Positions 1 to 64,000 of a stretch of 64,000 nt of DNA are shown piece after piece. The notes beneath the pieces are model-generated. The model was not told the DNA's origin. It worked only from the letters and a program-made list of their open reading frames with translations, and ran no database searches. A program made the position numbers and the translations under genes. The stretch covers positions 1 to 64,000 of the forward strand of contig PQAL01000013.1 in assembly GCA_003105035.1 (NCBI GenBank), read 5' to 3'. Numbering within the stretch: position 1 is the first letter of the stretch; each line of letters opens with the position of its first letter. Source of the stretch: Anaerolineales bacterium (lineage in GTDB: Bacteria; Chloroflexota; Anaerolineae; Anaerolineales; UBA4823).

Positions 1-9
1 GTAACAAGA

Positions 10-81
10 GCCCTCAATGGGATTTGAACCCATGACCCCATTCTTACCAAGAATGTGCTCTACCGTCTGAGCTATGAGGGC
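10..81 (-). tRNA. tRNA-Thr (anticodon GGT)
   Basis: Read on the minus strand this folds as a complete 72-nt cloverleaf. The acceptor arms GCCCTCA and TGAGGGC pair, and the anticodon stem CATTC/GAATG encloses the loop TTGGTAA, giving anticodon GGT (threonine, ACC/ACU codons). The T-arm GGTTCAAATCC is standard. CCA is not encoded. It is the last gene of a three-tRNA transcript. Thr-Tyr-Thr tRNA clusters are common in bacteria, often near tuf. Confidence 0.95.
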
Positions 82-90
82 AACAAAAGT

Positions 91-172
91 GGGCGGTGAA
101 GGATTCGAACCTCCGAAGGCTTCTGCCAACTGATTTACAGTCAGTCCCCTTTGGCCACTTGGGTAACCGCCC
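91..172 (-). tRNA. tRNA-Tyr (anticodon GTA)
   Basis: This is an 82-nt class II tRNA on the minus strand with acceptor arms GGGCGGT/ACCGCCC. The anticodon stem and loop are CTGAC-TGTAAAT-type with anticodon GTA, followed by a long variable arm as expected for tRNA-Tyr. It lies 9 bp from the downstream tRNA-Thr(GGT), so the two are almost certainly cut from one precursor. Confidence 0.95.
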
Positions 173-185
173 AATTGGGTCGCCT

Positions 186-273
186 CGTTACATCGAAAAT
201 TGGTCAATTAGTCCCCTTGTCTCCCGACCCTTGAGGTGGACAATGAGGCTAATTGACTGATCCTCATGTAACG
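186..273 (-). repeat. Long imperfect hairpin between tRNA genes
   Basis: The 118-bp spacer between tRNA-Thr(TGT) and tRNA-Tyr holds an inverted repeat. CGTTACAT (186-193) pairs with ATGTAACG (266-273), and GTCAATTAG (203-211) pairs with CTAATTGAC (249-257). The enclosed loop also has complementary TTGTC and GACAA segments. In the tRNA precursor it would form a long stem-loop. It may be a processing signal, a small structured RNA or a palindromic element; the sequence does not decide which. Confidence 0.6.
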
Positions 274-290
274 ATGATGCTGTACCTGAA

Positions 291-362
291 GCCGACGATG
301 GGAATCGAACCCATAACCTACCACTTACAAGGCGGTTGCTCTGCCGATTGAGCTACGTCGGC
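291..362 (-). tRNA. tRNA-Thr (anticodon TGT)
   Basis: This is a 72-nt cloverleaf on the minus strand with acceptor arms GCCGACG/CGTCGGC. The anticodon stem ACCGC/GTGGT (one G-T pair) encloses the loop CTTGTAA, giving anticodon TGT (ACA/ACG codons). It is the first gene of the three-tRNA transcript, about 40 nt downstream of a good promoter. Confidence 0.94.
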
Positions 363-401
363 GGGTTAAATTGTAAAAGTACTGGTCTTAAAGCGGACTG
401 C

Positions 402-430
402 ATTATACCAGACGCATATGTTTGCGACAA
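402..430 (-). promoter_or_regulatory. Promoter of the tRNA cluster
   Basis: On the minus strand a TTGTCG -35 (425-430) and a perfect TATAAT -10 (402-407) are separated by 17 bp. Transcription would start near 395, about 33 nt before tRNA-Thr(TGT). Confidence 0.75.
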
Positions 431-434
431 GATT

Positions 435-484
435 AAAAAAACCCGGCTTCAACCTGAAAACAGGTATCTTACCTAGGTTCTGGG
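435..484 (-). terminator. Intrinsic terminator after rlmB
   Basis: On the minus strand a stem-loop region built from CCC-AACCT...AGGTT-GGG segments, with an inner ACCTG/CAGGT hairpin, ends in seven T residues (complement of 435-441). It sits downstream of rlmB and just upstream of the tRNA promoter. Confidence 0.65.
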
Positions 485-535
485 ATGAGAGTCTATCAGG
501 ATTTCGCGATATCGTCAATGGGGCGTTCGGTAACA

Positions 536-1300
536 TTATCTTTTGAGTTGACTAGGGGGTTGGGAGTGAAATCCCCGAGCCTGCCATGCAAAATAAAGCG
601 CGATTGAGCCAGCGACCGCGGCGTTCAATGACTCCACCCTGCCCTGCATGGGAAGTTGTAGCAAGGCATCACAGGATTTCCGCACCAGGGTGCGCATGCC
701 GCTGCCTTCACCCCCCACAACCAGCGCCAAGGGTCCTTTCAGATTAAGCTTATCCAGGGGTTGGGCATCTGTTCCCGCCTCCAACCCGATCACCCAGATA
801 TTTTCGGCCTTCAGCTGTTCGATCGCCTGGGCAAGATTGACCTGAACAATCAAAAGGTGCTCGGAAGCTCCTGATGATGAGTTCACCACTGCAGGGGTGA
901 CTGTGGCGGTGTGCTTGAAAGGCAGCAACACTCCATGGATCCCTACTGCTTCTGCGGTACGCAGCAGTGTGCCCAGGTTCTGAGGGTCTTGCAGCACATC
1001 CAAGATGAGTAAAAAAGGTGCTTCATTTCGTCGGGCGGCTTGGTGCAAGGCGTCCTGAACAGCGCTGTATGGATAACCACTGGCTTCCAGGGCTACACCC
1101 TGGTGACCGTAGCCGAGTGAGTCAAGGCTGCCACGCGAGACTCTTTCTATTGGAAGCTTCAAGATAGAAGCCATTTTTATTATTTCTGCCAGGTGGCCTT
1201 TTTCTTCCACCCCGGTTGCCAGCTTCAAGCGGAAGAATTGCCGTCTCTGGGCAAGCAAGGCTTCATAGGTTGCATTCCGACCGTATAACCATTCCTTCAT
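536..1300 (-). CDS. rlmB: 23S rRNA 2'-O-methyltransferase RlmB (TrmH/SpoU family)
   Basis: This 254-residue SPOUT-class methyltransferase is predicted to add a 2'-O-methyl group to G2251 (E. coli numbering) of 23S rRNA using SAM. The N-terminal ~70 residues form the substrate-binding domain of the family. The catalytic domain shows all three SpoU motifs: N108, G110 and R114 in DPQNLGTLLRTAEA, then VVGGEGSGM near 193-201, then the knot motif LPMQGRVESLNAA near 216-228. The length is normal for RlmB. A strong terminator separates it from cysS upstream, although the cysS-rlmB order is a common bacterial arrangement. Other TrmH-family rRNA or tRNA specificities cannot be excluded by reading alone. 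Confidence 0.9.
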   Translation of the reverse strand: MKEWLYGRNATYEALLAQRRQFFRLKLATGVEEKGHLAEIIKMASILKLPIERVSRGSLDSLGYGHQGVALEASGYPYSAVQDALHQAARRNEAPFLLILDVLQDPQNLGTLLRTAEAVGIHGVLLPFKHTATVTPAVVNSSSGASEHLLIVQVNLAQAIEQLKAENIWVIGLEAGTDAQPLDKLNLKGPLALVVGGEGSGMRTLVRKSCDALLQLPMQGRVESLNAAVAGSIALYFAWQARGFHSQPPSQLKR

Positions 1301-1309
1301 TATTCACCT

Positions 1310-1336
1310 AAAAAAAACCGGAGCATCAAGCTCCGG
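1310..1336 (-). terminator. Intrinsic terminator between cysS and rlmB
   Basis: On the minus strand a perfect 7-bp stem CCGGAGC/GCTCCGG with a 5-nt loop (1318-1336) is followed by eight T residues (1310-1317). It lies directly upstream of the rlmB start codon, so rlmB must depend on read-through or a promoter I cannot identify. Confidence 0.9.
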
Positions 1337-1344
1337 AAGCAGTA

Positions 1345-2739
1345 TTATTTCCAGCGCCATGTCGTACCATCTTTGGTATCTTCAAGCAGCACGCCAAGTT
1401 CCACGAGTCGAGCGCGAATCTGGTCGGTAAGCCGCCATAATTTTTGCTGGCGTAGTTCACGCCGCATATCGATCAGCAATTGGATGAACGGTGTGGCTTC
1501 CCCACCCTGCAAGGGGCGTTCAGCACGCAAGCCTAATACATTCATCAATTCACGCAGCAAGCCCTGTGCTTCCCCAACGATCCCGGCAGTAACCCCAGCA
1601 TCCTTAGCCTGGTTGATCACCCGCACCAGCTCAAAGAGATATCCCAGGGCTCCAGCGGTATTGAAGTCGTCATCCATGCAATCAGTGAAACCCTTGCGCG
1701 TGGCTTCCACCTGCTGCTGCAGGTTGTTAACCGGCTCACCTTCATCGACATTTCCATCAGCGGCTGGGCGAAGGGCAAGCCGCAGACGCTCCAGAGCCCG
1801 TTCAGCCTGAGTGATGATCTCATCTCCGAACGTCAGTGGATTACGGTAACTGGAATTCAGCACCATCATGCGCAGCACATCACCTTCGTGGGAGGCCAGG
1901 AAATCTTCAATCGTCACCAGGTTACCCAATGACTTCGACATTTTCTCACCGGCCAGTTGCATCATGCCATTGTGCACCCAGTAATGGGCAAATGGCTTAC
2001 CCGTTGCGCACTCCGTCTGGGCAATCTCGTTCTCGTGGTGCGGGAAGATCAAGTCGTTACCCCCGCCATGAATGTCGATCTGCTCACCCAGGTGGTGCAT
2101 GCTCATGGCTGAGCATTCGATATGCCAGCCTGGGCGGCCTTTTCCCCATGGACTATCCCAGGCGGGCTCTCCGGGCTTGGAGGATTTCCACAACGCAAAA
2201 TCCATCGGGTTCTCTTTACGCTCGTCAATATTGATCCTTGCTCCAGCTTGCATGTCTTCCAGCTGACGCGCTGACAATTTTCCGTACTGCTTATCCTTGC
2301 TAACCCGGAAATAAACATCGCCGTTAACTTCGTATGCATAGCCTTCTTCACCCAAGCGGGTGATCAATTGTATGATATTTTGAATCTCGTGGGTGGCTCG
2401 CGGGTAAACAGTTGCCGGTAAAATATTCAGGTCAGCCAGGTGTTTCCCGAACTCCTCAATATACTTTTCGGCTAATTTGATTGGGTCCATGCCGAGCTGG
2501 TTCGCCTTGTTGATAATCTTGTCATCCACATCGGTGTAGTTCATGGCATGGCGTACGCGAAAACCGCGATATTCAAGATAGCGGCGAATAATGTCAAATA
2601 CCAGGGCAGACATGGCGTGCCCTACATGGGCTTTATCGTACACCGTTGGGCCGCAGACATACATGGTTACCACACCGGGCTCGATGGTCTGGAGGTCTTC
2701 CTTCTGTCGCGTTAATGTATTATAGATTCGTAGAGCCAT
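1345..2739 (-). CDS. cysS: Cysteinyl-tRNA synthetase
   Basis: This 464-residue class I aminoacyl-tRNA synthetase attaches cysteine to tRNA-Cys. It has the family N-terminus with the zinc ligand Cys29 in YVCGPTVYD, the HIGH-type motif HVGH at residues 38-41, WHIECSAM and the [15 protein letters not shown] zinc/cysteine pocket in the middle, and [10 protein letters not shown] (KMSKS loop) near residue 268. The C-terminal DALR-like helical region closes the protein. Length is typical. It follows the YacL-like gene by 15 bp and is probably co-transcribed with it. Confidence 0.97.
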
Positions 2740-2754
2740 AGCCAGTCCTCAGGG

Positions 2755-3813
2755 TTAATCTTCTCTTTCCAGCCGTGCAAAGACCATCCGCCCTGCAGCA
2801 GTCTGCAGAACTTTTGTTACGGTGACATTGATCTTCTTGCTCAGGTAACTGCGACCATCTTCAACAACCACCATGGTGCCGTCATCCAGGTAGCCCACAC
2901 CCTGCCCGGATTCCTTACCTTCCTGAATGACATTAACTTCCAGGGATTCACCCGGAAGGAATACTAACTTCACCGCATTAGCCAGCTCATTGACGTTGAG
3001 CACACTGACCCCCTGCAGCTCAGCAATCCTATTTAGATTGTAGTCGTTAGTGAGTATGGGGCAACGCAGCTGGCGGGCTAACACAACCAGCTTATCGTCA
3101 ACTTCACGCACACCTTCCACATCCATGTCGCTGATGCGAAGCGGTGTGGTAGTATCTTTCTGCAGCTGGGAGATCACCTCGATCCCGCGCCTTCCACGCT
3201 GCCTGCGCAGGTTATCGGATGAATCGGCAATGAACTGTAGCTCGTTCAGAACAAAGCGTGGGATCAGCAAGGTGCCTACCAGGAAGCCTGTCCGGGCAAT
3301 ATCGGCTATCCGACCGTCAATAATCACACTGGTATCTAGAAGGACAGTTCGTGAGGGTGGCTGAGCGCTTGAAGATGATTCCTCGCCCGATCGGCTCTGG
3401 CCGACCCTGAATAGTGAGAAAAGGTCAGCTTGCCGCATGACAAACACAGCGATACCCAGATAGCCAAACAATACCACAGCTACGAAGGGGAGAACCTTGC
3501 CAAACGGTGGAGGCAAGAGTGAGAGCGGAAACGTCAGAAGCGCGGCGATGATCAGGCCAACCACCAGGCCAGTCAATCCCGAAGCTAGCGTCTGGGTTGA
3601 GACACTCAATAAAGTCCTGCGGATATAGCGGAGTGGCCGGGTGGTGAAATATGGGGTCATGATCAACCCAAAAAGGATTCCCACCAGGCATAACATGAAG
3701 CCGGCTAACTCTGGAGATTGGCCGGTTGAATTTCCAAGCAGGATACCCAAATAGGTTCCAATAATACCAAACACAACCATTCCGATAAGTCGGAAAATAA
3801 ATTCAACACTCAT
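2755..3813 (-). CDS. YacL-like membrane PIN/TRAM domain protein
   Basis: This 352-residue protein has four hydrophobic segments in the first ~130 residues. A PIN nuclease-like domain follows (VLLDTSVIIDGRIAD, then the acidic residues in ISDMDVEGVREVDDKL and ILTNDYNLNRIAEL). The last ~60 residues look like a TRAM RNA-binding domain (VGYLDDGTMVVVEDGRS). This is the architecture of Bacillus YacL, common in Gram-positives and Chloroflexota. The PIN acidic residues appear intact, so RNase activity is plausible but unproven. It is likely first in an operon with cysS, a pairing also seen around YacL in Firmicutes. Confidence 0.85.
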   Translation of the reverse strand: MSVEFIFRLIGMVVFGIIGTYLGILLGNSTGQSPELAGFMLCLVGILFGLIMTPYFTTRPLRYIRRTLLSVSTQTLASGLTGLVVGLIIAALLTFPLSLLPPPFGKVLPFVAVVLFGYLGIAVFVMRQADLFSLFRVGQSRSGEESSSSAQPPSRTVLLDTSVIIDGRIADIARTGFLVGTLLIPRFVLNELQFIADSSDNLRRQRGRRGIEVISQLQKDTTTPLRISDMDVEGVREVDDKLVVLARQLRCPILTNDYNLNRIAELQGVSVLNVNELANAVKLVFLPGESLEVNVIQEGKESGQGVGYLDDGTMVVVEDGRSYLSKKINVTVTKVLQTAAGRMVFARLERED

Positions 3814-4186
3814 TGCAGCCTCCCGTTCAAATCGCTGCGAGAGCCATCTTACTAGATATTCTGTAAAGATATTCCGACCACGGATGATAACTTGCCCTGG
3901 ACGGAGATTTCTAAATTCCCCTCACCATTTATTGTAATAAACAAGATAAAGAAAATAAGTGCAAAAGAATTTCGACCCGGTGAGGGTTCATACCCATGGT
4001 TTCTCGCCGCTTATGTTGATTGCATTATATCGTTAATGATTGGATTTGTTCCAGGAAATTGAAGATCTTAAGCTGCCTGGTTGGGTTCGATTCACTGCTG
4101 ATATAATCGCACCAGCGAGTGGAATTCGGCTTCATCTCAAGGCTGAAGCTGGACCACCAACAAATAACAAATTTCTAGAGATTAGC
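3814..4186. other. Intergenic region between divergent YacL-like gene and ubiX
   Basis: These 373 bp contain no convincing gene, hairpin or complete promoter. An open frame runs in phase with ubiX from a TTG at 4040, but the 49 extra residues do not resemble any UbiX N-terminus, so I treat it as untranslated leader. The stretch around 3900-4035 is AT-rich and presumably holds promoters for both flanking genes. Confidence 0.4.
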
Positions 4187-4804
4187 ATGCTATCTGGACC
4201 TCCTGACCCAACCCTGCCTCCTTTGCCCCAGCCACGCCGATTAGTCATTGGAATCACGGGAGCTTCAGGTGCCATACTGGGGATCCGACTGCTTGAAACA
4301 CTTAAACCCACCCCGATTGAGACGCATCTGGTCATATCGGACTCGGCTCTCCTGACCATCCAGCATGAAACCGATCTTAATTTGGATCAGGTTATGGCTC
4401 TCGCGGATGCAAGTTATGATTTCCATGATATCGGGGCATGCATCGCATCCGGGACGTATCTCACACTAGGGATGGTGATCATCCCCTGCTCCATAAAAAC
4501 ACTCTCGGCCGTGGCAAATTCCTATTCGGATGACCTGATCTCGCGCGCTGCTGACGTCACCCTGAAGGAAGGTCGGCCCCTCGTGCTGGTCATTCGGGAG
4601 ACACCTTATCACCTGGGCCACCTGCGCCTGATGAGCCAGGCTGCAGAATGCGGTGCAGTCATTTTTCCTCCCATCCCTGCGTTTTATATCCGCCCGAAGT
4701 CAGTCGAGGAGATCATTAATCATACGGTTGGGCGCGTTTTAATGCGCTTGGGCATTAAAAACGAGCTGTACTCCGAGTGGCAGGGTCCGCAGGCAGGTGA
4801 ATAG
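4187..4804 (+). CDS. ubiX: Flavin prenyltransferase UbiX
   Basis: This 205-residue protein belongs to the UbiX/Pad1 family, which makes prenylated FMN from FMN and dimethylallyl phosphate, the cofactor of UbiD-type decarboxylases. The FMN-binding GITGASGAILGIRLLE lies near residues 21-36. The conserved IIPCSIKTLSAVANSYSDDL and the RETPYHLGHLRLM signature follow. I chose ATG 4187 because it gives a normal UbiX length; the frame is open upstream to a TTG at 4040 but that extension is not family-like. No ubiD lies nearby. The stop codon abuts the GTG start of the next gene, so the two are co-translated. Confidence 0.88.
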   Translation: MLSGPPDPTLPPLPQPRRLVIGITGASGAILGIRLLETLKPTPIETHLVISDSALLTIQHETDLNLDQVMALADASYDFHDIGACIASGTYLTLGMVIIPCSIKTLSAVANSYSDDLISRAADVTLKEGRPLVLVIRETPYHLGHLRLMSQAAECGAVIFPPIPAFYIRPKSVEEIINHTVGRVLMRLGIKNELYSEWQGPQAGE

Positions 4805-5539
4805 GTGACGGAGCGCGATCTCGAAAAAGCAGCCTTGCGCGGTGAGCCTTCTTATGTTTGGCGCGCTGGGCAGGAGCGTCGCCTGGAGATGATCACCGCA
4901 GCAGCAGGGAAGCGCCTGGAGGGGCGTATGCTCGAAAATGGCTGTGGCGTGGGGATGTACCTGCAACACCTCGCTTCGCAGGTGAAGTCGATCGTTGGGC
5001 TGGAGTATGAGCTGGAGCGGGCGAAGGAAGCTCAAGCCCACTCTTCTCAAGTGATCAATGGTGCCTGCGAACATCTTCCCTTCCCAGCGAATGCCTTTGA
5101 CGTCATCCTGAGCCATGAAGTCCTCGAGCATGTCAGCGATGACCAGCGGTCGGTCAGCGAGATGCTACGCGTGCTTAGCCCAGGGGGCATCATCGTGCTG
5201 TTCGTTCCAAATCTGGGCTACCCGTTTGAAACCCACGGAATCTACTGGCATGGTCGTTATCATTTCGGTAACATCCCCTTGATCCATTACCTGCCGGTGA
5301 AGTTGCGGAAGCAGCTGATGCCGCACGTGCGTGTATACTCGAGCTCCGATCTGGCAAAGCTGTTCAAGGGAATGCCTGTGCGAATCACGGATCGAAAGAT
5401 CATTTTTGGCGCATACGACAACATTATTAACCGCTTCCCCACCATGGGCAGGTTCTTACGCCGCCTGCTGCAATGGCTGGAAAATACCCCCCTGAAGGTT
5501 TTCGGCTTATCCCACTTGTGGATAATTGAGAAGATCTGA
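4805..5539 (+). CDS. Class I SAM-dependent methyltransferase
   Basis: This 244-residue protein begins at a GTG immediately after the ubiX stop. The Rossmann methyltransferase signature is clear: motif I MLENGCGVGMYLQHL near residues 40-54, an acidic residue after strand 2 (VGLEYE), ACEHLPFPANAFDVILSHEVLEH near 80-103 and a post-motif LRVLSPGGIIVLFVPN. The region after residue ~140 (HGRYHFGNIPLIHYLP) is a lipid- or quinone-methyltransferase-like tail. The substrate cannot be read from sequence. Coupling to ubiX might suggest a quinone-related acceptor, but this is only context. It converges with the next methyltransferase with one base between the stops. Confidence 0.75.
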   Translation: MTERDLEKAALRGEPSYVWRAGQERRLEMITAAAGKRLEGRMLENGCGVGMYLQHLASQVKSIVGLEYELERAKEAQAHSSQVINGACEHLPFPANAFDVILSHEVLEHVSDDQRSVSEMLRVLSPGGIIVLFVPNLGYPFETHGIYWHGRYHFGNIPLIHYLPVKLRKQLMPHVRVYSSSDLAKLFKGMPVRITDRKIIFGAYDNIINRFPTMGRFLRRLLQWLENTPLKVFGLSHLWIIEKI

Positions 5540-5540
5540 G

Positions 5541-6437
5541 CTAGCTGGTTTTGACTCGAAAATCGTATACCCCATCCTGAATGGGCCAATTTGCTGAGCA
5601 TCCTGGGCAAAGCAAGTGATTTTCATGACCTTCCAGGTTGGCTGAAGCACACACTGGACATTTGAAAAACGAGCCCGGTTGAGCTACAGGGGTGTCATTG
5701 ACTGCCAGGCACCTGGAAAACACGCTGGGAGAAAACTGAAACCATTGCCCGGTTGGTTGCAGCCAGGATTCCAAGATGACCAGCATTTTTATAGGCAAGA
5801 AGCGTTTAAAAATTCCCAGCCTGAAATAAGATACTGCCAGCTGTTGTTGCACGGCAAAATCTGTGTCTGCCAGCCAACCCTTAATCGCTTGGGGATGGAA
5901 GTCAAAGTTCAATTTTTCAAACTCCACGCTCTGATGCGAAAAAGGTGACCAGGATTGCTTGCGGATCAGATATCGGAAAATGGCCTTTAGGTTATGCTTG
6001 TTAGCAAATTCCAGGATGAATATGGCTCCCGGTTGTAATGTGCGGCGTACCTGTCTCAAGGCCAGAGCCGGTTCGGCCATATGGTGCAACGTGCGGATCA
6101 TCGTCGCCCCATCAAATAGACCATCCACAAACGGCAGCCGGTAGATATCAGCGGCGACATAGGTGTATCGTTCATCTTGGCCCAGGCGTGTTCGCGCATG
6201 TTGTAGCTGCGTGAGTGAGTAATCCAGCAGGACTACCTTTTTATAGCCAATATACCTTGGCGTATTACGCCCTGCTCCTGCACCCAGCTCCAATAGCTGC
6301 TCGCCACCTTTGGGGAGCAGCCGCCTGAGGGCAATGGCTTCTGCCTGATCTTCATAAACGCGTCCACCCTGATCCCAAAAATCAGTCTGGTAGCTAGAAT
6401 CTTCATAATTGCAGATGGGAGGGGTAGGAGTGGTCAC
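5541..6437 (-). CDS. Methyltransferase with C-terminal Trm112-like zinc ribbon
   Basis: This 298-residue protein has an N-terminal class I methyltransferase domain (LLELGAGAGRNTPRYIGY near residues 47-64, then VLLDYSLTQLQHAR and YVAADIYRLPFVDGLFDGATMIRTLHHM). A C-terminal segment carries two CPxC pairs, KCPVCASANL and LLCPGCSANWPIQDGVYDF, a Trm112/YcaR-type zinc-ribbon. Such ribbons act as partner modules for methyltransferases and here appear fused to one. The substrate is unknown. It ends convergently with the upstream methyltransferase. Confidence 0.72.
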   Translation of the reverse strand: MTTPTPPICNYEDSSYQTDFWDQGGRVYEDQAEAIALRRLLPKGGEQLLELGAGAGRNTPRYIGYKKVVLLDYSLTQLQHARTRLGQDERYTYVAADIYRLPFVDGLFDGATMIRTLHHMAEPALALRQVRRTLQPGAIFILEFANKHNLKAIFRYLIRKQSWSPFSHQSVEFEKLNFDFHPQAIKGWLADTDFAVQQQLAVSYFRLGIFKRFLPIKMLVILESWLQPTGQWFQFSPSVFSRCLAVNDTPVAQPGSFFKCPVCASANLEGHENHLLCPGCSANWPIQDGVYDFRVKTS

Positions 6438-6652
6438 ATGGTCCTTAAAACACTCTGGCTGATTCCGAATGTGCCAAGCTTAATGAGCAGATCTGTGCTC
6501 TTAATACCTCACAAGGGGGAATTTCATCACCATAAACTCACGTGTTGAAAAAATCTGAACCAGCTCGATACATTCCCCGACCAGGTGGGTGAAAATGCTA
6601 CTTGAAGGTATAACCAGTGTTATTTTTGAGATTGATTGACGCTTGAAGTCCT

Positions 6653-7981
6653 CTAAGCAGCTTCTTTTTCCGATTTCATGCCATTATAACCCCGGCCAAC
6701 CCCGCGGTATATGAAGCCAGATTTCACCATTTCATCTGGTTCATAAAGGTTGCGCCCATCATATATGACTGGATGGCGCATCTGGTCACGCAGGCGAGGC
6801 TTATCCAGCTGCTTGAACTCGTTCCACTCAGTGAGGACAACCAGCGCATCGCATCCCTGTGCTAATGCGTAAGGGTCCGGCATCATTTCAACACCAGGCA
6901 TCAATGGCATGGCGATATCCATAGCCACCGGGTCGTAGGCCCTGATCGTGGCACCTTCAGCCTGCAGCAGCTGGGCTATGGTTATGGACGGGGCATCGCG
7001 CATATCGTCGGTGTTAGGTTTAAAGGACAGGCCGAGTAAACCGATGATCTTCCCTTTCAGCTCGCCCACTAACTCCTTGATATGGTCGACAGCCATGCTT
7101 CGGCGGTCATCGTTGATTTCCATGACAGTATAAAGAAGCTGGGGGTGGCGTCCTTTTTCAGCGGCCATATATGCCAGGGCTTTAACATCCTTCGGGAAAC
7201 ACGAGCCGCCGTAACCTACCCCGGCATCCAGGAACTGCTTGCCAATGCGGGCATCATAGCCCATCCCGATAGCCACTTCTTTTACATCCGCACCCAGGCA
7301 CTCGCAGATATTCGCAATTTCGTTTATGAAGGAGATCTTGGTAGCCAGGAACGCATTCGAGGCGTACTTGATCATCTCTGCGGTCCGCAGGTCGGTAATG
7401 ACGATCGGAGCGCGCAGTGGCAGGTGTAACTGGGCCACTTTCTCTGCAGCCTCAGGGTTCAGAGAGCCAAGCACCGTGCGGTGAGGTTGCATAAAATCAC
7501 TGATGGCTGAGCCTTCCCGTAAAAACTCGGGGCACGATACCACAGAGAAAGGTATGGGCTGCTTTTGGCTGCGGCGAATAATATCGGCCACCCAGTCACC
7601 CGTACCGACGGGCACGGTGGATTTGTTAATAATTACCAACGGACCGGTCATACTCACGGCAATCTCACGCGCCGCAGCTTCCACGTAGTGAAGGTCGGCT
7701 TCGCCGTCCACGCCCATGGGCGTGCCAACTGCAATAAAAACAAATTCGGTCCCTTCTAATGCTTCTGCATATGACGTCGTAAATGTCAACCGCTTCGCTT
7801 GAACATTATGATCCACCAATTCCTTTAAACCAGGTTCGTAGATTGGCATCTTACCTTGCTTTAGACCTTCAATTTTTTCGGGTACGACGTCCAGAGCGAT
7901 CACCCTGTTTCCCAGGTCAGAAAAGCAAGCTGCGGTCACCAAACCGACATAGCCAACACCAACCACACAGATTTGCTTCAT
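6653..7981 (-). CDS. ugd: UDP-glucose 6-dehydrogenase
   Basis: This 442-residue UDP-glucose/GDP-mannose dehydrogenase oxidises UDP-glucose to UDP-glucuronate with NAD+, feeding surface polysaccharide synthesis. It has the N-terminal NAD motif GVGYVGL at residues 8-14, the central family signature with the catalytic cysteine in [12 protein letters not shown] near residue 260, and the C-terminal UDP-binding domain ([16 protein letters not shown]). A strong ribosome-binding site GGAGGAG precedes the ATG. No other polysaccharide gene lies nearby. The 215 bp downstream (6438-6652) show no feature I can name. Confidence 0.93.
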
Positions 7982-8123
7982 CCATTCTCCTCCATATCAT
8001 GAAATTACGTGATTATCTTATCATAAAGGTAAGTGGTTTGGAGAGTTTTATCAATTTTGTTAGGCACCTGAGGTGCATGCTATGGGATGATGACAATCAT
8101 ATTTTTGGCATGACACCTGTCAC

Positions 8124-8152
8124 TTGTAATTCGGCCTATTTTAGTCTAAAAT
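8124..8152 (+). promoter_or_regulatory. Promoter of the Rrf2 regulator gene
   Basis: TTGTAA (8124-8129) and TAAAAT (8147-8152) are separated by 17 bp. The start would be near 8159, giving a 40-nt leader. Confidence 0.55.
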
Positions 8153-8198
8153 ATAAACAATTAATCATAGTATTCTTATCAAAATATGGGAGTTTATT

Positions 8199-8609
8199 AT
8201 GCAGATCACTCGACAGGCAGATTATGCAGTTAGGGCAATGGTATATCTTGCCCAATTAGAACCCGATCAGCGGGCAGCCACTGGTCAGATTGCTCAGGAA
8301 AAGAATATTCCGCCCTCGTTCCTGGCGAAAATAGTCTCTCAATTATCAGTAGCAGGTTTGCTTCAAACCTCGCGTGGTGCAAGAGGTGGTGTTTCACTGG
8401 CTAAACCCGCCGGAGCGATCAGCCTGCTGGACGTGATCGAAGCCATTGACGGACCAATCTTACTGAACGATTGCGTCGGCGACTCAATGACCTGCACGTA
8501 CGATGACAGCTGCCCACTCAAGCCCGTCTGGTGCGATGCGCAGAAAATGCTTGTCGATCACCTTTCGAAAGCTAATTTTGCCCAATTTGCCAAAGTATCC
8601 ACAAATTAA
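8199..8609 (+). CDS. Rrf2-family transcriptional regulator with cysteine cluster
   Basis: This 136-residue winged-helix protein opens with the family signature MQITRQADYAVRAMVYLA. The DNA-binding core continues with PPSFLAKIVSQLSVAGLLQTSRGARGGVSLAKP. Cysteines C92, C99, C105 and C112 sit where IscR, NsrR and RsrR bind an iron-sulfur cluster, so redox or NO sensing is likely. The spacing (6, 5 and 6 residues) is not that of classic IscR. It stands alone 153 bp upstream of hutU on the same strand, and no isc or suf genes are near. The palindrome in the hutU promoter is a possible target. Confidence 0.88.
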   Translation: MQITRQADYAVRAMVYLAQLEPDQRAATGQIAQEKNIPPSFLAKIVSQLSVAGLLQTSRGARGGVSLAKPAGAISLLDVIEAIDGPILLNDCVGDSMTCTYDDSCPLKPVWCDAQKMLVDHLSKANFAQFAKVSTN

Positions 8610-8643
8610 CCTGGCACCCGACTGATCGCTTAAACATTCATAA

Positions 8644-8673
8644 TTGTCTTTCTCACCCTTCCTGGCGTATAAT
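8644..8673 (+). promoter_or_regulatory. Promoter of hutU
   Basis: TTGTCT (8644-8649) and a perfect TATAAT (8668-8673) are separated by 18 bp. The -10 box lies in the loop of the palindrome at 8656-8686. Confidence 0.7.
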
Positions 8674-8686
8674 CAACCAGGAAGGG
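8656..8686. promoter_or_regulatory. Palindromic operator candidate over the hutU promoter
   Basis: A perfect 10-bp inverted repeat, CCCTTCCTGG (8656-8665) and CCAGGAAGGG (8677-8686), is spaced by 11 bp containing the -10 hexamer. The geometry fits a dimeric repressor covering the -10 box and start site. It is not followed by a T-run, which argues against a terminator of the upstream gene. Confidence 0.55.
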
Positions 8687-8762
8687 ATGTCTGGTTTTTA
8701 AACAAACTGCCAGATATCACCTCCACAAGTCTTTTCGTACACATAGCTTAGCAGGAGGAACC

Positions 8763-10415
8763 ATGTCAACTCCACGCGTTGTACGCGCCCCACGCGGTAC
8801 TCAGCTAACCTGCAAATCCTGGCTCACCGAAGCCCCTTACCGCATGATCCAGAACAACCTGGACCCGGAAGTGGCGGAGCGCCCGCAAGACCTGGTGGTC
8901 TACGGCGGGCGCGGGCAGGCTGCCCGCAACTGGGAGTGTTTCGATGCCATCCTGGCTACTCTCAAGGAGATGGAGACCGATGAGACCCTTCTGGTCCAGT
9001 CGGGTAAGCCGGTGGCGGTCTTTAAGACCCATCCAGATGCCCCGCGGGTGTTGATCGCCAACTCCAATCTCGTGCCGCATTGGGCCACCCAGGAGCACTT
9101 CGACCAGCTCGTTGCACGCGGTTTGATGATGTTCGGCCAGATGACAGCCGGTTCGTGGATTTACATCGGCACCCAGGGAATCCTCCAGGGTACCTATGAA
9201 ACTTTGGGATCCCTGGCACATTTGCGGGGTTGGGGATCGCTCAAGGGCAAGTTCTGCCTGACCGCCGGGTTGGGCGGAATGGGCGGCGCCCAGCCGCTGG
9301 CGATCACCATGAACGAGGGGGTGGGGTTGATCGTTGAGGTGGATCCCGCCCATGCTCAACGCCGCCTTGAGACAGGCTATGTGGATATGGTGGTGGATAC
9401 CCTCGAAGAAGCCATGACCTTGGTGGAGGAATATCAGAAGAAAGAAATCCCCAAATCCATCGGCCTGATCGGCAATGCAGCTGAGATTTACCCCGAGCTG
9501 GCGATGCGGGGCATAATTCCGGATGTGGTCACCGACCAAACACCTGCTCATGATGTGCTGATGTACGTCCCCAGCGGTTTGAGCGTCTCACAGGCCGATG
9601 CGCTGCGTATCAACAATCCGAATGACTATCACAAACGCTCGATGCAGTCCATGGCACGACACGTCGAAGCGATGTTGGAATTCAAGCGAAAAGGCGCCGA
9701 AGTTTTTGACTACGGCAACAACCTGCGCCAGCGTGCATATGATGAGGGAGTGACGGAGGCTTTCGAATTCCCAGGCTTTGTTCCAGCGTATATCCGTCCC
9801 CTCTTCTGTGAAGGCAAAGGACCTTTCCGCTGGGTGGCTCTCTCGGGTGACCCGGAGGATATCTACCGGACGGATGAGGCTCTCGTCGAGCTCTTCCCCC
9901 AGGATTTCCACCTGCACCGCTGGCTAAAAATGGCGCGTGAAAAAGTCCAGTTCCAAGGACTACCATCGCGCATCTGCTGGCTTGGGTTCGGCGAACGGGC
10001 CGAGGCCGGGCTTTGTTTTAATAACCTGGTGGCTGAAGGCATCGTGAAAGCACCGATCGTGATTGGGCGTGACCATCTGGATGCCGGCTCGGTCGCTTCA
10101 CCCAACCGTGAGACCGAGGGGATGCTGGACGGCACGGATGCGGTCAGTGATTGGGCTATCCTGAACGCGTTGATCAATGCTGTGGGTGGGGCGACCTGGG
10201 TTTCGTTCCACCATGGCGGAGGCGTAGGCATCGGCTTCAGCCAGCACGCCGGCCAGGTGATCGTGGCAGATGGGACTGCTGAAGCAGCCGCACGCCTGGA
10301 GCGGGTTTTGACCACCGACCCGGGTATGGGCATTGTGCGCCATGCGGATGCAGGCTATGAAATCGCCATCGAGGCCGCGAAAAGGCATGGTCTCAAGATG
10401 CCGATGCTGAAATAA
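8763..10415 (+). CDS. hutU: Urocanate hydratase (urocanase)
   Basis: This 550-residue protein converts urocanate to imidazolonepropionate with a tightly bound NAD+, the second step of histidine degradation. The family is unmistakable: N-terminal [41 protein letters not shown], the NAD-binding [12 protein letters not shown] near residue 178, GLIGNAAE, and the C-terminal [20 protein letters not shown]. It starts at ATG 8763 behind AGGAGGA. No hutH, hutI or hutG is in the window, so the pathway must be dispersed or incomplete. The promoter carries a strong palindrome. Confidence 0.96.
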
Positions 10416-10460
10416 GGTTTATTTAATACCTAGTTTTGTTAGATTGATAGCAGGGTGGTG

Positions 10461-11393
10461 TTATCGACGAGCGGAGAAAGCCAGCCAATCGCCGATCTGC
10501 CGCTGTTCGATGAATGGGAAGCCATGCTGTATCAAGGCGTCTTGCATTTCCTGGCCTTGCTCTACCAGGATGCCTGATAAGATTATGCATCCGCCGTCCA
10601 TCACCAGCTCACCCAATCCCTGGTCAAGCAGCTGGATCAATATCGGTGCCAGGATATTGGCAAACACCAGCTGCGCCTGATGGATGCCGAACTTACCCGC
10701 GATTACCTCATTCACCGAGCCGACACCCAACTCAAGGCGATTACTCACTTCATTCAAAGCAGCGTTTTCGGCGGATGACCGATAGGCTTCGGCATCTATA
10801 TCCACGCCGAGGGCTTTCTCTGCGCCTAGCAACAGACCCGCTATTGAAAGGATCCCCGAACCACAGCCAATATCAATGATCCTTATGTGAGCAGGATGTG
10901 CCTGGGAAGCGAGATAATCTTCAGCTAGCGCCAGGCATAGCTGAGTGGTTGGGTGGGTACCTGTCCCGAAGGCCATACCCAGGTCGATCCGCACCGGGAT
11001 GCGCGTATTATCCTGAACCGGGATCCAGGCTGGCTGGATGATCAATTTATTGCCAATTGGGATGGGGTGGTAATGTTCCTTCCAGGCTTCCATCCAATTG
11101 ACTTCCTGGATTATTTTGAATTCAGGTTCAGGGATCGGTGAGATACGCCCCAAGTACCATAAGCCTTGCTCAATCTTCTGCCGGGTATCCTCCAGGCTCT
11201 CATCAGCGGGGATGTAACCACACACTCTGAGTGGCCCAACCGTTTCTCCATTTTCATCAGCCGGGCCAGCCCTCACCGCGGTCGATTCAATGACTACACC
11301 ATCTGGTAGGTAGCGGGCAAGCACCTCGGCAACTGCTTCGGCCAGCTCCCCATTTAATGTCAGGCTTACTTCCAGCCAATACTTTTCTGCCAT
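10461..11393 (-). CDS. prmA: Ribosomal protein L11 methyltransferase PrmA
   Basis: This ~310-residue protein trimethylates ribosomal protein L11 in the family. The N-terminal substrate-recognition region (MAEKYWLEVSLTLNGELAEAVAEVL) is followed by a linker with WMEAWKEHYHPIPIG. The SAM domain has MAFGTGTHPTTQLCLA, IDIGCGSGILSIAGLLLGA and LVFANILAPILIQL. I start at ATG 11393 because the longer frame to 11471 would run into dnaJ and adds a non-conserved leader. It is the last gene of the hrcA-grpE-dnaK-dnaJ-prmA operon, the same order as in Bacillus subtilis. Confidence 0.92.
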   Translation of the reverse strand: MAEKYWLEVSLTLNGELAEAVAEVLARYLPDGVVIESTAVRAGPADENGETVGPLRVCGYIPADESLEDTRQKIEQGLWYLGRISPIPEPEFKIIQEVNWMEAWKEHYHPIPIGNKLIIQPAWIPVQDNTRIPVRIDLGMAFGTGTHPTTQLCLALAEDYLASQAHPAHIRIIDIGCGSGILSIAGLLLGAEKALGVDIDAEAYRSSAENAALNEVSNRLELGVGSVNEVIAGKFGIHQAQLVFANILAPILIQLLDQGLGELVMDGGCIILSGILVEQGQEMQDALIQHGFPFIEQRQIGDWLAFSARR

Positions 11394-11443
11394 CGAATCA
11401 CTTTTTTTAAAGAATATCGGATGTATATCGGGAAGGAATTGCA

Positions 11444-12568
11444 TCACCCGCCCAGGGTGTCTTTCAACCAATCCAGAAACCCTTTTTCAGCCGGTCTCAC
11501 TTCACTGCCCAGGCTTTCAGCCAATTTTTCCATCAACTTGCGTTGTTCAGAGGTCAGGTTACGCGGCACTTCCACATTGACCACTACCATCTGGTCGCCG
11601 CGGCCATTCCCACGCAGGTGCGGAACACCTTTCCCACGCATACGCAATACCTTCCCAGGCTGTATGCCTGCCGGGATCTTTAACTTTGTACTCCCATCCA
11701 CGGTCGGCACATCCACTTCTGCTCCGAGGGTGGCTTGAGCAATGTTGATGTCCAGGTCAAGCAGGATGTCATTTTCACGACGCCGGAAATACTTGTGTTG
11801 AAGCACGCGTATCACCAGGTATAAGTTCCCGTTCGGGCCACCATTTTCACCTGGTTGCCCTTCACCAGCCAGCCTGATCTGGTTGCCATTGTCTACACCA
11901 GCAGGGATTGAGACCACCTTTTTACGATTTCGACGCACCAACCCACGTCCGTTGCAGGTATGGCAGGCTGTGGCAATGGTTTCGCCCTTTCCATTGCACA
12001 CCGGGCAGGTTGATACCTGCACCATGGAGCCGAGCAGGGTCTGGCGCACCTGGCGTACCTCACCCGTCCCATTGCAGGTCGAGCAGCGTATTGGGCTGGT
12101 GCCGGGTTCAGCCCCTTTACCGCCGCATGTTTCGCACACTTCATCGCGGGTGATCTCGATCTCCTTTTCAATCCCAAAAATTGACTCCTCGAAAGAAAGG
12201 TCGACATTGATCTGCAGGTCAGGCCCTCGCCGGGGAGCGTTACGTGCCCGGCGGCTGGTGCTCCTTCCAAAACCACCAAATCCTCCGAAGAACTCATCGA
12301 ATAGATCACCGAAATCAACCGTGAAATCTGGCACACCCCCGGTATTCTGTACACCGGCATGCCCAAAACGGTCATAGGCCGCGCGTTTATCGGCATCTGA
12401 GAGCACGCTATATGCTTCATTAATTTCTTTAAAGTGCTCTTCTGCGTTGGCTTCCTGGCTGACGTCAGGATGATACTGCCGGGCCAGCTTGCGGAAGGCA
12501 GCCTTAATCTCATCGGATGTGGCAGTACGTGACACACCCAAGACTTCGTAGTAATCGCGTTTCGCCAT
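11444..12568 (-). CDS. dnaJ: Chaperone DnaJ
   Basis: This 374-residue type I Hsp40 stimulates the DnaK ATPase and delivers substrates. The J domain (residues 1-70) carries the HPD motif in LARQYHPDVS. A glycine/phenylalanine-rich linker follows (FDEFFGGFGGFGRS). The zinc centre has four CxxCxGxG-type repeats (CETCGGKG, CSTCNGTG, CPVCNGKG, CHTCNGRG) near residues 145-210. The C-terminal substrate domains are complete. It is separated from dnaK by 262 bp that include a very stable hairpin. Confidence 0.97.
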   Translation of the reverse strand: MAKRDYYEVLGVSRTATSDEIKAAFRKLARQYHPDVSQEANAEEHFKEINEAYSVLSDADKRAAYDRFGHAGVQNTGGVPDFTVDFGDLFDEFFGGFGGFGRSTSRRARNAPRRGPDLQINVDLSFEESIFGIEKEIEITRDEVCETCGGKGAEPGTSPIRCSTCNGTGEVRQVRQTLLGSMVQVSTCPVCNGKGETIATACHTCNGRGLVRRNRKKVVSIPAGVDNGNQIRLAGEGQPGENGGPNGNLYLVIRVLQHKYFRRRENDILLDLDINIAQATLGAEVDVPTVDGSTKLKIPAGIQPGKVLRMRGKGVPHLRGNGRGDQMVVVNVEVPRNLTSEQRKLMEKLAESLGSEVRPAEKGFLDWLKDTLGG

Positions 12569-12691
12569 GATCGTTGTTAAACAACATGAAACCTTGAGAG
12601 GTTTACATGCTATTCATCATCCCTTCGTCTCGAGTTACTTACGCAAAATAGAGGCAGTTGCCTTCGCATAATATATATTTTTACCAAAATT

Positions 12692-12753
12692 CCTGGCAGT
12701 CTATCCGTGAGCCTCAAGCCAAGCTCGGGATTGCTCACGGATAGGATGCCAGG
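12692..12753. repeat. Stable hairpin between dnaK and dnaJ
   Basis: The arms CCTGGCA-gt-CTATCCGTGAGC (12692-12712) and GCTCACGGATAG-ga-TGCCAGG (12733-12753) form 19 Watson-Crick pairs interrupted by one 2-nt internal loop, with a 20-nt loop. On the operon strand it is followed by AATTTTGG, not a proper T-run. It may lower dnaJ relative to dnaK expression or protect the dnaK mRNA 3' end. Confidence 0.75.
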
Positions 12754-12830
12754 TTATTTCTTTCTCTGATTAACATTGCGTTGTTATCGATGAATCCTGT
12801 TCCAACTTTTGAACAAAATATAGCTAGAGA

Positions 12831-14756
12831 TTATGCATTCCTGAACTCACCATCCACAACATCGTCATCGCTGCCACCAGGTCGCTGGCCACCTTCAGGA
12901 CCTTGCTCAGGACCCTGCTCTGGGTCGCCTGTTGCCGGACCAGCCTGCGGACCACCCTGTTGGTAAACGGACGCACCAATCTGCTGGACTACCTGGAAGA
13001 GTTGCTCCGTGGCACTCTTGATCCTGGCTGGATCTTCAGTCTCAAGAGCCTGCTTGACATTAGCAACTTCCGACTCAACCTTGCTGCGTACATCCGCCGG
13101 CACCTTGTCACCGAAATCCCGCACGGCTTTCTCGGCAGTATAAATTGCATTGTCGGCAGTATTTTTTGCTTCGATCAGCTCTTTCCGTTTCTTGTCTTCA
13201 TCGGCATGCGTTTCAGCTTCACGGCGCATACGCTCGACCTCTGAATCGTTAAGGCCTGAGGAAGCTGTGATGGTGATGTGTTGGCTTCGCTGGGTAGCCT
13301 TGTCCTGCGCAGTCACTTTGATGATGCCATTGGCATCGATATCAAAGGTCACTTCAATCTGCGGCATACCACGCGGGGCAGGTGGGATTCCATCCAGGAT
13401 GAACCTACCCAGGCTTTTGTTGTCGGCTGCCATCGGCCGCTCACCCTGCAGGACGTTGATCTCCACCTGGGGTTGGCTATCGGAGGCAGTTGAGAAAACC
13501 TGGCTCTTATGGATGGGAATGGCGGTGTTCCTTTCAATCAAAGGTGTAGCCACGCCGCCCAGGGTCTCCACTGAAAGGGTAAGTGGGGTCACATCCACCA
13601 ACAGGATGTCCTTGACATCTCCGCCTAGCACTCCCGCCTGGATGGCAGCACCGATCGCTACCACTTCGTCGGGGTTCACACCTTTATGGGGTTCTTTATT
13701 GAACAGCTTGCGTACGGCTTCCTGTACAGCAGGCATGCGGGTCATGCCACCCACCAGGACGACCTCGTTGATCTTGGAAGTGTCCATATCGGCATCTCGT
13801 AGGGCGTTTTTCACCGGGGTGAGGCTGCGCTCGATCAAATCACCGGTCAGCTGTTCCAGCTTAGAGCGGGTCAAATTCATCACCAGGTGCTTCGGGCCGG
13901 AGGCGTCGGCGGTAATATAGGGCAGGTTGATCTCGGTCTGCATCATACTGGAAAGCTCAATCTTGGCTTTCTCGGATGCCTCTTTTAATCGCTGCAGGCT
14001 CTGGCGGTCTTGGCGAAGATCGATCCCATTGGCAGCTTTAAATTCGTCTGCCAGGTAGTCGATCAGGCGCATGTCAAAGTCATCGCCACCCAGGAAGGTA
14101 TCACCGCTGGTGGAACGGACCTGGAAAACCCCATCTCCAACATCCAGGATTGAAATATCGAACGTACCCCCACCCAGGTCATATACCGCAATGACCTCGT
14201 CTTTTTTCTTATCGAGACCGTAAGCCAGTGAGGAGGCAGTTGGCTCATTGATGATGCGTAACACTTCCAGGCCGGCGATCTTCCCAGCATCCTTGGTCGC
14301 ATTCCGTTGGGCATCATTGAAATAGGCTGGTACGGTGATGACCGCCTGGGTGACCGTCTCGCCCAGGTAAGCTTCAGCATCGACCTTAAGCTTGGCCAGG
14401 ATCATGGCTGATACTTCAGGGGGAGAATACTCGCGCCCGTCCAGCACCACGCGAATATCTCCATTGGGTGCCTTCGCAACTTTATAAGGCACTCGCGACA
14501 ATGCCTTTTTAACTTCGGGGTCATCAAATTTACGGCCCATGAAGCGTTTGATCGAAAAAATTGTGTTTTCAGGGTTAACAACTGCCTGGTTACGCGCCAC
14601 GCGTCCTACCAGGCGTTCGTGATTCTTATTCACTGCCACCACGGAAGGAATAAGCCGTTCACCTTCAGCGCTGGGGATCACGGTGGGTTCGCCACCTTCC
14701 ATCACCGCCACAACCGAGTTGGTTGTGCCAAGATCGATACCAATTATTTTTCCCAT
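12831..14756 (-). CDS. dnaK: Chaperone DnaK (Hsp70)
   Basis: This 641-residue ATP-dependent chaperone shows the N-terminal [14 protein letters not shown], the phosphate-binding [14 protein letters not shown] near residue 195, [14 protein letters not shown] near 340, the [17 protein letters not shown] start of the substrate domain and a GGP-rich disordered tail ending [12 protein letters not shown]. Ribosome-binding site AAGGAGA precedes ATG 14756. It sits third in the CIRCE-controlled heat-shock operon. Confidence 0.98.
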
Positions 14757-14807
14757 TCTATGATTCTCCTTGTTAATGATAGTTCCGTAATAATTTCCAC
14801 GATATAT

Positions 14808-15401
14808 TTACCGTGCCACCCTGACGCGCGCCGGGCGAATTACCCGCTCACCCAGGGTATATCCGGGCTGTACTACGTCGATGATCTGACCACTCTCGTG
14901 GTCCGGGCTGTCCTCGTGAGATATGGCTTCATGCAGGTTTGGATCGAAGAACTGGTCCTTCGCATCAATCAGCTTGACTCCATCGGCTTCAAAAGCTGCG
15001 AGCAGCTTGCGGTGGATCAAGTCGATGCCTTCCGCCCAGATCGCCCCATTCCCCTCCGTCGGTCGGTTCTTATCTTTCAGAGCCCGCCCAAGATCATCGG
15101 CAATATCCAGGTACCTGCGGATGGCGTTCCCAAGGGCATTCTGACCCCCCTGGGATTGTTCGCGCTCGATGCGTTTCTTATAATTAATGAATTCTGCCCG
15201 CTCACGTTGCCATCCATTGAGATATTCATTGGATTTTGCTAACGCCTGATCAAGCTCAGCACGTAATTGTTCGATTTCCTCTTCAGGTATGACTGCCGGT
15301 ACCTCGTTAATTTCTTCCGACTGCGCAGGCACAGCAGTCTCTTCCTGCAAGTTCACCTCGGGGGTATCTTTTTCAGCTGACTTTTGCTTTTTTGAAGTCA
15401 T
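14808..15401 (-). CDS. grpE: Nucleotide exchange factor GrpE
   Basis: This ~197-residue co-chaperone releases ADP from DnaK. An acidic N-terminal tail leads into a long helix (EEIEQLRAELDQALAKSNEYLNGWQ broken here for length) and then the family core DIADDLGRALK...AEGIDLIHRKLLAAFEADGVKLI. The C-terminal beta wing has VVQPGYTLGERVIRPARVRVA. I start at ATG 15401 (MTSKKQK) behind AAGGAGAG; an in-frame start at 15443 would overlap hrcA and adds 14 atypical residues. Confidence 0.94.
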   Translation of the reverse strand: MTSKKQKSAEKDTPEVNLQEETAVPAQSEEINEVPAVIPEEEIEQLRAELDQALAKSNEYLNGWQRERAEFINYKKRIEREQSQGGQNALGNAIRRYLDIADDLGRALKDKNRPTEGNGAIWAEGIDLIHRKLLAAFEADGVKLIDAKDQFFDPNLHEAISHEDSPDHESGQIIDVVQPGYTLGERVIRPARVRVAR

Positions 15402-15417
15402 GATATCGCCACTCTCC

Positions 15418-16458
15418 TTAATTATCTTCAGCGAGCATTTCAATCACCAGATCACTCAATAAACCCGAAACAAAGCGCACTGCAGAAACAGTACGCCCAT
15501 ATGCCATACGGGTAGGTCCGAGCACGCCTAATGCACCGGTGACCAGACCTGGTGCCCCATAGCGCCCTAAAACGATCGAGCAATCACGCAGGTCTTCCCA
15601 GGTGCCCTCCCCACCGATCAACACCTGGACGTCATCCATCCCGCTGGTCAACACCGTGCGTGAGAGCAAATCTTCCAACATGGAACGTTCTTCAAGCACA
15701 CGCAGTGCCTTGCGCGCTGATTCAGATTCGGCAAATTCCGGCTCAGAAAGCACATTCGTCAAACCATCACGAAAGACTTCACCGGTGACCAACAGCTTCA
15801 TCCGATCGAATTCTTCACGGATCAGCTTGACCACATCTTGCTCAAGAGCATCAAACTGATCGCGTAATGCGGTGATAGCTTCTGTATCCAACCCTTCACA
15901 TACCAGGTTAATATGACTGGCCGCTGCCGTCAGCTGATCTTGCGAAACCGGTTCAGCCAGGGTTAGCATTTGCTGCCGCACCTGCCCACCCGTCCATACC
16001 ATCACCATCAAGACCTGCCGCCCGTGAGTAGAGATCAGGCTGAGGTGCTTGAAGCGGGCCGACTCAGGCCTGGGAGAAGTAACCAGCGAAGCACCCTGGG
16101 ATTGGTGCGCCAAGACTGACGCGGCCAGGCGCATCCAACGGTTGACATCCCTTCCAGCCTGGTAAAACTGGTGCGTGATCGTCCGGCGGGTGTTCATGGG
16201 CAACTCAGTTTGGCCCATTAATTGGCGCACAAAATAACGGTAGCCTTCCTCCGTCGGGACTCTCCCGGCTGAAGTATAAGGCTGACGCAAGTAACCAGCT
16301 TCAGTCAGCTCAACCATATCATTCCTGATCGTCGCTGAGCTGGTGTCGAGCTTATATCTTTCGATTAATGCTTTTGACCCAACCGGCTGAGCCGTATCCA
16401 CATAGGTATGAATGATGAGGGCAAGGATTAATCTTTGACGTTCGGTTAGTGTAGTCAT
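15418..16458 (-). CDS. hrcA: Heat-inducible transcription repressor HrcA
   Basis: This 346-residue repressor binds CIRCE operators and is kept active by GroEL in known systems. The N-terminal winged helix carries LTERQRLILALIIHTYVDTAQPVGSKAL and SSATIRNDMVELTEAGYL. The GAF-like middle and the C-terminal VLGPTRMAYGRTVSAVRFVS signature are intact. It is the first gene of the heat-shock operon and directly follows a perfect CIRCE, so it autoregulates. Confidence 0.97.
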   Translation of the reverse strand: MTTLTERQRLILALIIHTYVDTAQPVGSKALIERYKLDTSSATIRNDMVELTEAGYLRQPYTSAGRVPTEEGYRYFVRQLMGQTELPMNTRRTITHQFYQAGRDVNRWMRLAASVLAHQSQGASLVTSPRPESARFKHLSLISTHGRQVLMVMVWTGGQVRQQMLTLAEPVSQDQLTAAASHINLVCEGLDTEAITALRDQFDALEQDVVKLIREEFDRMKLLVTGEVFRDGLTNVLSEPEFAESESARKALRVLEERSMLEDLLSRTVLTSGMDDVQVLIGGEGTWEDLRDCSIVLGRYGAPGLVTGALGVLGPTRMAYGRTVSAVRFVSGLLSDLVIEMLAEDN

Positions 16459-16474
16459 TTGAGCTGCCTATAAT

Positions 16475-16501
16475 TTAGCACTCTCGGCATGAGAGTGCTA
16501 A
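16475..16501. promoter_or_regulatory. CIRCE operator (perfect)
   Basis: TTAGCACTC-N9-GAGTGCTAA matches the CIRCE consensus exactly. It lies between the hrcA promoter and the hrcA start codon, the usual HrcA target site. Confidence 0.97.
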
Positions 16502-16514
16502 ATAGAACGTTTCT

Positions 16515-16543
16515 ATGATACCATGACGAATAAGGTAAGTCAA
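16515..16543 (-). promoter_or_regulatory. Promoter of the hrcA-grpE-dnaK-dnaJ-prmA operon
   Basis: On the minus strand TTGACT (16538-16543) and TATCAT (16515-16520) are 17 bp apart. The start near 16508 places CIRCE at about +7 to +33 of the transcript. Confidence 0.85.
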
Positions 16544-16585
16544 GCGGGGGTGGGAGGTTCTTATAAAACTCTAACAAGGGTCTGG

Positions 16586-16614
16586 TTGATTTTTTTTAGC
16601 ACTCTCGATATAAT
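16586..16614 (+). promoter_or_regulatory. Promoter of the FMN riboswitch transcript
   Basis: TTGATT (16586-16591) and a perfect TATAAT (16609-16614) are 17 bp apart on the plus strand. Transcription would start near 16621, just upstream of the riboswitch aptamer. Confidence 0.85.
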
Positions 16615-16622
16615 AGTACTAA
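16596..16622. promoter_or_regulatory. Degenerate CIRCE-like element on the riboswitch promoter
   Basis: The left half TTAGCACTC is perfect. After 9 bp the right half reads TAGTACTAA, with two mismatches to GAGTGCTAA. It overlaps the -10 box and reaches the likely transcription start. It may let HrcA repress the flavin importer, or be a decayed duplicate of the true CIRCE 95 bp away. Confidence 0.6.
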
Positions 16623-16630
16623 TCGAATAA

Positions 16631-16760
16631 TTCCTTCGGGGCAGGGTGATGGCGGAAAGTTCGCCTATTCCCGATCGGTGGTATAGCCCACGAGCCAAAT
16701 TAACAGGCATGAGCCGGTGAAATTCCGGAGCCGACGGTACAGTCCGGATGAGAGAAGGTT
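16631..16760 (+). ncRNA. FMN riboswitch (RFN element)
   Basis: The conserved RFN blocks appear in order: CTTCGGGGCAGGGTG, a variable P2 hairpin, TTCCCGATCGGTGGTATAGCCCACGAGCC, GAGCCGGTGAAATTCCGGAGCCGACGGTACAGTCCGGATGAGAGAAG (given in parts: CCGGTGAAATTCCGGAGCC and AGTCCGGATGAGAGAAG). P1 is closed by CCTTC (16633-16637) and GAAGG (16754-16758). The aptamer senses FMN and normally represses riboflavin synthesis or uptake genes, here an ABC importer. Confidence 0.95.
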
Positions 16761-16851
16761 GTTTTTCTTTTCAGAGCCTCCCTACAGAGTGGGAGATTCT
16801 GTAAAGTCAAATGTATTTGCCCCGGAGTACCCTTCGGGGCATTACTATTAT
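16761..16851 (+). promoter_or_regulatory. Riboswitch expression platform
   Basis: A U-rich tract (about 16759-16771) follows the closing P1 strand. A hairpin CTCCC/GGGAG with outer CAGA/TCTG lies at about 16772-16800. A second hairpin GCCCCG/CGGGGC (16819-16840) sits just before the start codon and hides the only purine-rich GGGG. The 11-mer CCTTCGGGGCA at 16831-16841 is an exact copy of the P1 5' strand at 16633-16643, so it could compete for the P1 3' strand. Confidence 0.55.
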
Positions 16852-17646
16852 ATGAAGACGAAACCGTGGTTAATTCTCCTGTCGATCCTGCTGATGCTGG
16901 TGGCCTGGCAGCTAGCAGTCTGGTTTGGCAGGTTCCCAGCTTTTATCCTCCCTTCACCTGAGCAGGTGGGAGCTCGCTTCATCCAGGCATTGTTGGACGG
17001 TACCTTGTTGCGCAACACGTTGGTAACTCTGCTAGAAGTTTTGGTGGGATTGACACTGGGAGTTACCACGGCAACCGTGCTGGGATACTTCCTGGCGCGC
17101 TCAATCCACCTGGAACGCTTGCTCTCCCCATATATTATTGCCAGCCAGGCAATTCCAATTGTAGCCATTGCCCCCTTGCTCGTAATCTGGTTTGGCCCAG
17201 GTCTTTTTTCGAAAGTCTTGATCTGTGCCCTGGTCGTTTTCTTCCCGGTGTTGGTCAACACGGTCGTAGGTGTGCGTTCAGTCCCTGAAGATTTGCGTGA
17301 TCTGATGCGCTCATTGCAAGCTACCCGCTGGCAGACTCTCAAGAACCTCGAAGTGCCGGCTGCCCTGCCTGTATTTTTAGGCGGGTTGCGCATCGGGGCT
17401 ACCCTGGCTGTCATTGGGGCGGTGGTGGGAGAGTTCGTTGGTGCCAAGAGTGGGTTGGGATTCCTGGTCAATGTGGGGCGTGGCGTCTATGATACCGCCC
17501 TCGTCTTCGTTTCGGTTTTCACCTTGATTGCCCTGGCATTGATCTTATACGGCCTGGTCTCATTGCTTGAAAAGAAGTTGTTATGGTGGCAACAGCGACC
17601 CGAGAATGAAGTGCTGTTGAATCCCGAAGTGCCGGCAAAAGCTTGA
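16852..17646 (+). CDS. ribX: Riboflavin-type ABC importer, permease
   Basis: This 264-residue BPD-type permease of the NMT1/tauT/SsuC group has about six membrane helices. The cytoplasmic ABC-contact loop is present as LMRSLQATRWQTLKNLEVPAALPVFLGGLR near residues 155-185. Start ATG 16852 is chosen because upstream in-frame codons lie inside the riboswitch. FMN-riboswitch control and the NMT1-like neighbour support flavin import. RibXY-type riboflavin importers have, to my knowledge, been proposed for Chloroflexota. Thiamine-precursor or sulfonate transport would be the alternative from family alone. Confidence 0.8.
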   Translation: MKTKPWLILLSILLMLVAWQLAVWFGRFPAFILPSPEQVGARFIQALLDGTLLRNTLVTLLEVLVGLTLGVTTATVLGYFLARSIHLERLLSPYIIASQAIPIVAIAPLLVIWFGPGLFSKVLICALVVFFPVLVNTVVGVRSVPEDLRDLMRSLQATRWQTLKNLEVPAALPVFLGGLRIGATLAVIGAVVGEFVGAKSGLGFLVNVGRGVYDTALVFVSVFTLIALALILYGLVSLLEKKLLWWQQRPENEVLLNPEVPAKA

Positions 17647-17668
17647 GAAGTTACATAGAGGAGAACCT

Positions 17669-18718
17669 ATGAACAGAACAACCAGACTGATCACATTCTC
17701 GCTACTGGTGTGTATGTTATCTGCCTGTGCCATTTCCACCGGGACGCCTGTTACCGGAACGACACCAGCTCCCACAAACACGAGCGCGCCCACAACACCC
17801 ATCTCTACACAGGCTCCCGCTCTGGTGCATGTCCGTCTGCCATTGGGGTACATCCCCAACGTCCAGTTTGCCCCGCTCTATGTGGCGGTGGAAAAAGGGT
17901 ATTTCGCCCAAGAGGGCATCGACATCGAGTTCGATTACAGCATGGAAACGGATGCCGTTGCCCTGGTAGGAGCTAATGAGATCCAATTCGCGGTCGTCTC
18001 TGGTGACCAGGTTTTATTAGCTCGCGCCCAAGGTCTTCCCGTTGTGTACGTCCTGGCCTGGTATCAAGATTATCCCGTTTCGGTGGTTTCCAAGTCAGGG
18101 CAAGGCATCTTGAAGCCGGAGGATTTAAAAGGCAAAAAAATCGGCTTGCCCGGCTTATATGGCACAAGTTATATCGGCTTACGTGCCCTGCTGAGCACAG
18201 CAGGTTTGAAGGAGAGTGATGTCACGCTTGATTCCATCGGTTATAACCAGGTGGAAGTTTTGGTCAGTGATCAAGATCAGGTTGTGGTGGTCTACACCAC
18301 TAACGAGCCCATCCAGCTGCGTGCCATGGGCTACCCGGTGGATGAAATCCGCGTCAAGGATTACGACCATCTGGTGTCGAATGGGTTGATCACCAATCAG
18401 AACACCATCAGCCAAGACCCCGACCTGGTTAGGCGAATGGATCAGGCCATCATCAAGGGCATCGCAGATACGATTGCCGATCCTGACGCAGCCTACCAGA
18501 CCTGCCTGAAGTACGTGGAAGGACTAAAGCAGGCTGATCAGGCTATTCAAAAGCAGGTGTTGCTTACTTCGATTGAGCTATGGAACGCCGATCAGATCGG
18601 ATATTCAGATCCGGTGGCCTGGGAAAACACGCAAAAGGTGCTGCTGGATATCGCCTTCCTGACCACACCGCTAGATATCAGCCAGACATTCAGTAACGAT
18701 TTCCTTCCCACGAAATAG
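17669..18718 (+). CDS. ribY: Riboflavin-type ABC importer, substrate-binding lipoprotein
   Basis: This 349-residue NMT1/THI5-like periplasmic binding protein has a lipoprotein signal with lipobox LSAC (Cys20). A Thr/Pro-rich linker to about residue 50 tethers the binding domain. Family features are VRLPLGYIPNVQFAPLYVAVEKGYF, VSGDQVLLARAQGLPVVYV and LKGKKIGLPGLYGTSYIGL. It lies 22 bp after the permease and under the same FMN riboswitch. The ligand is inferred to be riboflavin or a related flavin. The fold also binds pyrimidines and sulfonates. Confidence 0.8.
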   Translation: MNRTTRLITFSLLVCMLSACAISTGTPVTGTTPAPTNTSAPTTPISTQAPALVHVRLPLGYIPNVQFAPLYVAVEKGYFAQEGIDIEFDYSMETDAVALVGANEIQFAVVSGDQVLLARAQGLPVVYVLAWYQDYPVSVVSKSGQGILKPEDLKGKKIGLPGLYGTSYIGLRALLSTAGLKESDVTLDSIGYNQVEVLVSDQDQVVVVYTTNEPIQLRAMGYPVDEIRVKDYDHLVSNGLITNQNTISQDPDLVRRMDQAIIKGIADTIADPDAAYQTCLKYVEGLKQADQAIQKQVLLTSIELWNADQIGYSDPVAWENTQKVLLDIAFLTTPLDISQTFSNDFLPTK

Positions 18719-18734
18719 CCAGTGAGTTTTTGAG

Positions 18735-19502
18735 ATGATCCTCCCAGCCGGTGAACCTATGGTTCAGGTCAAGCACCTGACGACCGTCTTTCCAGATGGG
18801 AATAGCGGTTTGCACGCCCTGGATGATATCTCGTTTTCTGTGTATGCAGAGCAATTTGTCTGTGTACTTGGACCTTCCGGGTCGGGTAAGACAACCTTGC
18901 TGCGTAACCTGGCCGGGTTGTTGCCTCCAACAAGAGGCGAGGTGATTTTTGGAAATTCATCACCGATGGCTCCACAGCATGGCGTAGGCATGGTATTTCA
19001 AAAAGCTAACCTGATGCCGTGGAGAACAGTGATGGATAACATCCTGCTGCCCCTTGAAATCCAGCACGTACCCCACCACGCGGCCCTTGACAAAGCCCAG
19101 GCGCTGGTTGAGCTGGTGGGATTGGTGGGATTCGAAAATTCACTACCCCGCGACCTCTCAGGGGGGATGGCTCAACGGGTAGCTATCGCCAGGGCGCTGA
19201 TCCACGAACCGGATATCCTACTCCTTGACGAGCCCTTCGGATCGCTCGATGCCCTCACCCGCGAGCGCATGGGCAATGAGCTTACCCGCATCTGGCAGGC
19301 CAGGCGAAAAACAGTGGTTATGGTAACCCACTCGATCAGTGAATCGCTCTTCCTGGCCGACCGGGTCCTGGTGCTCAGCCCCCGCCCAGGGCATTTACGC
19401 CTGGATCTGACCGTCGACCTTCCGCGACCCCGTGAAGAGGATATTCGCTACTCAACGCGCTTTTCAGAATTAGCCAGGCAGGTCCGCTCAGCGATCGAAT
19501 AA
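18735..19502 (+). CDS. Riboflavin-type ABC importer, ATP-binding protein
   Basis: This 255-residue ABC ATPase of the nitrate/sulfonate/thiamine-like subfamily has Walker A GPSGSGKTT near residue 47, Q-loop VFQKANLMPWR, signature [15 protein letters not shown], Walker B ILLLDEPFGSLDA and the H-loop MVTHSISES. ATG 18735 is used; ATG 18759 is also possible. It completes the importer with the two genes upstream and converges on the GGDEF gene with 7 bp between the stops. Confidence 0.85.
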   Translation: MILPAGEPMVQVKHLTTVFPDGNSGLHALDDISFSVYAEQFVCVLGPSGSGKTTLLRNLAGLLPPTRGEVIFGNSSPMAPQHGVGMVFQKANLMPWRTVMDNILLPLEIQHVPHHAALDKAQALVELVGLVGFENSLPRDLSGGMAQRVAIARALIHEPDILLLDEPFGSLDALTRERMGNELTRIWQARRKTVVMVTHSISESLFLADRVLVLSPRPGHLRLDLTVDLPRPREEDIRYSTRFSELARQVRSAIE

Positions 19503-19509
19503 TTACGGG

Positions 19510-20187
19510 TCAGCTCTCAATATCGTTGACCCCATATTTGGTCAGGAAATCATCCATGGCTTCACGCAACAGGTCAGCTTCATTCACCCCGCGTTCCTCT
19601 GCCAGCTTGGAAAGCCGCTCAAGCTGGGTCTGGGTGTAATGGGTGGTTTTGGGAACCATGCGTTCCTCGTACGCCAATTTTACCTGCCTGCGCCCGCTCG
19701 ATTTGGCCCGGTACAAGGCATGGTCAGCCTTACGCAAGAGCTCGTTCTCAGTCCTGCCATCCATCGGGAAGGCAGCCACACCTGCGCTGATGGAAATCCC
19801 CTGCAAGGTCCGCCCGTCACTGGACATGACTGTGCTCTGGCTCAGCTCATGCCTGATTCTTTCCATTTTAAGGAAAGCTTGCTCTCGTTCTTCGCCTGGA
19901 AAGACGATGACAAATTCGTCTCCCCCGTAGCGACCAACCAGGGCTTGCTCACCTGCGTGTGCCTGGATGGTCTTGGCTACCTCCACCAATAGATTGTCGC
20001 CGGTGACGTGCCCGTAGGTTTCATTGATCTTGTTAAAGATATCCACATCCAGCAAAGCCAGTGCAAGAGGTCTCTCTTGGGTGTTAGATTTAGCTTTTCC
20101 CAGTGCTTCGCTGAACTTATCTAAAAAACCTTTCCGGCTTAATAGACCCGTCAGTTCATCAATTTGTGATGTATCAGGTTTTATCAT
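19510..20187 (-). CDS. Diguanylate cyclase with C-terminal ribbon-helix-helix-like domain
   Basis: This 225-residue soluble protein starts directly in a GGDEF domain (DELTGLLSRKGFLDKF, then LALLDVDIFNKINETYGH and the active-site YGGDEFVIVF near residues 88-97, then ISISAGVAAFP). The metal and GTP residues look intact, so it should make c-di-GMP. The last ~45 residues (KTTHYTQTQLERLSKLAEERG, NEADLLREAMDDFL) have the beta-strand/helix/helix pattern of ribbon-helix-helix DNA-binding proteins. No sensor domain or membrane segment is present. Its promoter contains a short palindrome that such a domain might bind. Confidence 0.8.
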   Translation of the reverse strand: MIKPDTSQIDELTGLLSRKGFLDKFSEALGKAKSNTQERPLALALLDVDIFNKINETYGHVTGDNLLVEVAKTIQAHAGEQALVGRYGGDEFVIVFPGEEREQAFLKMERIRHELSQSTVMSSDGRTLQGISISAGVAAFPMDGRTENELLRKADHALYRAKSSGRRQVKLAYEERMVPKTTHYTQTQLERLSKLAEERGVNEADLLREAMDDFLTKYGVNDIES

Positions 20188-20229
20188 CAGATCCTCCGTT
20201 GTAATATTATTTCTATATAATATATTTAT

Positions 20230-20258
20230 ATATTATCATTATATATGACAAATGTCAA
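20230..20258 (-). promoter_or_regulatory. Promoter of the GGDEF gene with overlapping palindrome
   Basis: On the minus strand a consensus TTGACA (20253-20258) and TAATAT (20230-20235) are 17 bp apart. TGACA-AA-TGTCA at 20246-20257 is an inverted repeat overlapping the -35. The region is extremely AT-rich. Confidence 0.75.
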
Positions 20259-20383
20259 TGATCATCGATCGGGCAGTATTCGAGTTCGCTGCTAGACACC
20301 CAGGCTGTTTCAATGCTGAGGCGCTATTCCCCCACACTGGATGACATGGTAAGATTAATCAGTTATTTTCGAGAGGTCAACTT

Positions 20384-21304
20384 ATGCGTAAATGGGTCAT
20401 ACTCCTTCTTGCCATTATTTCGTTGCTCGCACCGATATCGGTACGCGCTCAGAACCCCATCTCCTTTAGCTCAATGTTCATTGAAATCTGGCCGGAATAT
20501 GACAAACCCAGCGTCTTGGTTATCTACCAGATAACCCTGGCTTCATCCACTTCTTTTCCAGCCACCCTCTCCATCCGCATTCCAACCACAGCTGGTGCCC
20601 CTAACGCAGTCGCCGAGCGCCAGGCAGATGGCTCACTCTATTCAATCAATTACACACGCCAGTTGGAAGAAGAGTGGTCGAGCATCAACTTCACCACCAC
20701 TGCTTCCGCAATCCAGATCGAATTTTATGACCCCAGCCTGGAGATCAATGGCACCTCGCGTCATTTTATATATACCTGGCCGGGCGGGTATGCCATCAAC
20801 CAGCTAACCATGCAAGTGCAACAGCCTTCCGGAGCGACCGAGATGCTGATATCACCCAATCTCGGCGCTGGAGCTAACGGTAGTGATGGCCTGACCTATT
20901 ACACTCAAGATATTGGCTCGATCACAGCAGACCAGAGCATTCAAATCACGATAGATTATCAGAAAGCCACCGATTCATTAAGTGCCCAGAATTTACCCGT
21001 GGCACCGAGTGGCCCAATCCCGCAAAGCTCGATTTCCGATATCAACATCTCCTACGCATTACCTTGGTTACTCGCCATCCTTGGAGCAGGCCTGATCGTC
21101 GGAGGCATCGTCTGGTTTTGGCGCTCGGGCAAGCAAAAGCCGGCGCGAAAAATCCGCCGGCGTCGCTCAAGCGTAGACCAATCAGCTGCGCAGACTGACC
21201 AAAAAGCGGATGAGGAATCAATATATTGTTCTCAATGCGGCAAGCGAGCCGCACCTGGAGACCAATTCTGCCGTTCATGTGGCAGTGCTATTCGCAGGCG
21301 ATGA
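20384..21304 (+). CDS. Secreted/membrane protein with cytoplasmic zinc ribbon, function unknown
   Basis: This 306-residue protein has a signal peptide (MRKWVILLLAIISLLAPISVRAQ). A ~200-residue extracytoplasmic beta-rich domain follows (VIYQITLASSTSFPATLSIRIP). One membrane helix lies near 225-247 (LPWLLAILGAGLIVGGIVWFW). A basic segment precedes a C-terminal double-CxxC zinc ribbon, YCSQCGKRAAPGDQFCRSCG. It precedes ccmE by 163 bp on the same strand. Several proteins in the following operon end in similar ribbons, which hints at a link to cytochrome c assembly. I cannot assign a function. Confidence 0.7.
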   Translation: MRKWVILLLAIISLLAPISVRAQNPISFSSMFIEIWPEYDKPSVLVIYQITLASSTSFPATLSIRIPTTAGAPNAVAERQADGSLYSINYTRQLEEEWSSINFTTTASAIQIEFYDPSLEINGTSRHFIYTWPGGYAINQLTMQVQQPSGATEMLISPNLGAGANGSDGLTYYTQDIGSITADQSIQITIDYQKATDSLSAQNLPVAPSGPIPQSSISDINISYALPWLLAILGAGLIVGGIVWFWRSGKQKPARKIRRRRSSVDQSAAQTDQKADEESIYCSQCGKRAAPGDQFCRSCGSAIRRR

Positions 21305-21467
21305 CTTTTTGAATCTGCTAAGTTGGATACTCAGGGATATTTCATTTACTTGATATCTGACTCATTCTCACCCTACTATTGGTGTTATCTCACCTTGTAT
21401 TAATGTAATCATGTAAAATTTCATAAGCATCATTTCTCTTTGCCTATCAATCATAGGAGATTATTTA

Positions 21468-21980
21468 ATGGAACAAGCTATCGAAGAGCGCCCGAAGGCT
21501 GGCGGCCGGGCAAAATTTATCATCGGTGGTCTGCTGATCCTGGCGGCGATCATCTATCTGGTGATATCTTCTACCAAGGCGAATGCACAATACTTCTTCA
21601 CCATCGATGAATTACTAGCGCGCGGCCAATCGATGGCAGGCAAAGATGTACGCATCTCAGGTGCCGTCATCGGCGATTCCATCCAGTACGACCCCCAGGA
21701 CTTGTCCCTGCATTTCACCATTGCTAACGTTCCGGCTGATAACAAACAGATCGAAGCCGAAGGCGGACTGGCAGCCGTTCTGCATGCTGCTGTGACCGAC
21801 CCAGCCCGCACGCGCATGGAGGTGGTTTATTCAGGTCCAAAACCCGACTTGCTGAGAGATGAAGCTCAAGCGATTATCACCGGGCATATTGATGGTGATA
21901 ATGTTTTCTATGCCGATGAGCTATTGCTGAAATGCCCGACCAAGTATGAAGAAGCTGTACCTAGCCAGGCAGCACCCTAA
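21468..21980 (+). CDS. ccmE: Cytochrome c maturation heme chaperone CcmE, cysteine-type
   Basis: This 170-residue periplasmic heme chaperone is anchored by one helix (residues 17-34). The OB-fold core reads LARGQSMAGKDVRISGAV and VVYSGPKPDLLRDEAQAIITG. Classical CcmE binds heme covalently at a histidine in HxxxY. Here the motif is C156-P-T-K-Y160 (LLLKCPTKYEE), the cysteine variant known from Desulfovibrio and archaea. It is the first ccm gene of the operon, 15 bp before ccmF. Confidence 0.93.
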   Translation: MEQAIEERPKAGGRAKFIIGGLLILAAIIYLVISSTKANAQYFFTIDELLARGQSMAGKDVRISGAVIGDSIQYDPQDLSLHFTIANVPADNKQIEAEGGLAAVLHAAVTDPARTRMEVVYSGPKPDLLRDEAQAIITGHIDGDNVFYADELLLKCPTKYEEAVPSQAAP

Positions 21981-21995
21981 AGCCGGGAGAGTGGC

Positions 21996-24089
21996 ATGGT
22001 TGCTAACCTTGGTTATGGCACACTGATCATTACATTTTTGATATCACTATATGGCGTGGGGGCAGCCTTTTATGGCGCCCGGGCGAAAAAACCAGCCTGG
22101 GTGGATAGCGCTCGCAATGCCATGCTGCTCACGTTCCCTCTGCTCACCCTTTCGGCGTTATGCATTATCTTTCTGTTGATAACTGGCCATTATGAGGTCC
22201 AATATGTGACTGAAGTTGCCAGCAACAGCATGCCAATCTATTTACGCATCACCGCTTTATGGGGTGGGCAAGCCGGCTCGCTGATATTTTGGTCGTGGTT
22301 GATGTCTGCTTTTGCATCAGCAGTCATGCTGCGTAAGTGGGACCGCGATCGCGAGTTCCTTCCCTGGGTGATCGTGATCTCCTTGATCACACTGGCGTTT
22401 TTCCTGCTCTTAAGTATCTTTATCGAGAATCCATTCGTGCGATTTTGGCAAACCCCCACGGGTAACATCACGACTGCCATGTTCCAGCCAGCGGGTACCA
22501 CCCCATTCATTCCACAGGACGGGAATGGTCTCAACCCGCTCCTACGCCATCCGGGGATGATCATCCATCCCCCCATGCTCTACCTGGGTTTCGTGGCCTT
22601 CGTGATTCCCTATGCTTTTGCCATGGCTGCCCTGATCACCGGCCGGACGGATGACCGCTGGATCCGCATCACCCGCCGCTGGACAATCGTTGCCTGGCTG
22701 TTCCTCTCGTTAGGGCTCGTACTCGGAATGCGCTGGGCTTACGACGTTCTTGGTTGGGGCGGTTATTGGGGCTGGGACCCAGTGGAAAACTCAGCCTTCA
22801 TGCCGTGGCTGATCGGGACAGCCTTCCTGCACTCCGTCATCGTTCAGGAAAAACGTGGCATGCTTAAGCAATGGAACATGGTGCTCATCATCCTCACCTA
22901 TGACCTGGTAATCTTCGGCACCTTCCTAACCCGCTCAGGGGTGCTCTCTTCGGTGCATGCCTTTGCTCAGAGCGCCATCGGGCCCTTGTTCTTTGCATTC
23001 ATCGGGGTGACCTTGATCACCTCCCTCTTGTTGCTTAGCCGGCGCTGGAACGACTTGAGGTCTGAAGGAGAGTTGGGTTCACTATTCTCACGCGAAGCCT
23101 TATTCCTGCTCAATAACCTGCTGTTTATAGGCTTTTTCATGGTTGTTTTTTGGGGGGTGATCTTTCCTGTCCTGTCGGAAGCCCTGGGCATTGTCGGGCA
23201 GGGCATCCCTGCATTGGCTGGTGTTTTCACCGGCCAAAAGGTGACCGTCGGCCCGCAGTGGTATGAAGGCATCGTTTGGCTGCCGGTGGCTGGCTTGATG
23301 CTCTTGATGGGGATCGCTCCGTTATCTACCTGGCAGTATTCAACGGCAAAGACCATCGGCAGGTCAATCTGGAAACCCACCCTCGCTTCGTTGCTGGTAT
23401 TCATCCCCTTGCTTTTAGTCGGTTATCGCTCCGTTCCCGCCTTCCTGGGTTTTTGGCTAATTTCGTTTGTTATATGTGTCACCGTCTATGAGTTTTGGAG
23501 ATCTGCCTGGGCTCGCCACAACGCCAGGGATGAAAACTTACTCCAAGCATTTTGGACCATGATTGGCAAGAGTCGAAGAAAGTACGGGGGATATGTCATC
23601 CACCTGGGGATGGTGTTGATGGCGATCGGTATCCTGGGGATTGAGCTTTTCCAAACGGAAACCCAGGCAACCGTTCCCCAGGGAGGGCAGATCAGCCTTG
23701 GGCAGTACATCGTCCAGTTTGACTCCTTATCCATTTTTGACACAGCAGAAGGGCGTAATGTGGCGCGTGCTGTGGTGAGCGTCTACAAGGACGGAAAATA
23801 CATCGGTGAGCTCCACCCACGCCGTGATTACTATTATGAATCACAACAGTCGATGACCATTGCAGCTGTGCGGAGCACGCCTGAAGACGACCTGTACGTG
23901 TTGTTAGTGGACTGGCAGCCCCTATCCACTTCGGCAGCTACATTCAAAATTTACCACAACCCCTTGGTTTGGTGGTTATGGTTCGGAGCAATTGTATTCA
24001 TTATCGGATCGATTGTTGCCACCTGGCCATCCAAGGAGCCGGAGGTGGTGATAGAGACCCACGCAGTTCCTGAGACGATAAAGGCGTGA
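21996..24089 (+). CDS. ccmF: Heme lyase CcmF
   Basis: This 697-residue integral membrane protein of the heme-handling family transfers heme from holo-CcmE to apocytochrome. The tryptophan-rich WWD-type motif WGGYWGWDPVEN is at residues 254-265, and conserved histidines flank it (H185 and H191 in LLRHPGMIIHPP). The C-terminal periplasmic domain (QGGQISLGQYIVQFDSL, ARAVVSVYKDGKYIGELHP) and final helix are present. Length is slightly above the usual ~640. Confidence 0.95.
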   Translation: MVANLGYGTLIITFLISLYGVGAAFYGARAKKPAWVDSARNAMLLTFPLLTLSALCIIFLLITGHYEVQYVTEVASNSMPIYLRITALWGGQAGSLIFWSWLMSAFASAVMLRKWDRDREFLPWVIVISLITLAFFLLLSIFIENPFVRFWQTPTGNITTAMFQPAGTTPFIPQDGNGLNPLLRHPGMIIHPPMLYLGFVAFVIPYAFAMAALITGRTDDRWIRITRRWTIVAWLFLSLGLVLGMRWAYDVLGWGGYWGWDPVENSAFMPWLIGTAFLHSVIVQEKRGMLKQWNMVLIILTYDLVIFGTFLTRSGVLSSVHAFAQSAIGPLFFAFIGVTLITSLLLLSRRWNDLRSEGELGSLFSREALFLLNNLLFIGFFMVVFWGVIFPVLSEALGIVGQGIPALAGVFTGQKVTVGPQWYEGIVWLPVAGLMLLMGIAPLSTWQYSTAKTIGRSIWKPTLASLLVFIPLLLVGYRSVPAFLGFWLISFVICVTVYEFWRSAWARHNARDENLLQAFWTMIGKSRRKYGGYVIHLGMVLMAIGILGIELFQTETQATVPQGGQISLGQYIVQFDSLSIFDTAEGRNVARAVVSVYKDGKYIGELHPRRDYYYESQQSMTIAAVRSTPEDDLYVLLVDWQPLSTSAATFKIYHNPLVWWLWFGAIVFIIGSIVATWPSKEPEVVIETHAVPETIKA

Positions 24090-24093
24090 TCAT

Positions 24094-24594
24094 ATGAAGA
24101 ATATACGCTACCTGCTGGCTATCCTGATCACGCTTTTTGTCGGCGCACTGGCTGAGCAAGTCGTGGTGGCACAGCAGCCCACCCCTTCTGATGACCAGGT
24201 GAACGCCATCGCCAAGCAGCTATACTGCCCGGTATGTGAGAACATTCCCCTGGATGTGTGCGGAACGGCTGCCTGCGCCCAGTGGCGCGAGCTGATTCGC
24301 GAGAAACTGACTGCCGGTTGGACAGAACAGCAGATCAAAGATTACTTCGTCCAGCAGTACGGTTCCCGGGTGTTAGGGACGCCTCCGGTCAAAGGCATCA
24401 ACTGGCTGGTATACCTGGTACCACCCATCGCTTTCGGAGTAGGCGTTTATATCCTCTATCGCGCCTATCGTTCCTGGAGAAAACCGAATCCTTCATCTGG
24501 CGCACCCGTTGAACAAAATGCGCCATCACAAACGCAGGATACCACCCAGGATGACTATATCCGTCGCCTGGAAGAAGAAGTACATAAACGCTAG
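24094..24594 (+). CDS. ccmH: Cytochrome c maturation thiol protein CcmH
   Basis: This 166-residue protein has an N-terminal signal/anchor, a small helical domain with the redox motif C45-P-V-C48 in LYCPVCENIPLDVC, two further cysteines C56 and C61, and a membrane helix near residues 106-125 (WLVYLVPPIAFGVGVYILY). CcmH keeps apocytochrome CxxCH thiols reduced. The canonical LRCxxC is LYCPVC here. The extra cysteine pair is unlike the proteobacterial protein but I believe resembles CcmH of Chloroflexota and Deinococcota. Confidence 0.88.
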   Translation: MKNIRYLLAILITLFVGALAEQVVVAQQPTPSDDQVNAIAKQLYCPVCENIPLDVCGTAACAQWRELIREKLTAGWTEQQIKDYFVQQYGSRVLGTPPVKGINWLVYLVPPIAFGVGVYILYRAYRSWRKPNPSSGAPVEQNAPSQTQDTTQDDYIRRLEEEVHKR

Positions 24595-24619
24595 AGCCAT
24601 AACCCTTAAGCAGAGAGCC

Positions 24620-25189
24620 ATGAACGAGACGACCACTATTCCATCTGAAAATCCGAAGCAAAAAACCAAGGTCCATTGGGGACAAATTATTGTCTGGGCA
24701 GGATTGTTCGGCTTGCTGGTGGTTGTCGCCATGGTGCTGATGCGTAAACAGCAAGGCCCCGTTTCCATTGGGCAAACAGCACCCACCTTCGCCCTGACGA
24801 CCTTTGATGGCCAGCAGATTACAGCGCCAGATATGGCTGGTAAGGTATTGCTGGTCAATTTCTGGGCGTCGTGGTGTAAACCATGCGAGCAAGAAGCTGC
24901 TGATTTGCAGACCGCCTGGGAATATTACCAGCCGCGCGGCGATGTGCTCTTTCTCGGGGTCGCCTGGACGGACACTGAATCGGCTTCGCTGGCATACATC
25001 GACAAATTTGATATCACCTACCCGAACGGGCCAGACCTGGGCACGTCTATCTCTCAGGCCTACCGTACAACCGGTGTTCCCGAAACATATATTATCGATA
25101 AAAATGGCAATCTGGCTGCTTTGAAGCTGAGCCCATATACGTCTGTAGCTGAGATCCAGGCTGCAATCGACCCGCTCCTCGGCCCATAA
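24620..25189 (+). CDS. ccmG: Thiol-disulfide oxidoreductase CcmG/ResA (TlpA family)
   Basis: This ~189-residue membrane-anchored thioredoxin has an anchor helix at residues 20-41 and the active site WASWC86-K-P-C89. The cis-proline loop is TTGVPETYIIDKNG. It reduces CcmH or apocytochrome cysteines. I start at ATG 24620 (MNETTTIP); the longer frame from 24509 overlaps ccmH and has a basic leader that does not fit. Confidence 0.92.
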   Translation: MNETTTIPSENPKQKTKVHWGQIIVWAGLFGLLVVVAMVLMRKQQGPVSIGQTAPTFALTTFDGQQITAPDMAGKVLLVNFWASWCKPCEQEAADLQTAWEYYQPRGDVLFLGVAWTDTESASLAYIDKFDITYPNGPDLGTSISQAYRTTGVPETYIIDKNGNLAALKLSPYTSVAEIQAAIDPLLGP

Positions 25190-25215
25190 TTCACTCGGAA
25201 ATGTGAAACCTGATC

Positions 25216-25752
25216 ATGGATATTGGTTCAATCTTCCTCACCCTCGCTCTGCTGATCTTCGTCGTTCTGTTTATCAGTCGCCCCATCCTTGAGCAGCGAA
25301 CAAGCATGGCAGTCAAACCTACGGATGATGTTTCTTCTCTGTTAGCTCAGCGTGACCAGGTGGTGGCGTCGATTCAAGAGCTGGACGATGACTACAATCT
25401 TGGAAAAATCCCCCCAGAGAATTACGAGCCAAGCCGTTTAGCCCTGCTGCAATCGGGTGCGGAGATCCTGCGCCAGATCGATGCGCAGCACCCGGCATCT
25501 TCGTCAGCGCCTGCACCAGACCGCATCGAGGAAGCTATCCTCTCCCGGCGGAGTGCCCTCGAAGCCACTCCCACCGCAGCTAAGAAGAATGGCAATGCTG
25601 TCCCACCCGTCCCGGATGATGACCTGGAGCAACGCATCGCCCTCCGCCGTCGCACCATGAGCGAAAAAGCAGCAGGTTTCTGTCCAAAATGTGGTAAACC
25701 CGTGCATGCCTCCGACCGCTTTTGCCCTAAGTGTGGGGCCACCCTTATCTAG
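25216..25752 (+). CDS. CcmI-like membrane protein with C-terminal zinc ribbon
   Basis: This 178-residue protein has one N-terminal helix (SIFLTLALLIFVVLFISRP), a coiled-coil region containing LDDDYNLGKIPPENYEPSRLALL near residues 55-77, a Pro/Ala-rich linker and a terminal ribbon FCPKCGKPVHASDRFCPKCG. The helix-plus-coiled-coil layout and the position after ccmG resemble the membrane part of CcmI (CycH). TPR repeats are absent. The LDD-Y-G-P-Y-R-L motif recurs in the next gene product. Confidence 0.65.
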   Translation: MDIGSIFLTLALLIFVVLFISRPILEQRTSMAVKPTDDVSSLLAQRDQVVASIQELDDDYNLGKIPPENYEPSRLALLQSGAEILRQIDAQHPASSSAPAPDRIEEAILSRRSALEATPTAAKKNGNAVPPVPDDDLEQRIALRRRTMSEKAAGFCPKCGKPVHASDRFCPKCGATLI

Positions 25753-25771
25753 CTTATCCCTGAGAACTGAT

Positions 25772-27751
25772 ATGTCGAAATCCCTGGTATTAACCATTAT
25801 TATCCTTTTCACCATCATGATCTCAGCTTGTTCCCTCGCAGCTGATATCACCCCTCCTCCAGGATCAGAGCTGCCGGTTGCACCACAGCCGACCCAGAGT
25901 GTTGCCACCAATCAGGCATACCCGATCGTGGCACCCGACTTGACCAAAGGAGCGGAAATCTACAACCGTGAGTGTGCCCAGTGCCATGGCACGACGGGGT
26001 TGGGTGATGGCCCGCAATCCGCCCAATTGTCTGTGCCGGTCGCTTCGCTCGGTTTATCTGACTACGCCCGCCAGTTTTCTCCAGCTGACTGGTATTCCGT
26101 GGTGACCCATGGAAACATGGAGCGGTTCATGCCTGCCTTCGGCAATCTTACTGACCGCCAGCGCTGGGATGTGGTGTCGTATGCCATGAGCTTGAGCAGC
26201 TCCAATGCGCTTGTCAGCCAGGGGAAATCCCTCTTCATCAAAAATTGTGTCGAATGCCATGGTCAAACTGGGAAAGGCAACGGCACTGAAGCCAATGACC
26301 TGACTTCTCAACCCGCTGATTTCACCAACCAGGCATTTATGGCCCAGCGGTCATCCGAAAACCTGTATCGAACCATTACCTCCGGCATTACTCCGGATAT
26401 GCCCGCGTATTCAAGTACTTTGACTGACAACGAACGCTACGCCTTGGTAGCTTACCTACGCTCATTGACCTACATCGCATTGCAAAGCACAGCGAGCTCC
26501 TCTCCCACGCCTGTAACGAGTGCGTCGGTTACTTCATCCGCTTACCCTTACCCCGAACCCCAGACCGATCAAAGCCCGATGGTGACGGATTCCCCACAGT
26601 CTACAGAAACGACCACCATTACATCGACGACATTTATTGGATCGGTCTCGGTGGCACTGATTAATGGTTCAGGTGGGGAAGCTCCTTCGGATGTACCCGT
26701 GACACTGTATGGTTTCGATGATATGCAGAATACTTATTCTGAAACCCTGACCAGTGGGCTAGGTGGCGTATACACGTTTAGCGATGTTGAGATGCCTGAA
26801 GGGCGGGCATTCCTGGCCGGAGTGGAGTACTCTTCAACCACGTACGGCTCAGATGTTGTGATGATAGACCCCGCTACTCCCAACCTCAATATACCGATCA
26901 CCGTCTATGATGCCACCACTGATGTATCTGTACTGACAACGGACCGGGTCCACCTGCTGTTTGATTTTTCGACCCCCGACGTAGTTAATGTCGTGGAGGT
27001 CTTTATCATCTCAAACCCGACCACCCAGACGGTCGCAGCTCCCACCCCGGGTGGGTCTGTTGTCACTTTCCCCCTGCCTGATGGATACTCGGGTCTACAA
27101 TTTCAAAATGGCGCTCTCGGTGATCCTTATATCGAAGTGTCGCAAGGCTTCGCCGACACCACAGCCGTTCCTCCAGGGTCGGGCGAGTATCAGGTCATCT
27201 TTGCCTACCAGCTGCCATATGACCGCAAGCTTAATTTTGTTCAATCCATGTACCTGCCAACCAATGCGGTAGTGGTGATGGTGCCAGATAATGGCATCAA
27301 AGTGGACAGCCAAATGCTCCAGGAAGGTGGCACTCGTGATTATCAGGACACCACGTTCCGCATGTATAACGGTAGCAGTCTGATCGCGGGTAGTGCATTG
27401 GAATTCACCCTATCCGGAACACCAAAGCAATCTGCTGGCTCATTCTTTTCTGCAGGGACAATACAGAGCATGGCCATCGGCCTGGCAGTCTTTGGAGTGG
27501 CTCTTGTGGTAGCCGGGTTGTGGTTGTACCGCAGGCATCAGCGCAAGTTAATCGCAGAGACTCCCCTGGGTGAGGTGAGCCTCGATTCACCATTAACCAG
27601 TGAGGCAATTGGTCCAGAAGACGAAGATACCTTAATGGATGCGATCATCGCCCTGGACGATCAGTACCATTCTGGGAACCTCCCCGAAGCAGCTTACCTT
27701 GAACGCCGGGCAGCTCTAAAGGAAAAACTGCGTAAATTAGGGCAGGGATAA
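25772..27751 (+). CDS. Membrane-anchored di-heme c-type cytochrome lipoprotein
   Basis: This ~659-residue protein begins with a lipoprotein signal (lipobox ISAC, Cys20). Two cytochrome c domains follow, with heme sites C68-A-Q-C-H72 and C159-V-E-C-H163 and probable axial methionines M120 (FMPAF) and M210 (DMPAY). A Ser/Thr/Pro linker leads to beta-sandwich domains (VSVALINGSGGEAPSDVPVTLYG). A helix near 590-612 (AIGLAVFGVALVVAGLWLY) ends in a cytoplasmic LDDQYHSGNLPEAAYLERR tail like that of the previous protein. ATG 25772 gives the signal peptide. It may be a dedicated client or partner of the ccm machinery. Confidence 0.82.
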   Translation: MSKSLVLTIIILFTIMISACSLAADITPPPGSELPVAPQPTQSVATNQAYPIVAPDLTKGAEIYNRECAQCHGTTGLGDGPQSAQLSVPVASLGLSDYARQFSPADWYSVVTHGNMERFMPAFGNLTDRQRWDVVSYAMSLSSSNALVSQGKSLFIKNCVECHGQTGKGNGTEANDLTSQPADFTNQAFMAQRSSENLYRTITSGITPDMPAYSSTLTDNERYALVAYLRSLTYIALQSTASSSPTPVTSASVTSSAYPYPEPQTDQSPMVTDSPQSTETTTITSTTFIGSVSVALINGSGGEAPSDVPVTLYGFDDMQNTYSETLTSGLGGVYTFSDVEMPEGRAFLAGVEYSSTTYGSDVVMIDPATPNLNIPITVYDATTDVSVLTTDRVHLLFDFSTPDVVNVVEVFIISNPTTQTVAAPTPGGSVVTFPLPDGYSGLQFQNGALGDPYIEVSQGFADTTAVPPGSGEYQVIFAYQLPYDRKLNFVQSMYLPTNAVVVMVPDNGIKVDSQMLQEGGTRDYQDTTFRMYNGSSLIAGSALEFTLSGTPKQSAGSFFSAGTIQSMAIGLAVFGVALVVAGLWLYRRHQRKLIAETPLGEVSLDSPLTSEAIGPEDEDTLMDAIIALDDQYHSGNLPEAAYLERRAALKEKLRKLGQG

Positions 27752-27778
27752 TCGAATTACAATCACTGGTTGTATTAT

Positions 27779-28480
27779 ATGATCACGGTTCATAAACTAG
27801 TCAAACGCTTTGGTTTGAAAACCGTCTTGCGCGGGATGAACTTTACCGTTGAGGCGGGAGAATTCGTCGCATTGCTAGGCCCTAACGGGGCTGGCAAGAC
27901 GACCTTTTTACGTATCCTGGCTTCATTATCACGTCCAACATTAGGTAGCGTAAAAATTGCGGGATATTCCCTCCCAGGTCAGGCCTCCGCAGTACGCAGC
28001 CGGCTGGGAGTTGTTTCGCATTTACCCTTGCTGTATGGCGACTTGACGGCTGAAGAAAATCTGCGCTTCTACGCCCACATGTATTCCATTGCGGATGCAG
28101 ATCATAGGATTAGCGAGGTACTCGACCTGGTGGGCTTGCAGGCGCGCCGGCGCGACCTGGTACGCACGTTTTCGCGCGGCATGCAACAACGGTTGGCCAT
28201 CGGCCGGGCAGTGCTCCACGAGCCTGAGGTGATGCTCTTCGATGAGCCCCATACCGGGCTGGATCAGGATGCTTGCCTGATGCTGGATACGGTTTTAAAC
28301 GAAGTGGCAGCCCGGGGGCGAACCGTTGTGATGACCTCCCATGACCTAGCCCGGGTAGCCGACCTGGCGTCCCGTTTCGACGTGTTATCTCGGGGGGTGA
28401 TCACTGCCACCATCCAACGCACCCAGATCGAGCCCAATCAGCTGCTAGGATTCTACCGGCAAGCGCTGGCTGAAAGCTGA
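27779..28480 (+). CDS. ccmA: Heme exporter-type ABC ATPase CcmA
   Basis: This ~233-residue ABC ATPase drives release of holo-CcmE from CcmC with CcmB. Walker A is GPNGAGKTT, the signature FSRGMQQRLAIGRAVL, Walker B VMLFDEPHTGLD and the H-loop MTSHDLARV. The start is ATG 27779 or the TTG three codons upstream; neither has a clear ribosome-binding site. Its assignment rests on being directly followed by ccmB and ccmC. Confidence 0.9.
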   Translation: MITVHKLVKRFGLKTVLRGMNFTVEAGEFVALLGPNGAGKTTFLRILASLSRPTLGSVKIAGYSLPGQASAVRSRLGVVSHLPLLYGDLTAEENLRFYAHMYSIADADHRISEVLDLVGLQARRRDLVRTFSRGMQQRLAIGRAVLHEPEVMLFDEPHTGLDQDACLMLDTVLNEVAARGRTVVMTSHDLARVADLASRFDVLSRGVITATIQRTQIEPNQLLGFYRQALAES

Positions 28481-28482
28481 GA

Positions 28483-29214
28483 ATGCAAATTATACCGAGC
28501 ACCGACCAACGATCTAAGCTTCGGAAGCACTCGCCGGGGGCAGGGCAGTTTTTACGTTCGCTGGGGGCGATTATCTGGAAGGACCTGGCAACCGAATTAC
28601 GCAGCCGCGAGCTGCTGTCTGCCATGCTGGTCTTTGCCCTGCTGGTCATCTTGATCTTCAACTTCGCCCTGGAGCTGGATGCCACGGCACGTGCCACGAT
28701 CACCGCCGGAGTGCTGTGGGTCACCTTTGCCTTCGCGGGTACCTTGGGGCTGAACCGCTCAATGGCTATGGAAAAAGATCGCGGCTGCCTAGATGGCTTG
28801 TTGCTGGCACCCGTCGATCGCAGTGCCATTTACTTCGGAAAAGCCGTTGGAAACCTGATATTTATGGTGATCGTTGAAGCCATTGTGCTTCCTGTATATA
28901 CTATTTTATATGGCGTCAACCTGTTTTTACCTGGTTTATTGCTGGTCATCCTGCTGGGTTCAATCGGATATGTTGCTGTAGGGACGCTCCTATCCAGCAT
29001 GGCAGTCCAGACCCGAACGCGTGATATCTTATTGCCCATTCTCTTGTTCCCGCTGGTCATCCCCATTCTTATCGCTGCCGTGAAAGCCAGCACAGGCTTC
29101 CTGCAGGGCACAGCCATCGCCGATCTCCAGCCCTGGATTAACCTTCTGCTGGTTTACGACGTGGTATTTACTGCAGTGGCCTTTATGGTCTTCGATTACA
29201 TAGTTGAGGAGTAA
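28483..29214 (+). CDS. ccmB: Heme exporter-type permease CcmB
   Basis: This 243-residue protein with six membrane helices has the family segment IIWKDLATELRSRELLSAMLVFALLV near its N-terminus and ILLPILLFPLVIPILIAAVKAS further on. It pairs with CcmA. Three bases separate it from ccmA and three from ccmC, so translation is coupled. Confidence 0.92.
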   Translation: MQIIPSTDQRSKLRKHSPGAGQFLRSLGAIIWKDLATELRSRELLSAMLVFALLVILIFNFALELDATARATITAGVLWVTFAFAGTLGLNRSMAMEKDRGCLDGLLLAPVDRSAIYFGKAVGNLIFMVIVEAIVLPVYTILYGVNLFLPGLLLVILLGSIGYVAVGTLLSSMAVQTRTRDILLPILLFPLVIPILIAAVKASTGFLQGTAIADLQPWINLLLVYDVVFTAVAFMVFDYIVEE

Positions 29215-29217
29215 TTC

Positions 29218-29916
29218 ATGGAATCCAAACCTCGCATTTTAACCATCCTGGATATTATCAGCATCCTTTTATTCATCACTGCTGTCGGCGCCGTGTTTTT
29301 CTATGCCCCCCTGGAAGCCATCATGGGTCAGGTGCAGCGGGTATTCTATTTTCATGTCGCCAATGCCTGGGTGGGCATGTTAGGGTTCATGGTAGCAGCC
29401 ATTGCCGGGATCGCCTACCTGCGTAAAGGTGATCGGAAGTGGGATATCGTCGGGCTGGCTGCCATCGAGATCAGCTTTGTGTTCTTCTTTACTGCCATCA
29501 TCTCCGGTTCGATCTGGGCGCGTGGCTCATGGGGCACCTGGTGGACGTGGGACCCGCGCTTAACCACCGCAGCTATTGTTGAGCTGGTGTATGCGGCTTA
29601 CTTTATGCTGCGCCAGGGCATTGATGACCCTGACCGGCGTGCACGTTTTGGGGCGGTATATGCCATTCTGAGTTTCGTCAGCGTACCACTCACATTTATC
29701 TCGATCCGCATCTTCCGCACCATCCATCCCGTCATTATTGGCAGTGGAGGCGCAGGTGCTGAAGGCAGCTTCGAAATGACTGCCAGAATGCTGCAAACCT
29801 TCATGTTCAGCCTGTTCACCTTCTCGTTCATCTTTGCCGATCTGCTTTGGCACCGCATCCGCCTGGGCAGGCTGGCAGATAAACTTGAAAATCTCAGGCT
29901 TAAAATCCTGCAATAG
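29218..29916 (+). CDS. ccmC: Heme transporter/ligase CcmC
   Basis: This 232-residue six-helix protein loads heme onto CcmE. The WWD motif reads WGTWWTWDPRL near residues 102-112. The flanking histidines are in FYFHVANAW (near residue 42) and RTIHPVI (near 168). These are the features of CcmC rather than the longer CcmF. Confidence 0.95.
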   Translation: MESKPRILTILDIISILLFITAVGAVFFYAPLEAIMGQVQRVFYFHVANAWVGMLGFMVAAIAGIAYLRKGDRKWDIVGLAAIEISFVFFFTAIISGSIWARGSWGTWWTWDPRLTTAAIVELVYAAYFMLRQGIDDPDRRARFGAVYAILSFVSVPLTFISIRIFRTIHPVIIGSGGAGAEGSFEMTARMLQTFMFSLFTFSFIFADLLWHRIRLGRLADKLENLRLKILQ

Positions 29917-29927
29917 GAGGGAAGTTC

Positions 29928-30101
29928 ATGCTTAATACGATCTTACAATACGCACCCGCTGAGACCACCCGCTACATGATCGCAGGTTATGCGGTGATCT
30001 TCTCAGTCATGTTCCTGTACATTCTCAGCCTAATTCTCCGTCGCCGTAACCTGGAACGTGACCTGGCAACGCTTGAAGAAATGGAGCACAATGAAAAATG
30101 A
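29928..30101 (+). CDS. ccmD: CcmD-like small membrane protein
   Basis: This 57-residue protein starts at ATG 29928 behind AGGAGGG. It has one membrane helix (residues 16-36) followed by a basic RRRNLER segment and an acidic coiled tail. Size, topology and position right after ccmC match CcmD, which is needed to release holo-CcmE from CcmABC. Its TGA overlaps the ATG of the YHS gene. Sequence similarity in this family is weak, so the call is by size and context. Confidence 0.75.
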   Translation: MLNTILQYAPAETTRYMIAGYAVIFSVMFLYILSLILRRRNLERDLATLEEMEHNEK

Positions 30102-30304
30102 GTCCGAATAACACAAATAGCGAACCCCAGCTTCCATCAATTGGTGAGTCAGCCTGTGGGGCTCGCATTCACATCACACCGAATACACCTTACATCCACT
30201 ACCGTGGCGAGATTGTTTATTTCTGCGGCCCGGACTGCAAGCAGCTCTATGACGAAGATCCATTAAACTCGTGCATGGCTGCCCGGTTGCTCTCCGGCAG
30301 GTAA
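30098..30304 (+). CDS. Small YHS-type metal-binding protein
   Basis: This 68-residue protein has the YHS signature pattern: C20 in ESACGARI, then YIHYRGEIVYFCGPDCKQLYDEDP. YHS domains bind metal through Cys and His residues and occur in copper transporters and heavy-metal proteins. It overlaps ccmD by four bases and closes the ccm operon before a terminator. A role in metal or heme handling for cytochrome assembly is a guess from context. Confidence 0.7.
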   Translation: MSPNNTNSEPQLPSIGESACGARIHITPNTPYIHYRGEIVYFCGPDCKQLYDEDPLNSCMAARLLSGR

Positions 30305-30307
30305 GCC

Positions 30308-30356
30308 ATCTCCCGGAAGCTAGGTTTGTTACAGCCAACCGGGAGATTTTATTTAA
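30308..30356 (+). terminator. Intrinsic terminator of the ccm operon
   Basis: A 9-bp stem ATCTCCCGG (30308-30316) / CCGGGAGAT (30339-30347), with an inner GGTT/AACC pairing, is followed by TTTTATTT. It marks the end of the ccm operon. Confidence 0.88.
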
Positions 30357-30445
30357 ACAAAAGTGGTCAAATTCATCATTAATCAGGTAAAATTGTTTTC
30401 CAATAACTGAAAAACTACCTCGTATTACTGGTTGATTTTATCGCC

Positions 30446-31750
30446 TTGGAGGAGAACGACCTGGCAGATCTACAATTAGAAGATCACAGTCGTGTATGCA
30501 TCATCGGGGGCGGACCCGCCGGAAGCTTTGCCGCCCTCCATCTCCTGCGCCTGAGCAAGCTTAAACAACTTAACCTGGAAATAATGATCTTTGAGCCGCG
30601 TGATTTCTCAAGGCCAGGGCCAGCCGGTTGCAACCGTTGTGCGGGTGTACTCTCCTCCCGCTTGTGGAATAATCTATCCGAACTGGGATTGACCATTCCC
30701 GACGCGGTGGTCCAGGCAGACCTCCATTCATATAGTATTCACCTAGACCACCACTCAATCCACCTTGAGCGCCCTGACCCGACCCGCCGGATCATCAGTG
30801 TCTACCGTGGTGGTGGGCCACGCCTGGTGGAGGACATCCCTGAGGCAAGTTTCGATCACTTCCTGCTCACCCAGGCAGTTGAGCGTGGAGCCGTCCTCAT
30901 CCCCCATCGGGTGCATGAGGTGAAGTGGGAAGACGGGCCGGTGGCATATACCGCTCAAGAGCGGTACTCTGCCAGCCTGGTGGTGCTCGCGGTAGGAATC
31001 AATACCCGCTCACCCATGCAGGCTGGCTTTGGATACCGCCCACCCAAAACAGAGGTCATGGCTCAGGATGAAGTCTTTCGCCCAGTAGACTGGATCTCTG
31101 ACGAGGTCAACGCATATTTCAGGCGACCTCCTGGGCTGAGCTTTGGGGCGATCATTCCTAAAGGACGCTATCTGAACATATCGCTGCTAGGAAAGGGTTT
31201 TACAAAAAACTCGGTCAACGAATTCATCGCAGCTCAAAATCTCACCCAAATCTTGCAGTATGACCCGGGCAACACGCTGTGTGGGTGCAACCCGCGCATT
31301 GCTGTCACTGCAGCCCGGCAGTATTTCGGCGACCGATGGGTGGCGGTTGGTGATGCAGCAGTTACCCGCCTGTACAAGGACGGTATTGGTTCTGCGTACC
31401 AGACATCAAAACAAGCCATGACCACGGCTGTGGAAGTGGGGATCTCTCGAAAGGATTTCTCCAAAAATTATGCCCCTGTATGCCGGTCGATCGATGTAGA
31501 TAACTTTTATGGAGCCCTGCTGTTTCGCTTGTGGAATATCGTCTTGAAGTCACCGATCACCTTGAGCGCCTGGAGAGGGGCCATCCAGCGCGAAATGTCG
31601 CTGCCTGCAACACAGCGGCGGCACATGCATATCTTGTGGGGCATGCTGACCGGCGATGAGCCATATCGCCAGCTTTTCTTCCGCGGAGTGAATTTAACGG
31701 CACTGCTGAATCTTGGCTACGGGTTGGGTACCAGCTGGAAGGGTGGATGA
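30446..31750 (+). CDS. Geranylgeranyl reductase-like FAD-dependent oxidoreductase (1)
   Basis: This ~434-residue flavoprotein has an N-terminal FAD dinucleotide motif (VCIIGGGPAGSFAALHLL), a cysteine pair in CNRCAGVL near residue 62, and the second FAD motif DRWVAVGDAAVTRLYKDGIGSA near 295. This is the pattern of geranylgeranyl reductase / digeranylgeranylglycerophospholipid reductase family enzymes, which saturate isoprenoid chains or reduce other lipophilic substrates. The start is uncertain: TTG 30446 keeps the frame, but a GGAGGAG lies 6 nt before a CTG at 30461. It is paired with a diverged second copy. Confidence 0.72.
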   Translation: MEENDLADLQLEDHSRVCIIGGGPAGSFAALHLLRLSKLKQLNLEIMIFEPRDFSRPGPAGCNRCAGVLSSRLWNNLSELGLTIPDAVVQADLHSYSIHLDHHSIHLERPDPTRRIISVYRGGGPRLVEDIPEASFDHFLLTQAVERGAVLIPHRVHEVKWEDGPVAYTAQERYSASLVVLAVGINTRSPMQAGFGYRPPKTEVMAQDEVFRPVDWISDEVNAYFRRPPGLSFGAIIPKGRYLNISLLGKGFTKNSVNEFIAAQNLTQILQYDPGNTLCGCNPRIAVTAARQYFGDRWVAVGDAAVTRLYKDGIGSAYQTSKQAMTTAVEVGISRKDFSKNYAPVCRSIDVDNFYGALLFRLWNIVLKSPITLSAWRGAIQREMSLPATQRRHMHILWGMLTGDEPYRQLFFRGVNLTALLNLGYGLGTSWKGG

Positions 31751-31751
31751 C

Positions 31752-33020
31752 ATGCTTAACTCACTTGGCCCATTAGAAAATGGGAGCGTGGTTATCATCG
31801 GAGGCGGCCCCGGGGGGACTGCCTGCGCCCTGGCACTGCAGCGCATGGCAGCCGATATGGGGCGTGATATCAAGCTCACCATCGTGGAAGGCAAGCAGTT
31901 TGTGGGAGAGATGCATTATAACCAGTGCCTTGGAGTGCTTGCACCGCCGTTGCCTAGCCTGCTCTCTGAGCAATTGGGAGTCAAATTCCCTTATCATTTA
32001 AGCCGCAGCCAGATAAGCCGCTACATCCTGCACACTGCTCAAGAAATGATCATCCTGGATGATATCTACCAGCCTTCCGTTGCCCTGAGACGGGTTCAGT
32101 ACGATGACTACATGCTCGAACAAGCCAGGGAGCACGGCATATCGGTCCTGACAGCCCGGGCGGTTGACCTTGAGTTCCATGCTGACCGGGCGGTGGTTTA
32201 TACGGATAGCGCCCCTCTTGAAGCCGATGTGATTGTCGGAGCCTTCGGTATGGACGACGGCAGCTCATCCATGTTTCGCCGCCTGACGCCTTATCGTCCT
32301 CCCCAGGCACTCAGCTCGATTGTGACCAAATATCACCCCCCTTTGGAATACATGCAGACCTTCGGTCCTTGCATCCATGCTTTTCTCCCGTCCATCCACA
32401 ACATCGAATTTGGCGGTATCACCTCGAAGGGTAACCACATTTCGATCAACATCGCTGGGAAAAACGTAGATGCAGAGCTGATGAAAATATTTCTTGAGCT
32501 ACCCGAAGTACGCCGTGTATTGCCGGATCCATGTTGTGAGACTGCAGATAACCCACTCGATCTGCAATTCTATAAAGGCAGGATCCCCTATTCAGAAGCT
32601 CATGGATATTTTGGCGATCGCTTTGTGATTGTCGGAGACGCGGCTGGTTTAGTGCGTGCGTTTAAAGGAAAAGGAGTGACGACAGCAGTCATGACCGGCA
32701 TCCGCGCCGCCGAGGCTATTCTCCAGCACGGCGTCTCCGAGACAGCTTTTTCTGAATACTACAACCATGCCAATCAAGATATCATTCAAGACCTTCCTTA
32801 CGGTCAGGTGATGCGTTACTTCACCATGTTTTTAGCCCGCCATCGTCTTCTAGATCCCGTCATCCGGGCTGCCCGAAAATCCACGCCTTTACAATCGGCC
32901 CTGTTCGATGCAGTATCTGCCCATGCGCCTTATCGCAATGTGATCCGCCAGAGCCTGCGCCTTAATCTTATCTGGGCGGTTTTGCAGTCGTGGGTGAATC
33001 CTGGAAATTCACTTGCTTAG
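31752..33020 (+). CDS. Geranylgeranyl reductase-like FAD-dependent oxidoreductase (2)
   Basis: This ~422-residue flavoprotein starts at ATG 31752, two bases after the previous stop, behind GGTGGA. It has FAD motif VVIIGGGPGGTACALALQ and the downstream DRFVIVGDAAGLVRAFKGKGVTTA. The central CxxC of its neighbour is not conserved; the equivalent place reads YNQCLGVLAPPLP. The two genes look like an old tandem duplication forming one unit, perhaps a two-subunit reductase. Their substrate is unknown; a CruF-like carotenoid gene lies 3 kb downstream. Confidence 0.7.
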   Translation: MLNSLGPLENGSVVIIGGGPGGTACALALQRMAADMGRDIKLTIVEGKQFVGEMHYNQCLGVLAPPLPSLLSEQLGVKFPYHLSRSQISRYILHTAQEMIILDDIYQPSVALRRVQYDDYMLEQAREHGISVLTARAVDLEFHADRAVVYTDSAPLEADVIVGAFGMDDGSSSMFRRLTPYRPPQALSSIVTKYHPPLEYMQTFGPCIHAFLPSIHNIEFGGITSKGNHISINIAGKNVDAELMKIFLELPEVRRVLPDPCCETADNPLDLQFYKGRIPYSEAHGYFGDRFVIVGDAAGLVRAFKGKGVTTAVMTGIRAAEAILQHGVSETAFSEYYNHANQDIIQDLPYGQVMRYFTMFLARHRLLDPVIRAARKSTPLQSALFDAVSAHAPYRNVIRQSLRLNLIWAVLQSWVNPGNSLA

Positions 33021-33042
33021 CAGTGTCAGAATGGTCTATAAT
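33013..33042 (+). promoter_or_regulatory. Promoter of the amino-acid importer operon
   Basis: TTGCTT (33013-33018) and a perfect TATAAT (33037-33042) are 18 bp apart, overlapping the end of the upstream gene. The start would be near 33049. Confidence 0.55.
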
Positions 33043-33048
33043 AAACAG

Positions 33049-33294
33049 TACCACTGCCACGCTCGATGACCATAGGCATAGATCGATTACTTTCTATAAG
33101 CAAACCAGGCTTGGAAATCGGTATCACTACCGGAGGGCATTTTTGACCCGCGATTTGAACCGGCATCTGTACCAATTTCACATTGATTATGCTTCTCTTG
33201 AGAAGGAGGCGCTATATAAGCTCACCCCTGATTCACCTATTTCTGAACTTTCTTCACGAAACAACACTCAAAAAACCATACCTTGGAGGAATCT
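33049..33294 (+). other. Long 5' leader of the amino-acid importer
   Basis: About 245 nt separate the predicted transcription start from the ATG. I do not recognise a known riboswitch here. A second TATATAA-like -10 lies near 33213. The leader ends in a strong GGAGGA ribosome-binding site. Confidence 0.35.
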
Positions 33295-34227
33295 ATGAAG
33301 AAGACGTATATTGCCATCGTCATGCTTATCATCTTCAGTTTCATTCTGGCCAGCTGTGCTCCAAAAGCATCTGCGCCTACCAATAAGCTTGACGAAATCC
33401 TTGCCCGGGGTTACCTGTTGGTCTCCACTGACCCGGCATACCCGCCCCAATCACAGCTGGTGGAGACTGCTCAGCGGACAGCTGGTACAAAGTGCCCTTC
33501 AGATGCACAGACCGCCAACCAGATGGAAGGCTTCGATATTGATGTGGCGGTTGCCATCGCGAATAAGCTTGGTGTTGAGCCCTGCTTCCTTACAATTGCC
33601 TGGGACTTGATCACCGCAGGTAATTGGGCCAACCGTTGGGATCTCAGCATCGGCTCAATGACCATCACACCCGAGCGCATGACGAAGTTGTACTTCACCC
33701 AGCCCTATTACACAACCCCCGCGGCTTTCTTTATCTATAAAGACAACACCAGCTACACCCAGCCAAGTGACCTATCAGGCAAGAAAATCGGTGCCTGCAC
33801 CGGCTGTACTTACGACGCCTATCTGTCAGGTTCACTGCAAATCCCCGGCGAAACAATTAATTATGTGGTCAAGGATGCCAAGTTCATGGGTTATGAGACC
33901 GATCTCTATGCCCTGCAAGACCTGGCATTGGGTGATGGCGTCCGACTGGATGCTGTGCTGACAGCTCAGCCCACCGGACAGAATGAAATTAATAAAGGCC
34001 AACCCTTCCGCCAGCTTGGCGATCCGGTCTACTTCGAATATCTGGCTGGTGCGGTTGACAAAGCCAGCACACCAGATCCTGTACCATTCCTGAAAAAAGT
34101 CAGCGAAGTGATCAATGGGTTGAATACAGATGGTACACTGCTCACCCTTTCGCAGAAATATTACGGGATAGACCTGACAACAGCCGCCAAAGCTTTTGAC
34201 CTGGCAGCTCTGGCTCAGTGGCCATAA
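33295..34227 (+). CDS. Amino-acid ABC importer, substrate-binding lipoprotein
   Basis: This ~310-residue family 3 solute-binding protein has a lipoprotein signal with lipobox LASC. The core shows LDEILARGYLLVSTDPAYPP, MEGFDIDVAVAIANKLGVEPCF, MTITPERMTKLYFTQPYY and DLSGKKIGACTGCTYD. This pattern is typical of polar or glutamine-type amino-acid binding proteins. Start ATG 33295 follows GGAGGA by 5 nt. The exact amino acid cannot be read. It is followed by two hairpins and then the permease. Confidence 0.85.
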   Translation: MKKTYIAIVMLIIFSFILASCAPKASAPTNKLDEILARGYLLVSTDPAYPPQSQLVETAQRTAGTKCPSDAQTANQMEGFDIDVAVAIANKLGVEPCFLTIAWDLITAGNWANRWDLSIGSMTITPERMTKLYFTQPYYTTPAAFFIYKDNTSYTQPSDLSGKKIGACTGCTYDAYLSGSLQIPGETINYVVKDAKFMGYETDLYALQDLALGDGVRLDAVLTAQPTGQNEINKGQPFRQLGDPVYFEYLAGAVDKASTPDPVPFLKKVSEVINGLNTDGTLLTLSQKYYGIDLTTAAKAFDLAALAQWP

Positions 34228-34245
34228 AATTCCTCCTTATGGTTT

Positions 34246-34283
34246 CCAGGTAGAAACTAGACAAACCAGCTTCCGCTACCTGG
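34246..34283 (+). repeat. Intercistronic hairpin 1 after the binding-protein gene
   Basis: CCAGGTAG (34246-34253) and CTACCTGG (34276-34283) form a perfect 8-bp stem with a 22-nt loop. No T-run follows. Confidence 0.55.
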
Positions 34284-34310
34284 CCACCGTCACTTTTCAC
34301 TACTCGCTAG

Positions 34311-34357
34311 ATGGGGCTGATTGAAGATACCAGGAATTAACACTCAGTCAGCCCCAT
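34311..34357 (+). repeat. Intercistronic hairpin 2 before the permease gene
   Basis: ATGGGGCTGATTGA (34311-34324) and TCAGTCAGCCCCAT (34344-34357) form 13 pairs with one mismatch around a 19-nt loop. Such stems between binding-protein and permease genes often protect the upstream mRNA and lower downstream expression. Confidence 0.65.
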
Positions 34358-34387
34358 AAGTTTGTATCTTAGGATTGCGAGGTACCA

Positions 34388-35260
34388 ATGGCAGTAGATA
34401 CGATGAAATTACCAGCCCAACCGGGTCTTGACCCAGACATCGGGATAGGTGAGGCTTTAATGGCTCAAAAACGCAGGGAGCGCATCATCATGACGGTCAA
34501 AATTGGAATCGTCTGGGTGATGATGATTGTTTTTATGGCGATTATCCTGCTCCAATTTAATTTCGATCCTGCGTATATGTTTGCGCATTACCAGTTCGTC
34601 TTAGCCGGTTTATCGACGACCATTTTGCTTTCGGTGCTCTCAATTGCCCTGGCTACCATATTAGCTCTCCTCGGGGCCGTTGCCCGCCTCTCGCATAACT
34701 CTATTGCCTTGGGCATTTCCGGTCTGTACGTCTCCATCTTCCGCGGCACCCCATTATTGGTACAAATTTTCATCATCTATAATGGATTGCCCATGATGGG
34801 TGCCGCGTTAGCAGCCAAAGGTTATCCACAACTCCAGCAAGCTTTAACCCTGAACGCTTTTCAAACCGGTATACTCGCCCTGAGTCTTAACTACGGTGCT
34901 TACATGACCGAGATCTTTCGAGCTGGCATCCAATCCATCAGCGGAGGCCAGCGTGAGGCCGCTGAATCGATCGGGATGAGTCGCATCCAGGTCATGCGGC
35001 GCGTGATCCTGCCCCAGGCCATCCGTGTGATCATCCCCGACATCGGCAACCAGTTCATTGCCATGCAAAAGGATTCTGCCCAGGTATCCGTAATGGGCGT
35101 CTGGGAAATGACCTTTCGAGCCAGCCGCTTTGCCCGGGTGGATAGCAAGTTCATGGAAATGTACATTGTTGCTGCTTTCTTCTACTGGGCTCTAACGATT
35201 GTTTCTTCCTGGGGGGTGGGATACGTAGAGAAGCGCATGAGGCACGCCTATGAGCGATAA
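34388..35260 (+). CDS. Amino-acid ABC importer, permease
   Basis: This 290-residue HisM/GlnP-type permease has about six hydrophobic segments. The family signature is [27 protein letters not shown] in parts ([10 protein letters not shown] near residue 118), and the ABC-contact loop is [25 protein letters not shown] near 196-220. It overlaps the ATPase gene by 11 bp, so translation is coupled. Confidence 0.9.
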
Positions 35261-36020
35261 TGAGATCATCCGCGTTGAAAATCTGCACAAATGGTTCGAC
35301 ATGCTGCACGTCCTAAAAGGTGTTTCCTTCACGGTAGCACCCAAGGAAGTGCTGGTGATCATTGGCCGCAGCGGGTCGGGCAAGAGCACATTATTGCGCT
35401 GCTTAAATTTTTTGGAAGAACCTTCTTCAGGCACAATCAGCATTGCCGACCAAACGATGACCATGGGGCCGGGCATCCGCTTCGACCAGAACAAGGCTGT
35501 TACAATGCGCCTGAACACTGGCATGGTTTTCCAGGATTTCAATTTATTTCCGCATATGACTGCTCTCCAGAATGTCATTGAAGGCCTGGTAACAGTTAAG
35601 AAAATGCCCAGGGATCAGGCTATCCCGATGGGGATGAAATTCCTGCAAAAGGTGGGGTTGGAGGAGAAGTGTGATGTACACCCCATCCGCTTGTCTGGTG
35701 GGCAAAAACAGCGCGTGGCCATCGCGCGTGCCCTGGCTATGGAACCCAAGGTGATGCTGTTCGATGAGCCGACCTCTGCCCTCGACCCTGAGCTGATCGG
35801 GGAAGTACTGGACGTGATGAAGCGAATCGCCTTCGAAGGCACCACGATGGTGGTGGTTACCCACGAGATGGGTTTTGCTTGCGACGTTTCGGACAGGATC
35901 CTGTTTGTTGATAAAGGAGTGATCGTCGAATCAGGTGATGCAGACCAGATCTTTAACCACCCGCTCGACGAGCGTACGCGCCTGTTCCTTGAACCCATCC
36001 GTAAAGTGCAACAGATATGA
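35250..36020 (+). CDS. Amino-acid ABC importer, ATP-binding protein
   Basis: This 256-residue GlnQ/HisP-type ATPase has Walker [11 protein letters not shown]-loop [12 protein letters not shown], signature [17 protein letters not shown], Walker [15 protein letters not shown] and the H-loop VVTHEMGFA. It is the last gene of the importer operon and is followed by a terminator. Confidence 0.93.
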
Positions 36021-36031
36021 CCATATTGGAG

Positions 36032-36058
36032 CCGGGGTCGCAGATCCCGGTTTTTCTT
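36032..36058 (+). terminator. Intrinsic terminator of the amino-acid importer operon
   Basis: CCGGGGTC (36032-36039) pairs with GATCCCGG (36043-36050), with one G-U pair and a 3-nt loop, followed by TTTTTCTTT. Confidence 0.85.
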
Positions 36059-36159
36059 TAATTTGGGCGAAATATCCTGGCCCGATTAGCTGCGCAACCC
36101 CGGCAAATTGGTTGTTATAATTCTTCTAGCTCACCATCATCTTCTGTGGACACGGAAAA

Positions 36160-36933
36160 ATGACCATCCGACGACTGACCATTAGCCTGCTCGCCATTTA
36201 TGCCCTGCTGACCCTTTACACGCTGATCGGCCCATCGCTGGGATTACCCTACCATCTCTTTTTCACTCCCCTGCTAACCCTGGTGGCTTTCACTTTCGCA
36301 TTGTTACACGGGTCTCAAAACCTGGGATGGAAACAAACCTTGCTACTGCTCGGTCTCACTTTTGTTATCAGTTTGCTATTCGAATGCGTGGGGGTCGCCA
36401 CGGGGTGGGTTTATGGCGCTTACCACTACACCGATAAACTCGGGTATAAATTCCTGGGTTTAGTACCCTTGCTCATCCCCGTTGCCTGGTTCATGATGAC
36501 GTACCCGTCCCTGGTCATCTCCAGAATGATCACTCCTACGCTTAAAAACGTGCTCACTTGGCGCCTGCTCACTGCAGCGATTGGTGCGGTGGCTATGACG
36601 GCCTGGGATCTGGCGATGGACCCAATGATGGTTTCGGGAGGGCATTGGATTTGGGATCAGGCTGGAGCCTACTTCGGCATTCCTCTACAGAACTATTGGG
36701 GCTGGTGGCTGACATCCTTTCTCACCTTTTTCCTGTTCCTCTCGATTGCCCGCATTAAACCAGGTGGTGGCGCTCCACGCGACCCTTACAACTACCTGGC
36801 GATTTGGAGTTATGTGATTACCGGCTTAGGCAGTCTACTTGCAGACTTCGAATTCGGCTTACCTGGCCCTGCCCTGGTAGGCATCTTCGCCATGCTGCCG
36901 TGGGTGGTGATGGGGTTAATCAAACGGGAGTAG
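36160..36933 (+). CDS. CruF-like carotenoid biosynthesis membrane protein (DUF422)
   Basis: This 257-residue protein has seven or so membrane helices. It carries the DUF422 hallmarks VISLLFECVGVATGWVYGAYHYTD in parts (FECVGVATGWVYG near residue 73), a WDLAMDPMM segment near 150 and YWGWWLTSFLTFF near 180. CruF-type members hydrate carotenoid ends (1',2'-hydratase). No other carotenoid gene is in the window; the two geranylgeranyl-reductase-like genes upstream also act on isoprenoid-type substrates by family. A TATAAT lies at 36116-36121 without a good -35. Confidence 0.75.
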   Translation: MTIRRLTISLLAIYALLTLYTLIGPSLGLPYHLFFTPLLTLVAFTFALLHGSQNLGWKQTLLLLGLTFVISLLFECVGVATGWVYGAYHYTDKLGYKFLGLVPLLIPVAWFMMTYPSLVISRMITPTLKNVLTWRLLTAAIGAVAMTAWDLAMDPMMVSGGHWIWDQAGAYFGIPLQNYWGWWLTSFLTFFLFLSIARIKPGGGAPRDPYNYLAIWSYVITGLGSLLADFEFGLPGPALVGIFAMLPWVVMGLIKRE

Positions 36934-37063
36934 GTTCTCTTCCTTGTTTGCGTAATTCTATATAGACCAAATAAGTTCGGGGAGAAGCACGATCTATTTG
37001 GATGGGGATTACACCATCGGTTGATGGTGATGCACCTTGCCTGCGATATATTCCCTGAGGCGG

Positions 37064-38269
37064 CTAAAATATTATTTTGATTACGGTCGGTTTGTCATCC
37101 GGGAACGCAGGACCAACTCCCAGCCATAATTCAGCCTCATTTTGAGTCAGGTGGCACAGGAAATAGGCTTTGACGTGCTGGTTGGCATACGCCCACTTCT
37201 CACCCACCTGTGAAGTGATCATCTTAAAAAGAGCCCGCAGCTCGCCCGGGTCAGCTTTAGCCTCACCTCGAGCCTCCATCAGATGGCGTGTGTTTTCCGC
37301 TCGATCTTCAAACCATCTTCGTTCCTCCAGCACCAAGTCTTCAATCTCCTGAATTCGTGGGTCAGCCCCGTCTGTGAAGATATTGGCCTGGTATACGTAG
37401 GAGCCAGGCTTCTTCTCCAATTTGCTCTGGAGGGAGTAGCTCGCTCCAAACTCGCATTTCAGAGCCTGTACTTCTCCTCCTTTCACGGTGGCAACGTTTA
37501 AGGCATAACCATCGAAAGTGGGCAGCATTGCCTCGATCAGGGCTTGTGTATCGTATGCAGCTCCCAGGCGGAGTGCCAACCAGGTGACGATATTACCCAG
37601 GATAGCCGGAGTACCCTGCGCTAAAGGCTTGATATAGAGTAAGTCAGCTGCCTGCACACACCCATCACTGCGCCACCCAAAGGCGGGGCCAGGTAGAAGA
37701 TCGGGATAGATAAAAGCGTTAATCACCACCTGTCTTTGCCCTTCCTGCACATTGAATGAAGCTATCCGCAGCTGGTCGAAACCAGTGCCCGGCTCAGTTT
37801 CGATATCCTCTTCGGTATGCCATAGGGTGATGGTGCCATCATCACAGCGTAGCATGCCGGTCTGGCAGCCAGTGCTGTCGTTCTGCAGGAACAATGCGAG
37901 CTCAAGACTCCCAATGGGTTGGTGAGGCGCCAGGGCTGGGTGGTGATAATTATCCAGCCCTGATCCTCGTGACCAGGCTGCCAAACATTCCAGGTATTCA
38001 TCCAGTGCCACTCGCAGAAGCGGCTCAACATGGGAATCACTCACCTTTTGAAAAAGAGCCTGCTTGCAGTGTTGTACCTGGTCGAACAATTGGGCTATGC
38101 GGGTAGGTGGCAGCGTTTCTAGCCGGTGGGTGATGATCTTATGCACCTGGAGCGCCACGTGCTGTCCAAGCAGGCGGTGTGCCTCCGGCAGACTTGCATG
38201 GGTGAAATCCAACCAGACAAAATCACCGAGGCAGGCCTTGATCGAGCGGAGGAACGGGCGTGTTTCCAT
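37064..38269 (-). CDS. Conserved protein of unknown function, possibly Ntn-hydrolase-like
   Basis: I do not recognise this 401-residue protein with confidence. It lacks a signal peptide or membrane segments. The middle has STGCQTGMLRCDDGTITLWHTEED near 132-155, then FGWRSDGCVQAADLLYIKP and LKCEFGASYSL, a rhythm resembling acyl-CoA:6-APA acyltransferase / C45 peptidase proteins, where a cysteine at the start of such a strand becomes the N-terminal nucleophile. This is a weak resemblance. The last ~130 residues are helical with EERRWFEDRAENTRHLMEAR. It lies 18 bp after the DUF362 gene and is probably co-transcribed. Confidence 0.45.
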   Translation of the reverse strand: METRPFLRSIKACLGDFVWLDFTHASLPEAHRLLGQHVALQVHKIITHRLETLPPTRIAQLFDQVQHCKQALFQKVSDSHVEPLLRVALDEYLECLAAWSRGSGLDNYHHPALAPHQPIGSLELALFLQNDSTGCQTGMLRCDDGTITLWHTEEDIETEPGTGFDQLRIASFNVQEGQRQVVINAFIYPDLLPGPAFGWRSDGCVQAADLLYIKPLAQGTPAILGNIVTWLALRLGAAYDTQALIEAMLPTFDGYALNVATVKGGEVQALKCEFGASYSLQSKLEKKPGSYVYQANIFTDGADPRIQEIEDLVLEERRWFEDRAENTRHLMEARGEAKADPGELRALFKMITSQVGEKWAYANQHVKAYFLCHLTQNEAELWLGVGPAFPDDKPTVIKIIF

Positions 38270-38287
38270 GATTACGATCAGTGACGC

Positions 38288-39463
38288 TTAACGAGCCGGG
38301 ATGTATCCTAATGGGGCGTAGGATATAAGCTCTACGGGCAGCACATCCACCAGCTCATACTTACGAGTGCCGAGACCCATCTGCTCACCATATTCAATGA
38401 CCTTGTACGGATCCTTGAGTGGACCGTGAAGCACCTGGAAGGGATGACCTGTACGAGTGTGAACTTCCATACATGTTGGGATATTTTCCTCGATCAAGCG
38501 GCTCTTGCCGATTACATCCAGGGTGGCCTGCTCGAGGGCCACGATGTCATCCGAGCCAAAGATGCCGGCATCGGGCAGGATGGGCATGCTGGTGAAGCCA
38601 AAACAATCGCACACGGGGGTCATATGGGTGGCCAGGTTAATATGGATTGCCTTACCGGGTTTGAATGTAGAAAGGGTGATCGCCGTGCTATGTGCGCAGG
38701 CCTCTTGGAAGGCATGGAAATTTACTGCATCAATCTTAAGACTTCCTGGAGGTGCAACCTGAAGACATCTACCACAATTATTGCATGGTTCTATATGCAT
38801 GTGGAGCCCACCGGGGTGCTCTTTATCATCAACCAGGGCTTCAAACGGGCAGGCAGCCTTAATGGCCTGGCGAGTTTCTTCATCCGGGCACTTGTCAGGG
38901 AACCAATATTGATCGTATTGCGTCGTATCATGGATGGCGCTGCGCGTCTCACCTACCATGCAACCCAGCGCCAGGTTCTTGAAAGCTGCCCCAAAGCCAC
39001 AGCTGGGGTGCCCTTTGACATGAGCAAAATCGACCAGGAAAGTGGCATCCTGGATCATCCCGGCCAGGTGCCAGTCCTGGATATTTTTGTACGGACGATG
39101 ATGGCTGTAAAAATACTTTTCATCCGGTCCTGCTGCCGGGTAAACCTGGCAGCCGATCACCTCAGAGGCATATCCGCGGGTTTCCGCGCCGCGCGCATCC
39201 CAACTCACATCCGCAACGAACGGCTTGCCACCCCCATCCTTGATCGCCTGAACCACCTTACGCACAAACACCGGATGGATAGTGGAATAAACAATGTTAT
39301 TGCCCGTATGCATCTTGATCACCACAGACTCATCCTTCACCCGGTCGCGCAGGTGCAGCTGGTCGATGAGCAGGTCAAGTTTAGCCGGCAGGGTCTCCTT
39401 GGCTTCAAGGCGCGCCTGCCGGGGTGAGCCATAATAAACAATGCTCGCAGGGTTATCTGACAT
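38288..39463 (-). CDS. DUF362 iron-sulfur protein
   Basis: This 391-residue protein has the DUF362 layout: VVIKMHTGNNIVYSTIHPVFVRKVVQAI near 45-75, FLVDFAHVKGHPSCGFGAAFKNLALGCMVGE near 147-177, a cysteine cluster CNNCGRCLQVAPPGSL near residue 232 like half a ferredoxin site, and a C-terminal DCFGFTSMPILPDAGIFGSDDIVALEQATLDV. Only one CxxCxxC cluster is obvious, plus scattered cysteines. DUF362 proteins are often annotated as iron-sulfur proteins of unknown activity. A very long shadow frame lies on the opposite strand. Confidence 0.75.
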   Translation of the reverse strand: MSDNPASIVYYGSPRQARLEAKETLPAKLDLLIDQLHLRDRVKDESVVIKMHTGNNIVYSTIHPVFVRKVVQAIKDGGGKPFVADVSWDARGAETRGYASEVIGCQVYPAAGPDEKYFYSHHRPYKNIQDWHLAGMIQDATFLVDFAHVKGHPSCGFGAAFKNLALGCMVGETRSAIHDTTQYDQYWFPDKCPDEETRQAIKAACPFEALVDDKEHPGGLHMHIEPCNNCGRCLQVAPPGSLKIDAVNFHAFQEACAHSTAITLSTFKPGKAIHINLATHMTPVCDCFGFTSMPILPDAGIFGSDDIVALEQATLDVIGKSRLIEENIPTCMEVHTRTGHPFQVLHGPLKDPYKVIEYGEQMGLGTRKYELVDVLPVELISYAPLGYIPAR

Positions 39464-39560
39464 GTAAATGATCCTTTCAACAGAGAAGTTGGCATATTAT
39501 AAATCACGAAAGCGAGGTGAGAGTACCTGATAAAAGAATTATTAATACCCTATTTTGGGC

Positions 39561-39589
39561 TTGATTATTTATATTAATTTCTGTACACT
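39561..39589 (+). promoter_or_regulatory. Possible promoter of the three-repeat secreted protein
   Basis: TTGATT (39561-39566) and TACACT (39584-39589) are 17 bp apart; an overlapping GATAAT is an alternative -10. The start would be about 42 nt before the ATG. Confidence 0.4.
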
Positions 39590-39638
39590 GATAATAGTAT
39601 CGGGCAAGCTAGCTGTAACCTGCCTGGAGGAGAAAGCA

Positions 39639-41672
39639 ATGATTAAAAATCTGCGTAAAATCGGGTATATATTTTTGATCCTGATGTTCTTATCCGGCAT
39701 TGGGATCGTTGTTGCCAGGGCTCAGGATGGTGTTCTTCTGGCTGATGCAGTAGTTTACCTGCCCATGCTTTTCAAGGAGCCACAGGGAGGCCAATCGATA
39801 AGTGGTAGGGTGCTCAGCCCTCAAAGCGTTCCCCTTCCAGGGGTCACAATTCGTACCGATCACGGCCAGTCAGTAGTTACGGATCTGGAGGGCGATTATG
39901 TCATCGATGGTCTAAATGACGGTTCATATGTGCTCACCCCATCCCAGGGGGGCACAGTATTTTCGCCGAGCTCATCTTCCGTGATCGTCCCCCCTAACGT
40001 AGAAAAATTGAACTTTACAGCTCAGGTGAGCTGCTCCCAGGTGGTGATCAATAGTGGTTTTGAAGATAACTCTGGTTGGGAGTTCCCCGTCACCGCATAT
40101 ACCGCGGGGTACACCACCTCTGAAAAACACAGTGGCAGCCGCTCAGCCCGGACAGGCATCGTTAACCCGGCGGACAATATCTACAGCTATTCATCCACCC
40201 GCCAAAAGGTGAGTATCCCATCCGGAAGCACCAGTGCTTATCTCACTTTCTGGATCAAACCTTATAGCGGGCAAGTAATGGGGCAGGCATTACCGCACAA
40301 ACCCGATGCAGGTGCATCCGTGGATGCTGCCCAAATGTCAGGGGATGTACAGTACGTGCTGATCCTGGACAGTAACCTCAATACCATCGGCACCCTGGTC
40401 TGGCAGATCAGCAATAGCCAGACCTGGACCCAATTACAGTTCAATCTGGTTGGTTATGCTGGCAAAACCATCTACCTCCATTTCGGCACTTATAACGATG
40501 GCTATGATGGAATATCTTCCCTGTTCGTCGATGATGTCTCTTTGGAAATCTGCCCGGGAGGGCCTCCTCCTCCCACCCCCCCACCAGGTCCATGCACGAA
40601 CCTGATCCGCAACCCTGGTTTTGAGTCGAGTAGCGATTGGGAGATCCCCAATACTGCCTACCCTGCAGGTTATTCCACCGTCCAGGCTCATAGCGGCGCC
40701 CGCTCGATGCGTACGGGAATACTTAATCTCGGAGAAAATAAGTACAGTTACTCAGATTTCCGCCAGGCGGTGACCATCCCCTATGGCGCAGCTGTTGCCA
40801 AGGCCAGCTTCTGGCTTTACACCTTGAGCGGGGAAACGAAAAGCATGTCCCAGCTCGAGGCGATCACTCCTACCGGAAGGCCTTTCGAGCAGACTGTCCT
40901 TAGTGGCGATTTACAGTACGTACTGATCCTGGATCGCTACCAAAATTGGATCGACACCCTGGTGTGGCAACGCACAGCTGAAGGCTACTGGCATTATTAT
41001 GAGTTCGACCTGCGCCGCTATGCTGGCCAGAAAATCTACCTGCAGTTTGGAACCTATAACGATGGCTATAATGGCATAACCAGCATGTTCGTGGATGATG
41101 TCAGCTTGAGTGACTGCCCAGCCACGCCGACCCCACCCCCCGGCCAGTGCCAGGAGCTGATCGTCAACAATAATTTCGACAGCAATAATGGCTGGATCAT
41201 CCTGAAGACCAACTACCCGGCGGCCTACTCCAATGCCCAGTATCATTCCCCCTTCCGCTCAATGCGTACCGGGATCACAAACTCGGCTGATAACACCTAC
41301 AGCTATTCCGACTTCCGGCAGGTGGTCAGCATCCCCTCGAATGCCAACCACGTCACCTTGAATATGTGGGTTTACCCGCAAAGTAGCGGAACAACACTGG
41401 GATCCTTGCCCATGCCTGAACGCACGCAGTTCTTCGGTCTCGAGCCTATGGCTGATGATTCCCAATACTTGCTGGTGCTGGATCAAAACCAATACTGGAT
41501 TGATACCCTGCTATGGATGCGCAGCAATAGCCAGGTATGGACGAACAATATCATGGACCTGAAGGAATTCGCTGGGCGGACGATCATGTTGCAGTGGGGC
41601 ACATACAATAATGGCACAGGCGGCATCTCATCGATGTTCGTGGATGACGTGAGCCTGCAAGCTTGCCCATGA
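39639..41672 (+). CDS. Secreted protein with carboxypeptidase-like domain and three jelly-roll-type repeats
   Basis: This 677-residue protein starts at ATG 39639 behind GGAGGAG. A signal peptide (about residues 1-33) is followed by a carboxypeptidase-regulatory-like beta domain (ISGRVLSPQSVPLPGVTIRTD, YVIDGLNDGSYVLTP). Three ~175-residue repeats follow, each starting with a cysteine and NxGFE-type motif and ending YAGxxIYLxFGTYNDGYxGIxSxFVDDVSLxxC, joined by Pro-rich linkers. The repeats look like carbohydrate-binding or MAM/jelly-roll modules. No catalytic domain or cell-wall anchor is seen. It may be a surface adhesin or a matrix-binding protein. Confidence 0.75.
   Translation: MIKNLRKIGYIFLILMFLSGIGIVVARAQDGVLLADAVVYLPMLFKEPQGGQSISGRVLSPQSVPLPGVTIRTDHGQSVVTDLEGDYVIDGLNDGSYVLTPSQGGTVFSPSSSSVIVPPNVEKLNFTAQVSCSQVVINSGFEDNSGWEFPVTAYTAGYTTSEKHSGSRSARTGIVNPADNIYSYSSTRQKVSIPSGSTSAYLTFWIKPYSGQVMGQALPHKPDAGASVDAAQMSGDVQYVLILDSNLNTIGTLVWQISNSQTWTQLQFNLVGYAGKTIYLHFGTYNDGYDGISSLFVDDVSLEICPGGPPPPTPPPGPCTNLIRNPGFESSSDWEIPNTAYPAGYSTVQAHSGARSMRTGILNLGENKYSYSDFRQAVTIPYGAAVAKASFWLYTLSGETKSMSQLEAITPTGRPFEQTVLSGDLQYVLILDRYQNWIDTLVWQRTAEGYWHYYEFDLRRYAGQKIYLQFGTYNDGYNGITSMFVDDVSLSDCPATPTPPPGQCQELIVNNNFDSNNGWIILKTNYPAAYSNAQYHSPFRSMRTGITNSADNTYSYSDFRQVVSIPSNANHVTLNMWVYPQSSGTTLGSLPMPERTQFFGLEPMADDSQYLLVLDQNQYWIDTLLWMRSNSQVWTNNIMDLKEFAGRTIMLQWGTYNNGTGGISSMFVDDVSLQACP
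40032..41666 (+). repeat. Three tandem ~525-bp coding repeats
   Basis: Repeat units lie at 40032-40553, 40593-41117 and 41148-41666. Each encodes about 174 residues beginning and ending with cysteine, so each unit could be closed by a disulfide. The linkers are proline-rich (PPPPTPPPGP and TPTPPPG). Unit two and three share YSYSDFRQ and MRTGI segments. Confidence 0.8.
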
Positions 41673-41690
41673 GCTTTGATTGACAACCTT

Positions 41691-41719
41691 CCCGGAGGAA
41701 ATGCCTCCGGGATTTTTTT
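41691..41719 (+). terminator. Intrinsic terminator after the secreted protein
   Basis: CCCGGAGG (41691-41698) pairs with CCTCCGGG (41704-41711) across a 5-nt loop, followed by ATTTTTTT. The T-run overlaps the stop codon of the convergent gene. Confidence 0.93.
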
Positions 41720-42410
41720 AATTGGAGGCTGGTGCAGCTTCTTTCAGGTACGCTTTATGGTTTATTAACCCTGCGCTCCACATCACCAGGGATAGCCCGA
41801 TGATCACCAAGGACCAGCCCGCTATCTGGAACGGCATGTGCCAAACATCAGCATAGTTAACTCCAGTGATCGTATGGGTAAATCCCATAAAGTACTGGAT
41901 AGTCAAGCACATCGCACCCATGGCGATAGCTGCCGATCCACCTGCCAGGCCGGCTGTGTTGGACGGATGCGGACGGCCATAACCAATATGCTCCCATAAA
42001 CCTGGGATGCGGTAGATCAGGAAGACTACCAGGGTGAGCAGGTTGACGTAGGTCACCATGTCCACCGGCATGGAGCTACCGCGCAGGCTCCGTGAGACCA
42101 GCATGTGGATGACGCCGACGACTGATCCACCGATCAGGGCAATGAGGGAATAGCGGTAGGCATTTGGTCGGTTGCGGATGAGTAGGACGACCGCCCGGAC
42201 ACCCATCACCCCAAAGGCAGTAGTCACGATTACGAACAGGATATACAACCATTGGTATGGGGCAATCCCTGAAAATGAGCCGCTAAAACCGGTTGGGTTG
42301 AGAGCAACACAGGTAGTCCCGATCCCACCCATCAAGGTGAAGACTGCTGTCAATCCCATCAACACGATGCCAATGATGCGTAAAACCTTAGCCCACCATT
42401 TATCTTTCAT
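41718..42410 (-). CDS. Six-helix membrane protein of the heme-copper-like operon, unknown
   Basis: This 230-residue protein has six predicted membrane helices and no recognised domain. Possible ligands near helix ends are the histidines in VIHMLV, FTHTITG and VWHMPF. ATG 42410 is preferred because GGAGA lies 6 nt upstream; the in-frame ATG at 42416 would touch the ribosome-binding site. It is the last gene of a seven-gene operon. Confidence 0.6.
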   Translation of the reverse strand: MKDKWWAKVLRIIGIVLMGLTAVFTLMGGIGTTCVALNPTGFSGSFSGIAPYQWLYILFVIVTTAFGVMGVRAVVLLIRNRPNAYRYSLIALIGGSVVGVIHMLVSRSLRGSSMPVDMVTYVNLLTLVVFLIYRIPGLWEHIGYGRPHPSNTAGLAGGSAAIAMGAMCLTIQYFMGFTHTITGVNYADVWHMPFQIAGWSLVIIGLSLVMWSAGLINHKAYLKEAAPASN

Positions 42411-42431
42411 TTGCATTCTCCTTTAGATACG

Positions 42432-43040
42432 TTATGCAAGCCTGAAACCAGTGACAAATGCCAGGGTAGTCAGCATGAACAATGCCGGTAGGATGCTCAA
42501 GATGATCTCACGCGATACGATCGGCCTCCCCGTACGCAAAAAATAGAGCAGCAAACCGCCCAATCCCATCAAGGCGCCGCCAAGACCCACAAAAGCAAAG
42601 CCCGGTGCGGTGATGCCTTGGGCAGCCAGGATAGTGGGCAAGAGAAACACGACCATCCCTGCCGCCCCGTGCACGATGGTTAATATAACCACCGATACCT
42701 GGGATGGGAAGCTAATGGTCCGGGTAATAATGATGGCCAGGAAGCCTGCTATGGTGAAGATAAGGTAGGCTAGCTTGTATTTTTCGACGTGTTCCCAGAT
42801 CAGCCCCAGGGAAAGGCTGAGCGGGATGATAGTGGAAACGATCACCACGACCCGGCTGTTCAAGACATCAAAACCGAGGATGATGACCAGCAAGCTGGCG
42901 ACGATCAGCACCCCAAAAGCGATCGTATATGCAATCGTAGGGATGCCTTCCAGGCCGTTGATACCCACAACGACCATATAGGCTGCCAAAAGGCAGGTAA
43001 TGAGCAGCAGGATGCGATCGAGAGGGGTTAGCTTCTTCAA
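42432..43040 (-). CDS. Seven-helix membrane protein of the heme-copper-like operon, unknown
   Basis: This 202-residue very hydrophobic protein has about seven helices and starts at a TTG (43040). Histidines occur in LIWEHVEKYK and ILTIVHGAAGMV. It matches no family I know. It lies 8 bp after ctaB and 21 bp before the final gene of the operon. Confidence 0.58.
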   Translation of the reverse strand: MKKLTPLDRILLLITCLLAAYMVVVGINGLEGIPTIAYTIAFGVLIVASLLVIILGFDVLNSRVVVIVSTIIPLSLSLGLIWEHVEKYKLAYLIFTIAGFLAIIITRTISFPSQVSVVILTIVHGAAGMVVFLLPTILAAQGITAPGFAFVGLGGALMGLGGLLLYFLRTGRPIVSREIILSILPALFMLTTLAFVTGFRLA

Positions 43041-43048
43041 CAGCCTGA

Positions 43049-43909
43049 TTATAGGGATAGCAGGATCATTGATGCAAGCATATAGATAGAAGCATACTTG
43101 AACAGGCTAAAGTTTACCTGTTCGGAGGGGCGAAAAACTGTCACCACGGAGAGCAACAAAAGGCCCGAGGACAGAACAGCCATCAAGCGCAGCGCTCCAG
43201 CCTGGATGCCAATCATTACTCCTGCTACACCGATCGAAGCAGCTGCAATGATGGCGGAGAGGGCAATGATGGCCCGTGTAGCATCGAAACCATAGGATGA
43301 TGGGAAGGTTGGCACGCCAGCTGCCTGGTAATCATCATAATAGCGCATGGTATAGGTGAGGATATGGGTCGGTATCCAGAACAGCACTGCCATCATGAGC
43401 AGCAAGCCCACCACATCAATATGACCAACCGCCAGCACCCGCCCAGCCAGAATGGGCATTCCGCCGGAAATACCGCCCCACACGATGCTCCAGCAGGTGC
43501 GGCGCTTCAGCCAGATGGTGTAGACAATCACATCGAAGAACAGTCCGCTGAATACTACAATACCATACAGCACATTCAACGAAATTGCCCAGCTTACACC
43601 GGCAAAGGATAATAACAAGCCGAGCCATAAGGCCTCACGGCGGGTGACTTGCCCCGAAGCCAATGGCCTGTTGTGGGTGCGGTTCATCACCGTATCGATA
43701 TCTGCGTCATACCACATGTTCAGGATGGTCGACCCGCTGATGGCCAGGAACAGGCTGCCAGCTAATCCAAGAAGTGTGCCCAGGGATAAATGGGTATGCG
43801 CGCTCATGTAGCCAGCCACGCCGGTGGATAGCAGTAAACCGGTCTGTAGGGTTTTTATGAGTGGTAGATATGCCTTAAATTTCGTCCTGAACAATTGTGA
43901 AATGCGCAT
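43049..43909 (-). CDS. ctaB: Heme O synthase-type prenyltransferase (CtaB/UbiA family)
   Basis: This 286-residue UbiA-superfamily protein has nine or so helices. The first aspartate-rich motif is NMWYDADIDTVMNRTHNRPLASGQ near residues 65-88, where RTxNRPL is the protoheme IX farnesyltransferase signature. The second region reads LKRRTCWSIVWGGISGGMPILAG and the loop PTHILTYTMRYYDDYQAAGVP. The enzyme converts heme B to heme O for heme-copper oxidases. Its placement in this operon supports a heme O or A requirement of the neighbouring membrane protein. Confidence 0.85.
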   Translation of the reverse strand: MRISQLFRTKFKAYLPLIKTLQTGLLLSTGVAGYMSAHTHLSLGTLLGLAGSLFLAISGSTILNMWYDADIDTVMNRTHNRPLASGQVTRREALWLGLLLSFAGVSWAISLNVLYGIVVFSGLFFDVIVYTIWLKRRTCWSIVWGGISGGMPILAGRVLAVGHIDVVGLLLMMAVLFWIPTHILTYTMRYYDDYQAAGVPTFPSSYGFDATRAIIALSAIIAAASIGVAGVMIGIQAGALRLMAVLSSGLLLLSVVTVFRPSEQVNFSLFKYASIYMLASMILLSL

Positions 43910-43912
43910 AGC

Positions 43913-44818
43913 TCAATCACCCCCTCGGGCACAGCGGAAGCCAACAGCAGGGCTGTAATATGTAGGTGTAGCGTTGTTCCTTACCCAAATGCGCAAGTCC
44001 ATGTCGTACGTATCCTTCGAGCCACCGCGGAGATAGCGATAGTGTTGCCCTTCATATACATTCCCAGTCCATTGCCAGACATTCCCAGCCATATCGTACA
44101 ATCCATAGGGGCTTGCGGAACTCAAAGTCTGGTAACCGTCATAGCTCTGCCCATTATAGAAGCCCACTGGGGTCGTCCAGGATCCGAATGAGCCCATATC
44201 TTCGTAAGGGTCTTGGCTGGCATAGTAATTGGCATTGTTACGGCCAATCTCCTCACCCCACGGGAATGGTCGGTTGTCCGCCGGGCCACGTGCGGCCTTT
44301 TCCCACTCCAGCTCGGTTGGCAGCCTACCGCTATTATAACCGCAGTAAGACCAGGCTCCAAACCAGGATACATTCGTCACGGGGTGATTCTCATATCCAC
44401 TTAATTCGCTAAATTGCAAGCCATCGAAAGTAAAGCGCGAAGCTGGATCATTGAGCGGAATGACAATATAGTCACCTGGAGTGATCTCGACCTCATGCTT
44501 CACACCATGAAATGCATCGCCAGGATAGTAAACAACAGCCTGGTCACCATCGATTTTCAAGCTGCCATCAGCCAATCCTGAATTGAGGAAGCTGACGTAT
44601 TGTGCTACAGTTACATCCGTGAGCATGATCTGGTAATCATACGCGATCGTAACCGGCTCGTCGTACTGCCCGGAAAGAAACTCTCCAGCGGGGATGTTGA
44701 CCCATGCTTCTGGGTCAACACCTGTATCGAACACCGGCATAGGGGCTGCCAGGTTAACAGAGGCACAGCCAGTCAGCAAAATTGCCATCAGGATAAGAAG
44801 CAACGCCAGGAGTTTCAT
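43913..44818 (-). CDS. Lipoprotein with formylglycine-generating-enzyme (SUMF1) fold
   Basis: This 301-residue protein has a lipoprotein signal (lipobox LTGC). The domain has the family landmarks VNIPAGEFLSGQ, IMLTDVTVAQYVSFLN, HPVTNVSWFGAWSYCGYNSGRLPTELEWEKAARG in parts, DMAGNVWQWTGNVY and RYLRGGSKD...GFRCARGG. Active sulfatase-maturing enzymes use a cysteine pair for copper; I do not see that pair clearly, so a structural or binding role is more likely. Its stop overlaps ctaB closely and its start overlaps the upstream gene by four bases. Confidence 0.82.
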   Translation of the reverse strand: MKLLALLLILMAILLTGCASVNLAAPMPVFDTGVDPEAWVNIPAGEFLSGQYDEPVTIAYDYQIMLTDVTVAQYVSFLNSGLADGSLKIDGDQAVVYYPGDAFHGVKHEVEITPGDYIVIPLNDPASRFTFDGLQFSELSGYENHPVTNVSWFGAWSYCGYNSGRLPTELEWEKAARGPADNRPFPWGEEIGRNNANYYASQDPYEDMGSFGSWTTPVGFYNGQSYDGYQTLSSASPYGLYDMAGNVWQWTGNVYEGQHYRYLRGGSKDTYDMDLRIWVRNNATPTYYSPAVGFRCARGGD

Positions 44819-46293
44819 GGCTTCACCTCCATTGCCAGCTGTTCTTCAGCTGCCTCTTCAGCCCACCGCCCCTTGCACTTGAACAGATCGATCAGCCGCC
44901 AGACCAGCAAAGCGGCTAAAATCACCAGTAATAAACCCAAGGCAACATCAGTCAACAACATGATGGTATTAACCAGCGGCTGCTGCTCGGCTTCACTCAC
45001 AAAGAGTCGTTTCATTTCAAATATAGTCACGGATGCAAACGCCAGGTCAGACAGGACAATGATGCCCCAGCCATACCACTGGCGGATTTTCCCTTTCAAG
45101 CCGATGAGATCACCATAATACAGCAGGATGATCGTGGCAATGATGGCTGAAAGGATATGCCAGTGCCCGGTCAGCTCAATGCGCTCTTCGCGGGCTGGCC
45201 AGAGGCGGAAAATCTCGTCCAGCCTGACTGCCATGAAAATACCGATACCGCTGACAGTGAAGTTCATGAACACCATCTGCCACAGGGCACCGAACTTCAA
45301 GGGATCACGGACCAGAGCGGACAGTTTATGTCCTAGGTTGGGTTTGGGAATTCCACGGATGCCCTGGCGGATAAACTTATCCCAGCCAAAGATCACCAGG
45401 AACAACGCAGCCAGCATGGAGGGAGTGGCACCCATATAGATGATCATGTGGGCGGCCGGTTCCAGGGGAGTGACCACGCCCCAGACACCCAGGTTGAGCA
45501 CGATCGTGCCCAGGATCATCAGCGGCATGGCGATCTTATGCAAGACGCCTTTAAAATCCAACCAGCGCCCGACAATCAGCGTGAGGGCAATGGCGATGAG
45601 GGCCAGCATGATGTGCAGGTGGCCGATGACCGAGAATTGCAGGGTGGTCTTTTCGGGGGCGCGGATGATGTTTTCAGCCAGGAAGGCCTGGAAACCATTG
45701 CCGAAGTACGAGCCGGGAACTGCGCCAAAAAGGACCGAAAGCAGGGTGGTAACGGCCATGGCAAAAAAAGCCACCCGCTCGATATCCACACCTTTCTTCG
45801 ACCTGGAGTAGGCTTTATCGGGTTGATAATATTCCGGGTTCCAGGGCCAGAGTGCGATGGCAAGCAGCAGGCCAGCGATAAAGACAATGGAGAGCCCGGC
45901 AATGTATAAACCGTGTAAAGGCCAAATATGACCCCAATAAGCGAAACCCATGCCAAAGATCATGGCGGATAAATAACCAATGGTGATGAGCAGGCGGATG
46001 GTGGTCTTATAAAACGCCTTCATCTTGAGCATGGCGGTGATGATATAGGTCTCGATGGCGACCATGGCCATGGCGATAGAATGGTAGAGGATGATGATGC
46101 GACCTTCCCGCTCTGCCTGCACCAGGTCCATCCTCAGCAGCTTCACCACCACATCTCGCACCCCGTACTCTGCCATCGGTCCCGAAAGCATACCGAAGAT
46201 GGCTGTCTCCAGGGCGATCATGGCAATGGCAACCAGGATAAGCCCCTTAGTCGATGCAAACAGATATTTCAGCCGATCCTTGAAAAAACCCAT
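44815..46293 (-). CDS. Heme-copper oxidase / NO reductase-like catalytic subunit, divergent
   Basis: This 492-residue protein has about 12 membrane helices. Histidines fall in the order of heme-copper/NorB subunits: H71 (ILYHSIAM), H225 and H227 (IGHLHIML), H282 (AAHMIIYMGATP) and H377/H379 (TGHWHILSA). The spacings (154, 57, 95) are close to those I recall for NorB (H60, H207, H258, H347/H349). The second His of the helix-7 pair is Met283, and the NorB glutamate four residues after H207 corresponds to Met229. Start ATG 46293 follows AGAGGA. The call is by pattern; overall similarity to known oxidases is low. Confidence 0.55.
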   Translation of the reverse strand: MGFFKDRLKYLFASTKGLILVAIAMIALETAIFGMLSGPMAEYGVRDVVVKLLRMDLVQAEREGRIIILYHSIAMAMVAIETYIITAMLKMKAFYKTTIRLLITIGYLSAMIFGMGFAYWGHIWPLHGLYIAGLSIVFIAGLLLAIALWPWNPEYYQPDKAYSRSKKGVDIERVAFFAMAVTTLLSVLFGAVPGSYFGNGFQAFLAENIIRAPEKTTLQFSVIGHLHIMLALIAIALTLIVGRWLDFKGVLHKIAMPLMILGTIVLNLGVWGVVTPLEPAAHMIIYMGATPSMLAALFLVIFGWDKFIRQGIRGIPKPNLGHKLSALVRDPLKFGALWQMVFMNFTVSGIGIFMAVRLDEIFRLWPAREERIELTGHWHILSAIIATIILLYYGDLIGLKGKIRQWYGWGIIVLSDLAFASVTIFEMKRLFVSEAEQQPLVNTIMLLTDVALGLLLVILAALLVWRLIDLFKCKGRWAEEAAEEQLAMEVKP

Positions 46294-46500
46294 GAGCAAT
46301 CCTCTATGTTAAAAATCAGTAGATGTGTAACCCGTCCTTCACTTATACAATAAAAAGTCAGCAAGTAATATTATTGCATGAATCAGCCGGTTTTTCCCAT
46401 GATAAAAATCACTATTCTGGCAGCAAAATTCCAGGGGTGGAAATTTGCCTTCGGAAAAACTCCAAATACATCGCTGGTTAAGCCACACCTACACCGGGTT
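46294..46500 (-). other. Gap inside the heme-copper-like operon
   Basis: These 207 bp contain no believable gene. On the minus strand TTACTT and TATAAG occur 15 bp apart (about 46345-46371), a weak internal promoter. GTTACAC nearby resembles half of the Crp-type palindrome upstream of the operon. Confidence 0.3.
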
Positions 46501-47289
46501 CTAAGGTTGTTCAGTTTCTTCTGCCTGTGTCCACTTCTGCCACAGGTTGGGCCAGACTAGCAGGACAAGCAGGATCAGGCAGGAGATGGGCGCCAGGGCG
46601 AAGAGAGAGAAGCGTCCCAGTGCCTGGGCAGTGGCGATGGTCAGCGGGATGCCTACCACCAGCTCTGCGACCGCAGCAATCAGGCCCACAACACGCATCC
46701 ATTCCCGCGGCTTCATGATAATCCCGACCGTCACAACCGCAAAACCGAGCATCGCCACCCAATGCAGGTGCTGAACCAGGGTGAATATCGGCGCTCCGAT
46801 GGTGATGATACGGCTGGTGCTGGCGACACCGTTCATCCAGCAGAAGATATAAGCAATCCCCGTCAGCAAACCCAACAAGGTGCGGCTCCAGGGTACTTTG
46901 CCAACCACGACCAGGAACAAGAAGTATAAGACCAGGTAAGGCCAGAATAGAGGGAAGTAAATTGGCGGCAGACCAGCAGCCATATATGGCACATTGATGA
47001 ACCAGCTGCCTAACAAGGCCAATACCAGGGCAATTACCGAGACGAAGAATGCCCAATTTCGGCGAGTAAAAAAGCCATAGGCGCTGACGGCGAACATCAC
47101 TCCAGCCAGCATACCCAGGTCAGCCATCAAGGGGTGAATGGTCTTTAGTAATATCTCACAGCCAGGCTCTGCGGAGGGGGTGTGCATGCCGATTTGGTAC
47201 CACTTGAGGAACAAGATCATATGCCCAATGATCCCCATCAGGGCTGCTATGATGGACAGGATGCCACCGATCAAGTTTTCTTTTTTCAT
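46501..47289 (-). CDS. Eight-helix membrane protein with HxH motif, unknown
   Basis: This 262-residue protein has about eight helices. Helix six contains QHLHWVAMLGF, a HxH reminiscent of the heme ligands in the neighbouring protein. Other candidate ligands are in IIGHMILFLKWY and KTIHPLMADLGM. ATG 47289 lies 6 nt after GGAGA; the ATG at 47295 is too close to it. I recognise no family. It may be a heme-carrying partner subunit, which is speculation. Confidence 0.6.
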   Translation of the reverse strand: MKKENLIGGILSIIAALMGIIGHMILFLKWYQIGMHTPSAEPGCEILLKTIHPLMADLGMLAGVMFAVSAYGFFTRRNWAFFVSVIALVLALLGSWFINVPYMAAGLPPIYFPLFWPYLVLYFLFLVVVGKVPWSRTLLGLLTGIAYIFCWMNGVASTSRIITIGAPIFTLVQHLHWVAMLGFAVVTVGIIMKPREWMRVVGLIAAVAELVVGIPLTIATAQALGRFSLFALAPISCLILLVLLVWPNLWQKWTQAEETEQP

Positions 47290-47313
47290 ATTCATTCTCC
47301 TCTTTTATCTGCA

Positions 47314-47724
47314 TCAAGGTTCGGGGGTTGCCCCCGTATGACATGAGCAACCGTTGTAATAGGCTGAATTGTTGTGATCCGCCACATAAACGACCGTCTG
47401 TGGCTCTATCGTTAGCTGGCATTGCTTGAGAAATAAGGGCTCCTCCACCCAGGGATAAACCTGGACATCGCAGCCAACATAGACCACCCCACTCCAGGTA
47501 TCATTACACAGCGGACCGTCGATAATTTTGTCTACCTGTAGCTCCTGGTTGCCAATCTTCATTTGGGATTGACCCTTAGCGGGTATTGGAGTGGGTAACT
47601 GATCAGGGGGGACCGACAGGTACTGCGGGGTGCCCGTGGCTGGGGGGCAAACGGGTTCTGCCTTCCCGCAGCCCACGCTGAAAATGGCGAGGCTAATGAG
47701 CGCCAGGCATAGTTTAATATTCAA
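47314..47724 (-). CDS. Cysteine-rich lipoprotein, first gene of the heme-copper-like operon
   Basis: This 136-residue protein starts at a TTG (47724) and has a lipoprotein signal with lipobox SVGC. Further cysteines lie in AEPVCPP, GPLCNDTW, YVGCDVQVYPW, LKQCQLTI and the terminal NGCSCHTG. CSCH is one residue short of a CxxCH heme site, so it is not a standard cytochrome c. Disulfides or metal binding are possible. A palindrome lies 31 bp upstream. Confidence 0.65.
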   Translation of the reverse strand: MNIKLCLALISLAIFSVGCGKAEPVCPPATGTPQYLSVPPDQLPTPIPAKGQSQMKIGNQELQVDKIIDGPLCNDTWSGVVYVGCDVQVYPWVEEPLFLKQCQLTIEPQTVVYVADHNNSAYYNGCSCHTGATPEP

Positions 47725-47754
47725 TGATATCTATTCCCATGCTGAGATGATCTC

Positions 47755-47773
47755 TGTTATGTGAAATGTAACA
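47755..47773. promoter_or_regulatory. Palindrome between the operon and the Crp/Fnr gene
   Basis: TGTTA-N9-TAACA lies between divergent genes. Its centre (47764) is about 40 bp from a plausible start of the leftward operon, the place of a class II Crp/Fnr activator site. It is not an exact CRP or FNR consensus. Confidence 0.5.
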
Positions 47774-47835
47774 CAAAGCTTCAACCATGTCTTTGCCTTA
47801 AAGCAAATCCAGGTCAGGTTAGTTTTATCTGCAGG

Positions 47836-47841
47836 TATAAT
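47836..47841 (+). promoter_or_regulatory. -10 box of the Crp/Fnr regulator gene
   Basis: A perfect TATAAT lies 19 bp before the ATG. No good -35 is present at the right distance, which suggests activator dependence. Confidence 0.45.
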
Positions 47842-47860
47842 GACTTGGTGAGGTGGCGGC

Positions 47861-48541
47861 ATGGAGACCAGTCAATTACTCAAACAGAATATCGTTTTCA
47901 GTAACCTAAATGAGCGTATGCTGGATGACCTGATAGAAGGCGCCATCATCCGGCAGTATCACAAAGGGCAGTATTTGACCCATCCCGGGGATACCTGGCC
48001 ATACCTCTTTTACCTGCTGAAAGGCTCGATCAGTGCCATCAAAGAATCGTTGGAAGGTCGCAGCCTGGTTGCCACGACATTCAAAGCAGATGAGGTCTTT
48101 TGGGGAGTTTCTTTCTTTGATCTTAACCTGCCCATGCCTGTAGCTTTAAAAGCGGACAGCCAGAGCAGCGTATACCTGTGGTCGCGAGAGCAGATGCTGC
48201 CGGTGCTCATGCAGAACGGGGGTGTGTCGTGGGAGCTGAGCCGGCTGATGGTCCGCCGCATGCTGCGCGCCAGTGAGATCGTGGAAGAGCTTGCCTTCCA
48301 GCCTGTAGCAGGCCGCCTGGCTAGATTGTTGATCGATTACCCCGGGCAATCAGCCGCTGGACCGGTAGCACGCTCGTTGACCCTGGACGACATGGCAGCC
48401 CGCATTGGCTCAACCCGTGAAGTGGTATGCCGCTTTTTACAGCAATTCGCCGACGAGCAGCTCATCAAGATCACCCGCACAGAGTTCGAGATCACCGATC
48501 GGGATGGCTTGCTGGGCATTGTGCGTAAGGTTCGCGGATAA
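47861..48541 (+). CDS. Crp/Fnr-family transcriptional regulator
   Basis: This 226-residue protein has an N-terminal cyclic-nucleotide-binding-like barrel (YHKGQYLTHPGDTWPYLFYLLKGSISAI, FKADEVFWGVSFFDL), a long dimer helix (LSRLMVRRMLRASEIVEELAF) and a C-terminal winged helix (LTLDDMAARIGSTREVVCRFLQQFADEQLI). There is no N-terminal cysteine cluster, so it is not an iron-sulfur FNR; heme, NO or cyclic-nucleotide sensing remain open. It is divergent from the heme-copper-like operon and is the natural candidate for its regulator. Confidence 0.9.
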   Translation: METSQLLKQNIVFSNLNERMLDDLIEGAIIRQYHKGQYLTHPGDTWPYLFYLLKGSISAIKESLEGRSLVATTFKADEVFWGVSFFDLNLPMPVALKADSQSSVYLWSREQMLPVLMQNGGVSWELSRLMVRRMLRASEIVEELAFQPVAGRLARLLIDYPGQSAAGPVARSLTLDDMAARIGSTREVVCRFLQQFADEQLIKITRTEFEITDRDGLLGIVRKVRG

Positions 48542-48569
48542 CGGGAACCAGGGTTCCAAATCTATAAAT

Positions 48570-48600
48570 AAAGGGCACCGTGGTTTCACAGGTGCCCTTT
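48570..48600. terminator. Bidirectional terminator between crp-like gene and fumarase
   Basis: AAAGGGCACC (48570-48579) and GGTGCCCTTT (48591-48600) form a perfect 10-bp stem whose ends supply short A/T runs in both directions. It separates convergent genes. Confidence 0.85.
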
Positions 48601-48619
48601 CAAATAATCATCCTCTGAG

Positions 48620-49243
48620 TTATTTAATCGATAGCAGCTGTTGCAAAACCACTTTCGAGTGGGCTTCAACGCTGGCATGCAGGCTACCCCCATGGCTGTC
48701 CATGGTGACCACCACGGGGAAGTCTTTGATCTCGGTGACCCACATGGCTTCAGGCACGCCGAAATCCAGCTTATATACACCCAGTACGCGCGTGACTGAT
48801 TGGGCGATCAATGAAGCCGCCCCTCCAATGGCGTGCAGGTAAACCCCGGGCACGTCCTGGCAGGCTACCAGGGTCTTGGGACCCATGCCGCCCTTGCCAA
48901 TGACGCCCTTGACATTGAAATGCTTCATGACGATGCCCTGATAGGGCTCTTCGCGGATACTGGTAGTGGGTCCAGCCGCCACAAATTTGTACTGTTTCGT
49001 GTCCAGCCCGGCCACCACAGGGCCGCAGTGGTAGATCACGCTCCCGTTGAGTAAAGGTTTGATCGCTTCATAGACTTCAAGATCATCACCGCTGGGTTCA
49101 CGTGTCTTCTTAATGAAGGTATCCACCATCCATTTATGGGCAGCATCCCGTCCGGTGATCATGATCCCGTTCAATAGGACCGGGTCACCAACCTTCAGGC
49201 TGCGGATGGTATCGTCTGTGAGGGGCATATTAAGTGTTCGCAT
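48620..49243 (-). CDS. Class I fumarate hydratase, beta subunit
   Basis: This 207-residue protein is the C-terminal-type subunit of two-subunit class I fumarase / tartrate dehydratase. It shows LLNGIMITGRDAAHKWM, VIYHCGPVV, AAGPTTSIREEPYQ, VIGKGGMG and the terminal GVPEAMWVTEIKDFPVVVTMDSHG in parts. With the alpha subunit it interconverts fumarate and malate in the TCA cycle. Specificity for tartrate cannot be excluded. It follows the alpha gene by 13 bp. Confidence 0.92.
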   Translation of the reverse strand: MRTLNMPLTDDTIRSLKVGDPVLLNGIMITGRDAAHKWMVDTFIKKTREPSGDDLEVYEAIKPLLNGSVIYHCGPVVAGLDTKQYKFVAAGPTTSIREEPYQGIVMKHFNVKGVIGKGGMGPKTLVACQDVPGVYLHAIGGAASLIAQSVTRVLGVYKLDFGVPEAMWVTEIKDFPVVVTMDSHGGSLHASVEAHSKVVLQQLLSIK

Positions 49244-49256
49244 GTCGATCCTCCGT

Positions 49257-50129
49257 TTACTCGTATTTCACCAGGTCGCCGGTGATAGTCATCTTGCGCC
49301 GGCGGTACGCCCAGCACATGTAAGACACGCTGACGAAGAAGCTGGCAGGAAGACGGTTAAGATGGGTAACTTTGGTACCCAGCAGGGTGGTCTTGCCACC
49401 GAATCCCATTGGGCCGATCCCCAGCTGATTGCCTTCATCGACCAGGCGTTTTTCCAGGGCATCCAGCTGCGGGTCGGGGTTGGTATCATCCATTTTTCGG
49501 TACAGGGTTTCCTTGGAGGCGTAGTAACTTGAGCCCCGGTCACCACCGATGGCAACTCCGAGGATGCCCGGTGCGCATCCCTGGCCTTGTGCCCGGTAAA
49601 CTGCATCCAGCACAACCTTGCGTACACCAGGCAGGTCACGGCCGGCATTCAAGGCATCATCAGGTAGTGAGTATTGGGCGCCTACATTCTCACAGCCCCC
49701 GCCCTTGAGCATCAGCTCAATGGTAAGGGTATCGCCCTCGATTTCTTCAAAGTGAATGCTGGGAAAATGCCGGCCGCCCAGGTTATTGCCGCTGTTCTTG
49801 CCGGAGATCGAGTCTACCGAATTCGGTCGCAGATAAGCTTTCTTTGTGGCTGAAACAACAGCATTTTCAATTTGCTGGCGTAAAGCAAGCGTGCTCCAAC
49901 CGGCCGGGGAATAGACATAGAAAATCGGGGTGCCGGTATCCTGGCAAATGGGAGTGGAGTTTTTTCGGCTCAGCTCCACGTTATTCAGGATGGTTTCCAG
50001 CGCTCCACGGGCTGCTGAGCCGGGCTCTTCCTGGTCAACCGCCCGTCGGATGGAAGCTTCCACATCCGGCGGAAGGTCGGTGGACGTCAGCCGGACAAGC
50101 TCAAGGATATTCTCGGTGATATCTTGCAT
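49257..50129 (-). CDS. Class I fumarate hydratase, alpha subunit
   Basis: This 290-residue iron-sulfur subunit carries the cysteines expected to hold the oxygen-sensitive 4Fe-4S cluster: C62 in STPICQDTGTPIFYV, C151 near GGGCENVGAQYSL and C190 in GCAPGILGVAIGGDRG. ARG-type active-site residues are in GKNSGNNLGGRHFP. The class I enzyme suits an anaerobic or microaerobic life. Confidence 0.93.
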   Translation of the reverse strand: MQDITENILELVRLTSTDLPPDVEASIRRAVDQEEPGSAARGALETILNNVELSRKNSTPICQDTGTPIFYVYSPAGWSTLALRQQIENAVVSATKKAYLRPNSVDSISGKNSGNNLGGRHFPSIHFEEIEGDTLTIELMLKGGGCENVGAQYSLPDDALNAGRDLPGVRKVVLDAVYRAQGQGCAPGILGVAIGGDRGSSYYASKETLYRKMDDTNPDPQLDALEKRLVDEGNQLGIGPMGFGGKTTLLGTKVTHLNRLPASFFVSVSYMCWAYRRRKMTITGDLVKYE

Positions 50130-50268
50130 GATGACCTCCGCAGGTTCATGAATTAAAGTTCAAATCTGATAAACGATGTACTGCATGTTGGCTAAGCTAG
50201 ATTTTACACGCATTGGCAGGTGCTGGATACTGACAACTGGTAATGATTCAATATGACAATCCACCCGT

Positions 50269-51510
50269 TTAATGAGGAGGCTCCTGCGGAGCATGCTTGG
50301 TTAGTATTGTACGGGGTACAAATAGGACCAAGCTGATTGGCCCGGCCAGAAGAATCCACAGGGCAGCTTGCAGCCCAGCTCGGGCAGCCACCCAACCGAT
50401 CAGGAATGCAATGCCCCCTCCTAGCAGTCCGACGACAGAATTAATCGCCATCACTGTGCCTGACCGGCCGGGGGTAGAAGCAAACGCCTCCCCCTGGAGC
50501 ACTTCGTACCATCCCAGGGTCACCAGCCTGATCAGGATGATCAATCCGATCTTGGCCCATAACCAGGGGAGGATCAGCCAGGCAGCATACAGGATGCCAG
50601 TCACTGCGGCAGATAGCCGCACGAGAGACCGACCAGGAACCCTCTCGAGCAGGGGGATGAGCACAATATTCGAAACCAACCCAGCGCCCATCAAAATACT
50701 GAACATCAGACTGGCCTGTGCCGGGGTAAAGCCCATCACATCCGTAAAGTACAGCGCAAGGTAGCCAGTCAACACATCCAGCAACAGATCCGAGAACTGA
50801 ACCAGGATCAGCCAGCGCATGAGCATCGGGTTGCGTATCGATACCCACAACCCGGATAATATGTCCTTGATCGGTCGGGCTACAGGTTGATCCAGCCGGA
50901 TCAGGTGAGGCATGGGGATATGCCTGAGCCAGGTTAATACGACTAATACCAGGCAGAAAAATGCCAGGCCAAAATACGCCCAGCGCCAACCATAACCCAG
51001 GGCAAGGCCAGCTGCCAGGATCAACGGTCCCACCAGGTTAGCTATCGAGCCAGCAAGTGTCCACCTGGCCATCATATGCGGCTCGCGCCTGGGGTTGAGA
51101 TCCATCAAGGTGGCCTGGGAAAGGGAGACAAAAGCCCCTGAAGCAGGGAATGCGATGATGAAGCCGATCAGAACCAGTACAAAGGAATGCGTGCAGGCGA
51201 TAACGAGCAAAGAACACGTTATCGCCAGGCCACCACCCAGCATGATGTGCTTGCGATATCTGGTATCTCCAACCAGCATCAACACTGGCTCAATAAACGT
51301 GTTGATCATGGATGGCAGCCCTAACAGCATGCCGACCTGGACATAGGTCAACCTGAGATCGTTACGCAGCGCTGGTAATGCCGCGTTGCCAACGCTGTAG
51401 TTCAGCTCATCAAAGAACTCGATAATAAGGAACAGGAACGTCAGCGAGGTGATACCTCGCAAGATCCTTGAAAGATAGACAGAACGCTTGGGATTGTCTA
51501 GTTGAATCAT
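50269..51510 (-). CDS. MFS transporter
   Basis: This ~413-residue major facilitator protein has 12 helices. The loop 2-3 motif is weak (VGDTRYRKHIMLGGG), and GRSGTVMAINSVVGLLGGGIAFLIG forms the C-terminal repeat equivalent. Start ATG 51510 (MIQLDNPKRS) has AGGAGG 6 nt upstream; an in-frame start at 51540 lacks one. The substrate is unknown. The 139 bp between it and the fumarase genes show nothing notable. Confidence 0.8.
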   Translation of the reverse strand: MIQLDNPKRSVYLSRILRGITSLTFLFLIIEFFDELNYSVGNAALPALRNDLRLTYVQVGMLLGLPSMINTFIEPVLMLVGDTRYRKHIMLGGGLAITCSLLVIACTHSFVLVLIGFIIAFPASGAFVSLSQATLMDLNPRREPHMMARWTLAGSIANLVGPLILAAGLALGYGWRWAYFGLAFFCLVLVVLTWLRHIPMPHLIRLDQPVARPIKDILSGLWVSIRNPMLMRWLILVQFSDLLLDVLTGYLALYFTDVMGFTPAQASLMFSILMGAGLVSNIVLIPLLERVPGRSLVRLSAAVTGILYAAWLILPWLWAKIGLIILIRLVTLGWYEVLQGEAFASTPGRSGTVMAINSVVGLLGGGIAFLIGWVAARAGLQAALWILLAGPISLVLFVPRTILTKHAPQEPPH

Positions 51511-51638
51511 TTCAGCCTCCTTCTCTCCAGTGGAACTCAATGCAGGGTGAGAAAAGGAGGTGGTGCACGGGCATAATTATGAAAGATTACAGATCAACGG
51601 GGAGGGTGAAAGCAATCGCACATAGGGTTATTATACTT

Positions 51639-52082
51639 TTATTTATGGACGGGGTAGCTGATGACATCACCCCAGCTCGATACTTCCGCAAGAAAAACCG
51701 GAACGCATAATAGCCCTGACGCCCACAGGTAGGCCCGGTCGCGTTCCGAGATTTCTTCCAGCTTCATCCAACGGATTTCCTTCAGAATTTGCTCGCGGTG
51801 AATTAATTCAGGGTCGCTACCCATGTGCGGTTGCTGGTCGCCAATATCTATCAGGTAGGTGATACTATCAGTACCTTCATCATCAGTATAGGAAGACAGC
51901 AAGCGAGTAATCTCACCCTCCACGCAACATTCTTCTTTTAGCTCGCGCAAGGCAGCCTGAGCGGAGCTCTCCCCCGGCTCAACACCCCCACCTGGCAGGC
52001 ACCACCATTCATCACCATACAGACAGTGCCTGACCATCAGGATTTCTGCGCCGCGATGGACAATGCACTGTGCGCGGTTCAT
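51639..52082 (-). CDS. Nudix hydrolase
   Basis: This 147-residue protein has a Nudix box GGVEPGESSAQAALRELKEE near residues 32-51 with all the metal-binding glutamates; the usual glycine after it is replaced (ECCVEG). It hydrolyses a nucleoside diphosphate derivative of unknown identity. Its start overlaps the stop of the CYTH gene by four bases, so the two are coupled. Confidence 0.87.
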   Translation of the reverse strand: MNRAQCIVHRGAEILMVRHCLYGDEWWCLPGGGVEPGESSAQAALRELKEECCVEGEITRLLSSYTDDEGTDSITYLIDIGDQQPHMGSDPELIHREQILKEIRWMKLEEISERDRAYLWASGLLCVPVFLAEVSSWGDVISYPVHK

Positions 52083-52588
52083 TTTCTTATTAAGTCCATA
52101 TAAGCCCCTTCGATGAGGTCAGCCTCCTGGATGCCTAGCTTGCTCATCAAGTCATCGGCGATAGCCTGACCTTCGGCATCTGACTGGCCAGGCTGAAGGA
52201 CCACTTCCAGCTCCACAAATTTCCCTAAGCCTTGTACATCATCCAGATGGATGCGCGTCTGCCCAGCCAGATACAGGTAACGTACCTTGGTCACCACTCC
52301 CAGCACCCCGAATGCCTGCGCAAGGATCTGCTTCAATCCAGCCGGGTCAGTGGTGTTGGATATTTGGTATTCTGAATGCTTAGGACCCGCCATATCTTGA
52401 CGGAGGTAATATACCAGCTGCCCACAAGCAGGCCCTAATTCGCGGAGCTTGAGCCGCCCATGGGGGCAGCTAAAAAAGGTGTCCTCTTGTGGGATCACCT
52501 GGACGGGAGAATCGCTGATTTTTTCTGCTTTATGGCGCAGGGCTTCAAAATCGGAAACAAGGGCTTTGATCTCAATGTTGGCTGGCAT
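52079..52588 (-). CDS. CYTH-domain protein (class IV adenylate cyclase-like / triphosphatase)
   Basis: This ~169-residue protein starts with MPANIEIKA, a near-match to the ExExK strand of the CYTH tunnel fold (the first E is N, as in many CyaB-like members). Further strands carry RLKLREL, LVYYLRQD, KVRYLYLAGQTRIHLDDV and KFVELEVVL. Members cleave triphosphate or make cAMP. ATG 52588 has GGAGA at good spacing; the frame opens four codons further up. It overlaps the ECF ATPase gene by 17 bp. Confidence 0.78.
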   Translation of the reverse strand: MPANIEIKALVSDFEALRHKAEKISDSPVQVIPQEDTFFSCPHGRLKLRELGPACGQLVYYLRQDMAGPKHSEYQISNTTDPAGLKQILAQAFGVLGVVTKVRYLYLAGQTRIHLDDVQGLGKFVELEVVLQPGQSDAEGQAIADDLMSKLGIQEADLIEGAYMDLIRK

Positions 52589-54212
52589 CCTGTTCTCCAA
52601 TCACGTCTTTAACCGTGAGCCATCCCTGGTGGGGGAAAATCCGCGCTACCTGAGGCGCAAAAGTCGGTGATTCGGTAAGCACTTCCCAGGGTTCGCCATC
52701 TGCCACGAGAAGGCCGTTATCCAGCAGGATGACCCGATCTGCCGCCTGGACAGCCATTTCGACATCATGCGTGACCAGCAGGATAGCCATGCCTTCATCA
52801 CGCCAAATTTTTAACAGACCGAGCAACGCTTGCTTGGCAGCATAGTCGAGCCCGCGTGTCGGCTCATCCAGCAGCAAGGCCCCTGGTTGGGTGACCATAA
52901 CCGCTCCCAGGGCAACCCGCTGGCGTTCTCCGGTGCTCAGGTCGCGCGGGTAGCAATCGGCTTTATCACCGATGCCCAACCGATCTAATAAGAGCTGGGG
53001 TTGATGTTGAGGGGCGGCGCTGTCCATTTGATGATTAATCAAGGTGAGCAATAGCTCATCCTTCACCGTATCAGAAAATAGCAACGCATTTGGGTCCTGG
53101 GGCAGGTATCCCACCGTCTGGCAGATCTCAGCAACCGTTTTGCCTTTGGTATCTATACCGCTGACCAGGATCTTCCCGGCATCGAAAGGCGTCAGGCCTA
53201 CCAGCGTACGCAGTAAGGTTGATTTACCAGCACCATTGTGCCCCATCATCACTGCGATCTCACCCGGGTATAATTGGAAGTCCACCCCACGCAGCGCCTG
53301 AGTATCACCAAAATTCACCTTTAATCCTATGGCCTGGATCAATGGCTCAGCAGCTTTACGAGGTTTTTGTTGTGTATTTTGGGTCTTTTCACCAAGCTCA
53401 TGAAATCCTGGCAAGCCTGACTGGGCGAAGCTGCTGGCTTCTTCGATGGTAAGTGGGAGGGGTTCCCAGCCAAAATGCTTGCCCAGGGTAATCAATGGTG
53501 GATTAAGGTCGATAAGGCTTAACACTTCCCTTGGTTCCCCCGACAACCCCTCTGGAACCACCTCCGATAAATAGACGATTTGACTGGCATGAGGTATGAC
53601 CCGTTCCAGGCGGTGTTCAGCCAGGACGACTGTGAGACCATGCTGCTTGTTCAGCTGCACCAGGGCTTCGAGCACTTCCTCGGCCCCATGCGGATCGAGC
53701 TGGGAGGTAGGCTCATCCAAAACGAGGATGCGTGGTCTGAGTGCCAAAGCTGCCGCAATTGCCACCCGTTGAATCTCCCCTCCGGAGAGGGTTTCGAGTC
53801 GGCGGGTACGAAGGTGGGTCAGCTCGAGCAATTCCAGCACCGCAGCCACCCTGTTTTCCATTTCCTGGCGCGCCAGGGCAGCGTTTTCAAGCGAAAACGC
53901 AATTTCGTCTTCCACGCGGTCAACCACGAACTGGGTCTCCGGGTCTTGAAAGACAAAGCCCACCGTTCGGCTCATCTCACGCGGTGAAAGCACAGCCGGG
54001 TTTTGCCCATCGACTCGAATCGTCCCACTCAAACGCCCACCACTGAAATGGGGAACCAGGCCATTGATGCAGCGCAGCAGGGTGGACTTGCCTGAACCAG
54101 ACAAGCCCATCACCAAACACAGCGCACCATCCGGGATGGTCAGGTTTACCCCGTGGAAAACAGGCTGGTTAGCACCCGGGTAGGTGAAAGATAGATCGGA
54201 GAAGAGGATCAT
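52572..54212 (-). CDS. Fused double ECF-type ABC ATPase (EcfA-EcfA')
   Basis: This 546-residue protein has two complete ABC ATPase domains. Domain one: Walker A GLSGSGKST near residue 35, VFQDPETQFV, LSGGEIQRVAIAAALAL, ILVLDEPTSQLDP. Domain two: Walker A GHNGAGKST near residue 318, LPQDPNALLFSDT, LSTGERQRVALGAVMV, LLLDEPTRGLDYA. This is the energising unit of energy-coupling-factor vitamin or metal importers. No EcfT or S component is adjacent. TATACT lies 8 nt before the ATG, so the mRNA may be nearly leaderless. Confidence 0.88.
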   Translation of the reverse strand: MILFSDLSFTYPGANQPVFHGVNLTIPDGALCLVMGLSGSGKSTLLRCINGLVPHFSGGRLSGTIRVDGQNPAVLSPREMSRTVGFVFQDPETQFVVDRVEDEIAFSLENAALARQEMENRVAAVLELLELTHLRTRRLETLSGGEIQRVAIAAALALRPRILVLDEPTSQLDPHGAEEVLEALVQLNKQHGLTVVLAEHRLERVIPHASQIVYLSEVVPEGLSGEPREVLSLIDLNPPLITLGKHFGWEPLPLTIEEASSFAQSGLPGFHELGEKTQNTQQKPRKAAEPLIQAIGLKVNFGDTQALRGVDFQLYPGEIAVMMGHNGAGKSTLLRTLVGLTPFDAGKILVSGIDTKGKTVAEICQTVGYLPQDPNALLFSDTVKDELLLTLINHQMDSAAPQHQPQLLLDRLGIGDKADCYPRDLSTGERQRVALGAVMVTQPGALLLDEPTRGLDYAAKQALLGLLKIWRDEGMAILLVTHDVEMAVQAADRVILLDNGLLVADGEPWEVLTESPTFAPQVARIFPHQGWLTVKDVIGEQDASQH

Positions 54213-54234
54213 GCGCTAAAAGTATAACACTGTT

Positions 54235-54273
54235 AAAAATGAAGCAGGGCTCAGTACATCCACTGTGCCCTGC
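54235..54273 (-). terminator. Terminator after the GGDEF-EAL response regulator
   Basis: On the minus strand GCAGGGC-a-CAGT / ACTG-a-GCCCTGC (54244-54273) forms a strong stem followed by TTCATTTTT. It lies between the response regulator stop and the ECF ATPase start. Confidence 0.75.
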
Positions 54274-54310
54274 AAGTGATAGCAATATTTGTGGGAATTT
54301 CCATGTATGG

Positions 54311-56968
54311 CTAAGGTGTCTTCAGACGGTGTTCCTTTTGCAGCAGGTTGGTGATTTTCAAGTCATCGGCAGGCATCGAGATTAATTTCCCCTGGATGTA
54401 CTCGCACTCCAGCTTGCTCAGCTGGGTCAGCTGCTCCTTGGTCTCCACGCCTTCCGCGACCACCGTCAACCCCAAACCGTGGGTCAGCTTGATGATAGCT
54501 TGGACGATCTTCATATAGTTAGGATCTTTGAGTATCTTACTTGTGAAGGAACGGTCGATCTTCAGTACCTTGATCGCATAATGCGATAGGTAATTTAATG
54601 ACGAATAACCAACGCCGAAATCATCGATCTGCACCTGGATGCCGTGGGCATTCAGCTTATCAAGCACATCCAGGATGATCTCATAGTTGCCCATCACGGC
54701 ATTCTCTGTGATCTCCAGGTTCAGGCTGGATGGGCTTAAGCCGGTCTGTTCGAGGGTTTTGTTGATGTACTCCACGAAATCGATCTGATTGATATGCTTA
54801 CCAGAGATATTCACACTCACCCCAATGGGCGGTATGCTCGTGAACTGCTTTTGCCATTTGACCAGCTGGGCTGCAGCCTTGCGCATCACCAAGCGATCCA
54901 ACTGGATGATCAAACCTGTCTCGTCTGCCAGGGGGACGAATTCATTGGGCGTTAATAAACCACGTGTGGGATGTTTCCACCTGACCAGGGCTTCGAACCA
55001 CACGATCCGGCCCAGTTTCACATCCACCACCGGCTGGTAAAACACATCTAGCTCTTCCTTCTCTATAGCCTGGCGTAAAGCCGATTCGATTTCAAGACGG
55101 AACATGATCTGTTCGCGCATGGCACTGTCAAAGATCTCATAACGCGAGCGGCCATTCTCCTTGGCGCGATACATGGCTGTATCGGCATCACGCAAGATAT
55201 CCTCCGGGCGGTTGTATCCGGTGGTGCTCAGCACAATTCCCATGCTAGCCGACATGAAGATGGTATGGTTGGGCAGCAAGGTAGCCTGCATGAGTTTTTT
55301 CTGGATGCGGTCAGCCACACGCGTGACGTCACTCACATCCCGAATGTCTTCAAGCAGGATGACAAACTCGTCACCACCCAGGCGCGCCACCGTATCCATG
55401 GGGCGCAGGATAGACTTCAACAGGTGGGCGGTGGCCACGAGCAACTGGTCACCCGTCAGGTGGCCAAGGCTGTCATTGACGTCTTTGAAACGGTCCAGGT
55501 CCAGGAATAAGACCGCATAGATGTTGCTGTGGTCGCGTTTGCTGCGCTCGATGACGTGCTTCAGACGATCGACGAACAAGGCCCGGTTGGGAAGCTCGGT
55601 AAGTGAATCGTGGAAGGCATCATGCAACAGCTTGGTCTCAGCCTGCTTGCGTAACGTAATATCCGTCTGCGAACCAGCCAGGCGGATGGCAGTCTTATCA
55701 GAGCCAATGACGGCCATGCCACGGCTGAGCATCCAGCGGTAGGCACCACTGGAATGCTGGATGCGGTACTCGCACTCGAAATGTGCTGATAATCCTTTTA
55801 CATGGGCGGAGATGTTGGTGCGTAACTGGGTGATATCGTCGGGATGGACACGGTTGAACCATTCATTGGGATTGTCACTGATTTCATCTTCCGCGAAGCC
55901 AAGCATTTGCTTCCAGCGCGGCGAATAATAGATCTGCCCTTTTTTCAGGTTCCAATCCCACAAACCGTCGTTGGCAGCGCGCACCGCCAGGGCATAGCGC
56001 TCTTCGCTTTCGCGCAGGGCAACTTCAGCTTTCTGACGTTCGGTGATCTCGTTCCGGGCTTGCTGGTATAGGTCGGCATTTTCAAGGGCGACGGCAGCAT
56101 AAGCTGCCAGGGAGTTCAGTACCTCTTCGTCCTTTTCCTTGAAGGGCACATTGTTCTTGCGATTATTAACTGAGAGCACACCTAGAGGCTTTCCTTTGGA
56201 AAGGATCGGTACATACATCAGGCTGTGTACCAGGTAGCCGGTGGAAACTTTTAGCGGAGCCTGCAGGCTGGGTTCGACAGCACGCAGTGGGCGTTTCGAT
56301 TGGATCACCTGCCCGACCAGTGAATCAGTGATTGGGATCCGCAGGGTCTTGATCGAATCTTCATCCATATTCTTGACCGCCCGCAGATATAACAGGCCAG
56401 TTTCCTTGTCAAGCAAGGCCAGGAAACCCTCTTCAGCATTGGTCAGTGAAACGCCAGCTTCCACGATACGCACCAGCACTTCGCCGAGCTCCAAAGTGGA
56501 AGTGACGCTCTGGCCAACCTTGGAGAGCGAGGTGAGCCAGGCTACCTGCTCAGCTAGCTGGGAATCCAGGATGGCCTTTTCGCGTTGGAGCCGGCTCTCA
56601 GCCATTGAACGTGTAATCGCTTCAGTCAGCAGGGTTTCATCGAGAGGCTTGCTCAGGTAATCGTGCACTCCCAGGCGAAACGCCTCGGCAGCTACCTGCT
56701 CGGAGCCGTGTCCGGTCATCAAAATGGTGGGAATATGATATCCATCTTGAGAAAGTCGCCGCAACAGTTCAAGGCCGGTGAGGTCAGGGAGCTGTAGGTC
56801 AAGCAGCATAAGGTCTAGTTTACCGTTGTGCTGCTTGATGACCTTAATTGCGGAATTGGCATCCCGCGCCACCGCCACATCATAGCCCAGTCCTGGAAGC
56901 ATTGTCTGGGATAGGAAATCATTGATCTGGCGGTTATCATCTACAACTAAGATGACTTCATGGCTCAT
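54311..56968 (-). CDS. Response regulator with GAF, PAS, GGDEF and EAL domains
   Basis: This 885-residue protein starts with a receiver domain (VILVVDDNRQINDFL, phospho-acceptor aspartate in MLLDLQLPD near residue 57). A GAF domain (about 140-300, LRAVKNMDEDSIKTLRIPI) and a PAS domain (about 320-440, NDGLWDWNLKKGQIYYSPRWKQMLGF) follow. Next is an intact GGDEF site (RLGGDEFVILLED near 530) and an EAL domain (WFEALVRWKHP near 655, DDFGVGYSSLNYL, KIDRSF). It should both make and break c-di-GMP or do one under phosphorylation control. No partner kinase is adjacent. Confidence 0.92.
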   Translation of the reverse strand: MSHEVILVVDDNRQINDFLSQTMLPGLGYDVAVARDANSAIKVIKQHNGKLDLMLLDLQLPDLTGLELLRRLSQDGYHIPTILMTGHGSEQVAAEAFRLGVHDYLSKPLDETLLTEAITRSMAESRLQREKAILDSQLAEQVAWLTSLSKVGQSVTSTLELGEVLVRIVEAGVSLTNAEEGFLALLDKETGLLYLRAVKNMDEDSIKTLRIPITDSLVGQVIQSKRPLRAVEPSLQAPLKVSTGYLVHSLMYVPILSKGKPLGVLSVNNRKNNVPFKEKDEEVLNSLAAYAAVALENADLYQQARNEITERQKAEVALRESEERYALAVRAANDGLWDWNLKKGQIYYSPRWKQMLGFAEDEISDNPNEWFNRVHPDDITQLRTNISAHVKGLSAHFECEYRIQHSSGAYRWMLSRGMAVIGSDKTAIRLAGSQTDITLRKQAETKLLHDAFHDSLTELPNRALFVDRLKHVIERSKRDHSNIYAVLFLDLDRFKDVNDSLGHLTGDQLLVATAHLLKSILRPMDTVARLGGDEFVILLEDIRDVSDVTRVADRIQKKLMQATLLPNHTIFMSASMGIVLSTTGYNRPEDILRDADTAMYRAKENGRSRYEIFDSAMREQIMFRLEIESALRQAIEKEELDVFYQPVVDVKLGRIVWFEALVRWKHPTRGLLTPNEFVPLADETGLIIQLDRLVMRKAAAQLVKWQKQFTSIPPIGVSVNISGKHINQIDFVEYINKTLEQTGLSPSSLNLEITENAVMGNYEIILDVLDKLNAHGIQVQIDDFGVGYSSLNYLSHYAIKVLKIDRSFTSKILKDPNYMKIVQAIIKLTHGLGLTVVAEGVETKEQLTQLSKLECEYIQGKLISMPADDLKITNLLQKEHRLKTP

Positions 56969-57275
56969 GAAGACCTACTATCTTTATTATTAATATACAT
57001 GACACTCATAAAGCCTTCCTTACTATCGCTGGAGGCAGGTAGTATGAGTTGATTCAACGGGCGTAGACAATTGGTCGAGGTAATTATAAAGCATCATTTG
57101 CACAAATTGTGCCAGAAACCAGCCTTACAACTGGCAGAAGGATAATACCGGTAGGATGGAAATACGTGTCGTATGCCAGCCTGCTCCAAAGCGATGGCAT
57201 GAATGGTCACTCATTCGTTGAGCTCGGCGATATAATATATAAACCTGCAACTAGAATGCTTGTTAGGAGATGTAC
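56969..57275. other. Intergenic region between response regulator and polyphosphate glucokinase
   Basis: These 307 bp between divergent genes hold no believable gene. TATAAT occurs at 57231-57236 on the plus strand, about 40 nt before the glucokinase ATG, but without a clear -35. The left end is AT-rich and probably contains the response-regulator promoter. Confidence 0.35.
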
Positions 57276-58022
57276 ATGCAGATACTTGGAATTGATATCG
57301 GTGGTACGGGCATCAAAGGAGCACCCGTTGAAACGGAAGAGGGAGTTCTATTGGCGGAACGGTTCCGCTTACCCACACCGGAAGGAGCGAAACCTGGGGC
57401 GGTAGCGGAAGTCGTCAAATCGATGGCTGAAAATTTTAATTGGCACGGCTCCATTGGGTGCGGTTTCCCGGCAGTGATTCGCGACGGGGTGGCTGAAAGT
57501 GCAGCAAATATCAGCCAGAAATGGATCGGCACGAATGCGGCTGTGCTGTTCTCTCAAGCAACTCAGTGCCCGGTGTATGTGGTCAACGATGCTGATGCAG
57601 CCGGGCTGGCGGAAGTCACATTCGGGGTGGGCAAGGGAGTGCGCGGGGTGGTGCTGATGATCACGATCGGCACCGGGCTCGGTTCAGCATTGTTCATCGA
57701 TGGCAAGCTGGTGCCCAACACAGAACTCGGCCATATCGAAGTGGAATGCGAAGATGCCGAAACCATTGCCTCGGATGTTGCTCGCAAGGAGCAGGATCTA
57801 TCCTGGAAAAAGTGGGCCAAGCGATTGGATAAATACCTGACTACGCTGGAAAACCTCTTCTCACCGGACCTGTTCATCCTGGGCGGCGGAGCGGTTAAGA
57901 AACAGGACCAGTTCTTGCCATACCTGACAGTTCACACAAAAATCATCGCCGCCGAGTTTGGCAATGACGCCGGGATTGTTGGAGCTGCCCTGGCAGCTAG
58001 CTATCAAGTCAATCAGAAATGA
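57276..58022 (+). CDS. ppgK: Polyphosphate glucokinase-like ROK kinase
   Basis: This ~248-residue kinase has phosphate motif [13 protein letters not shown] at residues 4-16, a [12 protein letters not shown] segment, adenosine/phosphate motif [11 protein letters not shown] near 130, and [13 protein letters not shown] near 146, the pattern of PpgK enzymes that phosphorylate glucose with polyphosphate or ATP. The CxCGxxGC zinc motif of other ROK proteins is absent, as expected for PpgK. ATG 57276 has TAGGAG 6 nt upstream; ATG 57270 is in frame but too close. Confidence 0.85.
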
Positions 58023-58081
58023 TTGAATTAATTCGGTTTTCTAAACCAGGATAGAATTTGCCCGTTGGCGATAATCAGCAA

Positions 58082-58155
58082 ATTAAATGCGAAGGGCTCA
58101 ACCGATTACCAGCTGGATATTTGCTAGATGCAAGGTTGAGCTCTTCTCAATTAAT
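58082..58155. repeat. Long hairpin between convergent ppgK and hsp20
   Basis: GAAGGGCTCAACC (58091-58103) pairs with GGTTGAGCTCTTC (58134-58146) with one mismatch, and ATTAA (58082-58086) with TTAAT (58151-58155). No T-run follows, so it is an unusual terminator at best. Confidence 0.55.
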
Positions 58156-58242
58156 AAGTTTCAACCAATAACACTCAATTAGCAATTTGCTGAAAGCTGC
58201 CTCTTTTGGATGAAGCTGGCTTCATAACAATCTGTCACAATC

Positions 58243-58671
58243 TTAATTGGTGCTAACTTTGATCGTCTTGGGTCGATCGGCCTCAGCTTTAGGGATGCGC
58301 AGGGATAGCACACCGTTTTTGATTGAGGCTTCCACATGGCTGGCATCGGTTGCGGTGGGCAGGGTGATCACCCGGCTGAACCGGCCGCTGGGCAACTCGC
58401 AAACCATGTACTTCGCCTCAACGCCATCAGCTGATTTAAATTCGCCGCGGATGCTAACCGTGTTGTTTAAAACTTCGATATCCACGTCGTCAGGCTCAAG
58501 ACCGGGGACGAGGGCGGTGATATCATAACCTTCATCAAGTGCTTTGACGTCTACAGCCAGGAGCATTTCACGCTCGGTGGGGGTTTGATCGGTCAAGGCA
58601 TCTTCGAACCAGTTGTTCATTGCACGCCGCATGGCAGCCATGCGATGGTAGGGGGTAACGTAGAATGTCAT
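58243..58671 (-). CDS. Small heat-shock protein (Hsp20/alpha-crystallin)
   Basis: This 142-residue protein has an N-terminal arm (MTFYVTPYHRMAAMRRAMN) and an alpha-crystallin domain: VDVKALDEGYDITALVPGLEPDDVDIEV in parts, FSRVITLPTATDASHVEASIKNGVLSLRIPK in parts, with the A-x-x-x-n-GVL motif, and the terminal IKV. It holds unfolded proteins. I start at ATG 58671 behind GGAG; the longer frame overlaps the upstream gene. No CIRCE is seen at its promoter. Confidence 0.92.
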   Translation of the reverse strand: MTFYVTPYHRMAAMRRAMNNWFEDALTDQTPTEREMLLAVDVKALDEGYDITALVPGLEPDDVDIEVLNNTVSIRGEFKSADGVEAKYMVCELPSGRFSRVITLPTATDASHVEASIKNGVLSLRIPKAEADRPKTIKVSTN

Positions 58672-58795
58672 AATATTTTCTCCTTTATTATCACTATTTT
58701 GTGTATCAATGCGTGAATGATACTTTAGCGATATAAGAGCGCTGCAAACGTTATATATGAAATTTGAAAGAATCCTGTTTGGGATTGTTAACAGA

Positions 58796-59524
58796 TCAGC
58801 GCGAAGCAATGCAGATCAAGCACGGGCTTTCATCGACAAATTCGGATCGGTCAAAATCACCGTACTGGGCATTAACTACCAGCCCTACTTGCCGCAGCTT
58901 ATCCAGATATGCCTGTGTGGGAAGTAAATAATGGGCAGCCAGGGCGGTGAAGCGATCCACCCGCCCATCCGGATGCAACTCATCATAGTACCAGGTAAGG
59001 CGAAAAAGCTTTTTTGTGCGGTGATAGCTGCTACTGACCTGTACCGGATTGCCCGTTTGAGGATGGGTAAATGCCTCCTCATACTCAACGCCTGCGCGGG
59101 CAGGCAGGCTGAGCAACACCTGGGAGTTAGGTATACTGAAGGCAAAAAACCCACCAGGTTTCAGATGCTCATAAACACAGGCCAGGCAGGAGAGTTGTTG
59201 AGCTTCCGACAGGGTGCTGAAGGTATTGCATGGCAGGATGACCAGCGAAAACTGCCGGTGCAGATTAAATCGGCACATATCTTCGACCACCAGCAGTGGG
59301 GTAGGTGTGATCGAGCCGACCCCTTGTTGTAAATAAGCCAGCATGGCTGGGTCATTATCCAAACCCACACAGTGATGTCCTACCTTTGCCATTGAGAGCA
59401 AAACACGGCCGGTACCGCACCCCAGCTCAAGGATTGGATCACCAGCCATGTCGGCCAGCTCCAGCCAGAATGGGAGGTCTTCCAGGTGCATGGTATGGTG
59501 GGCGTGGTAAATCTCTGGGAGCAT
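58796..59524 (-). CDS. Class I SAM-dependent methyltransferase
   Basis: This 242-residue protein has motif I ILELGCGTGRVLLSMAKVG near residues 31-49, VGLDNDPAMLAYLQQG, VVEDMCRFNLHRQFSLVILPCNTFSTL in parts, and HLKPGGFFAFSIPN. The substrate is unknown. It starts two bases after the murJ stop and may be co-transcribed with murJ. Confidence 0.78.
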   Translation of the reverse strand: MLPEIYHAHHTMHLEDLPFWLELADMAGDPILELGCGTGRVLLSMAKVGHHCVGLDNDPAMLAYLQQGVGSITPTPLLVVEDMCRFNLHRQFSLVILPCNTFSTLSEAQQLSCLACVYEHLKPGGFFAFSIPNSQVLLSLPARAGVEYEEAFTHPQTGNPVQVSSSYHRTKKLFRLTWYYDELHPDGRVDRFTALAAHYLLPTQAYLDKLRQVGLVVNAQYGDFDRSEFVDESPCLICIASR

Positions 59525-59525
59525 G

Positions 59526-61112
59526 TCAGTTCGTAGCTGGCCTCAACCGCCGTTTTACTTCTCCCAGCAACATCTGCATTTCTGGTACTTTCAACAAAAA
59601 TATAAAAGATGCGTAAACTAATCCGCCGATGATTACCCCACCTATGCCTACCAGCCAGGCTGCCTGGCTGCTTGTCAGCACCAACCAGCCCCAGATAGAG
59701 AGGGCCATAAAAAAGGTGGCCAGCAGTGCCTGGAGGGTGCCTTTGAAAACCCTTTGGCCTTGCAACCCACCCAGCCTGCGGCGCATGAGGATCACCAACC
59801 CGATCGCTTCCAAGGCGGTGGCCAGCGAGTTAGCCAGTGCCAGCCCACCCAGCGGCAGCCAACCGATACGGGCGAACCAGGCAGAGAACAGCAAGCTGAA
59901 GACGACGTTCAACCCCATCGCAGCTGCACCCACGAAGACAGGCGTCTTGGTATTGTGCATGGCGTAAAATGCCCTGGCCAGGATCTCCACCAGGCAGTGC
60001 CCCACCAGCCCCAGCGAAAACCATAACAACGCCCATGAGATCAGCTGGGTGGACTGCGCAGTAAACTCACCATACTGCATCATCAAGGCAACGATGGACT
60101 GCCGTAACAAGACCAACCCAACCGACGCTGGGATTGCCAGGAACAGGATGCCACGCATGCTGGCCGCCAGAGAGCCGCGCAGGTCGTCCATTTTACCCTG
60201 AGAAAACTGGGCAGAGAGTGTGGGTAGGGCAGCCGTGGCTACCGCCTGCCCGATGAGCGCCTGCGGGAAGAGCATCATGGTGAAGCCCCAATTGATGCCG
60301 GTGACGCTACCTTCAATCATGTATGATGCCAGGCGAGTGTTGACCCAGAAGTTTAGCTGCACCACCGCGACACCGAACACGCGAGGTAACATCAGCAAAC
60401 CCACATGGCGTACCTCGGGCATTTTTAGCCCCAGGCCAGGCACGTAAATGCCCTTGAGCTTCAACAGGCTGGGCACCTGCAGTAGCAGGTGCAGGCCGGA
60501 ACCGATCACCACACCCCATGCCAGGCCGTAAATTCCCATGCTTGGCGCAAGGAACAAGATGCCAAAGATCATACCCAGGCGGTACATGGCAGGGGTAAGG
60601 GCAGGGATGAAAAACACCTGGTGCGCGTTAAGGATACCCATCACCAGCCCGCTGATGCCGAAGATCACGGCGGAAGGCAGCATGATGCGCAGCAGGTTCA
60701 CCGTGAGCGCTTCCTGGGTTGGGTTGTTGGCAAATCCGGGGGCGAGAATATAGTGGACCAGTGGCTGGGCAAAGACAAATGCCAGACAAGCGGCAATGAT
60801 CAGCACGATCAGCACCAGATTGGCAATGGCAGAAGCCAGCTTCCAGGCCGTCTTACGCTCACCTTTGGTCAATAATCCAGTCAGGGTGGGGATGAAGGCT
60901 GATCCTAATGCCCCGCCAGCCATGAGCACGAACAGTGTTTCAGAGACGCGGTTGGCAGCCAGGAAAGCATCCATATCAGCCGATGTGCCAAAAGTTACGG
61001 CATTTAAGATCAGGCTGACCAGGTTGGCGACATTGCTGATCAGCAGGGCGATCATCACCACGCCGGCTGAACGGGCAATCTGGCGGTTAGCGTTATCTTC
61101 GATTACAGCCAC
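59526..61112 (-). CDS. murJ: Lipid II flippase MurJ (MviN family)
   Basis: This 528-residue protein has about 14 helices. Family marks are FGTSADMDAFLAANRVSETLF near residues 42-62, GGALGSAFIPTLTG, LVMGILNAHQVFFIPALTP, and FYAMHNTKTPVFVG near 390. It flips the peptidoglycan precursor across the membrane. Presence of murJ with a peptidoglycan role is notable in Chloroflexota, where wall structure varies. Confidence 0.9.
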   Translation of the reverse strand: MAVIEDNANRQIARSAGVVMIALLISNVANLVSLILNAVTFGTSADMDAFLAANRVSETLFVLMAGGALGSAFIPTLTGLLTKGERKTAWKLASAIANLVLIVLIIAACLAFVFAQPLVHYILAPGFANNPTQEALTVNLLRIMLPSAVIFGISGLVMGILNAHQVFFIPALTPAMYRLGMIFGILFLAPSMGIYGLAWGVVIGSGLHLLLQVPSLLKLKGIYVPGLGLKMPEVRHVGLLMLPRVFGVAVVQLNFWVNTRLASYMIEGSVTGINWGFTMMLFPQALIGQAVATAALPTLSAQFSQGKMDDLRGSLAASMRGILFLAIPASVGLVLLRQSIVALMMQYGEFTAQSTQLISWALLWFSLGLVGHCLVEILARAFYAMHNTKTPVFVGAAAMGLNVVFSLLFSAWFARIGWLPLGGLALANSLATALEAIGLVILMRRRLGGLQGQRVFKGTLQALLATFFMALSIWGWLVLTSSQAAWLVGIGGVIIGGLVYASFIFLLKVPEMQMLLGEVKRRLRPATN

Positions 61113-61215
61113 AGGAATTGATTATATCCGCTAATCCGCCTTAATATTACTGCTCCAACTCCTGTGAGGAAGTAAAATAAAGTATCCGGTGTTACAAAGA
61201 TTGGAGGATTTGCAT

Positions 61216-62496
61216 ATGAGCGTGAGTATGGTCGTGGGAGCTCAATGGGGAGACGAAGCCAAAGGAAAGATCGTCGATCTGCTTTCACAGGCGGCGAGCA
61301 TTACTGCCAGGTTCAATGGCGGAGATAATGCGGGGCATACCGTGGTGAACGATTATGGGACGTTTAAGGTGAGGCTGACGCCGAACGGTTTTGCCAACCC
61401 GCACACCACTTGCATCATCGGTCCAGGCGTGGTGGTAAACCTGGCTACACTGATTTCTGAAATCAAGATCATCAAGGAAGCTGGCATCGATCTGAGCGAG
61501 CGCTTGTGGATTTCACCACGCTGCCATGTGGTCATGCCATATCATCCCCTGGTGGAAGCGATCTACGAGCAAGCCAAGGGTGATGCCAGCACCGGCACCA
61601 CCAGGCGCGGCATGGGACCGGTATATGCCGATAAAGTAAGCTACAACGGCATCCGCCTGGTAGATATGCAGGACGAAACGACATTTCGAGAGAAACTTTC
61701 CATCCAGCTGAAGGTAAAAAACAGCCTATTCCAGGCAAATGGCCTGGAAACCCTGGAATTGGATGCACTGATCGAGCAAAAGATCATTGAATTCAGGCAG
61801 GTACAGAGCATGGTGCGTGAATCCTTCGGACTGGTCCAAAAGGCTTTGAAGGAGAATGCAAGCATTGTCCTGGAAGGCGCTCAAGGTGCCCTCCTGGATA
61901 ACACCTGGGGTACGTATCCATTCTGCACTGCCTCCACCACGATTTCAGGCGGGGTGACGGCCGGATTGGGCATTGCACCAAAGTGGATCACCCGGGTCAT
62001 CGGGGTGGCCAAGGCGTATATCACCCGCGTGGGACGGGGCCCGATGCTGACCGAGCTGAATGACGCAACCGGCCAGGTGCTGCAAAAAGAGGGACAGGAG
62101 TACGGAACAGTGACCGGCCGGCCGCGACGCTGTGGCTGGTTCGACGCCGACCTGGTGAAATTTACCTCCCAGCTGAATGGCTACAGTGAGATCGCCCTGA
62201 CCAAGCTGGATGTGTTGGATACCCTGCCAAAGATCAAGATCTGCGTGGGATATCATCTGCATGGCAAACGAGAGCCGTTGGTGCATTACTGGGAAGGGGA
62301 TGCACGCTGGCTGGAGCAGTTTGAACCGGAATACATTGAGATGGATGGCTGGCTGCAACCCACCAAGCAGGTACGCAAGTTCGGCGAGCTGCCCAGCCAG
62401 GCTCAGGCCTATGTGAGAAAGATTGAAGAGCTGGTGGAGACACCAGTGTCGATGGTATCGGTTGGACCCGAGCGTAACGCTACGATCATGAAATAA
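61216..62496 (+). CDS. purA: Adenylosuccinate synthetase
   Basis: This ~426-residue GTP-dependent enzyme joins IMP and aspartate on the way to AMP. The N-terminal loop is VVGAQWGDEAKGKIVDLL, where the usual GDEGKGK glycine is alanine. NGGDNAGHTVV, GTTRRGMGPVYADK, the switch EGAQGALLDNTWGTYPFCTASTT in parts, and TGRPRRCGWFD follow. ATG 61216 lies behind GGAGG. It converges with purB, the next enzyme of the same pathway. Confidence 0.97.
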   Translation: MSVSMVVGAQWGDEAKGKIVDLLSQAASITARFNGGDNAGHTVVNDYGTFKVRLTPNGFANPHTTCIIGPGVVVNLATLISEIKIIKEAGIDLSERLWISPRCHVVMPYHPLVEAIYEQAKGDASTGTTRRGMGPVYADKVSYNGIRLVDMQDETTFREKLSIQLKVKNSLFQANGLETLELDALIEQKIIEFRQVQSMVRESFGLVQKALKENASIVLEGAQGALLDNTWGTYPFCTASTTISGGVTAGLGIAPKWITRVIGVAKAYITRVGRGPMLTELNDATGQVLQKEGQEYGTVTGRPRRCGWFDADLVKFTSQLNGYSEIALTKLDVLDTLPKIKICVGYHLHGKREPLVHYWEGDARWLEQFEPEYIEMDGWLQPTKQVRKFGELPSQAQAYVRKIEELVETPVSMVSVGPERNATIMK

Positions 62497-62523
62497 CTGT
62501 ACTCATTCTTGCTTGAGTTAATG

Positions 62524-62560
62524 AAAAAACCCCGGCTGAATTTTCTCAATCGGGGTTTCT
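62524..62560. terminator. Bidirectional terminator between purA and purB
   Basis: AAACCCCG (62527-62534) pairs with CGGGGTTT (62551-62558), flanked by A and T runs on both sides. It serves the convergent purA and purB. Confidence 0.9.
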
Positions 62561-62574
62561 TTTGTCCTGCTAAA

Positions 62575-63969
62575 CTAGCTCATCAAACTTGCACGGATGT
62601 TGATCACCATCTGGCGAGCTCGCTGTGGAGCATCCCCCACGTAATGCGAGATGTCCATCAACCGGCATAACTCGGGCTCGGGCAGGTAGATGGTCAGCTC
62701 CGGGTCATGGCTGATCAGCTCCGCCAGGTGGTTTGGCCTGCCTGCCTCAACCTCTGCCCAGGCGGTGAGGGAGTGCTCGCGCAGGTACTCATGCATCACC
62801 TGGCGGTCAGCCCCGACCTTGACCAGTGCCATCAAGACGCGCTCGACCGCAGCAAAGGGGGCATAAGTTTCCAGGTTGTGCTGGATAGCCGGCTCGTTGA
62901 CCTGCAACCCTTCCAATATTCGCCTGGTAGTTAGCAACAGCTCATCACAGATCAAGAAAGTTTCAGGAAGCACAACCCGGCGATTGGCTGAATCATCCAG
63001 CGTGCGCTCAAGCAGTGAATTGGCAGCATTATCCCAGGCGGTGCGGGGCATCTGGGCTAACAGACGCGCCAATGAGTCTATCTTCTCGGCGTTGATCGGG
63101 TTACGCTTGAAGGGCATCGCGGATGAGCCCACCTGGTGCTTCCCGAACGGCTCGGCTAGCTCAGCCAGCGGAGCCGACTGTAGCAGGCGCAGGTCGAAGG
63201 CAAACTTGTGCAGTGAAGCACCCAAGCCAGCCAGGCTGCTGAGCAAGGCATAATCCTGCTTACGCGGGTACACCTGGGTGGTAATAGAATAGAAAGGCAG
63301 GTCCAGAAGAGTAGATAATCGATCTTCGAACGCCTCCAGGTTTTCGTCGCCAACCAGCTCGGCAAATGAAGCCCCCGTCCCCACCGCGCCTTTGAAACCC
63401 TTTCCGCGCAGCTCCATGCGGGTGTTTTGCAAAGCAAGCCAGTCCATCAGAAGGTCTTGGGCGTAGCTGGCCAAGCGATATCCCAATGTCGATGGCTCAG
63501 CAGGCTGCAGGTGGGTGAAGGCGATCAGCGGTAGGTCAGCCCAGGTTTCGATCTTGCCAGCAAGCAGCAGGAGCACATGGTGCAGCTTCTCCAGCAGCAA
63601 GTCAAGTGCCTGGCGCTGGCGCAAGACATCCGCATTATCCTCAATATCCATGGAGGTGGCACCCAGGTGCAGGCTGCCACCACCCAACGGGCACTGCTCA
63701 GCAAAGGTTCTCAACTCAGCCATCAGGTCGTGATGGATCTCAGCCTCGATCTCCAACGCATGCGGCACATCCACATCAGTCATGTGCAAGCGAAGATCTT
63801 CCAGCTGGCTGGCTGTCACCAAACCGTATTCTGCCTGAACTGCTGCCAGTGTGACCCATAACTGGCGCCACAGGTTACGCTTATGTTCTTCACTCCATAC
63901 GCGGCGCATCTCAGGGCTGGCATAACGCCACGTGAATGGTGATTGGTAGGTTTGATATTCTGGGCTCAT
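62575..63969 (-). CDS. purB: Adenylosuccinate lyase
   Basis: This ~464-residue fumarase/aspartase-superfamily enzyme cleaves SAICAR and adenylosuccinate. It shows HLGATSMDIEDNADVL near residue 100, AFTHLQPAEPSTLGYRLASYAQDL in parts, and the superfamily signature GSSAMPFKRNPINAEKID near 285. ATG 63969 is preferred: a TATAAT ends 6 nt upstream, so the mRNA would start at the ATG (leaderless). The frame opens six codons further, but that start would lie upstream of the transcript. Confidence 0.95.
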   Translation of the reverse strand: MSPEYQTYQSPFTWRYASPEMRRVWSEEHKRNLWRQLWVTLAAVQAEYGLVTASQLEDLRLHMTDVDVPHALEIEAEIHHDLMAELRTFAEQCPLGGGSLHLGATSMDIEDNADVLRQRQALDLLLEKLHHVLLLLAGKIETWADLPLIAFTHLQPAEPSTLGYRLASYAQDLLMDWLALQNTRMELRGKGFKGAVGTGASFAELVGDENLEAFEDRLSTLLDLPFYSITTQVYPRKQDYALLSSLAGLGASLHKFAFDLRLLQSAPLAELAEPFGKHQVGSSAMPFKRNPINAEKIDSLARLLAQMPRTAWDNAANSLLERTLDDSANRRVVLPETFLICDELLLTTRRILEGLQVNEPAIQHNLETYAPFAAVERVLMALVKVGADRQVMHEYLREHSLTAWAEVEAGRPNHLAELISHDPELTIYLPEPELCRLMDISHYVGDAPQRARQMVINIRASLMS

Positions 63970-63975
63970 GCGGCT

Positions 63976-63981
63976 ATTATA
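63976..63981 (-). promoter_or_regulatory. -10 box of purB, leaderless arrangement
   Basis: A perfect TATAAT on the minus strand ends 6 nt before ATG 63969. The -35 would fall at or beyond the window edge. Confidence 0.5.
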
Positions 63982-64000
63982 GAACAAAAATCGCCGGGGC

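What the first reader, a model, noticed from the sequence alone, without database searches (positions are those of the whole stretch)
41718..48541. Candidate undescribed heme-copper-like membrane module under a Crp/Fnr regulator
Seven tightly packed minus-strand genes encode a cysteine-rich lipoprotein, an 8-helix HxH protein, a 12-helix protein with heme-copper/NorB-like histidine order, a SUMF1-fold lipoprotein, a heme O synthase-type CtaB and two further 6-7-helix proteins. A Crp/Fnr gene is divergent. CtaB beside a histidine-rich 12-helix protein points to a heme-copper superfamily complex, yet no canonical subunit II, CuA site or cytochrome c subunit is present and four members match nothing I know. 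Function (NO, O2 or other small-molecule reduction) is inference.
Basis: partly seen in the sequence, partly recalled or inferred. Interest (0 to 1): 0.82.

Follow-up and report, generated by a model that had tools for sequence, protein, structure and literature searches.

The report
New heme-copper-fold membrane enzyme family
A conserved gene cluster of Chloroflexota bacteria encodes a membrane protein that is predicted to fold like respiratory heme-copper oxidases but carries a different set of conserved histidines, probably with heme O, so it looks like an undescribed branch of a famous enzyme superfamily whose substrate (nitric oxide is my first guess) is still unknown.

Summary
In detail: seven packed minus-strand genes with a divergent Crp/Fnr gene. 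Sequence profiles (Pfam, NCBIfam, PDB) do not recognise the 492-residue protein. AlphaFold2 (pTM 0.85) plus structural alignment places it in the heme-copper oxidase (HCO) subunit I fold: all 50 listed rows are HCO or nitric oxide reductase, best Z 21.8 (cbb3). Seven histidines are invariant in 81 of 81 aligned rows: TM2, TM4, TM6 (HxH), TM8 start, TM10 (HxH). The canonical TM7 HH pair is absent. A SUMF1-fold gene follows in 75 of 75 close loci, CtaB (heme O synthase) in 72 of 74. Among 94 class genomes without canonical COX1, 11 of 11 with this gene have CtaB, against 17 of 83 without it. Heme A synthase is absent in 12 of 12 carriers tested. Best reading: an HCO-fold heme b/o gas reductase or related heme protein; NO somewhat more likely than O2, by inference. 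DUF438-hemerythrin genes lie by 6 of 15 distant homologs but by 0 of 100 closer ones, so the substrate link is weak for this window. A CRP-type operator recurs in the divergent promoter (16 of 21 loci). Novelty: new variant of a known kind.

The parts
44815..46293 (-). 492-aa, 12-TM heme-copper-fold protein; invariant His H71 (codon 46081-46083), H127 (45913-45915), H225 (45619-45621), H227 (45613-45615), H282 (45448-45450), H377 (45163-45165), H379 (45157-45159)
   Evidence: AlphaFold2 pLDDT 79.7, pTM 0.85; VIA's 50 listed rows all HCO/NOR subunit I, best Z 21.8; His invariant in 81 of 81 rows; no useful Pfam, NCBIfam or PDB sequence match
43913..44818 (-). SUMF1/FGE-fold lipoprotein (301 aa), probably without FGE catalysis
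   Evidence: PF03781 E 5.2e-37; follows the 492-aa gene in 75 of 75 loci; nearest solved relative SUMF2; Asp where solved FGE has Cys, in a low-scoring stretch of the alignment
43049..43909 (-). CtaB, heme O synthase (286 aa)
   Evidence: TIGR01473 211.6 bits, cut-off 210.3; in cluster in 72 of 74 loci; only CtaB of this genome at E<=1e-30
42432..43040 (-). 202-aa multi-TM protein, invariant H124; core member, often with a paralog upstream of the 492-aa gene
   Evidence: 58 of 67 loci downstream, 38 of 68 upstream paralog; conservation
41718..42416 (-). 232-aa multi-TM protein, near-invariant C36, H104, H181; core member
   Evidence: 48 of 64 loci; conservation; AlphaFold2 pLDDT 90 but no coherent fold match
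46501..47295 (-). 264-aa multi-TM protein, accessory; H25 and H178 invariant in 12 orthologs
   Evidence: ortholog (>=55% id) in 14 of 63 loci, weaker paralog in 27 of 63; conservation
47314..47724 (-). 136-aa Cys-rich lipoprotein; C19, C26, C73, C85, C102, C126, C128, H117, H129 invariant in 13
   Evidence: 14 of 63 loci
47760..47775 (.). CRP-type operator (TGTGA-N6-TCACA, 1 mismatch) in the divergent intergenic region
   Evidence: present in 16 of 21 divergent loci at <=1 mismatch against 2.1% of random 250-bp windows
47861..48541 (+). Crp/Fnr-family regulator (226 aa), no Fnr cysteine cluster
   Evidence: PF13545 and PF00027 over cut-off; sequence has a single Cys

Best explanation
The 492-aa protein is the heme-bearing subunit of an undescribed branch of the heme-copper oxidase (HCO) superfamily fold. 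Shown by computation: the 12-TM HCO fold (predicted), seven invariant His on or next to the HCO ligand helices, conserved linkage to CtaB, and no canonical HCO and no heme A synthase found in its own genome. Inferred: H71 (TM2) and H379 (TM10) hold a low-spin heme b; H377 (TM10) holds a high-spin heme that is heme O, made by the neighbouring CtaB and not processed to heme A; H225/H227 (TM6) and H282 (TM8 start) form a reorganised non-heme metal site in place of the missing HH pair. Electrons probably come from the membrane (quinol), perhaps through the 202- and 232-aa subunits, as no cytochrome c or cupredoxin lies in the cluster. The FGE-fold lipoprotein caps the periplasmic face. A Crp/Fnr regulator without an Fe-S cluster acts at a CRP-type box. 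The most likely job is reducing a small gas in anaerobic or microaerobic Chloroflexota, with NO somewhat favoured over O2: some distant homologs sit beside a COX1-type subunit I with an altered TM6, and DUF438-hemerythrin-PAS genes, and no tyrosine is invariant in the TM6 and TM7 segments as O2 reductases would need (recalled rule).
For: Fold: (a second helical protein of the cluster gave only mixed rows). Seven His invariant in 81 of 81 rows. TM6-7 and TM10-11 are internally homologous, aligning H225-x-H227 with H377-x-H379 (hhalign probability 94.7, P 5.9e-8), in keeping with the HCO pseudo-threefold design. Synteny. CtaB linkage in COX1-negative genomes: 11 of 11 against 17 of 83, Fisher p 3.1e-7, not corrected for phylogeny. 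CtaA in 0 of 12 COX1-negative carriers. Own genome: no COX1 at E<=1e-20, one CtaB at E<=1e-30, a cytochrome bd gene. Gas-chemistry neighbours in distant loci: DUF438-hemerythrin-PAS 6 of 15, COX1-type subunit I 4 of 15, cupredoxin 3 of 15. Operator: with the HcpR/CRP motif read as passages in PMC545781 and PMC1274295.
Against: No sequence profile links it to HCOs, so ligand assignments rest on helix number, not on an alignment. The HH pair that defines the CuB/FeB site is absent. pLDDT is below 50 at 193-208, 210-212, 355-375 and 485-492. No coordinates were available, so His geometry was not checked. The substrate link does not hold for the window's own clade: DUF438-hemerythrin is near 0 of 80 close and 0 of 20 intermediate loci, flavodiiron near 1 of 80 and 0 of 20, the COX1-type partner near 1 of 80 and 0 of 20. 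No NrfA was found in the own genome. 17 COX1-negative genomes have CtaB without the 492-aa protein, and one COX1-positive carrier lacks CtaB at the threshold.
Confidence: 0.45

Rival explanations
1. It is a low-oxygen O2 reductase (a bo-type quinol oxidase branch) rather than a NO-linked enzyme.
For: Closest folds are cbb3 and ba3 oxidases; CtaB is typical of oxidases; 6 of 12 COX1-negative carriers show no cytochrome bd hit, so another oxidase would be useful to them; NO-type neighbours are nearly absent from the close clade.
Against: No conserved HH pair and no invariant Tyr within the TM6 and TM7 segments, which O2 reductases need (recalled); own genome already has a bd oxidase gene.
Confidence: 0.22
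2. It is not catalytic: an HCO-fold multi-heme electron conduit or assembly partner, in some lineages of a neighbouring COX1-type subunit I.
For: In L162, L166, L167 and L168 a COX1-type subunit I lies just upstream, with a cupredoxin-like protein in the first three; the TM6 HxH copy of the TM10 motif could ligate hemes rather than a metal site.
Against: The partner is near only 1 of 80 close loci (L044) and 0 of 20 intermediate ones, and 11 carriers have no COX1 at E<=1e-20.
Confidence: 0.2
3. It is a heme/copper membrane protein for NO tolerance or sensing, like NnrS, not a turnover enzyme.
For: 12 TM, many His, Crp/Fnr control; DUF438-hemerythrin neighbours in 6 of 15 distant loci.
Against: No Pfam family of that kind was reported; conserved CtaB and accessory membrane genes suggest a larger complex.
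Confidence: 0.1
4. The fold match is a generic 12-helix arrangement and the protein is unrelated to HCOs.
For: Foldseek E-values are weak (best 0.012) and no sequence profile connects them.
Against: All 50 listed VIA rows are HCO/NOR at Z 17.7-21.8 over 374-427 residues; His on the HCO ligand helices; CtaB linkage.
Confidence: 0.06

Closest known systems
C-type (cbb3) cytochrome oxidase subunit I, CcoN
   Same: Best structural match (8smr_E Z 21.8, rmsd 4.0, 396 aligned); 12 TM; His on TM2 and HxH on TM10
   Different: 8% identity in that alignment; no HH pair; extra invariant His on TM4 and TM6; no cytochrome c subunits in the cluster; PF00115 not reported
cNOR NorB and the rarer NOR families (qNOR, eNOR, sNOR, gNOR)
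   Same: Same fold (4xyd_A Z 19.2, 3o0r_B Z 18.5); no invariant cross-link Tyr in TM6/TM7; eNOR is reported from Chloroflexi (PMC8756737, passages)
   Different: Those families keep the HCO ligand frame that PF00115-type models detect (recalled); this one does not; no NorC or cupredoxin in the cluster
Oxidases with heme O (cytochrome bo3)
   Same: CtaB present, CtaA not found, so heme O would be the end product
   Different: No match of the cluster's proteins to other oxidase subunit families; no PF00115 match
NnrS (12-TM heme/copper protein of NO stress; recalled)
   Same: 12 TM, His-rich, regulator-linked
   Different: Not among the Pfam families reported; its fold was not available to compare

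Membership tests
Heme-copper oxidase superfamily, subunit I | 12-TM subunit I fold | tested here: met
   Predicted model; VIA best Z 21.8, all 50 listed rows HCO/NOR
Heme-copper oxidase superfamily, subunit I | Low-spin heme ligands: His on TM2 and second His of the TM10 HxH | tested here: met
   H71 and H379 on those helices, invariant in 81 of 81 rows; by helix number, ligation not shown
Heme-copper oxidase superfamily, subunit I | High-spin heme ligand: first His of the TM10 HxH | tested here: met
   H377 invariant in 81 of 81 rows; ligation not shown
Heme-copper oxidase superfamily, subunit I | Non-heme metal site: one His on TM6 plus HH at the periplasmic end of TM7 | tested here: not met
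   TM6 has two invariant His (H225, H227); no conserved HH (one row, L191, has HH at the other end of TM7); single H282 at the TM8 start
Heme-copper oxidase superfamily, subunit I | Match to the COX1 profile PF00115 | tested here: not met
   Not among the families reported at E<=10 for the 16 members of A1 and 21 of A4
cNOR/qNOR-type nitric oxide reductase | FeB Glu on TM6 four residues after the TM6 His (recalled) | tested here: not met
   M229 (H225+4) is invariant in 81 of 81 rows; if H227 is the equivalent the window has A231 there; register by helix only
cNOR/qNOR-type nitric oxide reductase | NO reduction to N2O | not testable with these tools
   needs assay
O2-reducing HCO | Cross-linked Tyr on TM6 or TM7 (recalled) | tested here: not met
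   No invariant Tyr in the TM6 and TM7 segments
Heme O synthase CtaB (neighbour) | TIGR01473 over curated cut-off | tested here: met
   211.6 against 210.3 bits
Formylglycine-generating enzyme (neighbour) | FGE fold | tested here: met
   PF03781 E 5.2e-37
Formylglycine-generating enzyme (neighbour) | Catalytic Cys pair | tested here: inconclusive
   The aligned stretch has Asp where solved FGE has Cys, but that stretch scores -0.2 bits; that this Cys is catalytic is recalled
Fnr (Fe-S) regulator | N-terminal Cys cluster | tested here: not met
   one Cys in the protein

The most novel reading that the evidence does not exclude
All three pores of the HCO pseudo-threefold bundle are used. TM6 carries the same HxH motif as TM10 (internal homology), TM4 and TM8 begin with invariant His, and the classical HH metal site is gone. 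Reading: besides heme b (H71/H379) and a heme O at H377, a third cofactor (heme or metal) sits in the pore that is empty in known HCOs (recalled), held by H225 and H127, while H227 and H282 face the pore of H377. This would be a three-cofactor HCO relative, possibly close to the state before the binuclear centre evolved, or a derived electron conduit.
Probability: 0.22. Interest if true: 0.92.

Novelty: new variant of a known kind. Interest (0 to 1): 0.72.

Why it matters
Heme-copper enzymes carry out most O2 respiration and much NO reduction, and their origin (NO first or O2 first) is debated. A family with the fold and the heme ligand helices but a different metal-site layout, invisible to the standard profiles, gives a branch on which the order of acquisition of the binuclear centre can be tested. 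It also means that genome surveys that rely on COX1/NorB profiles miss a candidate gas reductase in many Chloroflexota, which would matter for N2O and O2 budgets if the function is confirmed.

Tried and rejected
Sequence-level link to HCOs: profile searches of PDB chains with A1 and A4, Pfam and NCBIfam scans of single proteins and alignments and hhalign against Chloroflexota COX1 gave nothing significant. The COX1 alignment held wrongly chosen ORFs and was rebuilt with 18 of 30 loci, plus a partner-type set of four rows in which one protein stands twice. The best local alignment pairs our TM10 with the region after COX1 TM10, so it was not used for ligand assignment.

Two hits (G039, G186) lie beside long ORFs that I take by eye for reductive dehalogenases and vanish with profile A4 (17 of 400). 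A first synteny count used stop-to-stop frames and undercounted FGE; one search replaces it. The viral structure library gave nothing. The 232-aa protein has a good model but only mixed fold rows, so no function is offered. Heme A chemistry was dropped because CtaA was found in 0 of 12. NrfA was not found in the own genome (4 of 12 carriers are over the cut-off), so no nitrite-to-NO source is shown there. An Fnr-type O2 sensor was rejected for lack of cysteines.

Literature: nine searches of the held open-access library listed no paper whose title or shown abstract describes such a family; several lists were capped (for example 15 of 443), and most subscription papers are not held. Passages only were seen of PMC8756737, PMC545781 and PMC1274295; the others were seen as listings with abstract starts.
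Full report
What is there. Seven minus-strand genes run from 47724 down to 41718, with a Crp/Fnr gene divergent at 47861-48541. Pfam and NCBIfam recognise only three of the eight over their cut-offs: CtaB, an FGE/SUMF1-fold lipoprotein and the regulator. The 492-aa product of 44815-46293 has no Pfam family at E<=10 and no useful PDB sequence match.

Distribution. A scan of one genome per species (GTDB 220) found 298 stretches that encode a relative; the best 80 were kept (L021-L100). Their titles name Chloroflexi/Anaerolineae lineages, with the isolate Thermanaerothrix daxensis GNS-1 among them. Outside these 80 the taxonomy was not seen. In whole-genome samples, 17 of 400 phylum genomes (19, two of them rejected) and 56 of 298 class genomes (several are fragments, the weakest at E 4.7e-6) carry it.

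Gene order. Reading the same strand, the SUMF1-fold gene follows in 75 of 75 loci with enough sequence, CtaB in 72 of 74, the 202-aa gene in 58 of 67, the 232-aa gene in 48 of 64, and the full order in 46 of 64. The Cys-rich lipoprotein and the 264-aa ortholog are upstream in 14 of 63 each. These loci were chosen as the closest relatives (63-80% identity to the window protein for those in A2). In the ORF lists of the 15 most distant loci no FGE, 202 or 232 homolog was flagged.

Fold. AlphaFold2 from 46 sequences (the window and 45 of the 80 loci; one more was dropped for a stop codon) gave pLDDT 79.7 and pTM 0.85 with 12 long helices. Foldseek ranks 1-19 are all heme-copper oxidases (best E 0.012, probability 1.00). 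The VIA second look lists 50 rows, all HCO or NOR subunit I, Z 17.7-21.8; the top five are cbb3. As a contrast, the 232-aa protein, also helical and with a higher pLDDT, gave mixed unrelated rows with best Z 11.7. I take the HCO fold as established at the level of prediction.

Histidines. In an alignment of 81 rows (46 of A2 plus one from each of 35 further loci, profile hits of 150 bits or more; a few rows come from genomes that are also in A2) H71, H127, H225, H227, H282, H377 and H379 are invariant in 81 of 81, as are R65, Y70, Y119, R173, R211, M229, D330, E370, W378 and W409. By helix number H71 is on TM2, H127 on TM4, H225/H227 on TM6, H282 at the start of TM8, H377/H379 on TM10. Canonical HCOs have TM2 H, TM6 H, TM7 HH, TM10 HxH (recalled; the TM6, HH and HxH motifs of a solved quinol oxidase are visible). 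So the heme-ligand helices agree and the metal-site layout does not. TM6-7 and TM10-11 are detectably homologous to each other (about residues 207-263 against 359-415, probability 94.7, P 5.9e-8), pairing the two HxH motifs. The TM2 pairing was not significant.

Heme O. CtaB makes heme O from heme B (established). In 298 class genomes, 94 lack COX1 at E<=1e-20. Of these, 11 of 11 with the 492-aa protein have CtaB at E<=1e-30 and 17 of 83 without it do (Fisher p 3.1e-7; sets, retyped; counted). Among COX1-positive genomes CtaB is present in 44 of 45 carriers and 140 of 159 non-carriers. Related genomes are not independent and some assemblies are incomplete. The own genome has one CtaB, the one in this cluster (a second UbiA-type hit there has 30.6 bits), no COX1 at E<=1e-20, and a cytochrome bd gene. 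CtaA was found in 0 of 12 COX1-negative carriers, while the control search rings in 7 of 14 named genomes. So heme O, not heme A, is the expected product in those genomes.

Neighbours of distant homologs. I searched 115 loci by tblastn. Among 15 distant loci (L159-L173), DUF438-hemerythrin-PAS proteins are present in 6 (L162, L165, L166, L168, L172, L173; domains confirmed by Pfam for L162, L165, L172 and L173), a COX1-type subunit I in 4 (L162, L166, L167, L168; PF00115 E 3.9e-65 for L162), a small cupredoxin-like protein in 3 (L162, L166, L167), a flavodiiron protein in 2 (adjacent in L172; about 7 kb away and on the other strand in L170). In that COX1 the TM6 His of the aligned quinol oxidase is replaced and an Asp follows, while HH and TM10 HxH are kept. 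CtaB is downstream in L163, L169, L170 and L171. Against my reading, in the 80 close loci these counts are 0 (DUF438), 1 (COX1-type plus cupredoxin, L044) and 1 (flavodiiron, L100), and in the 20 intermediate loci all are 0. The gas-stress context therefore belongs to part of the distant clade and is carried over to this window only by homology.

Regulation. The window has one CRP-type palindrome with one mismatch in the divergent intergenic region (47760-47775; two such sites in the window against 2.09 expected by chance, so alone it means nothing). I then looked for the same pattern in 21 loci where a related crp gene (39% identity or more) diverges: 16 have it at one mismatch or fewer and 18 at two, against 2.1% and 9.5% of random 250-bp windows. 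Those windows are mostly coding and the intergenic stretches were 89-400 bp, so the contrast is approximate; L053, L059 and L096 have none. The motif equals the HcpR/CRP consensus reported for Desulfovibrio (PMC545781, PMC1274295, passages). HcpR is an NO-response regulator in other anaerobes (abstract starts). Whether this regulator is HcpR-like was not tested.

Mechanism. I commit to an HCO-fold heme b/o membrane protein with a reorganised active site, probably a quinol-fed gas reductase with NO first and O2 second. Shown: fold prediction, invariant His, gene linkage. Inferred: heme ligation, heme O use, electron route, substrate. The bolder reading with a cofactor in the third pore is not excluded: H225 and H127 would face it if the pseudo-threefold geometry holds; I had no coordinates to check.

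Verdict. New variant of a known kind. It is not filed as a member of any named HCO or NOR family, because the HH metal-site feature and the PF00115 match were tested and not met.

Noticed in passing
L001 (own genome C13, about 102.8 kb on the contig, outside the window): Two tandem small membrane proteins (frames of 155 and 134 aa) give the only, weak COX1 match of the genome (26.9 bits) and sit beside an ORF that looks like hemerythrin by eye; similar weak paired hits occur in other genomes.
   Followed up: partly
L162:9319-10944, L166, L167:7073-8686, L168, and L044:2801-4423: COX1-type subunit I with the TM6 His replaced (Asp next to it, seen in L162) and, except in the cut L168, a small cupredoxin-like partner, near the 492-aa homolog: itself a variant HCO worth study.
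   Followed up: partly
L049:4569-5744 and four further loci (cluster 22): A 392-aa multi-TM His-bearing protein without a Pfam or NCBIfam match recurs near the cluster in 5 loci; hhalign to COX1 is weak (probability 7.4).
   Followed up: partly
window 47314-47724: Cys-rich lipoprotein with seven invariant Cys and two invariant His in 13 homologs, no family over cut-off; possible metal or disulfide protein.
   Followed up: partly
L163:409-1821: A SufS-type cysteine desulfurase gene just upstream of the 492-aa homolog in one distant genome.
   Followed up: no
window 39555-41672: Protein with three InhA-like MAM stretches and a carboxypeptidase-regulatory domain, convergent with the cluster.
   Followed up: no
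L162:11633-12940, L165, L166, L173: NDH-2-type NADH dehydrogenase genes near 4 of 15 distant homologs, a possible electron source.
   Followed up: partly
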